Shown here: one piece after another, positions 1 to 64,000 of the stretch
How positions within the stretch are numbered: position 1 is the first letter of the stretch
Layout of the letters: every line of letters begins with the position of its first letter
Assembly (NCBI GenBank): GCA_009733575.1
Contig: ML769388.1
Span: 496,001 to 560,000 of the forward strand
DNA from: Gymnopus androsaceus JB14
Lineage: Eukaryota > Basidiomycota > Agaricomycetes > Agaricales > Omphalotaceae
Length of the DNA stretch: 64,000 nucleotides
Direction: 5' to 3'
The notes under the pieces: generated by a model
The model's database searches: none
Seen by the model: the letters and a program-made list of their open reading frames with translations, nothing else
Told to the model about the DNA's origin: nothing
Program-made: the position numbers and the translations under genes

Positions 1-428
1 ACCACATCCAACGTCGAGGTAGCTAGCGTTGAACTCCGTTAATCGGCAGCAAGCGGGGTAGCAGAAAAACGAGGTTGCTCACGCGATGGCAGCTTCGAGA
101 GGACCTTTAAGGATCCATCAGTAAAGCGACGAAGCGAAATAAAATCTCTCCCTCACCGTTAGAAGTATAGGCACTACCAGTTGAAAGAGTGACACCGTTT
201 GCTTTCAAAGTAGGCTATTCGACCATGAGAAGTTAATTGCCATAAATAACAACGAGAAACTAACCACACCCTCTCCGCATCTAAGAAGAAAAGATTTAAA
301 TTGTCAAACAGCATTAATGAGAGAAGTCCGACTCACAGGTTAAAGAAAGTCACGGTGTGCGACTCAGCCTGAGCACGAGCAATGAATGCGGCGGTGGCGA
401 CAAGAGCAGAGAGCTTAGAGGAAAACAT
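1..428 (-). CDS. Secreted Cys-containing protein, 5' part (runs off window)
   Basis: The start ATG is at 428 on the minus strand. The first 22 residues form a signal peptide (MFSSKLSALVATAAFIARAQA, then ESHTVTFFNL). I read five exons: 337-428, 265-280, 157-214, 83-104 and 1-22, all with GT-AG introns and an open frame. The mature start HTVTFFNLCGEG followed by VPTLKANGVTLSTG resembles the small basidiomycete extracellular 'glycopeptide'/thaumatin-like group; this family call is from memory. The gene continues beyond base 1, so the C-terminus, disulfide pattern and length are unknown. A TATA-like element lies about 50 bp upstream. Being secreted, it would act outside the cell; no catalytic motif is visible. 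Confidence 0.68.
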
Positions 429-1543
429 AGCGAAGAGTCAAGTGGTCGAAGGCCTGTTTTCTTCAAAGTTGCCTTGGGTTTTTATACCATTTCCAGCCCC
501 AGCAAGCCAGCAATCGACCTGAGAACCTTAACGTCCAACGGTGAGATGTCATTGAACAACGTTTGTGAACCGAAACCCATCCTCTAGTATTGAGAAATGA
601 ATCCTGATTCAGTTGGTTCTGCAGCTCTACGAGCAGTGCCTAATCATTCTGAACAGCAATTATGATTTCCGGAGATCGCCCATGGGTATTGCGAGTTTCA
701 GAGCAGTGGTGGACGATGGACATCCATACAGAGTATGAGAGCAGCATGTCTCCGCCCCCTGTCAATTTCCGTGTAAAAATATCTTGTAGTTAAAAAACAA
801 CTGATATAAACTGAATGCGCTTACCGTTGTATGACAAAATTACCGCAATATAGGTCAAAGACCGCCGTTCCTTTGGTTATGCACCGACGATGATTATCAT
901 TTTCATTTCCTGCCCACTTATAGCGCAGGGAGTACTGTCGGGATCCATGCGCACGAATGAGGATTCGGCGCCCGACTGTCCGAACAGAGCCGTCTATCGC
1001 ATACTTACCATATGTGTGCTACCACAACAGTTGTTTCCGCTGGTTAATTCAGAGGGCACCGTACCAGTCGTAATCCATCCGTACAATGTTTAACTTGCAG
1101 ATCCACACGGTCTGCGAGTAGCCTGAGTAAACCCGCCCTTGAATTCAGAGTAGTGTAAAGTAATAGGGTTTTGTATTTTCGCGTTCACAGTCCCTTGATA
1201 TGAGACTAGTCTGAAGAGCATACGGGTGCAAAGCGGGTGCGTCGACAGTTTGAATTTGAATTTAAAGTGGAAGTAAACGCGTCGCGATGCAATAGAGCCG
1301 CGAGCGCTTGAGCATTGAGGTTGACCTCGTTCACGTGCCTTGCTATTTAACGCGCGTCGTCATTCATGACTCACTGTTTCAAACGCTTTCAGAATACCAC
1401 GACTCCTCTATCTCTCGAAGGTCCTAGGCCTACTCAATAGGAGATCAGCCTTAACTTATAGAACCCCTACTCCTAGGCCGAAACTCCGTTTGTTTGACCG
1501 ATTCTCGAAGACATCAGACCAGCAATATTTGTGCCCTCTGACA
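429..1543. other. Divergent intergenic region
   Basis: This is the shared upstream region of the secreted protein gene (minus) and RNase H1 (plus). Apart from the TATA-like box at 479-486 I see no conserved gene. The short open frames here lack codon bias or recognisable motifs. Confidence 0.5.
479..486 (-). promoter_or_regulatory. TATA-like box for the secreted protein gene
   Basis: The minus strand reads TATAAAAA here, about 51-58 bp upstream of the ATG at 428. The position suits a fungal core promoter with a short 5' leader. No transcript evidence is available. Confidence 0.4.
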
Positions 1544-3098
1544 ATGGCAAGTAAAGTCAAATTTTACGCAGTGAGAGTTGGCAGGGTTCCTGGGATTTAT
1601 GGCACCTGGTGAGATCAAGCGAGCCTGGATCGAGACAATTATCCTTAAACGGTCTCTTCGCAGGGATGAATGTAGCATTCAAGTGAAAGGCTTTCCCGGT
1701 GCTAAATTCCAAAAGTTTCTTTCGAAAGCGGAGGCGGAAGCTTTTGTCACTATGGCTAATTCATCGAAACAGGCATCGGCTTCAGAAGCGAATGACAAAA
1801 GTGATAGCAAGCAAGAGTCATCCGAATCCTTCAAAAGCAAAGGCAAGAAGCGCACTCACGATGAGTTTAAAGCATGCGACTTGATTTCTGAGATAAACGA
1901 CTCTGTTGTAGACCCGCAGGTGGTTTATTCCGATGGCGCTTGTAAGGGTAACGGAAAGTCGAACGGCGTCGCCGGTATTGGCGTATGGTGGGGCGAAGGA
2001 GACCCACGGTGAGTTCTTTCAGTCTTACCATTCCGACTGTAGCTAATTATTCTGGGTAGTAACTTGGCTGAACGTTGTCCGGGAGGGCAGACTAATAACA
2101 GGGCCGAACTGATTGTACACTCCTTCCACCACATCTTATATTTTCATCTAAGTTTAGGTTTATTCAGGCCATCGCCCGCGTTTTGGAAACAACACCATTC
2201 CGAAGAGGCCGCCTTACAATCAAGACGGATTCCAGGTATTCCATCGACTGTAGGTACATAGCTGGATTTATTTGCGTTATTTTCTAACAAAAGCTTCATT
2301 AGGTTTCGACAAATGGTTAGGCGGTTGGCAAAATAATGGATGGCTCACGGCTGAGAAGAAAGCTGTCAAAAATGCCGAGTTAATCCGGTACATCGCTGCC
2401 CTGCTCGAAGCTCGCGTCCGTATTGGCCAGAAAGTCTTTCTAGAGTACGTTAGAGGACACGTAGGGATTCAGGGTAATGAAGGTGCCGATCGCCTTGCAA
2501 ATATGGGTTGTACGATGAGCGAAGTAGAGGAAAGGGATTGGGAGTCGCTAAGGCAAGATTACATGGCCAAAGTGGAAGACTTGATCGCAGCGCGCAAACT
2601 CCAACTGGCTCAGAAAGACCAGAGAGGCATTATCGAGGTTGTCGGTGCGAAGGAAGCTAGTGAGGATTTGCAAAAAGAGATTGAAACAGAGGAAGGAACA
2701 GAAGCTTCAAACAAGGTTCGACGCGTCGGGGAAGTGGCAGGTGCTGGTGTCAAAGACTCTCCTGTCGTTCGAGGCCAAGCTACTCGAACATATTCTGCGG
2801 GCATCGCGAAACCTAGTGATGAGGTATTCCTTCGTTTTACCTCGGAATGAATCTTGACTGACATCTAGGCAGGACCTCGAAGCTTTTGCTCAAAGTATCG
2901 CAGAGGAAGAAGATCTAGGTGATACTCCTCCCACCGATCATAATGCCCCAGCCGCAGCTGGAAAGCTATTCTCTGCTGGTGTAGAACCGAGCAAAGAAGT
3001 ATGTTCATATCATAGATATGGTACTACACTGATATGTGCTTTAGGAGCTTGATGCCTATGCAGATGCTTGGGATTCAGACGAGGATAATGGTTTGTGA
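1544..3098 (+). CDS. Ribonuclease H1 with hybrid-binding domain and C-terminal extension
   Basis: Removes RNA from RNA-DNA hybrids. Seven exons (1544-1608, 1664-2008, 2060-2114, 2168-2249, 2303-2823, 2873-2998, 3045-3098) join in frame to about 415 aa. Residues 5-50 are the eukaryotic N-terminal hybrid-binding domain (KFYAVRVGRVPGIYGTW, then QVKGFPGAKF). After a polar linker comes the RNase H fold, with its acidic catalytic residues in YSDGACKGNG, NRAELI, IKTDSRYSID and NEGADRLA. About 180 further residues, rich in Glu, Lys and Ala, follow the catalytic domain; they have no known domain I recognise. The frame at exon 4/5 requires the donor to sit inside a TGT codon (T then GTAGGT), which restores DCFDKW. 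The enzyme probably acts in nucleus and/or mitochondrion; no clear transit peptide is visible. Confidence 0.9.
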
Positions 3099-3699
3099 AG
3101 ATGCTTTTTAAGCCAATGTAGCTTTCCTTTGTGCATGTATAGCATAGTGTAAGTTGATCGCTTCATCACCTCCGTCCTGTACTGAATACGTCTTTTAGAA
3201 TCTTGATATATGTATTTCTAACCTTATGGCGGTATCAAGATCTAGACTTGGACCAAAGCGAATAAGGTTGTAAAGGTCGCTTTGACCTTTCCAGATATCT
3301 ATCTGATCGGATGCTGAACTCAGCTGGTGAGTAGCTCCACTCTATATCCTATCCTACCCGAGAAACCGATTCGCGGGTACATCAAAGACGGATGAACAGA
3401 CGTCTTGCCTGCGTCGGGAGTCTAAGAAGAAAGGCTATACATCGTCACTTGCTGATTATCCTCACTGTATGCCACGTATATGCCAGTTTCCACCAGTCGG
3501 AGTATCCGTATACCATTCTGTGGTGTGAAAATCGGTGTAGTACGATGGCCGTGTAAAAGTCGAAGTCTGGTGATCGCTTGGTTGCCAGTTTGAGACGGTG
3601 GAGTTTGTACATAGTTACGAAATACCAAGTCAATAAAATGAATAGAAATAAGACCTAAACTCAAAGGCTCTGCTTTCCACGTCCATCATCCGTCTACCG
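3099..3699. other. Intergenic region, no gene seen
   Basis: 3' flank of the RNase H1 gene and 5' flank of the TBC gene. Minus-strand open frames at 3422-3664 show no recognisable protein and overlap the TBC promoter region. Nothing further is supported. Confidence 0.5.
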
Positions 3700-5886
3700 A
3701 TGGAACCGTCGCTGCGCCTGGTGCACCCGACGCGACAACATTCCAATTCGAGCTCTGCGAGTAATTCGCCGCAAGCATCTGGTTCTGTCTCGTCTTCTTC
3801 CGCTACTTCCTCCTCATCAGGCTCTTCTGGTTCCGCCTCTGTCAAACGAAAACCCCGTCGGAAAGACACCCAGGACGCATTGTTATCGATTTATTCAATG
3901 TACACAGATGACCCTCTGCCAAAAATCAAGCTCAGTTATGGCAATGGCGACAACAGTGAACTGGCATACTTGGATCCCCCTATAATCGACCTCACTGCGA
4001 GCTCATCCTGTACGTTTCAAATTCACTGTAGAAATTCGTCAACTAATGAGCCATTCTAGCCACTATTCCTGAGCCAATAAAGGCCAATGGGACAAAGGAC
4101 CACAGACGACGGTCCACGGGCCAGAGTACTGCGTTATCATTAGCTTCAGAGTCCTCATATTATTCTTCTCCTTCACGGATATCTCGAATCTCAAAGTCAG
4201 AACTTCCTCCTCTTCCTACATCAGAGACCCTGCCAGCCGCTCCCTCGCGAACTTCTGAACTCCTCGTAGTTCCTCCTTCATCTGCATCTTCCCATACTCC
4301 AAGCACGCCTCCGCTACCATTAAAGCATCCTGCGTACACAGCCTCTCCCTCGAGCAAAACATCCCTTGTACCCTCCGAGAACGAGGATTTGGATTCATTC
4401 CACGTCAGGAAAACGTATGCTGAGCTTGCGGTCACCGGTATGTTTTTTCTTCTTTTAGAATTTGGTTGTTTGCTTAATTGCTCCTAGGCATCAAAGGAGA
4501 TGGGTATGCAGAGGGTGTAGAACGAACAAGGGCTCGCATTGGTGACAGCAGGGCCAGCCAGCTGAACGCAGAGGCTTCCGTTGGTGATGGAACTGAAAAA
4601 TCGCAAGAGTTGGACCCCAGGGAAGCGGCAGTATTGGCTGTAGTCGACCGGTTAGCTATTTGCATTATCTTTGCACTGCAATTTTTGACATCTTTTCAGC
4701 TATGGCTTTTTCTCAACACCATCCCACGATCGACTAATGCTATTACCTTCTGTGCCCCTTCTTCGGAGCCTTGCTGTAGTACCTGCTGGTCCTAAAAACG
4801 CTCCGACTACAGGCGCAGCACTGAAATCACTCCCTCCTCCGCAGCCTCTTGTCAAGGAATTCAGTCGCATCGCCAAGTGGGAACGGATGCTCCGCCCCCA
4901 GAAGCCTGACCCTGCGGGTATTCTCTTGTGGTCCATCAAGCCTACGAAAGAGGGCAAATTAAGTGAACGTACGTACAAGGGCATCCCTGACCGATGGCGC
5001 AACGCTGCTTGGGAACTGTTGTTGTCCCGATTCACTTCCAGCCATACCGAATTCAGTAATCAGGCCAGTTTGACCTTGACCAGACTCACAGAAGACTATC
5101 ATGATGTTCTGGAAAAGCCTTCGAGCTACGATATCCAGATTGATTTAGACGTTCCGCGGACGATTAGTGGCCATGTCATGTTTAAAACCCGCTACGGAGC
5201 CGGTCAGAGATCGCTATTCCACGTTCTTCATTGTTTTTCGTTGCGCTGCGACAAGTGCGGCTATGTTCAGGGCATGGGTCCTATAGCTGCCACCCTTCTT
5301 TGCTATTTCACCCCAGAGCAAGTCTATGCCTCTCTAGTGCGCTTGCACGACGCATATGGGATGCATGCTATCTTCGCGCCTGGGTTCCCTGGTCTACTGG
5401 AAGCAATCTATGTCCAGGAGCGTATCCTCGAGCAGATGTTACCTAGTGTGTATCAGGCGTTCAAAACACACATGATTTCGACAACGTCCTACGCTACTAA
5501 ATGGTACATCACTCTGTTTGCGAATAGTGTCCCGTTTCAGACTCAGCTGAGACTGTGGGATGCTTTCCTGTTGGACGGAGAGGATGTTTTCATTGTCGTC
5601 GCAGTGGCTATCGTATGGGTCTTTAGAGGTAAGCCTCCTTCTCCTTTGGTCTGAATGTTGATTAATTTTCTTTTCACGTTTAGACCAGATCACCTCCGCC
5701 GCAGCCAATTTTGAAACGATCCTGTCACTGTTGTCTTCCTCCTTTGTTCCAGAAGATGAAAACACGCTACTCTTCTGGATAGAAAAGACACTGAACGACA
5801 AGAGGATCAGATCTAGCATGGCTCAATGGAGACAAGATTGGAAGGCACTAGTGGCTTCCGGCAAAGATGGCGATGCTTTGTTATAG
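3700..5886 (+). CDS. TBC-domain Rab GTPase-activating protein
   Basis: Stimulates GTP hydrolysis by a Rab-family GTPase in membrane traffic; which Rab cannot be told. Five exons (3700-4009, 4060-4437, 4488-4650, 4700-5628, 5684-5886) give 660 aa. The first ~250 residues are Ser/Pro-rich and presumably disordered. The TBC domain then starts with KGIPDRWRNAAWELLL and contains both catalytic fingers: the arginine finger in IDLDVPRT (IxxDxxR pattern) and the glutamine finger in YVQGMGP (YxQG pattern). The C-terminal half ends with the usual LWDAFLLDGEDVF helix. Start ATG is the first in frame with the Ser-rich leader. All junctions are GT-AG and the frame is clean throughout. Confidence 0.92.
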
Positions 5887-6330
5887 CACCGACGTCGTCT
5901 CTCTCTGTCTCTCTCCGACTCTACTTACTTCTTGGCATGGACTGGCGCATCATTTTTATCCAGTGCTACACCACAAATGCATTGCATCTCATCATTGTAA
6001 CCGTTGACATCGCACGCTCCTTAATCCTTTGCTCCTTTATCTTGCACCAGAGGTGATACCCTCCTGTTATACCACCTCCATCCCGCACTCCACGCTCCTT
6101 ATTATCGTTTTCGTACTACTTGGTCGCTTGGGTTTATACTTAATTTACGCAGTACTCAACTAGCATCGCTTTTCCTTTCTTCTTGCTCTGCAGTTATCGA
6201 TGTATCATTAGCTAGTATGCAATAGTATACAGTAGTAATAGTATCTGTGCTCCCACACGTTAACTCATAAGCGGTTACAGCTAAACTAATTAGCGCCCAT
6301 TCTTCTATTCCACCATCATCTTGTCGCCAG
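5887..6330. other. Intergenic region, no gene seen
   Basis: Pyrimidine-rich spacer between the TBC gene and EXO84, both on the plus strand. It should hold the TBC 3' UTR and the EXO84 promoter. No coding signal is seen. Confidence 0.5.
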
Positions 6331-9147
6331 ATGCAGTCGTTACGGACTCGTCGCTCTCAAGCTCCTGCTCGTAAACCCAGTCGGCAAGCTACAAATGGCA
6401 AGCTTTCTAAAGATGCTCGTCTCCGTTCTCGAGACACCGGAAAGTCTCGTGTGGACGACAAGATCAAGAAGCGTATGTCGATGAGATACTGCTGATATCT
6501 CAAGTCCAACGGAATTGAATATTCCGCCAATGCCTACCCTTGCTGATCCTATTAATGGAGACAGGAGGGGAGACTTAGACGAGTCTTTTCGGGATAGAGA
6601 GGATTTAGTGTCGCAGAAAGCTGCAGATGCGGCTACAGAGGAGAAGAAGCTGTTAGACGCCAAAGAATTCGATCCAGATGTTTGTAGGTCGACTTTAGCA
6701 TCGGTATTGCTCAAGATCTTATTATTCTCTTAGACTTGAAGAAGAAGTTGGCAAACTCAACAGAAGCGGAGCTCAAATCTCTGCAGTCTTCATTACGCAG
6801 TTCCAAGGACGATACCGCTTCTGAATTACAGAGAAGTGTATTCAAAAAGTAGGTTCCCTCTCTCTTGTTGAATCTAAACTTGCTGAACACATATTAGTTA
6901 CGCTGAATTCGTCATGATATCCAAGGAGATTTCAACTCTGGAGAATGAGATGCTCGAGTTGAAAGAGTCCATCTCCGAGTACAAATCCATGCCGTCTATG
7001 CTACACATCCCTGATCCAACTTCGGCATCTTCTTCCAACCTTTCCTCTTATCGACGATCCTCCGTAGCCGACCTTCGTATAATGTATTTTAATCAAATGC
7101 AGCAACTCCATGCGCAGATTGAAGGATCAGCTAAATTCGCTCCGACTACACCTGGAAGACATGTCGTTGGGGAAGCAGACGGGGTTCTGGCTTTGAATGC
7201 AGCAACATACAAAGTCATGGGCAGAGTAAAATTCGTTGTGCTGGATGATGCTGTACTAGTAGCCAAACGAAGGAGAAGGACAGCGGGTGGTAGTGATAGA
7301 CGTGGAGCAAGCGTTTCAGAAGGGAAATTGGTAGCGGAGAGGTGCTGGTCACTAAATGAGATGGTTGTGTTGGATAGCAAAGATTCACCAAGTGAGCTCG
7401 ATACGTCGTACATCCTGCACCGTGCCTTTTACTAAACTTATACATCTCAGGTATGACAAATGTGTTCAAAGTCAGGCATGGCAAAGAAACGCACGTCTTT
7501 CGTACCGAGACCCTAGCAGAGAAAAAGACTCTGATGGGTATGTTGCGTCAGGTCGGGGACGACTACAATGCCAAAAGACGCAAAGAGCGTGAGGGTGAGC
7601 ATGAAAGGCGTAAAAGTATGTGGCCTGGTGCGGACGTGAGTTACTCATGCATATAACCGAGGATTGGATTGTAATTCGTCCATTAGCAAGGTTCCGCTGC
7701 TCAGCCAGATTGGATGACCGAATTCGCGAAAGCTTCTAGCTCCAATACAGATGCGAAAGAGAAAAGCGAACGGGATATTCGATGGACTGGCGAATGGGCG
7801 GATGAATTGACAGTGGCAATTGCCCTGCGACAATGGGATCGAGCTGTCGATTTGGTCGAGGAAGGTTAGTTTACATATTCCCATTTCCGAGAACTATTTT
7901 CAACGTCCCTTCTAGGCAAAATGAAACTTTCAATAACCCCTCCTCTTGCCGCGAAGCTTCCGCTATTGACCACTCAGCTAACCACTGCCATTCTTGAAAA
8001 TCTTTCTCAAACTTCCAACCGCAAATCCACCGTTGTTTCCCTTATAAATTTCTTGGCTCGCTTAAACGCAGGTCCCGCTGCACGAACTACGTTCCTCACG
8101 ATGCGAACTCAGGTTTTGAGAAGCCATGTGAGGAAAATCAAGTTTGAAGGACATGTTGGTGCATATGTTGCAGACTTGGCCATGGTTTATTTCACTGGAA
8201 TCAAGCATACAGCCGACTGGTTCCTAGCGAGTTTCAGGGAAAACGAGGTCGCAAGTGGTGAGTTGAATAGTCTTGATAAATGTATTTGTGATTAAAAGAT
8301 ATGTTGTAGCGTTTATTGACTGGGCTAGGGCGCAAGTCGAGGGTTACGCAGAGATATTCCGAAACCAGGTATACAGCTCGGGCGTTGAGGGTAAAGTAGT
8401 TGAAGAAGCACTCAAGATTACCTATGATTTGAGCAAGAAGGTGAGCGGCTTCTACGATATCTGACACTTTAGTGACACAGCATTCAGCTTCTTGAAGAGT
8501 ATGGACTGGACTTTCGCTTCTTATTAGACGAGCAATTGGCGGAGAATCCCAAACTACAGGCGAAAGCGGTATCGGCAGAAATCAGCGTAGAGTCGCTCAA
8601 GGGCCCTCTTCTTGCCAGGCTATCGAACAACAGCAGCTCCCCGCCGACACTTTCCATAACGACCTCAACGTCAGGAACCCGAAAGATTCCTGCAGCACTC
8701 AATATACCTTCTCCGAGTACCCATGCGCGTACGGGCTCGGCATCGACCACACCATTAGCAGGAACGGCAGGGTTCAATGGATTATCAGCGGCACTATCCA
8801 CTGGTTCTGCCTACCCCGATTCGGCCATGTTGAGAAATGGAGCGCTACGACCTTCTTCACCTCTTGTTCCGGGAGCTCGAAGTCGCACACCAACCAACGA
8901 CAACGGCGCTCTTCCCATTCCCTCTACATTTGTACCACCAAACTCGGCACCTGTTCATTCCGTCCCGAGTTCTCCTATACCTAGACGAATGCGTACACCT
9001 CCTCCCAGTGCTGGAACTCGAGAGAGGCCCGCAAGATCTGCTAGAGGTCCCGGAAGCCCTGCGCCGCCGCCGAGATCGTCGAACAGACCTGGAAGTGCAG
9101 CTACTCGGACTCCGGTCGCTGTGGCTCAAAGGGAGGGTATGATCTGA
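6331..9147 (+). CDS. EXO84: Exocyst complex subunit EXO84 (one apparent frame slip)
   Basis: Component of the octameric exocyst that tethers secretory vesicles to the plasma membrane. The N-terminus MQSLRTRRSQAP leads to DDKIKKRMSMRY, then a helical segment (KKLANSTEAELKSLQSSL, YAEFVMISKEISTLENEM), a PH-like domain (about 7170-7600: DGVLALNAATYKVMGRVKF, RHGKETHVFRTET) and the helical Exo84 C-terminal region (WTGEWADELTVAIALRQW through LLEEYGLDFRFLL). A Ser/Pro-rich tail of about 190 residues ends at TGA 9145-9147. Introns are about 50 nt. Directly after the codons for RMSMRY (ends 6489) the frame breaks: one extra base (T6490) must be skipped to read ADISSPTELNIPP, which I recall as the conserved continuation. 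No GT-AG intron explains this. Confidence 0.88.
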
Positions 9148-9472
9148 GCTAGAGATGTCTGTTAATAGCCCAAGGACAAGCGTATTATTTGTATGTTTAA
9201 ATAATCAGACGTGTTGTAGCTGTAGAGTTGCCATAAACTATTGTCTTTTAAATCGCGATGCATCTGATTCGATTGGCTATTCAGACAAACTCTTTCACGG
9301 GGCTAGATGTCAATTCTATGTGCAGAGTAGATTGGTTACATGTATATTCAGTAGCCATTTGTAAATAGCAGCAAGTAATTCTCAAACATCAAACAAAATC
9401 TTTGAATAAAAAATTATGATCTTTATGACTGCTAGGTAGTTAAGAGCATTTTACGCACTGTCTTTCCCATTC
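9148..9472. other. Convergent 3' intergenic region
   Basis: AT-rich spacer between the 3' ends of EXO84 (plus) and the 200-aa hypothetical gene (minus). It presumably holds both terminators. A poly(A)-type motif AATAAA occurs at 9405-9410. No gene is seen. Confidence 0.45.
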
Positions 9473-10130
9473 CTACCAACAACGAGAAGGACCGGGAATG
9501 GATCCTCCTCCGAGGTAGAAATACCAGGGAGCAGGTCCTGCAGATTCGGACACGAGCTGGATGCTGGTATTAAGTGGCGCAAGAGGTCGTCGACCAAATG
9601 AACGACGAGGGTGGATGAAAGGATTAGAGTAGCCTGTCGTATCATATCCCTCATATTTGTACCATATGAGGATACGATCGTGAGTCCTCTTCACGAGCTC
9701 TCGAACCAAGTCCTCTGATACCGATCCTGTAGTGCACGCGAAAGCGACTGCAGCTTTGCACTCCTCATATTCTGCTTTAGCCGTGAGAGACTCTGCACTT
9801 CGCTCCATTGCGAGCCTCTCTAGATCGATCGTTGAACGTGGCGTTTCAATTTCGTCCTGCCAGGGCTGCCTGCGAAGTGCATTAACGGCAATTGTGTGCA
9901 GGATCGACGCGTGAATTCGAGCATTAATAGCATTTTGGAGATCTATGACCATTCTGTCTGAAGAGAAGAAGGTCAGAGACAATATAAAACGCGTAGGATG
10001 AGAGACTGTTACCTGTTACAGACAGAGGCAGGGAGAAAGACTCTCGGAGAGCTGAAACGACGTCGAGCATGATATCCAACTCGTCTTCGCGAAAAGGAGC
10101 GAGAGATTGCGTGTTTTTGATGCTCGACAT
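9473..10130 (-). CDS. Hypothetical protein, two exons
   Basis: I do not recognise this protein. Exons 10013-10130 and 9473-9957 join through a GT-AG intron to 200 aa. The first two thirds are predicted largely helical (FREDELDIMLDVVSALRE, VIDLQNAINARIHASILHT) with several acidic stretches. A cysteine pair (EECKAAVAFACTTG) lies in the middle. The C-terminal third is aromatic and Gly/Pro-rich (ILIWYKYEGYDTTG, WYFYLGGGSIPGP). No signal peptide or membrane segment is evident, so a cytosolic or nuclear location is likely. The open two-exon structure and intact splice sites support a real gene. Confidence 0.6.
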
Positions 10131-10634
10131 GAAGGTGTAGAGGATGAGTATATTTTATAAACGATTTTGGGAAATTATAGGCAGATTATAGCTGGTGGTG
10201 GTAGGGAGTACTAGAAAATTTGTGTGTCCAAAAGACGACGTGGCCTTTATATAACAGAGATTCAGACTCCGAAAGAGAATTGTGGTCGAAAATGTACATG
10301 TTAAGGTTCAAGGTTGTTGTGCGCAGAAACGAAGTTTGTGTGTCGTGATCACGGATGATTTACATTTGTACTGCGTACTTCTGTCAGCGTAGTACTTCGT
10401 ACTTTCACCACTCTCACGCTGATATGATCCGCTGAGCCAGCGCTTAAAGGTCAAATCGGGCGCTCTTCAGACTTGACTTGAACTTGCAAAGTACGTTCAA
10501 CTCTTCAAATTAGACTCTGAAATTTTGACGCGAACCACATTCATTGGCGGGTATAATAAGTATCAAGAGTAAGAGTCTCATTCATTGTCCTTTTATGGTC
10601 AAGAAAACTACATAAATTTACCCCGGAAACAAAA
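10131..10634. other. Intergenic region, no gene seen
   Basis: Upstream region of the 200-aa hypothetical gene and 3' flank of the membrane protein gene, both on the minus strand. A TATAAA-like stretch occurs near 10153-10158 (minus strand reads TTTATAAAA). No coding signal is seen. Confidence 0.4.
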
Positions 10635-11816
10635 TCAAACTTTGTCCGATAACGAAGCGATAGCTAAGGGACTGGGATCAAGCACACCTGAAGACGCAAG
10701 CTGTACCGGTACTTGTGCGAGCCCAGAATGTTGACCTGGTGAGCTCCGACTACTCCAGAAAACCAGGTCATATTCGTGAGGGAGGGACTGGATGTCACTA
10801 AAATCATCCAGGATGCGTATTTCAACTGTATCCGTCTCCTTTCGAGGTGAAGAAGGAGTAGTCGAAAGTCTACTAACCACAGGTGAGAAGGTTAGGGACG
10901 CACTAGGACTTGTAAGTGGATAAGGAGACTGAATCTGGCTTCTGGTAGTAGTAAATGCGGTGTTGGTCGGAATAGACGGAGGGTCGCGAAATGGAGAAGG
11001 ATTTATCTGAGGATCTGGGCGAGGCTGAATGAACTCTTCTTGAGCAAGCCTTTTCTGGTGTCGACGGCGGAGCAGGAACCATAAAAGGCCTATGAAGATG
11101 ACGGCAGCACCTGTTATGGCTCCAACAATAGCAACGATAGGAACTGACGACGATGAACCAGGCTCGGGAGTGACAGAAGGCCGCGAAGAAGCGTTCAAAG
11201 TAACCTTTTCCGCTGCAGTATTTGGAACCTGAAGGTCAAACCTATCAATCGTCATCTCTGATTTCCCAAAACGAGCGTCATTTTGGTTTGTGAGAAGGAT
11301 CTCATGTACGCCATTTGTGTCGAACGTTTTGGACCACAGCACGATCTGAATGAACTAACGATTGACTGGAGAATATAAGAAAGGTGAAAGTTCAGAACGT
11401 ACAGGAAGGTTTTGACCATCGTCAGTCAGGTTGACTGCGTCAATCATCTCGAAGTTGTCACCATCGACGCTGATGGCATAAAGCCCTCCGCAACAACGAG
11501 GAATACCATAGTAGTATATTGCATTAGCAGGAGCTGTTCAGATCTAGTCAGAGGAGCTTTAAGAGTTTGTATTATTCTGCGACGAACTGGGAAAAGCTGG
11601 GGAAAGGTCGTAAGTAAATCGTTAAAACGGTAAATAATACCACTCACTGAAAGTGATATTGGCACTGATTTCTTCGGTAGAAGAAAGGGTACCACTTTCG
11701 CCGGTGCTAGCATTCCAAGACCCGCCTTGAGGGACAGGCCATCCAGCATAGATTAGATGCTTTGTGTCTCTGTCATCGTAAGTCTGGTTTATGCTGAGCG
11801 GCTGGAAGACATCCAT
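10635..11816 (-). CDS. Single-pass membrane protein with extracellular beta-rich domain
   Basis: Exons 11648-11816, 11403-11533 and 10635-11345 give 336 aa with clean GT-AG junctions. The N-terminal ectodomain carries TYDDRDTKHLIYAGWPVP, several N-glycosylation sequons and the segment AIYYYGIPRCCGGLYAISV, followed by NLTDDGQNLPIVLWSKTF and LLTNQNDARFGKSEMTIDRF. This arrangement recurs in a large uncharacterised group of mushroom membrane proteins (from memory). One transmembrane helix (VPIVAIVGAITGAAVIFIGLL) is followed by a basic stop-transfer RRRHQKR and a Ser/Pro-rich cytoplasmic tail, so the topology is type I. The start is uncertain: the frame is open upstream to a possible acceptor at 11858, and I cannot find a convincing signal-peptide exon. 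It is divergent from DPH4 with only ~110 bp between starts. Confidence 0.72.
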
Positions 11817-11926
11817 CACTGGCAGAACTTGAGTGAGAATGGGTCCTTGAAGGAGCCTCTAGAAAGCGGTTAAATAAGACAGTCATTGACAAAAGTTTGA
11901 GGTTAAGTGTTTAAGTGGTAAAGTGG

Positions 11927-12461
11927 ATGGCAACGAAGAAACGAAGATCGACTTTGAAAATTGCCGCAAAGGTGCTGATCAGGCACAGACGGTTCGGACG
12001 GCGCGGGACAAATTTCTCAGATTGCAACCAACACCTCCAAGCTGGATCACTACGAGGTTTTAGCTTTGGCTAGGACTGCTTCTGCAGAAGAAATCAAATC
12101 TGCGTATCACCGTGCTCTCATAACACACCATCCAGACAAAAATTTCTCTAAACCTGCAACTGTCCATGTCGCAACGATCAAAGAAGCTTATAAAGTCCTC
12201 TCATCTCCTTCTCTTCGGGCATTCTACGACTTCCAACTTGAGCAGAAGACGGGCACAGTAGCCTCTCGGCCTGCTCAGGTGATTTCTCTGGAAGAGTTTG
12301 AAGAAGATCCCAACGATCAGACCGCTTGGACTTATCCCTGCCGCTGCGGTGCAATTTACCGTATTACGGAAAACGACATGGAGAATGGAGCTCATTTAAC
12401 TGGTTGTAGTGGTTGTTCGGAAATGGTTTGGGTCGGCTTTGAATTAGCCAAAGGAGATTAA
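11927..12461 (+). CDS. DPH4: DPH4-type J-domain / CSL zinc-finger protein
   Basis: DnaJ-related protein of diphthamide biosynthesis, which modifies translation elongation factor 2. Two exons (11927-11971 and 12021-12461) give 161 aa. After a basic N-terminus (MATKKRRSTLKIAAK) comes the J domain, with LDHYEVLALARTASAEEIK and the HPD motif in ITHHPDKNFSK. The C-terminal CSL-type zinc-binding domain has CRCG and CSGC pairs (YPCRCGAIYRITENDM, GAHLTGCSGCSEMVWVG). I chose the upstream start because without it there is no ATG before the J domain; the 49-nt intron restores the frame. Confidence 0.88.
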
Positions 12462-12670
12462 AACGGTGTTGCAATGTATGTTTTGTAGTTTTGTGTTCTC
12501 TGACGCAAATGTTCTGATAGTGATAATTAGATGGCAATTAGTGGACCCCTTCTTTCCTTCTTTTAGATTCTTCAATAACCAATGTATCACCAGATGTAAG
12601 TTCTTGCAATTATCTAATGAAGCATACTCGAATAAGTTATACGAGATCATTGACTGACTGTCTTCTTCGT

Positions 12671-15254
12671 CTACTGCAGTTGTGGGATATCCACCTCTTC
12701 TGGATCTAAATACCATGCTCCTATAGCAAAATTCATCAGCGGTCTCGTTCACGAATAAAGATGGAGACCTACGGTCACTCCCGGGAACCTTGTCAGCGAT
12801 GGTATTCCCGTCTCCCAACCAAAAGAACCTGTTGTTGACGGGATCTAAGGGCTCATAGTCATAATCTTCCCATCGTGGGTGTTCCAACGCTCGAGCGCAG
12901 TGCAGGCATGACCCTGTATCATCGTGAGTCGGCGTCGTTTCTCTGGGAAATCTTAAATACCTGGCCAGAGGGCCACAACCCTGCCTTCCTCTTTCCCTGC
13001 CTTGTACCATGAACGACATTTCTCACCAAATACACTCTGTCACTAGCAGTCAATACATTGCGGTCCTGCATTTTTCCCTACTCACTGTTTGGAAGAAGCT
13101 CTTCAAGCTGACAGTCAGCTAACCTTTTGCATGACGAAGATCTTTTAAATCTCACCTCTAGATATGCATCGAAATCATCCACGGCCTTCTTTTTCACCTC
13201 GATACTCTTAATCCTCTCTCTCTGCAACTTCAGTGTTGCCGCCACAGCATAATCCACCTGCTTTTCAATTAGAAGAAGCAGAGAACCAGCTCCGACTCCA
13301 GAATTGGGACCTAGAGCAGAAAACCAGTTCGGGAATCCATCCACGGCAATGGCAAGATATGTTCGTGGGTGGGGATCAAACTTGTCTTTGAGATCCACAC
13401 CTCCTCTCCCGATGAATGGGAATGGAAGCTTGCCGGATGTTTCGAAGCCTGTTGCACACACGATAACATCCAACTCTCTGTGTTTCCCATCAACGGTCTC
13501 GATCCCTTTGGGCGTTATTCGCTTGATGTTTTCTGGAACGAACTCGACCTGTGAAGAAGTAAATGTAAGCACGTTCATGGATTCTAATATCATCCGCTCC
13601 ACCGACATTGTCCTCGCACAAAGCTTCGAGATAGCCAGGTCCCGGAGTCAGTCGACGACAAGCAACAGAGAATTCGGGTATCACTAAAATGCATGAGCGT
13701 TTGTCTTTGTACGCAGCAAAAGGACATACAATGATCTGCGATCCAAGGCTTCTTGGCCAATTTCACTCTCATAATCTCACCAAATATCTTTCGGGCTCCT
13801 TGCTGCAAAGGGTGACCCCGTATCGTCGCCGAATGCGCTCCCTAAAACGAATGTCAGCATTGGAAGGTTCTGTTGTCCCTACATACGTTCATATCCGACT
13901 CAATTGCTTTCCGAAAGTTTTTGTAATATTCCGGATTACTAAATTTCTGCTTGTCCTCGTCCGTGAACTTGTCTAACCCACAATGTTAGTACTAAATTCC
14001 GGAAATCTTTCGATATACACACACAATTTTCTACAGTTTCGTCGCCATTTGCGAGGGCAACAAGATGCTCTCGAACAAACGTTGTCGATACCCAGGTCTG
14101 TCCTCGTACAAAGTTCACGATCTGTGCCACCTTTGGCTGGAGTGCTGGGACTATCTGTATGGCCGATGATCCCTGAGCAGTATGGTCAGCACTTCGCAGT
14201 AATCCAGTTATCCGACTCTTACCACGCCAATCACACCAACTTTCTTCTCTCCCCAGCTCTTCACGGTGTCTTCCCATTTCGTCTTGGGGCCGGTGTCTCC
14301 CTCTCCTGTCTTCCAATCCGCACTATGGATCACCTTTCCTTCAAACGTCTCGAGACCTTCGATATCTGGCCATTCCCATCTACTGAGGGCCCCAAGTGCA
14401 GTGAAAAGCACATCGGCGGTATCTTCGATGTCTTCGAAATCATCCAGTAGTCCAGGCTTTTGACCCTCGGCCTCCGAGACGCCATTTGAATTATTGCCAG
14501 TGGGCCGTCGAATTGTCAGGTGCCATTTCCCTGTGTCTTCGTTGTATTGCGCTTTGGTCATACGGTGCTGGAGCTTGATGTAGGGGTCCAAGTGGAATTT
14601 ATCCACTACTGACTCGAGATAGCTTTGGATTTCGGGACCTGGTGAGTAGAACGAGGACCAGTTTGGCTGGGGAGGGCATCAGATATCTGTGAGTGGGATA
14701 CGAGGGTCCGGACTTACGTTCTCGGCGAACGTGAGTTGGTACTACATAGGACATAGGTGAGGATCAGTCAGCGCCAGTGACTGACGAATCACGCACGCAG
14801 TGGGAGGGGATATCGCATGAGAGTCCCTACGAAGGGAGGCCGGTTCAGCTTCAGAACTGTCATGTAAAGAAACGAAGTTCGCACAGGGTATCTGTTCACA
14901 AACCACGCTCCTCCAACGCCTTCATTGGCCTCGTATATGGTAAGGTCTATGTTCTTCACTCTTTGAAGGAATCTATATGGACCTATGTATTAGATTATCA
15001 ATCAGCTGGATGATTACATGCGTACCGGATACCAGCGATGATTCCTGAGAGTGTAAGTCAGAAACAGTAACAATTGTTTTCGTACAGTGCGTGCGTGCTT
15101 ACCACCATATCCTGCACCAACGACGACGATCTGGTATAGTGAGTGAATATGTTGTGGAGCTCATTCTCGCACAAACCTTCATTGGACGAGGTTCGTCGTT
15201 ACAAAAATTCCGGTAGTTTGTATCCATTGTCGGTAAAGTCTGCATTATGGCCAT
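12671..15254 (-). CDS. FAD-dependent monooxygenase, FMO / Baeyer-Villiger type
   Basis: NADPH-dependent flavoprotein that inserts oxygen into a ketone or heteroatom; the substrate is unknown. I read a first exon encoding NFCNDEPRPMK, followed by the FAD-binding Rossmann motif (IVVVGAGYGGIIAG), ANEGVGGAW, NRYPGLSCDIPSHCYQ, the signature FEGKVIHSADW (fits the BVMO fingerprint FxGxxxHxxxW), and the NADPH-binding GVIGVGSSAIQIVP. The C-terminal half has DVIVCATGFETSG and ends WYLDPEEVDIPQLQ (TAG 12671-12673). A 15-nt exon (SFFQT) is needed near 13090 to join YLE to SVFGEKCRSW. Three in-frame ATGs (15254, 15245, 15227) are possible starts; the longest is given. No signal peptide is seen. Confidence 0.87.
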
Positions 15255-16585
15255 TCAAACCTGGGGCAGAGGCTCCGTTCTCGGAGGAGGCAAATTTGAG
15301 TACGATGACTTTGAGCAGCGAAATCGATCCAGAAGCCTTTGAAGCATCTCGATGGTTTGTGGGTTGCTGCAAGTAACGATCTTTGCTCTAATAAAACTCA
15401 CTCCATTATATACTCGTTAGATTTCCAAGTCGAGAGATCTCCCATGCGACATCCCTTGCTTCCTTCCAAGTATATATTCCATCTATTTATTTCAGTGTGA
15501 GAATACATCCTCTTCAGCTCTAGAGTCTTGTCAGCGGGTCTCGTGTCCCAATTTTTTTTGATGAAATGCATGTATAGATATAGACCTACTTAAGGGCAGT
15601 GAGCTCATAGACAGGGTGACATCGAGCTATATTATAGAGTAGCATGTGATGGCGATCCGTGATTGTTCCGCCGCATATAAACGCCCACGATTCATGGGCA
15701 AACATACAATAATTTCCTTCCAGATTCTAAGTTTTGTTGGGGCTGCACTCCGTTTTTTGGTCTGATTCTGGAAGCGGAATATTGCTTTGCATTGTCTATA
15801 GTCACGATTGTAGCTTGTTGTTGCGAAATGAATATGAACGAGCAGGGCCACTGAATGATACTGTGATAGTCATTCATTCGGTCAATAACAGTCGAATCTC
15901 GACTATGACTATGCAGGCAATATATCTTTAGGCATTGTAAGCGTGCTTGTCAAAGAATTGAAGCTGTGAGGGCCACTGAAGGATGTGATTGAAGAAAGCG
16001 CACTCGCTCCAGGCTCAATGGAACCCGGGGCCAAACATCAGAATTTGGTTGATTATCCATTGTATTTGTATCGTTAAGAGATTTTGAGACCAGCTGCATC
16101 GATAATTACTATGGAAAAAGAAGATAAGTGCAGGTTTAAAGCCTGCAAGTTTGTTTTTAAGAAATCTTTGCTTATACAAATCTTTGCATTTACACGACTT
16201 TTAAGCTATTCATAAGGGGAGTACCTATCCTGATGAATATTCTAGTTATATTTTCCACTGATTATATAGCTTGGTGAATAACCTGCTGAGAGGTTGACGC
16301 AAAGTAAGAACCTCGTTAATCTTACATTCGTAACGTCAACCTCTTGAGGGACTGCTTAGGCTTAATGCAGATGGATAGATAGGCACGAGCGGAATCTCAT
16401 CCTAGAACTTCGGATAGCGGGAAAGTTGCAGTAACATATTCATTAGCACGTATAGCCTACTCATCCATCTATCATGATATCATCCCGTACTTGAGTGGTA
16501 TACCATATCCGTTCCGCGCAAAGGAAACAACCGAAACTAAAGCCCGCGGAGACACCACACCAATCCAACCAATCCCGCAAACCCA
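15255..16585. other. Intergenic region, no gene seen
   Basis: Upstream region of the monooxygenase gene and 3' flank of the GPI-anchored protein gene. It is AT-rich with scattered short open frames on both strands (for example 15627-15851 minus) that show no conserved motif. Confidence 0.45.
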
Positions 16586-17400
16586 TCATAAAGCAAAGAG
16601 AGCACCGAGAACTGAACCACCCAAAATAGTTGCCAGGCTCGCAAGCATCGGTAGGAACGCTGTGCTAACGCGAGCGCCAGCAGGAGCACTATTGTTGAAG
16701 AATGTGGATGTGGGGAAGCCGGTACTCGAAGTCTTGGTCGAGCTACTCGATCCACTAGAAGTAGAACTGCCACTAGTCGCAGTACTCGAGGTGCCAGTTG
16801 TTGAGCTCGAGGTACCAGTTGTTGTACTCGAGGTGCCAGTGGTCGTACTCGACGAAGCGCTTGTTGTAGTGGTCGCAATTGCTGAAGGAGTGTGGGAGTG
16901 CGTAACGGTATGAGTCGTAGCACTCGTGATCGTTGGCGTCACCGTAGGAGTAGGTTTGACTATAGTGAATTTGTGGCCTGCAAAGGATGTGACTTCACCG
17001 TGTTTACCGTTAGTTAGAGTAACTGCTGGACCTCCTGTGGTGGTAATAACGGTATAGGTGTGACCGGCAGAAGCTGAAAAGGAAGGATGAGTTTTCTGTA
17101 GCCATTTAGGAGCAGGATGGACCACGTACCAGTCACAGTTTCAGCGAAACCAGAAGGAAGGGAGGTCGAGTGGTGAAACTCATTCCCAATCTTGCTGGTG
17201 ACCTTGTGCCACACCGAAGCCACACCCTTCGTCACATTCTCGACGACTGCATATACTTTATCAGAATTGAACCAAGGAACACGTACAAACTACTTACAAT
17301 CACGGTTCTCATTATCAGACCGACCAATAGGAATGGGAGCACCATTAGCCAGGAGCGCAAAGGAAACGGCGAAAAGAGCAAGAAGAATTTGGCGAATCAT
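16586..17400 (-). CDS. Ser/Thr-rich GPI-anchored cell-surface protein
   Basis: Exons 17298-17400, 17130-17246 and 16586-17073 give 235 aa. An N-terminal signal peptide (MIRQILLALFAVSFALLANG) precedes API. The N-terminal half (ENVTKGVASVWHKVTSKIG, GHTYTVITTTGGPAVTLTNG) is moderately ordered. A long Ser/Thr-rich stalk with repeated TTTGTSS-type units follows and is likely heavily O-glycosylated. The C-terminus has a candidate omega region (FNNSAPAGA) followed by a hydrophobic tail ending in GGSVLGALFAL with no basic residues, as expected for a GPI signal. The role is probably in the cell wall or surface; no enzymatic motif is visible. Confidence 0.8.
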
Positions 17401-18135
17401 GGTCTTGTATTGTAGGATGAGATATACGTGCGAGAGGCTAGTATGAACAAGTTGGACGACGAAACGAAATCAATTCGTATGTCTAGCGACCTGCGCTGAA
17501 GTGAGGACTCTGGGAATGGGGCCTAAGGGGTCTGAAATTCCAAACCCTTCCAGACTTTATAGAAATCCGGGATGGACAGCCTTGCCTCATCAGATGGCCG
17601 ATGGGACCGAGTTTCACAGAAATTGATTCCTGAAGCATGCGATGGTACGGAGGCGATGTTTATTATACCCTGGATTTGTGCACTGCAACGCCTGGGAGGT
17701 CGAGCGCCGGCTTGAACAGCTAGGTGACCTTGCCTTGCGTTAAAATGAATTTTGTTAAGTAAACGAGTTGTAAGCTTGAAGTTGATCAAACGAGAATCTA
17801 TAGTCAAGTAGCTGCTAGAAAGACGGTCAACAACGGTCAACGTTCGAGAGAGTTTCAGTTCAGTGATGCGACTGGTAGTGGCGCTGATGGCTCGGCTGTA
17901 AGTATCCAAATTTGGGCAGGCCAAAGCTAGGCCTATTGAACGCATGATACAATTTCATATCATACACTGGCAGTAGTATCATACGCGAGTGAAACTATAT
18001 TAATCTTGGGTATACATATTTCATAAGTAAAATGTAATAATAATACTTGTACGCGAATGAAGGCTAATCTTGGGTATACAAATCTCGTAAAGTGAAAATG
18101 CGATGGGTACTTCAAGTCAATCCAAGTCAATCAAA
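17401..18135. other. Intergenic region
   Basis: Promoter region of the GPI protein gene and 3' flank of the secreted repeat gene, both minus. It contains the imperfect tandem repeat listed at 17982-18100. A minus-strand open frame at 17523-17945 shows no recognisable product. Confidence 0.45.
17982..18100. repeat. Imperfect tandem repeat, two units of about 50-55 bp
   Basis: Two consecutive units share TACGCGA, TGAA, AATCTTGGGTATACA, an AT-rich core and a GTAAA/AATG ending. They lie just downstream of the stop codon of the secreted repeat gene, so they may belong to its 3' UTR. Function unknown. Confidence 0.5.
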
Positions 18136-19614
18136 TCAGGCAGAAGTAGGCGTTGCAGTCTCCGTTACAGTACTGGTGACGGTAGTCGTAGAGACCGGAG
18201 GCGAAACTGGAGCTGAGGAAACTGGAGGCTGAACTGGAGGCTGAACTGGAGGCTGAACTGGAGGCGAAGGAGCAGGAGCAGGAGCCTGAACGTCTCGTCT
18301 AGCACGATGACTACGGCGCACGGGAATAGTTTCTCCGACAGTGGATACCTTGCTTTCTGCCGCGTCCTTGGCTGGTGCAGGAGCAGGAGACACTCCAATG
18401 ACCGTACTTGGAACTTGCTTTCCGGTATCCACTCCGTCCTTGACAGGTTCTGGAGCTTTTCCAGCGACTGTGGATCCTGCAGTTCCCGCCTCGCCGGTGA
18501 CAACGCCGGCAGCAGTACCTGGAGCAGATGTTGGGTTAGAGGTAACAAGTCCCAGGTGCCGGAGGAGAAACTGGAAGCTGAGCTGGAGCCGAAGGAGCAG
18601 AGGCAGAAGGCGAGACGTCTCGTCTAGCACGATTACTTCGGCGCACGGGAATAGTTGCTCCGACAGTCGATTCCTTGCTTCCTACCGCATCTTTGACTGG
18701 TGCAGGAGCAGGAGATACCTCAATGACCGTACCTGGAACTTGCTTTCCGGTATCCACTCCGTCCTTGACAGGTTCTGAGAGCCTTTCCAGCGACTGTGGA
18801 ACCTGCAGCTCCCGCCTCATTGCCTGCAGTTCCAGTGACAACGTTGGGAGCATTAGTCGGGTCAGATGCCACTTGCCCAGGTGCACCGGCAACAGCTCCT
18901 GGAACGGACAATGCAACGCCGGCAGCAGTACCTGGAACCTGCCCAGCAGTAGCAGGCGCAGCTCCCGCTTCACCAGTGACAATGCCAGCAGCAGTACCTG
19001 GAACGGCGGTCGCATCTCCAGCTGAAGGAATAGCGCGTCGAGAAGGTGACGAGGTCTCGGTGGTATCAGAAGAATTGGCGTTGGAAGGAGCAGGCCAAGA
19101 GGCAGTCGAGTTGGATGCGTCGGTATTATTGGGCACGGACATCGCGTCGAATGATTGGGCAGTGGGCGTAGACGTAGTAGACGGGCAGCAAGCAGATCAG
19201 TACAGCCCAATGGTGACAGGATAGGTCCAATATACGTGTCCCAACATGTCAATCCACTTGTGGTGCAGTAGAACCAGCTACTGCCATAACAGGTTTCACG
19301 AGCAGGATCGAGCAACAGCGAGTAACTGTCGCTTTTCTACTTCTTCTGCAGAAAATACATTAGGCGAGATGAAAAAAACGAACAACAAACGCGTAAAAAC
19401 CTTCTGAACGCGTTTCTTGTTGGAAATCTTCAGCTTCTGAGCGAGGAATAGAGACGGAACCACGCCTAGCGGCCATGAAATGATTATTGGGAGCACTGAC
19501 GCCAGATTGGGCTTGAGCGGGATCGCCAGCAGGCGCTGCGAGCGTAGACAACGAAGACGAAGACGAGAAGGCAAGAGTAGCGAACACAAGCGATGAGCTA
19601 GGTGGAAGTCTCAT
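18136..19614 (-). pseudogene. Secreted Ala/Pro/Val-rich repeat protein, reading frame broken
   Basis: ATG 19614 begins a signal peptide (MRLPPSSSLVFATLAF, ending near LAAP) followed by AARRG and SEAEDFQQETRSEG. An intron then leads to EEVEKRQLL and, in another frame, a Cys-rich stretch ending LTCWDTYIGPILSPLGC. The rest is made of two tandem imperfect copies containing AGSTVAGKA, EPVKDGVDTGKQVP and IPVRRSNRARRDV (second copy RRSHRARRDV), ending in PVQPPV repeats and TETATPTSA. The three parts lie in three frames: slips of +1 occur near 18780 and 18545, and at least one more is needed near 19200-19300. The only GT-AG intervals that would fix the first two are 28 nt, too short to trust. Either a decayed gene or one with sequence errors. 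The dibasic sites suggest Kex2 processing. Confidence 0.5.
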
Positions 19615-20616
19615 GATGATACGTGAAAAGGGATCGTAAGTTTAGAGATGTAGAAATGTGGTACAAGGTAGATGAATGGTGGTAAGAGAACAAGAAGCGG
19701 TGAAGAAGATCGGAGCGTGAATTGGGGATTTTATAGCGCGTCAAGTTTGGGCTACGATCGATAATTGCCTTTTCGGGATGCAAGCCATGACTAACGTTTT
19801 CTCCTTCAAACCACCATATATATCACAAGCAAGACTGCTATGTTCCTCTTCGATGTTCCATCTCCCATAATTCATCATCTCCAAATCTAGCTCTTCTGCT
19901 TCCTCCAGTTCTAGCGCTCAATACAGCGTATTCCCATAGATTTGAGAAAAATCGGCGCCCTAAACACGACGAAAGGAAACACCAACCAATCCCTGCGAGC
20001 CTAGAAGTAGGTTAATCTCTGTAGAACCAAAATGATGGCGCAGCTTACACCAAGCACGCTAGCACGATGAGCACAGGCATCAAAGCTCGTATCTCCTCGT
20101 CGTTCTTCATAAAGAGCAGATCCTTAAGTAAGCGCACCCACGCCGCAACCGTGTATCTGATAATCTAATCTTGGTTTTTGACTTGGATAGTGAATGTGTC
20201 GAAGTATATGCTGTGGGACTGATACTTGCCCTATGTCCATGCCGACTCTAGCAGCCAGCTAGGCATGAAGGTCTTCCGCCAAGAATCCTCAGATAATTCG
20301 CGGATGGCTTATCTTGTTCGCGTGGTAACTGCAGAAACAACATGGCCTCGATGATATCAAAGATTGGCCTGTCACATTTGTGGATTCAACAGTTGACTCT
20401 GTTCTTTGCTCGGTGCTCTGAAGATAATCGACATTCAACACTTGCTCTGAAGGCAACCTCTTCAATCCATCCGTTTGGCATACCGAAAGCTTGGGCACAA
20501 GTTGTCTTGATCAGATATTCCTGTCGTAGATCTAAATTACGGTATTCCCACTCTTTCGGGTTTTCTCACTATCCTGGACTCTCTACACCTAGGAAATTCC
20601 TTCGCTTCAGGACGCT
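19615..20616. other. Divergent intergenic region
   Basis: Shared upstream region of the secreted repeat gene (minus) and the CDF transporter gene (plus). A plus-strand open frame at 20342-20680 and its minus-strand counterpart show no motif and do not join the transporter in frame. No gene is supported. Confidence 0.4.
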
Positions 20617-22687
20617 ATGTTCATCAAGCGCAAGGTTTCCGAATCAGTGCCTACTGAAGTTCCAAACTTTTCCCTGGTAAAACGCGCATTTTCTTAACCA
20701 CTTCAAAAGGCTAACGCCAGTTGATCGTACTAGTCCGACACAGCGGTACTCGATCATAGCACCAAAAGCGAGGACCTGGATATTGAACGCTCTTTAGACT
20801 CTACCATCGTCTTACCACTCGATCCGTTCCACTTTCGTGATGCTCTCAAATCTCAAAAGCAGCTAAAGGAACTGCGCAGGCGTAAGAATGGGAAAAAAGC
20901 TGCGAAATACCATGCAACGCAGAATAATGTACGTCTCACGATTGCGTCCGTCATTCGGCATTTTTGATAAACTACCTACTTACTATCTACATAGCTGATC
21001 GTGTCTCTACTGAAATCCATGGAGGACCATACAAGCGAAGCAAGGATTGAGGAGGAAGCTGCGCGTTTACCCGTGCGCTCATTTACCCTTCTCTCCTTTC
21101 TCCCACTACATCTTCTCCATAGGTCAAAATCGCTCTATGGGCCAGTTTAATCGCCAACCTTAGTCTCTGCGTACTCCAAAGTGCGGATTCACGCTCTTTT
21201 CTCTCTATATCCACTCAATCCCCTCTAGTGTACGCCGCGGTATCATCTTTATCATTATCTCTTCTCGCGACAGGGATCGACTCGGTTTTCGACATTGGAA
21301 GCAATGTACTATTATTATGGGTACATCAGAAAGCCGACTCGCTGGACGTGAACAAATGGCCTGTTGGGGGAGCGAGACTGGAGACAATAGGGAATATTGT
21401 GTATGGTACGTTCCGTATCAATTTCACTGTCTCAATGCGGGATTAACATATTTCCATGTAGGTTTCTTGTACGTGGAACACCTTTCTTCTGTAGGAACTT
21501 GGGCGAATTGACACACACAGAATGAGCTCCGTCAACCTGGTTGTCATCGTAGAATCCGTACGAGATCTTGTCACGCACACCAATGGAACAGTGAAACATT
21601 TCCACTTGCCCTCTATCCTCGCAGTAGCTTCTGCGCTATGTAAGTGGAATTTCTTAATCTACCGGCGTTACAGTGGCTAAGCAACTTTTGACAGTCGTCA
21701 AGCTTGTCTTGTTCTTCTACTGCTTATCCCTCCGCAAAAACTCAAGCCAAGTTCACGTCTTATGGGAAGACCATCGGAATGACTTATTCATCAATGGTTT
21801 TGGTGAGTGGAAGTTTTACGTAGCTCGTCTAGGCGTTCAAAATCCCAATACAGGAATCCTAATGTCCACTGGTGGAAGTAAACTCAGATGGTGTACGTAC
21901 CACATTCAATCCGGTGATCCTGGGCTAATGTCCGCTCTTTACTTTCTTTCTTCCAGTTTTGGATCCAACGGGAGCTATCGTCGTCAGTAATATTCATTCT
22001 TCAACTTATACGGGCTCATTCGATGCATAGATCGCCTCTGGAGTCATCATCGCCTGGGGAAGGACCATCTACAGCCAATTCGAGCTCTTGGCAGGGAAAT
22101 CCGCTCCTCATAGGTAAGTGTTACTTGTGGATTGGTTTATCGCACCGAACGCTAACGCCGCATATATTTTTAAAAGCGTGTTACAACTGTTGACCTACAA
22201 GTCTTTGACGTTCAGTGAGGAAATTGAGAAGATCGATACTGTGCGGGCCTATCATGTGAGTTTGCTACTTACTTTGGTAGTTTTTTTGTACTCAACATCT
22301 GCATTTGCGACAGAGTGGACCGGTATGGTTTCATTGCCTGGTGAAAGCCGGATGAAGATGGCTGATAACTTGTGGTATTTTTTTCTTCTTAGGACTACTT
22401 CGTGGAACTGGACATTGTCATGGACCCCAACACTCCTCTCTGGAAAGCTCACGACTTAAGTGAAAAATTGCAACAAAAGCTTGAAGTCTTGCCAAATGTC
22501 GAAAGGGCATTTGTTCATGTGGACTATGAAACCTCCCATCTTCCGGTGAGCGTACTCAGTTTTCCTCTATTTGTTGAGAGCTCATGAAACTCCTCCGTTT
22601 AGGAACATCGTAAGGTATGCCTACATTTTTCTTTCATGACACGACGTCCATTCTACAACTTTCACGCAGGAACATCGGAAATCATGA
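20617..22687 (+). CDS. Cation diffusion facilitator (CDF) metal transporter
   Basis: Proton-coupled divalent metal efflux carrier, probably in an organelle membrane. Exon 1 is 20617-20676 (MFIKRKVSESVPTEV), exon 2 is 20734-20928, and about ten short exons follow to TGA 22685-22687. A soluble N-terminus (LPLDPFHFRDALKSQKQ, basic KELRRRKNGKKAAKYH) precedes six predicted membrane segments. The TM2 motif DSVFD (DxxxD, as in Mn-type CDFs), VNKWPVGGARLETIG, and LDPTGAIVIASGVIIAWGRT in TM5 are typical. The cytosolic C-terminal domain (YFVELDIVMDPNTPLWKAHD, VERAFVHVDYE) closes with EHRK. Near the end EHRK is encoded twice, separated by an intron with a possible alternative acceptor (about 22605 and 22670). 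Metal specificity is not proven. Confidence 0.85.
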
Positions 22688-23967
22688 TAACGAAAGGTTG
22701 AGGAGCGTAAATCCGACGCCCTACAAAGTTGTACAATAGATACGCGTTTTATTTTCGCGTCCGGCGTATTCCGTGGCTCCCCACCCCCATCTCGTTCACG
22801 TTCCGTGCTCCGACTTTCTCTTGGCAATACTCATTCTCCATTCTCTGCAATTTTTCCACTGTAGTTTTTTTTTGCTGGTCGGATAACTAGCTTTCGTTAT
22901 TGTAGTTTGGTTTTCTGGCTGGTTCAACAAATGTTTCAACTTGTTAGAGATACTATAGATTTTTGCAAGGTAAATTTCAATTTGGTACACATGCATAATC
23001 GATGCCATCTTCTACGAAGACAGGATGTTTTTTCACTCCCATCGGATCTGAGTCTTCGAAAGGCTCTCTTACCATTTCCGACGTCTTCTTCCCGGCGGTT
23101 TCTCAGTATGTTCCCAGAGCCATTAAATTGGGTTGAACCTTATTATATGCTCACCCTATTATATGCCTGGGAATCGATAGCGACTCTAAGGACGAGATTT
23201 ATCCGTAGAATGCATACAGTACTTATCGTCATGAGCAAGAGAACAAGGGAATTGCCAGCGCCACTTCACGAGGAGACTCGTAGGATTACCTCCTATTGCT
23301 AGCCAATAATAACCGGCGACTCAAGTGGAATCCCTTCCTTTGGTTCATCAGCCTCTCTCGTCGCTCCCAAATTACTGGTAGTAAGTACGACTGGCCTGAT
23401 TTTAGTGGTGCGCCAGAGCTCAGAAACAATACGGTACATATACAAAGTTAAATTGGAGCTTGCATGCTTCGCCTTGTTAGTGTTTTTCGCGTGCGCCCTG
23501 TTCCGGGATATGTTTAGTGAGCTCGGTGGCAATTGGTTCGGAGAAAGCGACGGATCTACATAGTACTCACGTCGATATTTGTAAATGAAGGTACAGGGAC
23601 CATCATCATGTTATCTTGGCCTCATTCTTGAGCGTCCAAATTCGACCAGTACTGGCCATAATCGTGCATCAAGTACATGATATATCGGAGCAAGTGTCGC
23701 GTTCGAGACCAGAGCTGAGCGGCCACCAACTGCTTAATGGGAGCCCGGAATCTCTCTTTCAGGATAAGTCGAGGGCTTGCACTTCTGGATACAACCAAAA
23801 AAAAGATGCAATGAACGCGAATGCTCTTCCGTTGGACCGTTGCTTCCGTTTCCGTATCTCTTCCGATCAATGAGCGCTTCTAGTAGGCGCCCAACTCGAA
23901 GGCACGTGGAGTGCACAAAACAATATTGCTTTCTTCAGACTTCCACCTTGTCATGCTCATTTAGCCA
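22688..23967. other. Intergenic region, no supported gene
   Basis: Promoter region of the Myb/zinc-finger gene. Open frames at 22907-23302 (plus) and 23299-23532 (minus) lack recognisable motifs, good starts or a consistent splice structure. I cannot exclude a short or decayed gene. Confidence 0.4.
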
Positions 23968-26112
23968 ATGAGTGGCGAGAAAGCGGTTTGTCGACCTTGG
24001 TCTCAGCAGGAAGACGATCTTCTTAGGATAGCCGTATCGAGACATGGGGTTCAGGACAACTGGAAGGCTGTCGCTGACGATGTGCCAGCTCGAAATAATA
24101 AAGCTTGTCGGAAGGTGCACATAACTTCAATTTTTTTTTTGCTCTTTATCTCAGTGAAGTCTTGCAGAGATGGCTTCATTCTCTTTCACCAGTAATCAAG
24201 AAATCTGCATGGACTACAGCCGAAGATGCCCTTCTCGTACATCTATATAACATACATGGCCCAAAATGGTCGTTTATTGCGCGGCAAATCGAGGGCAGGA
24301 CAGATGACGCTTGTTCGAAGCGATACAATGAAGCCCTTGATCCAAATCTAAAGAGAGATGAATGGACTTCTGATGAGGACGAAAGGCTACTCCAGGCTCA
24401 TGTCGAAATCGGCGGTAAATGGAAGGAGATAGGTCTCAAACTCCAGCGGAGCAGTCTGGCATGTCGTAACAGGTAATATACCTCGTTGTGTCGGCAGTAT
24501 ATCTTTCACTCAATATGCGTCATTGTAGATTTAAACTCTTGGAACGGAAACAGAGACCTGCTGTGCAGGCTCCAGCACAAACGGAATTCCCCTATTATCC
24601 ACCGGAATCCTATCCTCTGTTTTCTCCCGAGGAGGTACCCACAATCTTTCGAGAGCCAACGCCGGAGGTACCCATAGTGCCTACACCTCCCCCTTTTCAG
24701 TATTCTTCTTCTTCACTGAGCGCCGCTCTCGAGGAACGTCCCACGTTCTTGGGCCACTCTCCCTACTCCGAATCAGCACCTATGAATATTTCATACGATC
24801 ATACTCCAGAATCTTCATCTACGCCTTCTCCCTACACCTACGCTCAAGAATTTTATGATGGTTCGATGTTGCTGGACAACCTATCGGACCACGCTCCGTC
24901 AATAACGGACAGAAATACTTTACCGACTTTTTATTCCCATCATAATGACTATGGTCTCGTTCCCAACGACAATGTAGTCTGCCCAGCAGGACCCTCCCGG
25001 ATTGAACATTATCAGCTCAACGCTGATGCAGCCGATAAATCGCCAGGATTATCGGCTCTTTCTCTTCCCAACCAGCAGCTATTCTTTAATGAAAGCCCTT
25101 TGAGCTTTGCCTCACCCGAACTCTCTTCTTCTTCTCCATCCAGTCCATTTGCTCAAACTGGAGCCTCTTCGCTATCATCGAGTCCCGGCACACCTGCTCC
25201 CAGGGAGCTCCCATCGGAGCCTTTACCTTCGCAGTCATTGTTATTTTCTTCAAGTAATGCAGGTAGCACTGCATCTACGTCTGCTGCTCCGCCCGCCGCC
25301 AAAGAAACTACCAGCACAAGAAAGCAGCCACAAGGCCCTATTCGACTCTCTGCTTTACTACCATTATCTGAGTGCGTATATTTACTTCTCCAGGGGTACA
25401 GTTCTCTCACTCCATCACGTATCAACAGTGGATCCTTGCGACCTTATGCCTGCGGCAATTCGTTGTGTTGGCCTGCTGACGCCTCAACAAGTTTAGCCTG
25501 CTTTTCTACTGCAAGAGAATTATACGAACATGCCAAAAAACACAAGGAGCCTGAAGACATTAAGCCTTATCGTTGTGCTCTCCCAGGGTGTAACAAATTT
25601 TGGAAGGTCCGAAGATTCTCAGCCAATCTCCTATTGTTTCTCATTATCGATTTCACAGAGTCTCAACGGCCTGCAATATCACCTGCAACTGTAAAATTCC
25701 AAAAGTTGAACTGTTTGGGAAAGTTGCTAATGAAAACATTATTTAGGTCCTCGGCCCATTTCCAACAGGCCATGTCGAAAACGTTCTCTTCATCGACTCA
25801 GCAAGCGGACTCGGCAGACGCAGATTCAGACTCCCCGGATAGCAACTCGAAGCGATATGTTTGTGATCGGCCCAACTGCTTCAAGAGCTACAAGAACTCT
25901 AGCGGCCTTCGGTACCACAAGAAGCATGTCAGTAGGAGGTCTCTGGCTTGTTCAGTTTCTTTTTCTAAAACCGAAGAACCTAGGGTCACCCAAAGACGCT
26001 GCCGATGCAGCTCGACAATGTACCGCCCGCCCTCGCTCGTGATTTACCGGCAAGAACACGGAAGATGCGTAAGAAGGACCATAGTCCAGGTGCTGTTGCT
26101 ACTGCTGCTTGA
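23968..26112 (+). CDS. Transcription regulator with Myb repeats and SFP1-like C2H2 zinc fingers
   Basis: Three Myb/SANT repeats lie at the N-terminus: RPWSQQEDDLLRIAVSRHG, SAWTTAEDALLVHLYNIHG and DEWTSDEDERLLQAHVEIGG, each with the spaced tryptophans of DNA-binding Myb domains. A Ser/Pro-rich linker of about 300 residues follows. The C-terminal part has zinc fingers: one ACGNSLCW...H type, YRCALPGCNKFWK joined by splicing to SLNGLQYH, and YVCDRPNCFKSYKNSSGLRYH, ending HGHPKTLPMQLDNVPPALA. The latter resembles SFP1-family fingers (from memory). Introns are GT-AG; the final intron is about 25927-25985, and TGA is at 26110-26112. An open frame without interruption spans the Myb-proximal linker and the first finger, so this reads as one gene rather than two adjacent ones. 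Confidence 0.8.
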
Positions 26113-26342
26113 TATGCTTGAACGTCTGTCTCGACACTTGGTCGAATGCATCATAATGTACATTGGACAACATCGCATATACTATCCTCAATGACAATAA
26201 TGTACATACTAACTTTTGCAAATTCGCAATTCCCATATAAGCAAAAAATTCGAGTTCGCCCGGTTACAATTTACTAGTAGATATTGTATTACACATATCC
26301 TAACCTTCCAAGCCCATCTAGTATGTAGTATGTAGTATCACT

Positions 26343-27611
26343 TTATTGACGAGGCCCAGCTCCAAACTGGCTTGCACTGTGAATGGGATGATGAGTATGG
26401 CTTGGACCTATATTATACAAATGCACGTACAGATCACGGAGGGCAGGGTTGGACATCAATTCTTCCATCGAAGGCATATTACCCGATTGCACACGGTTCA
26501 TCTGCAAACGATGACTCTAAGTATCACTGCTCTTGGACACTAAATAAAACACATACCATGTTTGCCACAGCTGGATTTTGCATCATGTTAGCCAATCCTC
26601 CATTCTGCATCATCTGCTGCGCCATTGCCATCATCTGAGGGTTGTTCATCATAGAAGCAATATCTGGCATTCCTCCTCCTCCTCCGCCACCGCCACCCAT
26701 TCCTCGGAGCATATCCGACATTGCACTCATATCAGGGAATCCTCCTCCCGCACCTCCCGCACCAGCGGGACCTCTAGCAACGCCACTACCTGGAGCATCA
26801 TCTGGAACGAGCGGCGGGGGGCCTTCGTCATCATCTTCGGTTATCCTGGCTTGGGCGTTCTGAAGACCTGATTTTAGACCTGCATTCTCTGGGTCTAGCT
26901 TGAGACCACGTTCAAAGGCATCAGCGGCAGCTCGGTAGTCGGAAAGACAGTATTGAGCGTGACTAGGAAAATATTAGTTATCGGTAAGAGAGGATATAAG
27001 ACTACACAAACCCGAGTCGATGATACGCCTTGACAAAGCTGGGATCAGTAGCAAGAGCGAGCTCTGCATCTCCTACAGCCGATAGATGGTCTCCCTTGCT
27101 CGAATAAGCTGCTGCGCGATTGGAATAGTAGATTGGATTCGCGGAATCGAGAGCGATGGCTTCAGAGTAGGAAGCTATTGCCTCGTCGTACTTTTTACTC
27201 GACATTAAAGCATTACCGCTTTGTTTATGTTTCTCTGCCTTGGCCTTGTCCTCGGCAGAAGGACCACCTTTGGGAATGGAAGATGCAGAAGAAGAAGGTC
27301 CGGACTGAGAGCCTGCTGGCATCGACCTTTTCCTTGGTCTTGAGATAAACATCGAATATGCTCTGAAGGGTTGCTGGCTTTACACTAAGTCGCGATGCTT
27401 GCTCGTGGTTGGAAGGATCGACACCAAAAGCCTCTCCGATGCATTGGACTGTAGATATATTGAGTCGTCGATGATTATTGGAATGAAAAAACTTGTACTA
27501 ACCAGCAACTTCGAGACTTTCTTTATCGTCAGCTTTCACAGTACCATCCGCAATGGATTGGTTCAGGAAATCGATAATGCCAAGGACCAGACGCTGTTGT
27601 TTATCGGACAT
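26343..27611 (-). CDS. SGT2: SGT2/SGTA TPR co-chaperone
   Basis: Cytosolic co-chaperone that receives tail-anchored membrane proteins and passes them to the GET pathway. The N-terminal dimerisation domain (QRLVLGIIDFLNQSIADG, VAVQCIGEAFGVD) is followed by three TPRs (AEKHKQSGNALMSSKKYDEA, IYYSNRAAAYSSKGDHLSA, AYHRLGHAQYCLSDYRAA). The C-terminal substrate-binding region is Gly-rich (a run of Gly encoded near 26680-26700) and Met/Gln/Asn-rich (MMNNPQMMAMAQQMMQNG), as in SGTA. It ends ASQFGAGPRQ with TAA at 26343-26345. The gene is divergent from PRP19, with 62 bp between the start codons. Confidence 0.92.
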
Positions 27612-27673
27612 GCTGGAAGTAGAGAAAGAGTTACGTAATTAACCAACTTCAACTTTTCTTTTCTCCAACTTCC

Positions 27674-29291
27674 ATGTTCTTTTGTGCAATCTCTGGAGAG
27701 CCTCCGCAGGAGCCTGTCGTCTCTACAAAATCCGGAAATGTCTACGAGCGTCGGTTAATTGTAAAGTATATTAACGAAAACGGCACAGATCCAATTACTG
27801 GAGACAAATTGGAGGAATCCGACTTGCTTGACGTTAAAGCTTGTAAGCTTTGTGCTTTCTACTTGTACACGTTTATTCATTATTTTTTCAGCCCCCAAAA
27901 CAGCTGCTCCTCGTCCCCCTAGCCATACTTCTATTCCTGTTCTCCTTCAAACTCTGCAAAACGAATGGGATGCGCTGGTTCTCGAAACTTTTGCGTTGAA
28001 ACAACAGTACAATTCCACGCGACAAGAACTCAGCTATGCTCTGTATAACAACGATGCAGCTGCTCGAGTCGTGGCCCGTCTAGTTAGAGAGAGAGATGCT
28101 GCTCGAGAGTAAGTTTCAGATATGCCTACTCTGACAAGTCTAATTCGGTCCTGCAGAGCTCTTTCCAACGTTCAAGCGACATTGGGCGTTGCACCTTCTG
28201 CCTCTGCAACCGAGGATGTAGAAATGGCTACGGATGCACCCGCTGAAGAAGGTCTTCCCCAGGAAGTCATCTCTCGAATTGACGAAACTCATCAGACTCT
28301 GTCTGCCGCCCGTAAAAAGAGAAAACCTCCTACAGGTTACGCTACTGCTGCACAGATTAAAACCTACTCTGCAAAGCACACGGTCCCGTCTTTGCACTCT
28401 GCCTCACCTGCTGGTATCACTTCCCTCGTCGTCTCGCGTTCCAATCCAGATCATTTCCTGACTGGTGGAAACGACAAGGTTCTCCAGCTCTACGACCGAA
28501 GCACAGACAAAGTCCTTGCTTCGCTCAAGGGCCACCAGAAAAAGATCAATCATGTTGCTTTCAGAGAGAAGGAAGGCGAACCCACATTGTTGCTCTCCGG
28601 TGGTGCAGACAAAATAGCCAAAATCTGGGCGCATGACGAAGCGTCGGAGGAATATATCCCCAAGTCGACCATCCGCACTCACAAGGGTGAAATATCAGGG
28701 CTTGCGGTACATCCCACATCGACCCTTCTTGCACTTTCTTCCATCGACAAGACATACTCCCTACATGATTTGTCGACTTTCCAGCAAGTCTATCGATCCG
28801 TAACCTCTGATGAGCCGTTTCACCTCTCTCTCCATCCATCCCCGATGGTACTCTTCTCGCACTGGGAACGCCCACGTCGACGATACAAATATACGACGTT
28901 CGAATTGGCGCCATTGCCGCATCCCTCAGCTCCTCCCGATGCTACTCCTTTCAGCATCCACACCTTGTCCTTCTCCGAAAACGGGTACCACCTTCTAGCT
29001 CCCAGTTCTCAGTCAACTGTCGCCGTGTGGGATCTGCGCAAGCAGAAAGCTGCCACGACCATTGATCTCGGCGACGATTTCAAGGTCAACAAGGTCATCT
29101 ACGATGTCAGCGCGCAGTTCCTCGGTATTGCTGGTAACTTGGGAGGGAGAGTGTACATGAACAAGAGCTGGGAAGAACTTGTCAGGTTCGAGGAAGGTGG
29201 TGAAATGAACGACTTTGTGTTTGGTGAGATGGGTAAGGAGCTGTGGGGTGTTACTGGTAGGGAAGTGAGGATTTGGAGTTTGCCTGCTTAG
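27674..29291 (+). CDS. PRP19: Pre-mRNA-processing factor 19 (U-box E3 ligase)
   Basis: Core of the spliceosomal NineTeen complex and a U-box ubiquitin ligase. Exons 27674-27842, 27892-28108 and 28157-29291 give 506 aa. The U-box is at the N-terminus ([30 protein letters not shown]). A tetramerising coiled coil follows ([20 protein letters not shown]). The C-terminal half is a WD40 propeller ([69 protein letters not shown]). Length, domain order and ends match fungal PRP19. No frame problems. Confidence 0.95.
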
Positions 29292-29778
29292 GTTCGATTT
29301 ATCGTATGTAAGACCTATGTGCCTGTACCACTTGCTATTATTACAATCTGTTATACGCCTGACTAGCCGTTCCAAGTACGTCTAATGAAAACACTGAAGT
29401 ACCGATATACCACCACCTCGGCGCGCGCAGCGCTCGTTGAAGGACTCAATACAATCAGCCAAATAGATGTTCAAAAAGTAATTTCATTGGTATGTAGTCA
29501 TCGGAGTCATTGGAGTCATTTTGTAGGGATACATGGACATCAAGTTCGTACTGCTACGAAAGCCATGAAGAAAAAGGCTATAGAACAGAATAAAAATAAG
29601 TAATGCGAGTCATGAATGCTGAAAGGGAGAACATTAATTGTAGTACTCGAAACAAGTAACCCGAAGAGCAAAAGAGCGACAGGAAAGAAGAGGTGAATAG
29701 AAATACAATGCTGACGGATACACTACATCTACCAGAGATCAACTATTGAAAGAAGTGGGGTGAGAGACGAAGGATTTT
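29292..29778. other. Convergent 3' intergenic region
   Basis: Spacer between the 3' ends of PRP19 (plus) and the OPT transporter (minus). It presumably contains both polyadenylation regions. No gene is seen. Confidence 0.45.
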
Positions 29779-32499
29779 TCAAGACCAGGATGTAGGCCCA
29801 AAGGTACCGTTCGGGCCATTTGGTAGCTTGAATGGAAGACCCATGGCGTCAGCGGTATTCTGCCACACCGTGTTCCCCCACCAGTTCAAAGTGAAGCCGC
29901 CTTTAGGCAATTGCACAAAGAAGAATATCAAGATGAGGCTGACAGCGACACCACTGTCGAGAGCAGCGGAAAGGATGTAGTTGTAACGCATCCACCACCT
30001 AAAGTGGAAGCGACGGATGCAATAGTTGAAAACGAATCCAACTGCGGCCCAGGAGGTGTAGTTGATTCCGGAAGCAGGAGGGATGGCTCCGACACCACCG
30101 AAGAATACAGGAATATTCACGTATCTCCAGAACGAGAGAGGATAACGACGGGCGAGGAAGTAGAACGGAATGGGAAGGATAGCGCCAATGAGGTAAAAGT
30201 ACAGCAGAGGGTTGTAAGGAGCGCCAACGCTGAACATTCGAGCAGGACCTACTCCGCCCCAGATTAACGACGAAGATGCAAATGTATTGGTGGAGGGGCA
30301 GGTGAACCCGTTGGGCTGGTGAGGTTGGCAGTAGTCAACAATGTTGTGGAACATCCACTCCTGGACGGCGGTCGATACTACACACGCAACGAGGACCGCA
30401 ACAGTCTGAACGGTGAACATAAGACGAGGGGGAATCTTCATGTAATGGCCGAGCTTCATGTCACCAGCGAACGCAATCGCTTGGGCGGTGGTAATGTAGG
30501 TGACACCTTTGAAGATGATGACAGCAACGGGACGTTCAGGCAGAATGTAACCGCCGATGAGTTCATAGAACACTTGGATATTGGCCACCTGTTGGTTGGT
30601 GATAGCTTGGAGCATGGCCATGGGGAGAGCGAGGACGGATGCAAGGATAAATCCTAGAACTGCGGCCCACACCGGGAAGTTCGTTGGTACGAGGTGCACG
30701 GAAATAAGGAATAAAACCATGGCAATGACACCAAGAGCAGTGTACCACGTCCAAGGAACCTCGCGGTAAGCCAACATAAGGCGAGAGTGCACATCACGTT
30801 CATCCTTGAGGGAAGAGCGGAAACGACGAGCGATATCGCGTCGGAACCACACTGCAAGAAAAAGAAAGCGTTGAGTTGAGAGGAAAGGCAGCAAAGGTAA
30901 ATAACATACAGAAAGTGTGCACGAACACTGCAGCAAAGGAAGCAAAAGAGCTGGCGTAGGCGATGGAAAGGGTAATGGGAATAGTAGACGGGAGAGTAGG
31001 CAAGGTATTTGGCATTATCGAACTGCCCATTCGTAACGAACTTGAGTAACATCATATTCAGCACCAGTACGATCGAAAACGACCGGAGCAGAGATCGGAA
31101 GGTATGCAGAATTGAAAGCGTTAGAAACTATGAAAGAAATAAGTGCCAAATTCGAGATAGGAAAAAAGTGACGCTTACAGTAGAGGATGGGAGCCAAGAT
31201 GAAGAACTGGATGACAAGCGAAACAATCGTGTTCAATTCAGACCACCACTAAGAATTCAGGTCAGAAAGTGAACGTAGATAGAGCGAGTAAACTCACGGG
31301 TGTGACTAGAGGGCTACCGATATATCCGACCATAGCCCAGTCGAAGGTAAAGATACCCATTCCTAAACCGGTACTCGTTCCAAAGAGCGCATTGACAGGA
31401 ACGTTATTGGGGGCGATCCAGCAAACCCAGTTGAAGACACTGAGAGCGGTAAAAAGGTACCCTGGCAGCCAGTAATAGACGGCGCTGCCCACAAATGCGA
31501 GGAGGAAAAAGCGTTCCCGAGTCATGTGCCCGCGTTCGCGTTTCCCGTATGATTTGTGCAAGGTGTTAAATAGCGCCGCGTTCACCAGTGCTCCAGGCCA
31601 CACCATACTCGAGGGCCAGACAACAAATTGCCTAAGGAGACCACCCAAGGAGAAGCCGAGTACCTGTGAGCCGACACAGAGAAGAATCTGGTACCCGTAT
31701 GGGATGGCTTGGTTGTAGAAAATCTTCTGCGTCGCGATAACATCGGTGCAGTATGCACCACCAACAACAATGTTGCCCATGACGGTGATACAGACATGCT
31801 CCTTGATCGTGAAAGGTCCAGGGTTCAAAGACCACCGGTATCCAAAAGTGTTGAATCGATGAGTGGGTAGAATCTTTTCGAGCAATTTACCGAAGGGTAG
31901 AACGACCAGCTGAACAACGATCCCGCTGATGTAGATGGAAGGATCTGAAGGAAATTGTGAGACATTGATATGAGGAGAGTCGAAAACACGTACATCGCGC
32001 GCTGAAGAATTGATTAACACCAGAGACTAGGATCGAGAATACGATCCCCAAAAACCACATGCGAAAGGTGTTGCAAAGCATTGTCGGGTCATCAGTGCTC
32101 GGGACTGCAGCTCGAACTTCGGGATAGGGAGACTCGCTGTTAAAAGAGATATTAATATCGGGAGACGTAGTGATAATAATAAACATACTCGTCAAACTCG
32201 ATAGCTGTCGAGTTCCTTGATTCCGCCCGGGAAGTACGATCAGACATATCGAAATTGGATTCTGCATCTATCTCGGAAGGTGAATACTGCATTTGTTGAG
32301 CCTTCTTGTCCGAAAGCTCCATAGATTCCGTCGACTTGTAAGGCCTCGCAAGGTCTATGTATGGATCATTCAAGTGTTTCTTGATAAAGTCTCCATCGAT
32401 ATCTACAGGGACATCGGGGACTCGACGGGCCCGAAGAGTAGGAGTTGGCATGGAATAGACGTCCTCAGTTGAGGAGGCATAGCCTTTGGTATCTTCCAT
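29779..32499 (-). CDS. OPT-family oligopeptide transporter
   Basis: Proton-coupled importer of small peptides (tetra/pentapeptides, glutathione or metal chelates in this family) in the plasma membrane. ATG 32499 starts a soluble N-terminus ([18 protein letters not shown]). After an intron comes the family entry motif [10 protein letters not shown], then many membrane helices. [19 protein letters not shown] and the OPT signature MKIPPRLMF are present. The C-terminus ends [13 protein letters not shown] (TGA 29779-29781). Exons include about 32202-32499, a middle set at 31262-32150, and 29779-30852. The nearby Kex2-repeat peptide precursor and UstYa gene raise the possibility that it handles a cluster peptide, but OPT genes are common in fungi and may be unrelated. 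Confidence 0.9.
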
Positions 32500-33533
32500 G
32501 GCTGAGTGACTGGTAATGGAGGCAACTGGGCCGGGATGTTTTTACACCTACAGTTTTACTTCCTTTTGTACGGATCCACACCTTACGGGAAAGTTTCTGG
32601 ATGCCAAAAAAGGCAAACTACACGACGCAAAAGAACAATTAGACAATAAAGCTGGCTCGACATGTAAGACAAAAGGGAATGATCCAGGATTGTATTATCC
32701 CGTAATCTATGTCTATTGAACAATAAGAGTAGCAGACAGGGTGGAACCAGATCAATCTTGGCGTACTGTACTCTCGAAGCTGGTCAATCTCGTTCGACCG
32801 TGACACAGACGTGAGCTGGGGTGGAGATGGGATGCTAGAAAAAGTTCAGCGCAGTGAGATTTAGCTTTCAAAACAGACAAACGAAAGGGATTATCGATTC
32901 ATGTGCATTCAGGAGCAGGTGGTTCAGGTACGTTAAGTCGGAAGAACAAACTGAAATGAATCGAAAAAGACAAAAGAAATTGATGGCATATTGATTTATC
33001 TAATCTCATAGCACTGCCACAATCGGCTTTCGGATCGGATCTACTGATAACGATTTAGACCTCGACTACCTCTCAAGTAGCGATTCTTATACTGCCTTGA
33101 ACGTTGGACCCTCGCACCTCAGATCTTCGGCACAGTAAGAGATGACACCCCGTCATCACCCGTACAAACTTCTGTGGTTCTCATGGCTGTTGGGAGAGGA
33201 TATCAGTAGACACACTTTTGGAATTGTGGTGATTATACCGTTAACCTCCATTATCTCCTTCAGCGTCCCGATCTTACTTCCATAAACTCCGGCGGGTACG
33301 AGGTCAAGGCCTGAGGTGCAGGTGCGGTCACGATACTTCCGTGGAACACCAAAACGCCATTCCTCTCCGGAATTGCTTCATTCGCTACACCTAATACAGG
33401 CCAATATTCACACGATTGCTGAGTGGGATGACCTTTAGATTGCTGGCTAATTGCGATATTATGACGATTAGTGTCCAAAATATAACTGCCGCTGTACTTA
33501 TAAACCAGGCTTTGGACAAATTTCGCCACAGAA
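32500..33533. other. Divergent intergenic region, OPT / dioxygenase
   Basis: Shared promoter region of the OPT transporter (minus) and the TauD-type dioxygenase (plus). A TATAAA at 33499-33504 lies about 30 bp upstream of the dioxygenase ATG. No gene is seen. Confidence 0.45.
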
Positions 33534-34922
33534 ATGTCCACCACGACCGTTCAAACACAGACTGAAGCTACTCCTTCGACTACTCTGAAGCTTCGCTCCT
33601 CCGCTCCCGAGGAAAAGCCAGAATCCGAAGAATACCGCTACTCCAATCTTCTACCTGTTTTCTCGCAGGATCATTATCCTCCATTGACCCCCTTTGAGCA
33701 TAGTGACCCGGGTCACCGCGCCTTAAAACATTCCAACCCTCGATCTTTCCTTGATAATGCTACTAGCGTAGTTGAAATTACTCCAAATTTGGGCACGGAA
33801 GTGCAGGGTGTTAACCTCCGCACTATCGACTCGGATGCTCGCGATCAGCTTGCTTTGGAGGTAAAGGACATACTAGAGACCGTCCCCAAATTATTCGTGC
33901 TTATCCTCGCGTCTAGGTTGCCCGTCGAGGTCTTGTCGTCTTCAGAGACCAACAAGACTTTATTGATGCTGGCCCTGATTTTTATCTTGAATGGGGCCGC
34001 CATTTTGGACGGTAGGTTTCCATCTCTTTCTCCGCTGCAATATGCTAACTCTGATTTTTGGATCAGTCTCCACATTCACCCCACCTCTGGACATCCAAAC
34101 AACTATCCCGAAGTACACCTTGTATACAGAGACGCAAACTCCACGTTCAACTTTGAGATTGCCGATAGCATTACCTCCACCTTTTGGCACTCTGATGTAT
34201 CATACGAGCTCCAGCCTCCTGGACTGACGACGTTTTTCCTCCTTGCACAACCATCAACTGGAGGGGATACCCTTTTCACCTCACAAGTTTCTGCATTGAA
34301 GAAACTCTCGCCTCAGTTCGTAGCTTTCCTCAAAACTCTGAAAGCTGTACACTCCGGAGTTGAACAAGCCAACTTCTCGCGATCAGGAAAGCGAGGAGGT
34401 ATTGTTCGTCGTGAACCTGGTAAGTCGGGTGATACTGTTTGCATACGAAGACTGAAATTTGTCTCATGATACTGTTCAGTTGAAAATGTTCACCCCGTCG
34501 TAAGGAAGCATCCAGTCACAGGAGAAGAAGCTTTGTATGTCAACAGGCAGTTTACGCGTAGGATTCTTGGTCTCAAACGCGAAGAATCAGGTATAACGCG
34601 TCGAACCTTCATGTCATTTATGACCGATAAAGCAACTTTTTTAGAAACGCTTCTCAGGTTCCTATATGACCATATTGACAAAGGTGGCGATGTTCAAGCC
34701 CGAGTGAAATGGACTCCAAACACAGTCGTCCTTTGGGATAATCGGGTCACTGCTCATGTTTGTCCTTTTTCTATATCAATACCCACCTCTTATGAACTCA
34801 CTACCTCGCAGTCTGCGATTGTTGATTATGGAGAATCGAAGGAACGTCGACATGGTGCCCGGATCACACCACAAGCAGAGCGACCAATTCCAGCGTTAGA
34901 TGGACTTGATCTCAGTGTATGA
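33534..34922 (+). CDS. TauD/TfdA-type Fe(II)/2-oxoglutarate dioxygenase
   Basis: Oxidises a substrate (sulfonates such as taurine in characterised relatives) using Fe(II), O2 and 2-oxoglutarate. After about 60 polar residues comes the N-terminal core (NLGTEVQGVNL). An intron follows (donor after GCTTTGGAG, acceptor before GTTGCC), then RRGLVVFRDQQDFIDAG. Iron ligands are the HxD pair in TFWHSDVSYE and a distal His in DNRVTAHSAIVDY, whose codon directly precedes an intron. The 2-oxoglutarate-binding Arg is probably in ERRHGARITPQAERP. Frame and splice sites are clean over six exons; TGA is at 34920-34922. It lies 2 kb from the UstYa gene, so it could belong to the same pathway, but simple sulfur scavenging is equally possible. 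Confidence 0.87.
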
Positions 34923-34989
34923 AGAGATGAATTTTGATTATGTAGTATCTAGCTAATGTACACCAGTTTTTCTCTCCTCCGTAAGTATG

Positions 34990-36182
34990 TTATGCAGCCG
35001 TTCCGATAGAGGAATTTGCCTTCTGTAGATCGAAGAAACGTTCTCCTTTTTCCGGGTCAATATCAGAATTTTTTGTAAACATAGTTGGAGAAGTGAGCTG
35101 TCCGACAGTATCCTTTGTCCAACCTTGACCCATAGCAATCCGAAGAATAATCATCTGGGGCGATATTGCCTATAATAGCATTGGTCAGTTCATCTCAGAA
35201 CAATATCAGCACGCCACTTACGCAAAAATCTCCCCATACTTGGACCAGAGCAATCGAGGTTTGGCTTTTGCGCGCGTAGACAACCACGTAAACGATTCCA
35301 AATACCGTGAACAGCGCTGCAGACTCGACCAAGATAGCGATGATGCTTGTATACATTTTTGCATGGGAGGGGCCGAGAATTTTCCCTACGTCCTTCCGAA
35401 GAGAAAGCAAACGTCCACATATAAGGGCTGTAACGATGATGTTGAGGCTAATTGTGAGAGATACATAAGGTATCCCAAAGTCGACAGCGTGCCCAACGAA
35501 AAAATTTGCTCCTGGCTGAGCGCTTTCGAAGATGAGCAGAACGGACATAGCTTTGAACCAAAGGTAAATGAGCTACACGATGAGCAAAAATCAAGTACGT
35601 ACATAGGCCACCAAGGTAAATAATAATAGGAAACACGATGACTTTCCAAGAATTCCAAATGATATAGCAACGATAGATCTATGTGAGGCATTAGACATAC
35701 GAGATTGGATAGTGGCAATGAAATCTTACCAGCAATCCATCACCCAAAAAGTTCAACATGACACCTGCGGTAGTGCCTACAGTGTTATAGACAGCTGAGA
35801 TGTTTTCTCCGATGTAGGCAGCGGGCCCGCCTTGTACATCACGATGATCAATCCACGAGTTTTGCCCAAAGACCGCATTGCAAGCTAATGCAATGGTCCA
35901 TAGTATCAGAAGGACTGCGCCATAGATAATATAGAAGTTAGCGCCGGATCGTCCAGTACTACTCGATGAGTTGGTTCTGAGGAGCAAGCGGCAAGATAAA
36001 CAGTAGACGACCAGCTGAATTCCTGTATTTCATTAATGTACTACTTCAGTCGGATTGTCCTCCTACAAGATCGCGGACATAAGAGACCCACCATATAATA
36101 TGCCAGTTATCTGTCCTCCGATATACAGCGATCGCTCAAATGTGAGCTCGCTGGGGGTATCAAAGCTATTGGTGGTTGACAT
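34990..36182 (-). CDS. Seven-helix integral membrane protein, mushroom-type family
   Basis: ATG 36182 starts MSTTNSFDTPSELTFERSLY. I count seven hydrophobic helices: GGQITGILYGIQLVVYCLSC, IYGAVLLILWTIALACNAVF, a helix around GTTAGVMLNFLGDGLL, VIVFPIIIYLGGL, the helix around SMSVLLIFESAQPG, LTISLNIIVTALICG and IIAILVESAALFTVFGIVYV. A charged C-terminal tail ends SSIGTAA with TAA at 34990-34992. Five exons; the fourth starts after a long intron ending near 35548, chosen to keep LSMSVLLIF in frame. The extracellular segment SWIDHRDVQGGPAAY is typical of an expanded, uncharacterised agaricomycete 7TM family (from memory). Function unknown; receptor-like topology is only a topology statement. Confidence 0.78.
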
Positions 36183-36806
36183 GGGGTTTCAACTGAGAGA
36201 GAAATGGTGGAAGGCTGCCTTTTACATGTCATCAACAGTCAGTCAAAGTCTTTGCTTTCTCCTGACGGAACGAACAGAATTAGAAGAGTATCTCGGCGCT
36301 ACATATTAGAATGACAGGCGGGTAGCATGCTGCATTCTGCTGCATCAAGCGATAGGATTGGCGCTCTAAGGATAGTGGTCCCTATATCATGATCATGGAT
36401 AGTGTGAATAGAGTTTTAATTCCGCTGATGTGTCCGGGGAGATTTTATACATACGTGAAAGTTGTACGGCAAAAAGAATATTGACTAGCGAGAACCGCGA
36501 AACCAAGGAAACTCAGAACAGCAAGGCTGCAAACTTGAAGATTCTGGGGATTTGGGGTCGACGCTGGACCAGTGGAAGTGACAATTCCTTTTCGATGGGT
36601 CCTCTGACTGTGAGGAAATGTGAACCCATCTGCCAATGTCATTGTCAGATCTTATGATCAACAGGTACAAGATAATAACGGCGCCGAAGATTCGTAAGAG
36701 ATTGTATCAGGGATCCTGGAACTCCTGGAAACTATGAATCGATTTCAAGCACTATCTCCACCTGTATACATCCCAGAACCTACTAGTACTGAGGCCAACG
36801 TTGTTA
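36183..36806. other. Intergenic region, no gene seen
   Basis: Upstream region of the 7TM gene and 3' flank of the UstYa-like gene, both minus. Short open frames at 36430-36670 on both strands have no motif. Confidence 0.4.
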
Positions 36807-37713
36807 CTAAAATTTAGTAATAACCAAGTCGTCGTCGATATAAATCGACATATTCTGCTGTCGAGGAACGAAATGTTTTCGAGCCCATTCCTTGATTGCC
36901 TCAAAGTCTCTGCAAGTGTGAACGACATCACTGCGTTCTTTGGCTGCCTTTGATTTCTCAGACCACTGCCAAACGATGGGAGTGATATCAGCGGAGCACA
37001 TAATGGACTGCCTCAAGCTTGAGATACAGTGCTGCATGTGCGGAGAATGAATACCCTCTTCGGTTATAGGGTAGTATTCCGGATACATAGCCTTCCGCAT
37101 CTCGTTCTGACAGACAAGTGTTAGAAAATCGGCCAGCAGGGCTCGCTCCAAGAGCTCACCAAGCAATGCAGTTGGTGGAAGACATCCAGGGCAATCATGT
37201 AATGATCTTCCTCTCCAAGAATAGGATAAGTCTTGTTTGACATGAGCGCGGCCTCCTCTCGCGGTACTTTGTTCAGTGCGACTGTGGACAGGCGTCAGCG
37301 ACCGAAATATGGTTTTATGCAGAGACCGAACTTGCATTCGTAAAGACTATCCCATGCAGCATCGACATCTTGGGACGGCGGACGATCGTATATGGGCAGA
37401 TCCGCTCCAAACCCGCTATGAAACTGTACTATTTGATACTCGATAGCATCTTGAGCTGGCGCTGAAATACATTAATGAGTACTAGAAAGGTTGTGACCAA
37501 GAATATCTTACAATAAAGGAAGGGTACAACGATGGAACTGAGAGGGGGCTGGATAATGCTAAAGAGGACGGCATTCAAGATCAATGATCCCAGAAGAAAG
37601 CATCGAAGAAGCCATGTATAGAGCTGCGAATGTTGACTGCTCGGCTTGAGAATATTTTCTTCAGAGTCATGCCCAATAAGCGGAAGATAGGCAACGGAAC
37701 TTCTAGAACGCAT
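36807..37713 (-). CDS. UstYa-like (DUF3328) oxidative RiPP-tailoring protein
   Basis: In ascomycete ustiloxin, phomopsin and asperipin clusters, UstY proteins cyclise the peptide core. Exons 37512-37713, 37336-37461, 37160-37281 and 36807-37106 give 249 aa. Residues 31-53 form one transmembrane helix (YTWLLRCFLLGSLILNAVLF), followed by YSPAQDAIEYQ. The family hallmarks are complete: EEDHYMIALDVFHQLHC with HQLHC at 145-149, and HSPHMQHCISSLRQSIMC with HMQHC at 173-177. These two HxxHC motifs are the presumed metal-binding and catalytic elements. ADITPIVW and HTCRDFEAIKEWA follow, as in known members. Intron 2 is GC-AG (donor GCAAGT at 37335-37330). The gene lies 1.3 kb from a Kex2-repeat precursor, the combination seen in dikaritin pathways. 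Confidence 0.93.
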
Positions 37714-38416
37714 TGTGGACTGAGTGGAGTAGGCTGCTCACACCTATTCAGGCAATCGTTAAATATGCAACTTACCTATCTCCCAGTAAAGGAAGCAGCG
37801 CATTACAAGTTGTGCAATGCGGTGTGTCTAGTAGTATTCCTGTGTCTGTACAAGTTCAAACACTGTACTAGGTTTGGCTGATGTAGTACAGTAATTAAAC
37901 GGCAGGTATGCAGAACTCACCTTGCAATAATTGACAACTAGAAGGAGGATTTACGACAGGTACTTGATTCATTGGATAACTACGACGCGTATGAAGGGGC
38001 AATATTGGCGGATTAGATATGAAAATGCAATGCATATGATATCCTTAGGCATCGCAGTTGAATGTGTCTCTGTTCTGCTGAGATCCCGAGACAGAGCGGG
38101 TCCATCAAGAGCCAATATTCTTCGTTAGTAGAGCCCATTTGAACAGACGACACTGATAGGTGAGGAGGATAGTAGGATAGCTGAATTGTTGTAGTTTAGT
38201 TGAAGATTCAAGAATCCGGAGTCGCGCATCGTTTCAAGGATTGCTATCCAACATTCGACTTATTTCGACGATTTTATTTGTTGAGAATCCAGATCCGACG
38301 GATGCTATACCTGACAGAAGTTTTGGAAAGTCTGAGACTCTGAGTGAGTTTGAACCTCACTTGTACAAAGATATGGAGGTGAACCGTGAGATCTTGAGAA
38401 CCCACTGAGTCCGCAT
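37714..38416. other. Intergenic region, no gene seen
   Basis: Upstream region of the UstYa-like gene and 3' flank of the 86-aa gene, both minus. AT-rich; the open frames at 37630-37881 and 37931-38128 have no recognisable product. Confidence 0.4.
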
Positions 38417-38760
38417 TTAGCGCTCAGCTTCTTCAAGCTTGTTTATTTGAAGTAATGCGCTGGTCCATTCCTCCTGCGCTGCAGCAAACAGCAGATCCAT
38501 ATTATGCCGATTCACGAATGAAACGCGCGTTGTTCTGGGCCTGTCAGCTTGCTCGACCTCCTCCAGACGTTTCTGCAATGATAGACAGAAGAAACGCGAT
38601 TTAACCCTCAAAAGTAGTCGCGCCACTAGATTTGACTCCAAATATGTCATGACCCGCTTGTCGCTCATTTCTAACTGATCTCAGAGTCACTCGTCTTCTC
38701 CCTATCGGCCCAGAATTGCGCCTTCAACAAATTCAGTGTCAGGTCAAGATGCGCTGCCAT
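38417..38760 (-). CDS. Small 86-aa helical protein, three exons, unknown function
   Basis: ATG 38760 starts MAAHLDLTLNLLKAQFWADR. Exons 38676-38760, 38606-38625 (20 nt) and 38417-38572 join with two GT-AG introns (50 and 33 nt) into one open frame of 86 codons plus TAA. The product is predicted almost wholly helical and charged (KRLEEVEQADRPRTTR, LLFAAAQEEWTSALLQINK), with no signal peptide. I do not recognise a family. It sits between the UstYa-like gene and the repeat precursor, and is divergent from the precursor with 240 bp between ATGs, so it may share its promoter. The frame and splice agreement support a real gene, but no homologue is known to me. Confidence 0.5.
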
Positions 38761-38927
38761 TTTTTGTGGGTCAAGTCTCTGGTTCCCTCCGTTTAGCGGT
38801 AAGTCGTATTAGGTATACAGTGCATCGCTTGAACAGCCCAGGTCAGAAAAATAGTAGGTACACCTTCACTGCCGAACTTCAAGTTATACTCTGTTCGTTT
38901 TTTAAGAATTAATATTACAAGCCCGAG

Positions 38928-38934
38928 TATAAAA
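38928..38934 (+). promoter_or_regulatory. TATA box of the repeat-peptide precursor gene
   Basis: Perfect TATAAAA located 67-73 bp upstream of the precursor ATG at 39001, followed by a pyrimidine-rich stretch typical of fungal start regions. It suggests regulated or strong expression. Confidence 0.55.
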
Positions 38935-39000
38935 GTGCAGTTGGTTTGTCTGCAGTACTCATCATCTTCCCTCATTCATCTGCTCCGCTATTTTTTCAAC

Positions 39001-40537
39001 ATGCAAATCACCGGTTTAATCCTTTTCGCTCTGGCATCCAACGCGCTGGCTTTGCCGTTCAAGGACAGTGAAGGTGAGGGCTCGCTACTACCATGTCTTC
39101 TAATACGAGTTGTTGACTCAAGTCGTTGATATAGTTGGCAACCACGCCCTCAGCGGTGACCATCAAATCAGTAAGTAATGTCTACCAACGTCAGGAAAGA
39201 TGTTGAACGGTTGAGCTAGATACTTTAGACGATGGTTTGCTTGCGAGGTAAGCCTAGAACTCTTAGCTCTCAATCGTTCTTTGCTTACCACTGCGGCTTT
39301 TAGGAGAGATGGTTTGTTTTGCTTAGGCTAGTCGCGTGCTTCCAATTGACTTTGACTGCTACTAGGAGCTATAGGCGACATCTTCGCCAACGTTCAGCGG
39401 GACTCTGCTGTCGAGCCGTAAATTCCAAAATCAAATTTCCCGGGAACGCTCACACTAATTTCTTTTACTGACAAACAGCGCCCCAACTTCTACTTTTATC
39501 TCGGAGTCCCCCGCGCCATTGATCTTTGCGAAGATTGCATGGGAAGCCGAGTGAGTTTGGTCTTAATCATATCATGAAATGTACTTATTACTTCCCTAAA
39601 TTTTTCTCCAGGAAAAGAGACGGTAGCAGCGTTACTTCTGCTATCAGTGCGACCTTGACCCCTCCTCCTCTCATCTTCGCTAAGGAAGCTTGGGAGGCCG
39701 AGTGAGTTTCCAATCTCCGGTTTGTATTTATATATGAATGTTTTCTTTAGGAAAAGGGACAGTAGTAGTGCTGCTTCTGCTACCACAACGCCCTTGACCC
39801 CTCCTCTCATCTTCGCTAAGGAAGCCTGGGAGGCCGAGTGAGCATTCAATCTCCGATTTGTATTTGTATATGAATGTTTTCTTTAGGAAAAGGGACAGTA
39901 GCAGTGCTGCTTCTGCTTCCACAACGCCCTTGACCCCTCCTCCTCTCATCTTCGCTAAGGAAGCTTGGGAGGCCGAGTGAGTATTCAATCTCTGGTTTGT
40001 ATTTGTATATGAATGTTTTCTTTAGGAAAAGGGACAGTAGCAATGCTGCTTCTGCTACCACAATGCCCTTGACCCCTCCTCCTCTCATCTTCGCTAAGGA
40101 AGCTTGGGAGGCCGAGTGAGTTTCCAATCTCCGGTTTGTATTTATATATGAATGTTTTCTTTAGGAAAAGGGACAGTAGTAGTGCTGCTTCTGCTACCAC
40201 AACGCCCCTGACTCCTCCTCTCATCTTTGCTAAGGAAGCTTGGGAGGCCGAGTGAGTTTTCAATCTCCGTTTTGTATTTGTATATGAATGTTTTCTTTAG
40301 GAAAAGGGACAGTAGCAGTGCTGCTTCTGCTACCACAACGCTCTTGACCCCTCCTCCTCTCATCTTCGCTAAGGAAGCCTGGGAGGCTAAGTGAGTTCTC
40401 TAAGGCATGATGATAATTATTACTTATCAGAATATCCTTCTAGGAAAAGAGACAGTAGTACCGTTGCTTCTGCTACCAGCGCGACTTTGACGCCTCTGAG
40501 TCCCATCATCTTCGCGAAAGAGGCTTGGGAAGCGTGA
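39001..40537 (+). CDS. Secreted Kex2-processed repeat peptide precursor (candidate RiPP)
   Basis: Thirteen exons: 39001-39073, 39135-39170, 39229-39247, 39304-39311, 39366-39417, 39479-39550, then seven repeat exons 39612-39701, 39751-39837, 39887-39976, 40026-40115, 40165-40251, 40301-40390, 40444-40537. Total 295 aa. Signal peptide MQITGLILFALASNALA (residues 1-17). The leader has a possible site LLARRD and a first core copy ending PAPLIFAKIAWEAE. KR sites at 88, 118, 147, 177, 207, 236 and 266 release peptides of 27-28 aa: D, a Ser/Ala/Thr-rich spacer, then (T)PPLIFAKEAWEAE. The last copy reads SPIIFAKEAWEA. The conserved part is LIFAKEAWEA; the spacer varies. Kex2 in the Golgi would cut after KR. 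With the UstYa-like gene nearby this matches a dikaritin-type precursor, but the modified core is unproven. No CAAX motif, so it is not a basidiomycete mating pheromone. Confidence 0.9.
39612..40537 (+). repeat. Tandem exon-intron repeat array, seven units of about 136-143 bp
   Basis: Each unit is one exon (87 or 90 nt, last 94) plus one intron (49 nt for the five central ones). Exon starts are spaced 139, 136, 139, 139, 136 and 143 bp. The introns following units 1 and 4 are identical over all 49 bases, and the others differ by a few bases, so the introns are duplicated along with the exons. Units 2 and 5 share the shorter PLTPPLIF form, giving a three-unit period of 414 bp. The first and last units and the last intron are diverged, as expected for array edges. 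Confidence 0.93.
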
Positions 40538-40781
40538 ACGATGTCCAGGGCCTCGAATGCTTAGCTGTAGATGTAATTAGCTTGAAAATATTTATCGTTG
40601 GTCTTTCAGTTACGTATGCTGAACTTTATTTAACCTCTATCTTTGCTCTATCTATACACGTTTTTCTATCCAAGTATACACATAAGTACACATACTTTTT
40701 ACCAAAAATCGCAGATCGGGATCAGTGGCAGTGTACCGACTCTTAATTTTGAACGAGCTTGGACTCGTTAGACGTGGCAAT

Positions 40782-42583
40782 ATGTCCGTATCTTATATTG
40801 CATACTGCGGTCTCTGTGTATCTGTACTAAAGGAACTCAACAATATTCTCGATGAGCCTTACATGGTACGTGGTTCATTTCACTTGGGGATTCGTGGCTG
40901 AACTCTGCGTTTAGGATGAGCCGTTTCATATACCGCAAGCGCAAGCCTACTGCCGCGGAGAATATGACTATTGGGACCCTAAAATCACAACTCCTCCTGG
41001 ACTGTACGTTTCAATTCGTTTTTACTCGATTCCAACGATGCCAATTTCATTGTCAGGTATATCATGAGCGTGCTGTTTAAACGTGTCTTCATGTTCAAGT
41101 GCTCTTTGCCCATGCTTCGCCTCACAACCACCTTGGCGCTTCTTGCGCTTCCAATTGCCCTCACGCGTCTTTCATGTTTCTATCGACGAATACGGCCTCC
41201 TGCCTCCATTTTGGCTCCGACTTCGGATGCCATTGTTCTAAGCCTCTTCCCAATCGCATGGTTCTTTGGCTTCCTCTACTACACGGAAGTTCCGAGCTTG
41301 ATATTTGTTGTTGCGACCATAGTCGCGGCTGGCGATGACCGCCATTGGTTAGCTGGTCTGGTAAGTTGTCAAATGTCATCGTGATCATGTGCGCTCTAAT
41401 GACATACAAGGTCGTTAGCTAGGCCTCATGAGCTGTACTTTCCGTCAAACCAATATCATCTGGACACTTTACGCCTACGTGACGAGTCAACTGATATATC
41501 TTAGATACCGTCGACCTGGCCCAGACTCACAAGTACAGAACAAACTTCATGACCCTCCCGCAGATCAAGCTAGGATCGGTACGTCCTTGTTGCAATTTTT
41601 ACTCTTCCGTTGTTTAGCACAAAACTCTATACAGTCGATCTATACAAATCCGTGTTGTCTCTGCCTGGCGTCCTGCCAGACATTTTACCTGATTTTGTAC
41701 CTTACGCCTTGGTCTTGGCTGTATTTGCTTCCTTTGTGGCTTGGAATGGAGGCATTGTGCTTGGTATCTTCATCTTCCTCAGTCGGAGAGTTCTGAGCTA
41801 ACGATGTCTTTCAGGGGACAAGTCTAATCACATTCCCGTTCTGCATGTACCCCAGTTTTACTACTTTTTCGCCTTTTCGACCGCATTTGGCTGGCCTGTT
41901 CTGATCAGTGGAACTGACGGGATTCCTGGTCTGTTGCGGAAGATATGGGTTCGCACATTTGGCTCTCCGATGTAAGTCTTGGGTAGACAGTGAGAAAACG
42001 TATTCACCTGTTCTGCTTTTAAAGCCGCTCGTTGATCACTGCGGTAATTCTGGCTGTAATGCTTATTACTGTCAACCTCTACACGTTCGTGCCACCTCTC
42101 CTTCGATATCTTACACTAATGCTAACATTCACCGCTCACAGGATACACCATCCTTTCTTACTGTCCGATAACCGCCACTATACATTTTATGTATGGCATC
42201 GAATTTACATGTTCCACTGGCTGGCACCATATGCTCTCGTTCCAGCCTACTTCGTCTGCGCATGGGCATGGTTTCTGCGTGTCGGTACGTCAATTTCCAA
42301 CGTTCTCTGAGTGTCGAATTTAATCTCTCAGCGATCAGGGAATGAACAAAGTATGCTTCAAACTATTGCACTTCCTACATTTACTCTGGTGACACTCTTA
42401 CCAACACCATTGCTGGAGCCAAGGTACTTTTTGATCCCGTATTTACTTTTGCGAATGCAGATTGTCAACGTGCCTTCGTGGGCTTTGGTACTGGAGGGGG
42501 TGTGGTACGTAGTGATCAACATTGTGACGATGGGGGTGTTTTTATACATTCCAAGAGAGGGAGTTGGTAGATTTATGTGGTAG
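40782..42583 (+). CDS. ALG10: Dol-P-Glc: alpha-1,2-glucosyltransferase ALG10
   Basis: Adds the terminal glucose to the lipid-linked oligosaccharide in the ER lumen during N-glycosylation. Exon 1 is 40782-40865 ([19 protein letters not shown]), exon 2 is 40915-41003 ([30 protein letters not shown]). Later exons carry many membrane helices and family motifs: [62 protein letters not shown]. It ends [18 protein letters not shown]... with TAG 42581-42583. The membrane topology and motif order agree with fungal ALG10. Frame is clean, with about eight GT-AG introns. It starts 245 bp after the repeat-precursor stop and marks the edge of the conserved neighbourhood. Confidence 0.93.
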
Positions 42584-42746
42584 TAGTAGAGTCTGTACTG
42601 CTGTACTTGAAATTAGCGCTCAATGTCACGCGATCTTCTTAAGAACGCGAAATTGGTTGCATTTCAACTTTCATCAGAACGACGACCGCGACACTCTACT
42701 TTCGCGAAGGCGACGAAATAAAGCATCTTCTCTACATTGCATCTTA

Positions 42747-44771
42747 ATGGCCGACACCAGTGGCGCTCGGGCAAAGCCTTCAACTCGAAGTTCAATTCGA
42801 CAATCGTTGAATTTTGCTTCAGTTGGCAAAGCCTTTGCGGATGTTATGAACAAGGAAAGCAGAGATTCAGATAAATTGGCGAAAAAGTCTGGTAAAGACT
42901 TGCGAGCAGTCGGGTCAAAACCAAGAGCTTCTCTTGATTTCGGACCTTCTCCTCCCTCTAAAAGAGCAAGGACACCGGATTCGAAAACTCTTACCGCCCG
43001 GAGACGGAGCTCAATTGCCACTGCTGCTTCACTTTCTCACCGAAGTTCTGTGGATGACCCCTCCGCAGGCCTTTCGAGAGTCACGCCTCAGCCTTCAGTT
43101 CCTCCACGTTCTTCTACCCTTCGTCCACGTCCCGGCTCTGCATCCAATCTTCCCAAATACAGACCGAAATCTATCGTCGTTGAGAACGGAAAGAAACCCG
43201 CTTCTCCTGGGCTGGCTGGTTCTAGAAAACGTCCATCAACCTCGGACGACGACTCGGACAAGGTTTCTTCTAATGAAATGGTGGCCGAAGGTGCTGCTGC
43301 TGCGAAGGAATCCCGACCTATCAGTCCGCTGCCCATACGTGCGGCCAAACCAACTAACATGGCTTCGGCTAAATCTAAAGCAATTACACCTAAACGCAAC
43401 ACCCCTTCTTCTGTTCGAAACGCATCCCCGAGCCAACTCCTAAAAGCCGTTAAGGCCGCCGGGTCTATCCCGAGACCATCTTCATCTTCATCCTCGTCTT
43501 CGTCTTTCTCACCGCGAACGCCCAAGGAAAAAGGTCCGCACGAGTTCCCATTTACATTACATGTTTCTGATTCGTCTACAGGTCAATCCCAATCTGTTCT
43601 TCATGAGTCTCCTCTCGTTCGACATGTTCGGCAGAGGTCGAAAACCGAAACACCCAAATTACAAGCGGCAAACATGTCCCATATTTCCGAGGCTGATAGT
43701 GATGACGAGGAAGATGATGTGGAAATCTTGTTGGCACCTACAGCAGCGTTAGGAGCACCTACTCCTGCCATGCCCAGGTTACAGCCCTTGCGCACTCGCA
43801 CACGACTTGTACCGGCGACTCCCACTAAACCACCGATCCCAATTCATTTTGAGCCACCACAGGCATCTTCTACTCCGCCTAAAAACCAAGGTAGCCCATC
43901 GTTCCTGCGACCAAGCCCTTCACCAGGCAGTGACCGAAGTCTTCGTGGTGGTTCCATTTTATCATGGGAACAATTGGCTACAGAGGCTTCACGGACGATT
44001 CCTGTTGATGAATTGGGAACTATGCTCTCCGATATGTCAGCCCCATTTCAGCCAGGACCTTTATCGCCGATGCCTACAGGAAATGGCTCCATGCTTCTCG
44101 ATACCAACCTACCCTCGACTCCTGGTGGTCTGAGTGCATTCAACTCTCCCAGTGGATATGGCTCGATCTCGCAAGTGTTATTGCCTAATGTCACCCCATC
44201 GCCAGCTGTTCCTCGTTCGCAGAGACTCAACAAGGAGGTGGATGGGCCAGCTGTTGACACTGCTATTGCCACTCTTCTCCGTCTACAGCTGTCGTCTACG
44301 GAGAATACAGCTAAAGAACGTTTGAATAGACTGCAGGAGTTGGAGGAAGAAGTGCATCTACTTAAACAGGCTCGTGCGCGCGAAACCGAGGTACTGTCGC
44401 AGCAGGTATCCATCTTAGAAGCGCAGCTCAAGGGAAGTCTTGAAGCTCGAGACCGCTCAGAAGGGGAGCAGTTTGCGTATACTGCGTCACTAGAAGAACA
44501 ATTACGACATGCTCAGACGCAGCACGAGCAAGCTTTGCGGGAAGCTACTGAAAATATGCAGCAAAGCTCTGAAGCTTCGTGGCGGAGTGCGATGGACTTG
44601 CAGAATCGCAAAATGACTGCGGTATGCGCTGCCTCTCTCGCTACGCGGGAATGGAGATGTGTTCAGGAGCAATGCGAGAATGAATTGGATGTTGTGACGG
44701 CTGATAGGGAAATGTTGGAATTGCTTTTGGGAGAGCTGGATCTCGCACGAAGGCAGCTATCGATTTCGTGA
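42747..44771 (+). CDS. Ser/Pro-rich protein with C-terminal coiled coil, single exon
   Basis: A single open frame of 674 aa from the first good ATG (MADTSGARAKPSTRSSIRQ). Residues 1-480 are low-complexity, Ser/Pro/Arg-rich with many potential phosphorylation and SP/TP sites (KRARTPDSK, ITPKRNTPSS). An acidic patch (SEADSDDEEDDVEILL) lies near residue 315. The last ~170 residues form a strong coiled coil (NRLQELEEEVHLLKQARA, EQLRHAQTQHEQALREA), ending LLLGELDLARRQLSIS. No enzymatic domain is visible. A scaffold or cytoskeletal/nuclear role is only a guess. It is unusual here in having no intron. Confidence 0.75.
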   Translation: MADTSGARAKPSTRSSIRQSLNFASVGKAFADVMNKESRDSDKLAKKSGKDLRAVGSKPRASLDFGPSPPSKRARTPDSKTLTARRRSSIATAASLSHRSSVDDPSAGLSRVTPQPSVPPRSSTLRPRPGSASNLPKYRPKSIVVENGKKPASPGLAGSRKRPSTSDDDSDKVSSNEMVAEGAAAAKESRPISPLPIRAAKPTNMASAKSKAITPKRNTPSSVRNASPSQLLKAVKAAGSIPRPSSSSSSSSSFSPRTPKEKGPHEFPFTLHVSDSSTGQSQSVLHESPLVRHVRQRSKTETPKLQAANMSHISEADSDDEEDDVEILLAPTAALGAPTPAMPRLQPLRTRTRLVPATPTKPPIPIHFEPPQASSTPPKNQGSPSFLRPSPSPGSDRSLRGGSILSWEQLATEASRTIPVDELGTMLSDMSAPFQPGPLSPMPTGNGSMLLDTNLPSTPGGLSAFNSPSGYGSISQVLLPNVTPSPAVPRSQRLNKEVDGPAVDTAIATLLRLQLSSTENTAKERLNRLQELEEEVHLLKQARARETEVLSQQVSILEAQLKGSLEARDRSEGEQFAYTASLEEQLRHAQTQHEQALREATENMQQSSEASWRSAMDLQNRKMTAVCAASLATREWRCVQEQCENELDVVTADREMLELLLGELDLARRQLSIS

Positions 44772-45123
44772 ATTAATCTCATCTTACTCCGCTGGTTTGA
44801 TTATGTACATTCCTTTCCATTCTCTGTATATACCCGGACCTTATTAGTATACCTGTACTCATATCTGTATGCGTTCATTTTGGACGCGCCGATCTTTTTG
44901 TTAATCTTTCGAGTACTCTCATTATGATGCTCTTAAATGTATATAAATCGTACCCTGGACTTGGCTGATCGTTACTGCTAGTATATCGACAGCGTGTAAA
45001 ATTGAACCTAGTGCTCGGTTACGAAGGACAGCTTTGACATGTCATGTGTCCGCTAGTGCTAATGCAGGGCGCTAAATTGGCTTGGCACCCAAAACTTGCA
45101 CAAAACCACATAGACCAGTGTCT
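44772..45123. other. Intergenic region, no gene seen
   Basis: Spacer between the coiled-coil gene and the LYR-motif gene. AT-rich first half, presumably the 3' UTR of the former. No coding signal. Confidence 0.4.
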
Positions 45124-46503
45124 ATGGTCGCGAGCACGCTGACCCCTCAAAATGGATCTGTACCTTTACCAACTGTCCAATCTTTAAATTTTCGAAACCA
45201 GCTTGCCAGCCTCGTTTCACCTCTTCGACGCGTTCGGCCCAGAATTCCTTTTTATCGTCTCGCAGCTCATCGAATACCAACATTATGGGGCTTGTATAGA
45301 AGTCTTTTGCAGACCGCACCGACAGAAAATGTGCGTCCAATACAGATAAAATCCTCAAATATCCTGGGCTGAAATTGGACAGGTTAGATACATCACCGCG
45401 TACGGGTATGCTTCAGAAAGAGTCATCATATTACTGGGACAGAAAAGACAATCCGAGAGCTGCGAAAAGGCTACAAGGCATGCTAGAATTGGCTTACAAT
45501 CTAACTATACTTATGTTTCCTTTCAGTGGCTTGAAACTTTCAAACTCGCTCAATCTGGGGATACGAAGACTCAGGCTCTTCTCCAACGGTATGACCGGTT
45601 TCTCCAGATGAAAGCAGAAAAGGAACATTGGAAGCAGCTCGTCCGAAATGAAGTGGTAAGTCTTTCACAATCTTATTTCATCTCAGTTTGATTAACCGAC
45701 CTCAAGGAATGGCGAGAACGTCTGCGAAACCGACCAATTCTCACAGGAGGTATCTTGCAACCTACGAGTTATCAGCCCAGCTTTTCCCCGGATGAAACCT
45801 CAACCTGTGGCTATTAGTCGAATCATCGCCAATCGCCTGAAGCAAAAGGAGAGGCGGTTTGTGAAATTGGAAGAGTTGAATGAAATGAAGGATTTGATTC
45901 GCAGAGAACAGCATCTAGAACGAAACCTCGTCAGAGCGACTGGGGCTGCGTTTGAGCCCGTCTTTGATGGAGAACCTGAATGGAGTGAGTGTATTTCTCT
46001 TTCCACGTTTTGTCTCAGTAGTGACCCTCCGTGAATCAGACTCTACAATTAACGAGGCTATAAATTTCGTTCAAGCGAATACACAGGCCACAATAAAAGC
46101 GGAATCTACGTCCAATATCGGACAAACTTCTCGAACAAGTACTTGATGCACGCCGAAATAAAATCGCGAACAAAACGAAAGAACGAGAACGAGAACGTCG
46201 CGGAGAGGTTTTGCCTAGAACGATAAAACGATGGAGGAAAGGGTTGACCGCTCATCTGCTGAGTACAATGTCAGAAAAGCAAAAGAGGAGAAGAGCTTAT
46301 CGTTCAGCGGAGTGCTTGCTCAAGTGGGATATGTTGGTCTATTGAAGAAACGGAAGGGTTGGAAGTTGAAGGAGCCAAAGACCGAAATCGAAGGAAAGCG
46401 ATGGAGCGTGGAGGACGCGGAGTGGATTGGGAAGGAAGAACGCGCAGCTGCTGCGAAAGCTCTGCTTGAATTGCAGGAGGCAAACGCAAAGAAAAGGCTA
46501 TAG
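45124..46503 (+). pseudogene. LYR-motif mitochondrial protein gene with several frame breaks
   Basis: The N-terminal exon encodes VSPLRRVRPRIPFYRLAA and then the LYR signature TLWGLYRSLLQTAPTENV, typical of Complex1_LYR proteins of the mitochondrial matrix. TIRELRKGYK is joined to WLETFKLAQSGD by a GC-AG intron (45478-45526). Downstream lie MKAEKEHWKQLVRNEVEWRE, RNRPILTGGI, RMKPQPVAISRIIANRLK and VLAQVGYVGLLKKRKGWKL. The frame slips at least three times without usable introns: at the TTTTCCCC run near 45781-45789, near 46120-46125, and in the purine-rich tract near 46275-46290. The join between the LYR segment and TIREL is also unresolved. The extended C-terminus matches a fungal LYR subgroup as I remember it. 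Either a decayed gene or an intact gene with sequence errors. Confidence 0.6.
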
Positions 46504-46584
46504 ACTACTGTAATACACTAATAATATGAATTGAATATGAAGCTAATTCCTACTCAACTCGTGTGATACTTATTTCTCTTCTCC

Positions 46585-47703
46585 ATGTACCGTCATGTTC
46601 TTTTGAAATCTACTCATCGAGTGCTTCTGCCTCGAACATCTATTATACGCAGAGCTCTCCACAGCAATCCAGAATCCAAATATGCAGACAAATTGCGCCT
46701 GCGAGCTCAGGAGTGAGGTCTTCAATCGTATGTGCCAAGTTTCCAGATTCACTGACTTGCACGAAAACTTTTTTTTCTTTTATATAGGCAAGGTGTGAGC
46801 ATGTCTCAACTGAAAGAGAAGGCAAAACTGGTTCAGGAGGAAGAGAAAAAGCGTCTGCGTGAAGCCAATGCTCAGCTTCTTACTCGCGCTACACAAGAAG
46901 CACCAAAAGCGGACGCGCCAAAAGCTGCAACTCCGAAACCAAAGTTCCAAACATACCGCGCAAAGATAGCTCACCAGTTAAAGTGAGTATACTTGATCTC
47001 ATCTCAGTAATTTCTTCTGATTGTATTGCAGCCTCTTGGGTCTATCCTCAATCTTCCCCGGATTCTTTCCGTGAATGCAGCTCAAGTTTCAGCTCTTTGG
47101 ACAGCTTATCATGCTTCCCGGTCAGAAGGAACTGGCAGAGGCTACTTGTGCGCCTCAATTCCTTTGGAATCCTATGAAAAAATGGCAGCAGTTGGGTCCA
47201 AACATCCGTCTTTCGTGCTTCCAGTTCCCCGACCAAGTCAAGAAGGCTCGGAAGCAGCGGAGACTCCGTACGAATTCCATTTCATGGAATGGGCTTTCCA
47301 CGAAGTTCCTCCAACTCCTTCAGCCGCCGAGCCCGATCCCTTTCTTCCTTCCACAAACACCTACCAAGGTTCCGATGGGTCGGCCAACCCTCCCACTTCC
47401 ACCATCTTGTTCACTCCTTTGCAGGAATATAAAATGCGCAATTCCTACGCTACTCCCTACCTCGTTTTGACGCACTACACGGATCTAGCGCGTAGCCATG
47501 GGATTGTGCTGCTGAGGGGAGAAATTACGCCAGGTTCCGGAGGCGATGGACGTTATTTGCTGTCGCAGGAGGACGCGCAAATACTGACTATGGGTGTGCA
47601 GCAGTTCTATCCTGTGGTCGGACAAGAAGGACTCGGCACAGCAGAACGCGCCGTCGGGAGAATCTATCCTAAAGACCTTCCACGAGAGGCCCTCCGAGTT
47701 TGA
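46585..47703 (+). CDS. ATP11: ATP11, mitochondrial F1-ATPase assembly chaperone (one frame slip)
   Basis: Binds the beta subunit during F1 assembly in the mitochondrial matrix. The N-terminus is basic and Arg/Ser-rich, as a transit peptide (MYRHVLLKSTHRVLLPRTS), then KYADKLRLRAQEQGVSM. The conserved core follows: KDSSPVK joined by splicing to PLGSILNLPRILSVNAAQV, TAYHASRSEGTGRGYLCASI, YEFHFMEWAFHEVP, YLVLTHYTDLARSHGIVLLR and GRYLLSQEDAQIL, ending at TGA 47701-47703. Between the Ala/Pro/Lys linker (EAPKADAPKAA) and NIPRKDSSPVK the frame changes by -1 somewhere in about 46930-46945 (CCGAAACCAAAG). No intron explains this; a missing base is the simplest reading. Confidence 0.88.
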
Positions 47704-47798
47704 CTGGCAGGAAATGTTGAAATATAGTGCACAGTTAATATAGTTTATTTAGATTCGCGTTACATATCTGTAGATCGAGCGGTAGTATTACAATACAC

Positions 47799-50700
47799 TT
47801 AGGTCAATAGACGACGAATAGTCTTTCCACCCGACCGTTTATCCATTTCAAGAGAAATCTTTTCGATTTGATCTTCTCTGACAATTGGAGTCGAGCTAGT
47901 CAACCTACAAAATCCTCTTTCAGCGTTCACAAAAATGGATCACGGAAAAACGCCTACCTCTTCACTTTTCGAGGTCCGCTTCCACTAGCTTGAGATTTCT
48001 TTGGTGGGATGATCATGGAATCATCTCCGTCCAAGTCATCATCGAGATCTATATCCTTCATCCCCTTTGCCAAAGAAGACACCCGGTTTTTGCTAGTCAA
48101 AATTCTTGGTTGGGGAGCCTTTTGGCGCGTAGGTGAAGGGCTCGCGACACGCGTAAGAACAGGTTTCGGTCGTGGAGTGGGCGGTGGAGGCAGCCATTCA
48201 TCTTCGTCCGAGTCTTGATCTGCCACCTCGGAGTCGCTTGCTGGAACGCTAGCTTCTTCCTCCTCTTCCTCATCTTCTTCGTCCTCGCCTTCAGTTTGAC
48301 TCTCTGTCCCCGTCATTTCCGCATCCTCCGAGTCAGAAGGGAGCATAGGGCCATCAGGGATGAACGGTCGCGGTTCACGGTGTACCACACTCTGTCTTTT
48401 AGCTGGAGACGACTTTGCGGGGGCCTTGCCTTTAGCTGTAGGCGGCGAAGTACTAGACACTTCAGACTGCTTATCAAAGTCGAATTCTTCGCCAGAAGAA
48501 CTTTCTGATTCGCCGTCTTCCTGTATCTACACAAACGCAATAAACAACAAATTTAGCCACGTCTTTGTATTCACTGATCCGAGTCGCTTTCCTCACGTAC
48601 AAGGCTAAGTTCCACGTCTCTCTTCCTCTTCGTCCTCGTCCTCACTCGAGTCTGGGTCGAAGCGCTGAGGTTGAGCTTTCTTGACAGGACTGCTAAAGCC
48701 GGATCGCTGCAGCATGTCAATTTTGGCGTCGATTTTGGCCTCTTGTTCTTCGATCTGCAAGTTATGGAATGAGAATACTGCCTGATATCGATGAAATTTG
48801 AACAAACGTCTCTCGTGTGACGACGGGCGTACATATCCTCCATATCCGCCATTCGCTCTTCCATCTCCCTTACGACTTCTTCACGAACCTGGGCCTCCAC
48901 TACAGCGCATCTCATTTCAGATTCGTAAAGCTGCGATGCATAGATGAGCATTGTATCATTAGATAAATGGCACTGGTAGTTACCTGTAGGCGGAGATACT
49001 CAATTTCATCGAATAGAGCATCTACAAGGGGATTAATGGCAACATCATCCTCCTGGTCTTCATCGCCCTTTTCGTCCTCGGGTTCAGGTACTGCAGAGTC
49101 TCCCTCAGGAAAGTTGAAATTGGATAATTAGAAGAAAGCTGACCTTCAAGAACCTCCAAGACGGCCTCGCTGGCTTTCCTTCCGCTGTTGCCATCCATAG
49201 ATATAGTGACCTTACGACTAAATGGCTTCGGTATCATCTTTGGGTCATTCAAAGTCAAGGGACCAAGGTTTTTGATAATTCTCCCTGTGGTCTTACCGGG
49301 TCCGACCATGGGGGCGCGTTGAACAGGAGCGGGTGCTGGATTAACATACACCTCCCGGGCAAGGGCAGCGAACTTCATGACGTGCGAGTTTTCATCGTAG
49401 CCAGTGTCGTAGGGGTTGACATTAACGATCATCACCTATAAAATACTCAGCTCGTTCAGGTTGCTGTAAATAAAGTAAAACTACTCACGACGCGACCGTC
49501 ACCAGCAAAATAATCCATCAAAGCTTCAGTGAGTTTACTGTGCCGGAAGGGAACGATAGTCAAAGTTTGCTTGACATCTCGTGTATCCATTCTAGCGGCC
49601 TTTCCCTCTCCTTCTTGGGAAAGACTAAGGGCAACCTTGCGTTGGTTGGAACGCAAAACTTCAAGGCATTGGCCAAGTACCATGAGGGACTTGTTGATGT
49701 TTCCTGCTTCCTTGAGTCGGTCCCCAGTGGTATGTGTATGCTTTGTACGCTCTGAACCAGCGAGATCTACAAGCGTAAGACGTGACATCTGAATCGCGGT
49801 AGGATTCTGAAATGACCGGCATGAGTGAGCAAACATTAGCGATAATGAAAGTAAGCCTACGTTTTTCTCTCCCCGGTGGCATCTCATAATCTTCAAGATC
49901 ACCATGCCATGACTTCGACTGCTCTCCCTATTCGCTAGCGTACCAAAGACGCGACGATGGAGCTGGCCAAGCCTGAGCAACTCTTTTGCCTGAGCAGCAG
50001 TCTCCACCCGGAACTGGCGAAGACCAGAAATGAACTTTCCGTTGACCTCGGAATCGGGATTGTCAGACGAAGGAGACGATTTCACTAGGAGCGCACTACG
50101 CGTAAACACGGGGGAGGATGCTGCTCCGGGTCGAGGTATGGCGGAAGGCTTTAAGCGAGAAGAATCGTCTTTCACAGAGTCCAGCAAATCATACACTTTC
50201 TCGTTGTAGACTTCGGCATAGGACAGCCATATCGTATACTCGTAGTTTCGGTCGAGTTTCAGTGATGTCATATCGACGTCCAAATCTGTTGCGGAAGGAG
50301 TGCTGCTCATCTGTGAACCAAGGACTTGAGCGACAGCTGGCTCCGGAATGGTAGATGGAGGGCTGAAATCTGATTCATCCGCAAGTTCAACTCCGTAGAG
50401 TCTTACGGGTCTATACTGTATATAGAATCAGCTGCTAGGTCATTGATCGAGATATAATGTACAACCTTGCCACTACCATGCAAACCTTCGATACTGTTGA
50501 ATATAACATCGAGGGACCTAGGAAGAATGCCGGCACTCCCTGCACTCGAGCCACCTTGGACCGTATAAGTCTTACCCGAATTCGTGACTCCATAAGTGAA
50601 GAGTAGTGCATTTTGTCCTTCAAGAGCATCACGAACAAGGGGAAGAGTTGTTTTAGTGAAGAAATCGCCTTGGTTCGTGCTCGGAGGGAAGACATGAGAG

Positions 50701-51209
50701 AAAGTGTAGGTGGAAGATGGAGTCACAGTGGATGACCGGAATCTAGAAGAAGGATTCTGATGCTCTTGGGGATCAGACATTCGAACTGCTGTATCCGTGA
50801 GTTGAGTGAGATAAGGCGAAGCTGCTTCGTCACTTTCATTAGCGTTGGGTCTGATTCGAAGATAGGCCTTGAAAAAGTGTTAAAATAAGCTGGAAGATCA
50901 TGTAAATCGACGTACCATGATGGGTTCCCTCTCAGCCTCTATCGAATCAGCATTTGCTTTCGCAGCTTTGCGACTAGTTGTAGATTTAGAAGGAGCTTGA
51001 CTGGGAGGACCAGATGCATCATCGGTATTTGCGCGGTTTACCAGTGGCTTTCTGGCGGCAGTTTTCTTTGGAGGTGGTGGTACAGGTAATGAAGGCGGAC
51101 TCGTGGTTTTCGTTGTAGTTGCCTTTGCCCTTGTTGTTCGAGTAGTGGAAGCCGCAGGAGCAGCAGCTTTAGTTCTGGCAGAACTCCTTGTTTTTGGCTT
51201 CTCAGACAT
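47799..51209 (-). CDS. Kinesin-6-type motor protein (KIF20/KIF23-like)
   Basis: Plus-end microtubule motor; kinesin-6 members act in the central spindle and cytokinesis. ATG 51209 starts a basic, Thr-rich tail (MSEKPKTRSSARTKAAAP). The motor domain has the P-loop GVTN-SGKTYT (the Asn variant is typical of kinesin-6), switch I NRESSRSHGMVILK and switch II LTLVDLAGSERTKH, with a long insert between beta strands (SATDLDVDMTSLKLDRNYEY). After the neck (IPFRHSKL-type region: VPFRHSKLTEALMDYF) come a coiled coil (VREEVVREMEERMADMED) and an acidic, Ser-rich tail ending MDKRSGGKTIRRLLT (TAA 47799-47801). Near 48610-48640 the acidic tract appears to change frame (EDEDEEEERR versus VELSLVREES), a likely single-base slip. 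Confidence 0.9.
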
Positions 51210-51560
51210 GATGAACGAGATGGGAAGATATAAGCGCCCGCCTCAACTATCGCGTGAGGCATGTGATCGTTTCCACGTGTGTGCGTGACTGCGCTCAGTG
51301 CGCTGAGCGCTGAGCGCTCACGCACGTACTGTCAGTACTTCCGAATCAATCGCGGAACGGGTAGTGTCGCGGCGCAGAACAGCGCAAATCCACGCAGAAC
51401 GCCCAGTCGCTGAAACTCTGAGATTCCGCCGGGCTAACTTGAATGCGCGAAGTGATAAGGATCTTCATTGAATGTAAGTACTTATTAAGTTGAAGGTTGT
51501 GTTCACAGTGCAGCGCTTTCTTCCTTGCTACAGTCACCGTCACCTTCGAGTTACAGTGAG
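51210..51560. other. Divergent intergenic region, kinesin-6 / ABC transporter
   Basis: Shared upstream region of 351 bp between the kinesin ATG (51209, minus) and the ABC transporter ATG (51561, plus). It contains the GC-rich palindrome listed at 51274-51325 and no gene. Confidence 0.5.
51274..51325. promoter_or_regulatory. CACGTG box and nested GC-rich inverted repeat
   Basis: CACGTG at 51274-51279 is followed by GTGCGTGA (51281-51288) and its exact inverse TCACGCAC (51318-51325). Nested inside, GCGCTCAG (51291-51298) pairs with CTGAGCGC (51303-51310). It lies 65-116 bp upstream of the kinesin start. CACGTG is the site of bHLH factors; binding here is inference. Confidence 0.4.
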
Positions 51561-54500
51561 ATGAATATCAACAGGTCAGTTATGCACCCATATTCAATAC
51601 GATATTTGACGACTATTGCTAAACAGCTTTTGGCTGGATACTTTGGGTATTCCAGTTTATGCGGCTTGCCTTTCGGTCGCTCTCCTTGTCGTTCACACTG
51701 GCATTCATTCGCTTATTCGAAGATCGTATTCGCAACCAAATACACTCACTACAAAGCTTGAACATTCGCGTGTCATCTTAGCGTCCAACATCTTCAGGAC
51801 CATTGGATGCGTTTTTCTGGCATGTCTTTCAATTATAACAGACTGGCATTCGAAGCGCGCACTTTCCTTGACTTTCGTAGGCGGATCCTTAACTATTGAT
51901 CCTTTCGCCACTAACATGCTTATATTCTAAGTTGTATACAACTCTATTATCACTTTCATTGCACGTTTAGATCGCGTAGGATAGTGGCAGCCTATCATTT
52001 GGACGCGATTCTGCTGGTATTTCTAGGTGTATATGCATATCGCGACGTATACCCTTTATGCACATACTCGAAAGTGGTGTTGGATGGTTCCGAAGGATGG
52101 ATCTTGTGGACCAAGGTCGCTTTGCTCTGTGTAGTGGCGGTTGGCATTCCACTGTTTACGCCTCGCGTTTATGTTCACGTCGTGGGCTTTCTATACTTTT
52201 GAACAGTGTTCAGATTACTGATATTTCTCCTAGGACTCGGAGAAGGCCTTAAACCCAGAACAAACCGCGTCATGGGCCTCCCTCCTATCTTATTCCTTCC
52301 TTGACCGTTTTATTCTCTTGGCATATCGCTCTTCACAAATCAGTGAAGGTCAACTGCCACCACTGGCTGAATATGACAACGCACAGAACCTTAAGACCAG
52401 AGGTTTTTCGGTACGTGTATCCTTTAAGAGTCATACATTGCTTGAATATTTCTTCTTTTAGCAACTTGATCCAGCTTTTGGAGGTCTCAAGCGTCACATC
52501 TTCTTTGGTCTCATGCGTGTTTTCAGCGCCGAATACACTATTCTCGGTTTGTTGAGTCTCCTCAGCATAATGGCCGAATTTGCTTCACCCATTGGCTATG
52601 AACAGGATTGCTCAAGTAAGTCAGAGGAAAATCATGCCTTGCGTTTATAAAATCTCATTACGCTGTAATAGCTATATTGAAACCGACGGGCAAAATGCAG
52701 TCGTGCGACCATTTTTCTGGATTGCATGGCTCTTTTTTGGTCCTGTCATTCAATCGTTTTCAAAACAGTTTTACGAGTTCGTTTCTGTCAGTTTATTGCT
52801 CGTTTATAATTTGTATCGATGTGCTGAGTGTAGCTTTAATCTTAGCATCGTACTCTAGTACAAGCAGAAGCATTACTGACAGAGCTCATCTTCGAACACT
52901 CCCTTCGCATTCGACCCGGACATACCGCGCATGAATCCTCGGAATCAACCAGTGAGACTACAACGACAAGATCCAAATGCAAACACGGTCGGGAGACTCA
53001 ACAACTTGGTCACGACTGATCTCGCCAACGTTATGGCAGCAAAGGACTTTTTCCAACTTTTTATCCAGGTTCCGCTTCAGATTGTTCTTTGCGTGGCCTT
53101 CCTATATGTAATCCTAGGATGGAGGTCAGTGAATGGACACTATCTATCACCCCACTGCTTCGAATTCTCAGTAATGTTCAATCCGCTGTAGTGCATTCGT
53201 TGGCCTTGCAATCATTTTGCTGTCTTTCCCAGTTCCGGGTTTGGTCGGAAAGCTATTCCATGGAGTGCAGACTAATCTCCTCCAAGCGACAGACTCTCGC
53301 GTTTCCCAAGTCGTAGAAAGTGAGAATATTCGAGCTTCTCCTCGGAGACGACCTTTGACCAAGATCATATCACTAGCATTGAACATGATTCGTCTGATCA
53401 AGCTGTTCGGGTGGAAAAAAGTCATGGGTGAAAAGGTTCAACAAAGACGAGAGGAAGAACTGAAACTGCTATGGCGCCGCGAATACCTTGGCACTGCTAA
53501 TAGCATCATCAAGTGCGTTCACAAGTATTTCTATGATGTGAAGCTAATAGTTCAAAAGCTTCCTACTACCAATCATGACCCTGATTGGCACATACTGCAC
53601 ATAGTGAGTATGCCCTGCACGCTTTGGCTGCTAAACTGACCCATCTTTGCAGTGTAAAGACTCAATTCTGTCGCTTTACCTTGAGAACTAATGCGATACA
53701 TTCTTAGACATTAATAATGAAGCAAGAGCTAAGTGCATCAAAAGTATTTTCGACTATGACTGTCATAGAGATGTTCAGGCGCGTTCCTTCTAATTTATCT
53801 TCGTCCGTGTTCCTTACTGTATGTTTCAGAACCCAGCTGTACATTATATTTGAGGCTATCACTTTAACGATCACTGGAAAAGTGTCATTGGATCGTATCA
53901 GCGATTTCCTTCACAATGTAGATCAAATTGCTTGCTCTTTCTGGTCTTCCATTAATCTCTCAGCGATCTATAGTCAGACCTACTCGACGAATACTCGAAC
54001 AAAGCAGCCTCTCATCAAAGTGTTGCGCTTCAACCTGACGTGATTGGATTCAATAATGCCAGCTTTTCCTGGTCTAGAGCATCTTCAGGAACTTCTACGC
54101 CTTCAGGAAGGGATTTTATACTCCGGGTCGAGTCTGAACTTGTTTTCAAACGCGGTGGTTTTAATATTATCTGCGGGCAAACTGGCTCAGGAAAGTCGTC
54201 GATTTTGCTTGCATTACTTCGGTACGTTCACTTTGTCCCGCGTTGAATTAGCACTTATTATTGATGCTCAAGGTGAAATGCATTTTCTTCCCTCCGGGTC
54301 CGATTCATGGTTTAGTCTTCCGCGAAAGGCTGGCATAGCATACGCCGCTCAAGAGTCTTGGTTACAGAACGACACAATTAAGGTGATTTTTCTACTTCCA
54401 AGTACGAAACATGGCTTGACCTCCAGTTACAGGCCAACATCTTATTCGGGAGTCCCTTCGACGCAGAACGATACAGAAAGGTGATATACCAATGTGGGCT

Positions 54501-57500
54501 GGAACACGACATCAAGCACTTTGAAGCGGGCGATGCAACCGAAGTCGGCGAGAAAGGCCTGACTTTGAGTGGTGGTCAAAAGGCTCGTATAACCTTAGCC
54601 CGTGCCGTGTACTCTTCAGCAGAGATTCTTCTCTTAGACGATGTCCTTGCTGCGCTGGAGTAAGTTTCCTTCATTTTTAAGCACTGTGTAACTGCTGACG
54701 TCTGCTTCTAGTGTTCATACGGCTAAATGGATCGTAAACAAATGCTTTACCGGCGAACTTATACGGGACAGGACGGTGTTGTTAGTGGTAGGTTATATTA
54801 GTTTGATTTCACTGGCGCTCATCTAACTCTGACCACCGCATAGACTCATAATGTCGCTTTGGTTAGCGCTATCACGGACTTCGTTGTATCAGTAGGACTG
54901 GACGGGCGTGTTGTTGGCGAAGCTTCTATCAAGAAAGCTATCACAAAAGACTCATTCTTACTGTCCGAGTTCCAGAAGGATGAAGAATCTATACAGAAAA
55001 ACGCTGAAGAGGTCGATGCTGCCGCGCCAGAAAAACCAATTCCAGTGTCTGCAGGGAAACTGGTTGTGGAAGAAGAAAAAGAGGAAGGCCTTGTAAAATG
55101 GGGTGCCAGTTGCGTGCTTTATCCTTTTACTCGACAGAGTACAGATCTCATTGTTGTCAACTTAGTCAAGATGTACTTGGACAGTTTAGGTGGCAACCAC
55201 CGTCTACTTTTCCACTTGTGTTTTCTTTTTACCATGGTATTTTCCAATGTTTCCATCATTGGTCAAACTGCATATTTGGGTTTTTGGGGCTCTCAATACG
55301 ACAACCGCCCCGCCTCTGAAGTGCCAGTGCTCCAGTAAGTCTAAGTAATGATTTCTCAAATATAGACATCTCTAATCCACTTCATAGCCATGTTGGCATT
55401 TTTTGTATGTGACTTCATTTCTATTACCAGTTTTTGCCAACTTCATCTTGTCCATAGCCTTGATCGTTTTCTCTTCCATCTTTTGGCACCTCGTTTGTTA
55501 CATTGTTTTTGTCAAAGGCGCTTTACGAGCTTCAACGTCCATTCATCGTCAACTAATGGAATCAGTCCTTGGAACAACGCTGAGGTCTGTTTATTAATTT
55601 TGTGCACCAATACACAATCTCAGGAGCTATACAGATGGCTGGATATTACTCCTTCTTCTCGTATCATCGCGCGGGCCACAGAGGATATGAACGTCGGTGA
55701 GTTGTGCTACGCTCCTCGAGTCTATTCGCTGGTATACTGAGAAGTTAAATAGTTGATGGCCCACTCCGAAGAGTATTATTTGGTCTCTGGAATGGGATCT
55801 CATACATGTTTATTCAATACACGGCTGTTGTCGCGATCAGCCCCGTATTCATCTTTCCGGGATTGTTCCTCATAGCGGTCGCGGCAGTATTGAGTCAGGT
55901 GTATATGAAGAGCCCAACTGTCTGTTAAAAGAGAGTTGGCAAATACCCGGGCACCTGTTCTCGCTCAGTTGGTCGAGTTCTCCGGTCTACCTCAAGTATG
56001 TTATTGACAAATTTTTTTCCAGTTTCAGCGCTTCCGTGTCGGGTTTGAGTGAGTGGCTTGTTGGACGTCTTTTCTGCCAAGCATCTCATGTACACCTTCC
56101 TAGCTTCAATTCGAGCCTATGGATTCCAAAACGCATTTATAGAGGAAAGTCACTCACGTATCAACACATATTCCAGAGCAGCCCGCACCTTCCACAACCT
56201 CAGTCGATGGATCGCATTAAGATTGGACCTCCTTAGCGCCTGCTTTGTTTCAGCTCTGGCGGTATATCTGGTCTACATTCAGAAGCGTAACGCCGCCGTT
56301 TCAGGATTTTCGCTGAGTATGGGTGTCAGTTTTGGTTCGGTGACATTATTCATCGTGCAAATTCTCAATGAGTTCGAGATTCAAAGTAAGGTGTCGGTTT
56401 AATCAAATGTGTTCAATCCTTACTAAATGGCAACTCTTAGGCAACAGGTGAGCTCTTCGCGTCTATGCGAATAAAACATGCTCACTCGCCTGCCAGTGTT
56501 GAGCGAATCCGGCAATACATTACAATCGAACAAGAACCCAAACCTACCAAGCGTCGCGATCCTCCTGCCTACTGGCCTGCGAGCGGAGCTCTCCGAGTCG
56601 AGCATTTAACAGCCAAATACTCGTCAGATGGGCCTGAAGTGCTCCACGACATATCATTCACTGTCAATTCTGGTGAACGAATTGGTGTTGGTGAGTGCCG
56701 GTTCTTGATGGCTTCAATACTAGCTCTAACGGTGGAATGGAACTTCAGTTGGACGTACAGGATCAGGCAAGGTGCGTGGCCTCCTCTGTTTGATAATAAA
56801 TTTCTAATGTTTAATTTTACAGAGCTCTCTGACCCTGTCGCTCCTTCGCGGTATCCAGACCGATGGTGAAATGGTTTATGACGGTATTCCTACCTCCGAA
56901 CTGGAGGTCGAGACATTGAGGTCGAAGATAACCTTTATTCCCCAAGTTGTACGTGCTCTCAACGGTAGCAAGATTAATCTGAGTTACTGATTATTCGTCA
57001 CTAGCCGGAGCTTCTAGGTGGAACATTGCGATACAATTTGGATCCCTTCGGTCAATTCGAGGATGCAAGTCTCAACAACGCGTTGAGATCTGCTGGCCTG
57101 CATTCGCTCCAAGGAGAGACGGACGACAATCGATTGATGCTAGACACGGCTGTTGACAGCGGAGGAAATAACCTCTCTGTTGGACAGCGCCAGATCTTGG
57201 CTTTGGCCAGAGCTATTGTTCGTGGTAGCAAGCTGCTCATTTTGGATGAAGGTGCGTACCGTTCGAGACGTATTTCAGAGCCCTTGATAATCAACCCGCA
57301 TTCGGTTATAGCTACCTCTGCCATCGGTCAGTTGTTGTTCATACTTTAAGATGTTGTTGACTGATGAAGGGGAACACAAGACCACAAAACCGATGAAGTG
57401 ATCCAAACGTCGCTGCGTAGCGAACTGGGCGACGCTACGCTGATTACTGTAGCGCATAGACTGGCAACGATTATGGACTTTGACAGAATCGTAAGTGGTT

Positions 57501-57732
57501 CCATGAAAACGTACGAGAAGAGAAATTAATTCCTTTAATGTGTAGATGATTCTCGAGGATGGTCATATCGTGAGTTCCTGTATATATTTCCAGAAAATTC
57601 GTCTGAAACTCTTTGTAGGCTGAGTTCGATGCGCCGAAGGTGCTGTTAGAGAAAGAAGGGGGATTGTTCCGCCAACTGGTAGAACAATCTGAGGACCGAG
57701 AGGCGCTCTATAAGATCGCGTTCACAGATTGA
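51561..57732 (+). CDS. ABCC-type full ABC transporter with several frame breaks
   Basis: Exporter with the layout TMD0-TMD1-NBD1-TMD2-NBD2. The N-terminal membrane segment starts at ATG 51561 (MNINSFWLDTLGIPVYAA). TMD1 includes YSFLDRFILLAYRSSQISEG, FFWIAWLFFGPVIQ and MIRLIKLFGWKKVMG. NBD1 has Walker A CGQTGSGKSS, signature LSGGQKARITLARAVY and Walker B ILLLDDVL. TMD2 carries SSRIIARATEDMNV and TSIRAYGFQNAFIEE. NBD2 has GRTGSGKS, LSVGQRQILALARAI and LLILDEATSAID, then ITVAHRLATIMDFDRI; TGA is at 57730-57732. The order and missing DE-type changes fit fungal MRP/ABCC multidrug exporters. Frame breaks without introns are seen near 52607, 52950, 53640-53710, 54221, 55397-55405 (T run) and 55911. 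NBD2 is clean. Either a decaying gene or error-laden sequence. Confidence 0.82.
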
Positions 57733-58254
57733 ATGCTTGGAGGATTTAGGATTTGCTTCTAGCAGTAGTAGAACCCAGGTAGAACCGTTGTAAGTACCTT
57801 ATTTCTAAATCGTATTTACAAATCGTAGCTTGTTCGGAAAGCGGACCGAATAAATTCTGGGTCTGGTTGGTCAAAGCTGTACTTATCTCTTGCTCTCATG
57901 GCGTCTGAACCTTTTATCTGAAATTTTCCGACAAGCTGACTGGGCTTTCATCTCATTTTCCAGATTTCCTGCCAAGGGATTCACCCAATCCCTTCTTTAA
58001 TTCTTTAAACGTGGCTTCGTTCAACGGCCCAATCTTGACTGACAACATCATGGGATATCGTCCGATATTTACCAACTCTATCAAACACGGGGAATGAGGT
58101 AAGTTAATAGAATGAGAAGCCTGGAGCAGAAGCTTTGTACACGTTTCCTTTGATCGATGCAATAACCAGCATTATCGATGTCATTGTTAAATTGTGAGTA
58201 GCTCCGATACCTTTTCCTTCTTACCACCACCATCGCCTTTTATTTCCTTGTGAA
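57733..58254. other. Intergenic region, no supported gene
   Basis: Spacer between the ABC transporter and the Ser/Pro-rich gene. A minus-strand open frame at 57953-58162 lacks an ATG and any motif. No gene is supported. Confidence 0.4.
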
Positions 58255-60258
58255 ATGGCTGAGCATTCCAGCTCGCACAACTCAAGGCATGGCACTCAGC
58301 GAAGCGTTAGTCGGACAAACACGAGCATTAGTGCCAGTACACAACAAGGTCATGCTCCCTCGCCGCAGCCTATCCCACTACCAAGTCCAGTACCAGTCCT
58401 GGATCCCCAGCGGCCTATCCGAAGCTTTTACGCGACGAATCCAGATCCAAATCCTGATACAGAGGATTCAGGGGATGATTTCGTGAATATCGAGAATGTT
58501 GACGGGACTGCAACGGGGTATCGGAGCGAACCAGTGGTTCCACGAAAGAAAGACGGTAAAAACCAGGTTCATTGGTGGTTTCGTCAAGAAATTGAGGAGG
58601 ATTCCTCGAACAATATTCAGACCTACACCTCAGGCTAATAGCAATGGTCACGGAGCAGCCTGCGGCACGCGCGACACTCCCGACTTACATGTTTACTCCA
58701 CCCACACCTGTTGCTCCAGCGCAGCAGACCTCATACGTAGATGAGCGTGTTTCATTTCCTCAGCCGGAAATCGAATCCCCGGATATCCTTCCACCCACTA
58801 CTTCACCACATCCTACCCGGATCGAAGTAGATGATAATACCACCATACATCGTGAACCAGATGTTCCTCCAGTCTCTCGTCATCAATCCCAACATAATAC
58901 CACTCGTAATTCTAATCGCAACTCGTATGCTTATCCCAGCTCCTATCGCGATCCTCCTTCTATCGCCGCGCATCCCCAACCCTCGCCTGATTATCGGAGA
59001 ATGTCCAGGCATACTGGCGAGGAGGGGGGTCCGCTGAGTTACTCTACCAACAGTCCTTCCTTCTCAACCGAACTCGACCGCGCCCCATTCCGACTATTTA
59101 AAGTCTTTTCCACTCTGATCAACATGCCTTGGGTCTCCCATGAGCGAGTCACAGTGGATTACTCCCCTGGGATGGATGGAAGTAGAGGTGTTCTACGAAC
59201 GAGTATGCCGGAAGGAGTTAGAACAAGCAGAAGTAGTAAAGACAGGCAAAGTATAAGGTGGAGTATAGCTAATCAAGGATGGCAGCCCTGGAAACGTATG
59301 ACCGTCTTCTTCACTCCGGATGGTCGCGTCATCTCTCCACAAGACGGCCCTAGCGCTCTTACTCGCGGAGATGCACGGAAAGGAGATTTGTACGTGCCTG
59401 TGTCCGAAGCAACTCACATCGTGGTATTCAGGTGGATACAAACCGCGAACCCGCCGTCCAGCAAAAACCAGGAGGGAAGTGGACGTTGTGAGCTCGGGAA
59501 GCGAGCCTGCTGTGAGGTCCTCTTTGGGATCAACAACACAACGTGCTCCTGTTAGACGGAGAGTTTCTAGATCGACCGTGTCCTCTCTAGCTTCGCCCTC
59601 TTCAGTGCATCCCAGAAACACTCACCGACAGACTCCTCGAAGACAGAGCCGAGTGCTGTACTACCCCCCGGATGAATACGTATTTATTGATGCCAGGTCT
59701 ACTCCAGCTTCATCTCCGATCCTAGGCAGGAGAGTGAATCCCAAGGGGCGTCATCGTGAACATCGAGATCGAAACCAACACACCAACATACGCAGCCGTA
59801 CCAGTCGCGATACCTCACGACCTCCTCAGCCTCCCATGCCTACGGCTCCCAGTAGTCCTTATCCTCTCAGTCCGCTTGTGTTCCTCCCATCCAATCACTT
59901 GGATAGTGCTGGTGGTGCGACTGAATCTCATCCCCAAAATGCCAGCACTGTTCCAGTATTTGGTGTTACTCCGGTATACATGTCTGTAGTTCCCGGTATG
60001 CTTCCTCTTCCTCCTAGGTCCGTAGGGTCTGCAGCTGGAGAGTCTAGCCCTCCTGGGTTTGCAGGACGGGGTGCAGGCGGGAATTATGCCAATGGACCAG
60101 GATACGGTGTACAAGGATACACAGGGTCTGCATTCAATGGATCTGGTGGGACGTATACATATGGTTATGCGTATCCCTATCCACATTCGCAGTCACCTCC
60201 TCCGCAAGTTCATCATCATGACGATCATAAACAGACATCTGGCCAGCCTCCTGGGTAG
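58255..60258 (+). CDS. Ser/Pro/Tyr-rich basidiomycete protein of unknown function (three frame slips)
   Basis: I do not recognise a domain. ATG 58255 starts MAEHSSSHNSRHGTQRSV, with SPQPIPLPSPVPVLDPQRP and RSFYATNPDPNPDTEDSG. The middle has FIGGFVKKLRRIPRTIF and FKVFSTLINMPWVSHERV with DYSPGM. The C-terminal third carries YYPPDEYVFIDARSTP, then Pro/Gly/Tyr-rich sequence (GGTYTYGYAYPYPHSQSPPP), ending SGQPPG at TAG 60256-60258. Read as one protein, it needs three +1 corrections: the A run at 58558-58562 (giving GKTRFIGGF), somewhere at 58650-58680, and near A59430 (giving VVFGGYKPRTRR). No introns fit. The order of segments matches a conserved mushroom hypothetical protein from memory. Probably largely disordered and cytosolic or nuclear. 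Confidence 0.6.
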
Positions 60259-61003
60259 TTTGGTTTAGAGTACTTGGACATTTTGCAAGGATCATTGTGT
60301 ATGTATCATTCTCAATTTTTCTGTGTATTTTTACTGCATTGTACATTACATATGTATGTATTTTGAATCCTCGCACATCCTGACGAAAACGTGACTACTC
60401 TGGTCCGTGCGCAGTTCCCCAACTATAAATTGAACGCTCAGACATCTAAACAACTCATACTTACCTTGATGGCACAAGCCCCTTCCCGTACCCGGGTTTG
60501 TGGGCTGTGGAGATCCTTCATAGCACGGCGACCTTGTCCATACAAAGGGTGTCTGCGGCTTGTATAGGCTCAGGCTTATGCACCGTCTAAATATTTTCCT
60601 GTCCCACATCGGCCACTCTGGCTGGGTGGGCTCTTTTTTATGACCGATCACCGCTCTAACCCTAATCTAGGGTTCAATCACCGGATTTGGATACCGTATT
60701 ATGTATTATATACTGTATGCACGGAGCTCCCCACGAATTTTATTAACTAATGATGCTTCGATATTCCATTGCATGAGCATTTCTTCCAATTTTCATACAT
60801 ACTGTGACTGTACTTTGAAAAAAGAAAAATCCTCCAGTCCTAAGTAGGCGCTTATTGAAAGCTTGTCCAAACTGTCAACTTACTTACCTAATTAGCAGGG
60901 TGGTTTAATTCAATTCAGTACTTTCTTTGCCCCTCGTCGACGAGCTGCTCTATTCGGTTTTCTACGCTGTCTTAATCCTGCCATCTCTTTTCTTCTACTA
61001 ATT
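60259..61003. other. Intergenic region with a telobox-like inverted repeat
   Basis: 3' flank of the Ser/Pro-rich gene and promoter region of VAC8. It contains the inverted repeat at 60658-60674. The minus-strand open frame at 60346-60651 shows no recognisable product. Confidence 0.45.
60658..60674. promoter_or_regulatory. Inverted telobox-like motif
   Basis: AACCCTA (60658-60664), a 3-nt spacer ATC, then TAGGGTT (60668-60674): a perfect 7-bp inverted repeat. It matches the TTAGGG-type telobox bound by Myb/telobox factors at internal sites in fungi. It lies about 330 bp upstream of the VAC8 ATG. Confidence 0.35.
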
Positions 61004-63397
61004 ATGGGGAACATTACCAGCTGCTGTGACTCTTGCTGTTCGTTTCTCTCTTCACTTGCCGTATTTTTTTTGTTCTGAATCCCATATCCTATTTTCTATC
61101 AAAATTTTAGTTGGATCGCGTCGGTCTCAGGCTTATGAGCCGTTATTGCTAGAAAATGAGCGGGAGGCAGTAGCAGATCTTCTTCAGTACTTGGAGAGTG
61201 AGTTCATGTTCCCAGTTGGATATCGAATTCAATTTAAAAGGCACATTTTTTGCGCAGACCGAACCACAACCAATTTCTTCAGCGGTTCCCCTCTCACTGC
61301 GTTAACAACACTCTCCTTTTCCGACAATGTCGACCTGCAGCGCAGCGCAGCTCTGGCCTTTGCTGAAATAACCGAAAAAGAAGTGCGTCCCGTTGGGCGG
61401 GACACTCTTGACCCTATACTTTTCCTGTTGAGCAGTCATGACACCGAAGTACAGCGTGCAGCTAGTGCGGCCTTGGGTAATCTGGCAGTGAATAGTAAGT
61501 CGCTTCTAGCTGTCTCGTATGTTCCTAAACAGTCCTCCCGCTTCTGTAGCCGACAACAAGCTTCTGATCGTTAAACTTGGCGGTCTCGAGCCTTTGATTC
61601 GTCAGATGCTCAGTCCCAACGTCGAAGTCCAATGCAACGCTGTAGGTTGTGTCACAAATCTTGCAACACATGGTAAGTCCCTCACCAATTAATCAAAGCT
61701 ATGCCGTTGAATGAAAGCGTATCTGCTAGACGACAACAAGACGAAGATTGCAAAATCCGGTGCATTGGTTCCTCTTACCCGCTTGGCTCGCTCGAAGGAT
61801 ATGCGTGTGCAGAGAAATGCTACTGGCGCACTTCTCAATATGACCCATTCTGGTACTTTGCCTTTTCAACAACGCTAATCATGATTCTGACTAGTATATA
61901 GATGAGAACCGTCAACAGCTTGTCAACGCTGGCGCAATCCCTGTGCTAGTAAGCCTCCTTAACTCACCCGACACCGATGTGCAATATTACTGCACAACTG
62001 CGCTCAGCAACATTGCCGTCGATGGTAAGCTCATGTTCGAAAACTTTGTTCGCTAGACTCACAGTGCTGTGATGCAGGAGCAAACAGGAAGAAGCTGGCG
62101 CAGAGTGAACCGAAAGCTGGTTGCTAGCCTCGTAATGTTGATGGATAGCCCGAGTTTGAAGGTTCAATGCCAGGCTGCTCTTGCCCTCCGTAACCTTGCC
62201 AGTGACGGTGCGTCGAATTTTCCTTAGCTTGTTTTTGGTCCTCAAATTTTTCCCCAGAGAAATATCAACTTGAAATCGTCCGTGCAGACGGACTTTCCTC
62301 TTTATTACGCCTCCTCCAATCCGCATACCTTCCCCTTATCCTCTCTTCGGCTGCGTGTGTACGAAACGTCTCGATACACCCTCAGAACGAATCACCGATC
62401 ATAGAATCTGGCTTCTTACAACCGTTAATCAACCTTTTATCATTCAAAGATAACGAGGAAGTCCAATGCCATGCGATCTCAACTCTTCGAAACCTTGCAG
62501 CGAGCTCGGAAAAGAACAAGACCGCAATCGTCAAAGCTGGCGCTGTGGAATCTATCAAGGAACTAGTCCTTGAAGTTCCTATGAACGTGCAGAGCGAAAT
62601 GACGGCCTGTGTAGCTGTGCTGGCACTGAGTGGTGTGTATCTTCCTAGCAAAAGCATAACCACTATTGACCCGTTTCCAGATGAACTCAAGGGTCAGTTG
62701 CTAGAGATGGGTATATGCGAGGTTTTGATCCCTCTCACCAATTCACCAAGCTCCGAGGTGCAGGGTAACAGCGCTGCTGCACTCGGAAACTTGTCATCGA
62801 AAGGCAAGCCTTGTTTGCTTTATTAGGTAGTGCGCTGATCGTTTATATTGTTCTCAGATGGTCGCACTGCCAACGACGACTACTCTGCATTCAACGACGT
62901 CTGGGATAAGCCCGATGGCGGAATGCACCGATACTTATATCGCTTCTTAAGCAGTCCCGATGCCACCTTCCAACATATCGCTGTATGGACCATTGTCCAA
63001 CTGCTCGATTCAGGCGGCAAGTTCCCTTTCTCGATTGCACTGATGATTTCTCACATGCTCTGTAGATCCCCAACTCATCAGCAACATCCGAAGCTCCAAC
63101 CTCCTCGTTCCCAACATCCGCAATCTTGCCACCTCGCAGGCGTCAACTCCGTCGTCTTCGGTTGGCTCTCATCGCTCTCACTCGTACGATGATACCGAGA
63201 ACGATGGTCAGGGTGAAATCCAACTCTTGTCACGAAGAATATTGGAATACGTGGATGGGGAGATGGACGGGATGATTCCGTCTAGTCTGACGCATTCGAA
63301 CATGCAGCCTGGGTCCTCGGTTGCGAGTTCAAGCCGAGATCATGAGGAGTTGAGGCGAAGTGTGAGGGAAGCGTTCTCGCCGGGATCACATCGTTAG
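61004..63397 (+). CDS. VAC8: VAC8, vacuolar armadillo-repeat protein (one frame slip)
   Basis: Lipid-anchored armadillo protein of the vacuole membrane, acting in vacuole inheritance, fusion and nucleus-vacuole contact. MGNITSCC at the start offers a myristoylated Gly2 and palmitoylated Cys, as in yeast Vac8. [20 protein letters not shown] follows, then armadillo repeats: [115 protein letters not shown]. The tail ends [12 protein letters not shown] (TAG 63395-63397). In the exon starting near 62080 the frame breaks after KLAQSEPK: one extra A in the run 62113-62115 must be dropped to read [14 protein letters not shown]. Two introns are GC-AG (62804-62857 and 63017-63065). Confidence 0.93.
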
Positions 63398-64000
63398 GAT
63401 TTGAGATGTGCGCTTTCTTGAGTGGAGGTCTTTTGCAGGGAGTTGATTCTCGTATTTGCTTATATTGCTCGTCTATATCATTATGTTGGCTCGCTACATA
63501 TGTATCGCGGTTGACTCTGATTTTCTTTCCTTCTTTCTCGAACACTTCGCTCGTTTTGATTTCTTTTTTTTTGTTTCGTACAGCGTACATCCATCTACTT
63601 TCTGCGTCCCTCGATTTCTCCTTTTACTCTCGATTCTGGGGCTCGTACTTATGTTTGTTTGACCGTTCTTTTAGAGCTTTGATCAGGTATTTCTGTCCAG
63701 ATGCCTTATGTGCGGTTACACTGACGAGTGTACATCTTTATGATTATGAATTTGTATGAAGATTTTAGTCCCCTATAATTAAGTCTCGTTCGAAGGCGCT
63801 TAATTAATATTTGCGTCCTTCTCCGTTTTGGTTCCGCGAAGCTTTGACATTTTGTTGCCAGCCGTTAGTATCCTCTCATCGTCTCCGTTTCTACCAACCG
63901 AGCTACCAACGAGTCCACAACGAGTCCGCCACGTTCAAAACGAACGGCTATGTTTCTTCTCCTTATAGGTACTTATTTATAGTACGGATCACAAGACCAA
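63398..64000. other. Intergenic region at window end, no gene seen
   Basis: 3' flank of VAC8. It is T-rich, with no conserved coding signal on either strand. The far end may be upstream sequence of the next gene. Confidence 0.4.

What the first reader, a model, noticed from the sequence alone, without database searches (positions are those of the whole stretch)
36807..40537. Candidate basidiomycete RiPP locus: UstYa-like oxidase beside a Kex2-repeat precursor
Seen: a DUF3328 protein with both HxxHC motifs and one N-terminal TM helix, and 1.3 kb away a secreted precursor with seven KR sites releasing near-identical peptides ending PLIFAKEAWEAE. Known: in Aspergillus, Ustilaginoidea and Phomopsis, UstY proteins plus a Kex2-repeat precursor define dikaritin RiPPs (ustiloxin, asperipin, phomopsin). 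Inference: this locus makes a modified or cyclic secreted peptide in a mushroom, where such pathways are hardly described. The invariant Trp, Phe, Ile and Lys of the core are plausible modification sites.
Basis: partly seen in the sequence, partly recalled or inferred. Interest (0 to 1): 0.92.

Follow-up and report, generated by a model that had tools for sequence, protein, structure and literature searches.

The report
Mushroom peptide gene beside UstYa oxidase
A mushroom genome carries a gene for a secreted protein made of eight near-identical peptides, one per exon, next to a gene for an enzyme of the kind that chemically locks such peptides into rings in moulds; the same pairing recurs elsewhere in this genome, so mushrooms may make more such modified peptides than gene catalogues show.

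Summary
A complete 249-aa UstYa-family gene (36807-37713, minus strand; both HxxHC motifs, one N-terminal hydrophobic helix) lies 1,287 bp head-to-head from a secreted Kex2-repeat precursor (39001-40537): 8 core units, 7 KR sites, one unit per exon. The IFAKxxW core recurs in all 7 homologues found. The locus has no tyrosinase and the core no Tyr. Beyond the finding: of 22 UstYa clusters examined in this 83-Mb genome, the window and 5 others have clear Kex2-repeat precursors close by; 3 more have related, short or apparently decayed ones. Five loci share both one UstYa clade and one precursor family, so the genes look duplicated together. Best reading: a dikaritin-type RiPP locus whose UstYa oxidises a Trp/Phe-containing core. 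Product, bond and function are not shown. Basidiomycete UstYa-precursor pairs were counted before (Umemura 2020: 103 of 1,680), so this is a new variant of a known kind. Unit-per-exon genes may explain why few were found.

The parts
36807..37713 (-). UstYa-family (DUF3328) oxidase gene, 4 exons (37713-37512, 37461-37336, 37281-37160, 37106-36807), 249 aa
   Evidence: splice model with open frame; PF11807 E 2.8e-51; orthologues up to 73% identity over 99% of the protein
37552..37617 (-). predicted N-terminal transmembrane helix (residues 33-54)
   Evidence: hydropathy windows over 1.6 from residue 33, peak 36-54; the Collybiopsis orthologue P0009 is modelled as helix 26-49
37163..37177 (-). first HxxHC motif (HQLHC)
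   Evidence: sequence; H145, H148, C149 invariant in 45 aligned proteins
37026..37040 (-). second HxxHC motif (HMQHC)
   Evidence: sequence; H176 and C177 invariant, H173 nearly invariant in 45 aligned proteins
37714..39000 (.). 1,287-bp intergenic stretch between the two divergently read genes
   Evidence: gene models
39001..40537 (+). Kex2-repeat precursor gene; about 13 exons, about 298 aa, signal peptide plus 8 IFAKxAWEA units and a vestigial GDIFANVQ unit
   Evidence: splice models; homologues; no other match in the genome
39001..39073 (+). exon 1, signal-peptide-like start MQITGLILFALASNALALPFKDSE
   Evidence: sequence; LALPFK is kept in 5 of the 6 Lentinula homologues, LALPF in the sixth, P0126
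39479..39550 (+). unit 1 exon, core LIFAKIAWEA
39612..39701 (+). unit 2 exon, KR + core LIFAKEAWEA
39751..39837 (+). unit 3 exon
39887..39976 (+). unit 4 exon
40026..40115 (+). unit 5 exon
40165..40251 (+). unit 6 exon
40301..40390 (+). unit 7 exon, ends EAWEAK before KR
40444..40537 (+). unit 8 exon, core IIFAKEAWEA then stop

Best explanation
A two-gene dikaritin-type RiPP locus. The precursor enters the ER through its signal peptide. The UstYa protein, anchored by one N-terminal helix with its HxxHC domain on the lumenal side, oxidises the conserved IFAKEAW core, most likely by linking Trp (or Phe) to a nearby side chain such as Ile or Lys. Kex2 cuts after KR, Kex1 removes the basic residues, and up to eight peptides, mostly of 27-28 residues (e.g. 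DSSSAASATTTPLTPPLIFAKEAWEAE), are secreted. Shown here: gene structures, motifs, conserved pairing, conserved core, and matching duplication of such pairs in this genome. Inferred: secretion, Kex2/Kex1 processing, that UstYa acts on this precursor, and the kind of bond.
For: UstYa is complete, with both HxxHC motifs. The adjacency is conserved: Collybiopsis confluens precursor D9757_002198 and UstYa D9757_002199 are both listed with a 726,963-b contig, and L. aciculospora P0001 and P0007 both with a 4,268,692-b contig. In 47 core-like units of 8 proteins, K is kept in 43 and W in 43. Core codons change mostly silently. In the same genome 5 of 21 further UstYa clusters have clear Kex2-repeat precursors and 3 more have related ones. 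Four precursor unit families searched genome-wide matched only at their UstYa loci. Five loci share both one UstYa clade (67-80% identity to the L018 C-terminal exon against 40% or less for the other loci listed) and one precursor family by signal peptide, which fits duplication of the two genes as a unit.
Against: No product or expression data. The core has no Tyr and the locus no tyrosinase (the one tyrosinase gene found is on contig C71), unlike ustiloxin and phomopsin. The six Lentinula homologues keep the core but have only 0-2 dibasic sites, and Collybiopsis 3, so release of every core by Kex2 is not conserved, or their gene models are wrong. KEP peptides so far detected in mushrooms were linear or minimally modified (PMC9769878). 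12 of 21 other UstYa clusters showed no precursor in the flanks examined, among them L025 and L026, whose UstYa pieces score highest against the window's last exon; a 13th, L022, gave a scan hit that I rejected as a tandem DNA repeat.
Confidence: 0.7

Rival explanations
1. The precursor makes linear secreted signalling or defence peptides of the common mushroom KEP type (Trp near the C-terminus); the neighbouring UstYa acts on something else or is dispensable.
For: Linear KEP peptides ending in Trp were detected in Lentinula edodes and two Pleurotus species, and from a Coprinopsis precursor expressed in yeast (PMC9769878). The last unit here ends EAWEA. Only 6.1% of basidiomycete KEPs were counted with a UstYa neighbour (PMC7329392).
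Against: Pairing kept in Collybiopsis. Pairs recur, and some appear co-duplicated, in this genome. The mushroom mass-spectrometry study matched spectra to precursor sequences with Mascot; I infer that crosslinked cores could be missed that way.
Confidence: 0.22
2. UstYa modifies the peptide without a crosslink: hydroxylation, desaturation or chlorination of the core.
For: UstYa homologues are reported to desaturate residues in phomopsin (PMC10512285 passage) and to take part in hydroxylation and chlorination in cyclochlorotine (PMC12048977 passage).
Against: Nothing in the sequence separates this from crosslinking; the conserved Trp and Lys fit either.
Confidence: 0.3
3. Chance neighbours: an unrelated secreted repeat protein beside one of many UstYa genes.
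For: The genome has many UstYa matches (51 exon-level hits), and most named neighbours are housekeeping genes.
Against: Consecutive locus tags in Collybiopsis and a shared contig length in Lentinula aciculospora; repeated and apparently co-duplicated pairs in the genome.
Confidence: 0.06

Closest known systems
Dikaritins (ustiloxin, phomopsin, asperipin-2a, victorin; ascomycete UstYa RiPPs)
   Same: Secreted precursor with signal peptide and Kex2-separated repeated cores beside a DUF3328/UstYa gene with two HxxHC motifs; like asperipin-2a (PMC7329392 passage), a single UstYa gene lies at the precursor.
   Different: Basidiomycete; core of Phe/Trp/Ile/Lys without Tyr; no tyrosinase, methyltransferase or peptidase among Pfam matches at E 0.01 in the 19.2 kb of flanks scanned; one unit per exon; product unknown.
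Agaricomycete KEPs with linear peptides (Vogt et al. 2022, PMC9769878)
   Same: Mushroom, signal peptide, dibasic-separated repeats, Trp near the peptide end in several.
   Different: Those detected were linear or minimally modified; 'UstY' and 'DUF3328' do not occur in the main text.
Basidiomycete KEPs with a DUF3328 neighbour (Umemura 2020, PMC7329392; e.g. type P-3 with Trp and Pro, which includes Galerina, Psilocybe, Coprinellus)
   Same: Same gene pairing, including Tyr-free cores.
   Different: Whether this precursor family is in that list could not be checked (supplements not readable here); that survey started from annotated proteins, which multi-exon repeats can escape.

Membership tests
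Dikaritin RiPPs | UstYa/DUF3328 protein with two HxxHC motifs | tested here: met
   PF11807 E 2.8e-51; HQLHC and HMQHC
Dikaritin RiPPs | Secreted precursor with signal peptide and repeated cores between Kex2 sites | tested here: met
   8 units, 7 KR; signal peptide judged by eye and hydropathy only
Dikaritin RiPPs | Precursor and UstYa genes clustered | tested here: met
   1,287 bp apart; consecutive locus tags in Collybiopsis confluens
Dikaritin RiPPs | Oxidative modification or crosslink of the core by UstYa | not testable with these tools
   needs LC-MS/MS and gene deletion
Ustiloxin/phomopsin subtype | Tyr in the core and a clustered tyrosinase | tested here: not met
   no Tyr in units 1-8; the single tyrosinase gene found is on another contig
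Linear Agaricomycete KEPs | Peptides released unmodified | not testable with these tools
   no peptide data
Linear Agaricomycete KEPs | Signal peptide and KR-separated repeats | tested here: met

The most novel reading that the evidence does not exclude
Mushrooms carry a large, largely unannotated set of UstYa-modified secreted peptides whose precursors are built one core per exon. In this genome the oxidase-precursor pair behaves as a duplicating two-gene cassette, and the locus here makes a Trp- or Phe-centred crosslink unlike the Tyr-based links of most ascomycete dikaritins. The low rate reported for basidiomycetes would then reflect gene calling, not biology.
Probability: 0.4. Interest if true: 0.8.

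Novelty: new variant of a known kind. Interest (0 to 1): 0.62.

Why it matters
A 2022 review (PMC10512285, passage) lists only five dikaritins, as the sole RiPPs of filamentous fungi or ascomycetes. A conserved oxidase-precursor pair in Collybiopsis, Lentinula (which includes edible shiitake) and the fungus of this window would open a basidiomycete branch of the class and predict new Trp/Phe chemistry. The one-unit-per-exon layout gives a concrete, testable reason why surveys of annotated proteins saw so few such pairs in mushrooms.

Tried and rejected

Rejected: L022's repeat hit looks like a tandem DNA repeat of about 115 bp beside an N run, without a signal peptide that I could see, so I dropped it from the strict pairs. 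Chance neighbourhood was rejected on Collybiopsis and on the paired duplication. A wider biosynthetic cluster is not supported: an OPT transporter and a TauD-type dioxygenase lie within about 7 kb, but no link was shown.

Weak points: the control set is small. Under the strict scan (three or more similar windows) 0 of 10 control pieces were called (4 random 8-kb stretches and 6 window tiles), but 5 of 21 against 0 of 10 is not significant alone (about 0.12 one-sided, worked out by hand), so the weight rests on conservation, and. The looser scan (two windows), which found L030, also called two of the ten controls (L042 and the tile 16-24 kb) and L036. In one search the separation of the five-locus clade is sharp for the C-terminal exon but weaker for the other exon (82-95% against 54-60% for the next long matches), and only one HxxHC was seen at L030. 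At least 6 further UstYa places were not examined (C47:257 kb, C342, C437, C445, C165, C159). The protein searches scored only the candidates sharing most words. In the core count the pattern demanded IFA in 46 of 47 units, so only the later positions inform. Precursor models for L018 and L030 need unusual splice sites and are tentative; the script did not give usable models for L018, L023, L024 and L030, which I read by eye.
Full report
THE OBSERVATION. The window is part of contig C6 of an 83.3-Mb assembly; its genes and their relatives are fungal. On the minus strand, 37713..36807, four exons joined over two GT-AG introns and one GC-AG intron give a 249-aa protein. It matches Pfam UstYa (PF11807) over model positions 3-220 of 220, E = 2.8e-51, carries HQLHC and HMQHC, and has an N-terminal hydrophobic stretch peaking at residues 36-54. 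In an alignment with 44 relatives, H145, H148, C149, H176 and C177 are invariant. On the plus strand, starting 1,287 bp away, 39001..40537 encodes MQITGLILFALASNALALPFKDSE..., then eight units whose consensus is about (KR)DSSSAASATTTPLTPPxLIFAKEAWEAE. There are seven KR sites. The first core has IAWEAE, the seventh AWEAK, and the last ends AWEA at the stop.

LAYOUT. Each unit is one exon of 72-94 nt. The five central introns are 49 nt long and 90-100% identical, the flanking ones diverged, as expected if the number of units changes by unequal exchange. Core copies 1, 2 and 8 differ pairwise in 6 of 10 codons but in only 1 or 2 residues. All seven unit introns place a TGA directly after the unit if the intron is kept: GAG TGA in six, AAG TGA in one. 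The exons between 39171 and 39365 are uncertain; three models keep the frame (287, 298, 304 aa). The 298-aa and 304-aa models contain an upstream RR site; all three keep a degenerate unit, IGDIFANVQ.

RELATIVES. The precursor has no Pfam match and no second copy was found in its genome. Against 5.8 billion proteins (only the best-sharing 7,996 and 7,998 candidates were scored) it matched Lentinula aciculospora, L. edodes and L. detonsa (best E 2.7e-21); a profile added a second L. edodes protein, L. guzmanii, L. raphanica and Collybiopsis confluens. Five of the six Lentinula homologues share the signal-peptide end LALPFK, and L. raphanica has LALPF; the Collybiopsis model lacks that start. All seven share the core. 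In 47 core-like units from these 8 proteins, Lys is kept in 43 and Trp in 43, and the residue after Trp is E or D in 42 of 45; I, F and A were required by the search pattern in 46. The Lentinula models hold 0-2 dibasic sites and Collybiopsis 3, so separate release of each core is not conserved as annotated. UstYa orthologues at 69-73% identity occur in Lentinula and Collybiopsis, with further relatives in Rhodocollybia, Marasmius, Moniliophthora and Mycena.

CONSERVED PAIRING. In C. confluens the precursor is D9757_002198 and the UstYa D9757_002199, both listed with a 726,963-b contig; consecutive tags mean neighbouring genes by GenBank custom (recalled). In L. aciculospora both proteins are listed with a 4,268,692-b contig; their distance is unknown. 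For the other species the listing does not allow a check.

OTHER PAIRS IN THE SAME GENOME. I examined 22 UstYa clusters: the window, and 21 others read from 23 stretches (L019/L020 and L035/L036 overlap). A scan for three or more similar 18-residue windows around a dibasic site called the window, L018, L021, L022, L023, L031 and L039. I rejected L022 as a tandem DNA repeat. The rest encode signal-peptide-like starts followed by units such as ARTVPEPDNVFAAKYTTLDKREE (L018), IPDPDESFNNKYAKR (L021), EEDTIAFSAGPDGTWLKKR (L023), ALEAPQPLAVFKRTIDNDPAE (L031) and GAELGISFKRDELSPELEKSFKRDEQ (L039); each lies within about 2 kb of the UstYa match (positions). In L021 and L039, and for most units of L031, the splice models place one unit per exon; in L018 the frame shifts at a 128-131 bp period fit this; in L023 the units are in one exon. 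L030, L024 and L028 have related precursors that look decayed, lack dibasic sites, or hold two units. So 6 clear and 3 doubtful of 22. Four random stretches and six window tiles gave no strict call, and 60 shuffles gave none. The looser two-window scan, which found L030, also called two of those ten controls. The control is small.

CO-DUPLICATION. Searched genome-wide, four unit families matched only at their UstYa loci (for L039 a second, mirrored array lies about 4 kb from the UstYa match). The UstYa C-terminal exons of L021, L024, L028 and L030 match that of L018 at 67-80% identity, the other loci listed at 40% or less; for the exon before, L021, L024 and L028 match at 82-95% against 54-60% for the next long matches, and L030 gave no match. 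The same five loci share one precursor family by signal peptide (about E 1e-4 or better). The oxidase and its precursor thus appear to have been copied together. This is the strongest evidence that UstYa and these precursors work together in this fungus, and it supports the reading at the window by analogy only: the window's own UstYa is at most 47% identical to the others over its last exon, and its closest there, L026 and L025, showed no precursor.

SURROUNDINGS. In 27.0-36.6 and 40.8-50.4 kb Pfam finds SGTA, Prp19, an OPT transporter (about 29.9-32.1 kb), a TauD dioxygenase (34.0-34.8 kb), ALG10 (about 40.9-42.5 kb), ATP11 and a kinesin. There is no tyrosinase there; the one found in the genome is on contig C71. 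The locus looks like a two-gene unit among mostly housekeeping genes.

MECHANISM. Shown: gene structures, motifs, conserved pairing and core. Inferred from the known family: the precursor enters the ER; the UstYa domain faces the lumen and oxidises the core; Kex2 and Kex1 release peptides mostly of 27-28 residues (masses). Without Tyr, Trp and Phe are the likely aromatic partners; in victorin a Phe-Leu link is reported (PMC9233826, passage). Other UstYa outcomes (desaturation, hydroxylation, chlorination) remain open.

WHAT IS KNOWN. Umemura 2020 (PMC7329392, passages) surveyed annotated proteins and counted 103 of 1,680 basidiomycete KEPs with a DUF3328 gene within 15 genes, and considered that cyclisation might hardly occur there; 'intron', 'exon' and 'splic' do not occur in its main text. 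Le Marquer 2019 (PMC6339444, passages) has no 'exon' or 'intron' in its text. Vogt 2022 (PMC9769878, sections 5, 6, 8, 10, abstract and passages) detected linear and minimally modified peptides in mushrooms; 'UstY' and 'DUF3328' do not occur in its main text. The eLife paper PMC8893723 (passages) reports 16 UstYa-like genes in Pleurotus, six developmentally expressed. Nine searches of the held open-access library listed no title or abstract start that I recognised as a characterised basidiomycete UstYa peptide; of 72 papers only 30 were listed, and subscription papers and supplements were not seen. Verdict: a real, conserved UstYa-precursor pair, a new variant of a known kind, with the product still to be shown.

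Noticed in passing
window 39551-40443 (unit introns): Retention of any of the 7 unit introns gives an immediate stop (GAG TGA in six, AAG TGA in one), so a truncated precursor would still end like a processed peptide (AWEAE or AWEAK). Possibly a by-product of the GTGAGT donor.
   Followed up: partly
L018, L021, L024, L028, L030 (contigs C5, C155, C14): Five UstYa loci of this genome share one UstYa clade and one precursor family (motif ARTVPEPDxxFxxKY or relatives): apparently a co-duplicated two-gene cassette, with members that look decayed (L024, L030).
   Followed up: yes
G000:C699 10.6-11.5 kb and 17.4-18.3 kb: The L039 precursor units occur as mirror-image arrays on both sides of its UstYa match, with 391-bp inverted arms at 99% identity between them: a recent inverted duplication or an assembly palindrome.
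   Followed up: partly
window 33999-34757, plus strand: TauD/TfdA-type dioxygenase domain 2 kb beyond the UstYa gene; possible tailoring enzyme, no evidence of a link.
   Followed up: no
window 29914-32075, minus strand: OPT oligopeptide transporter gene about 5 kb from the UstYa gene.
   Followed up: no
window about 35190-36190, minus strand: A gene-like stretch with several hydrophobic segments between TauD and UstYa, no Pfam match at E 0.01; looks by eye like a multi-pass membrane protein.
   Followed up: no
L022 1-2000 (contig C14, 345 kb): About 115-bp tandem DNA repeat beside an N run near a UstYa gene; judged non-coding but not proved.
   Followed up: partly
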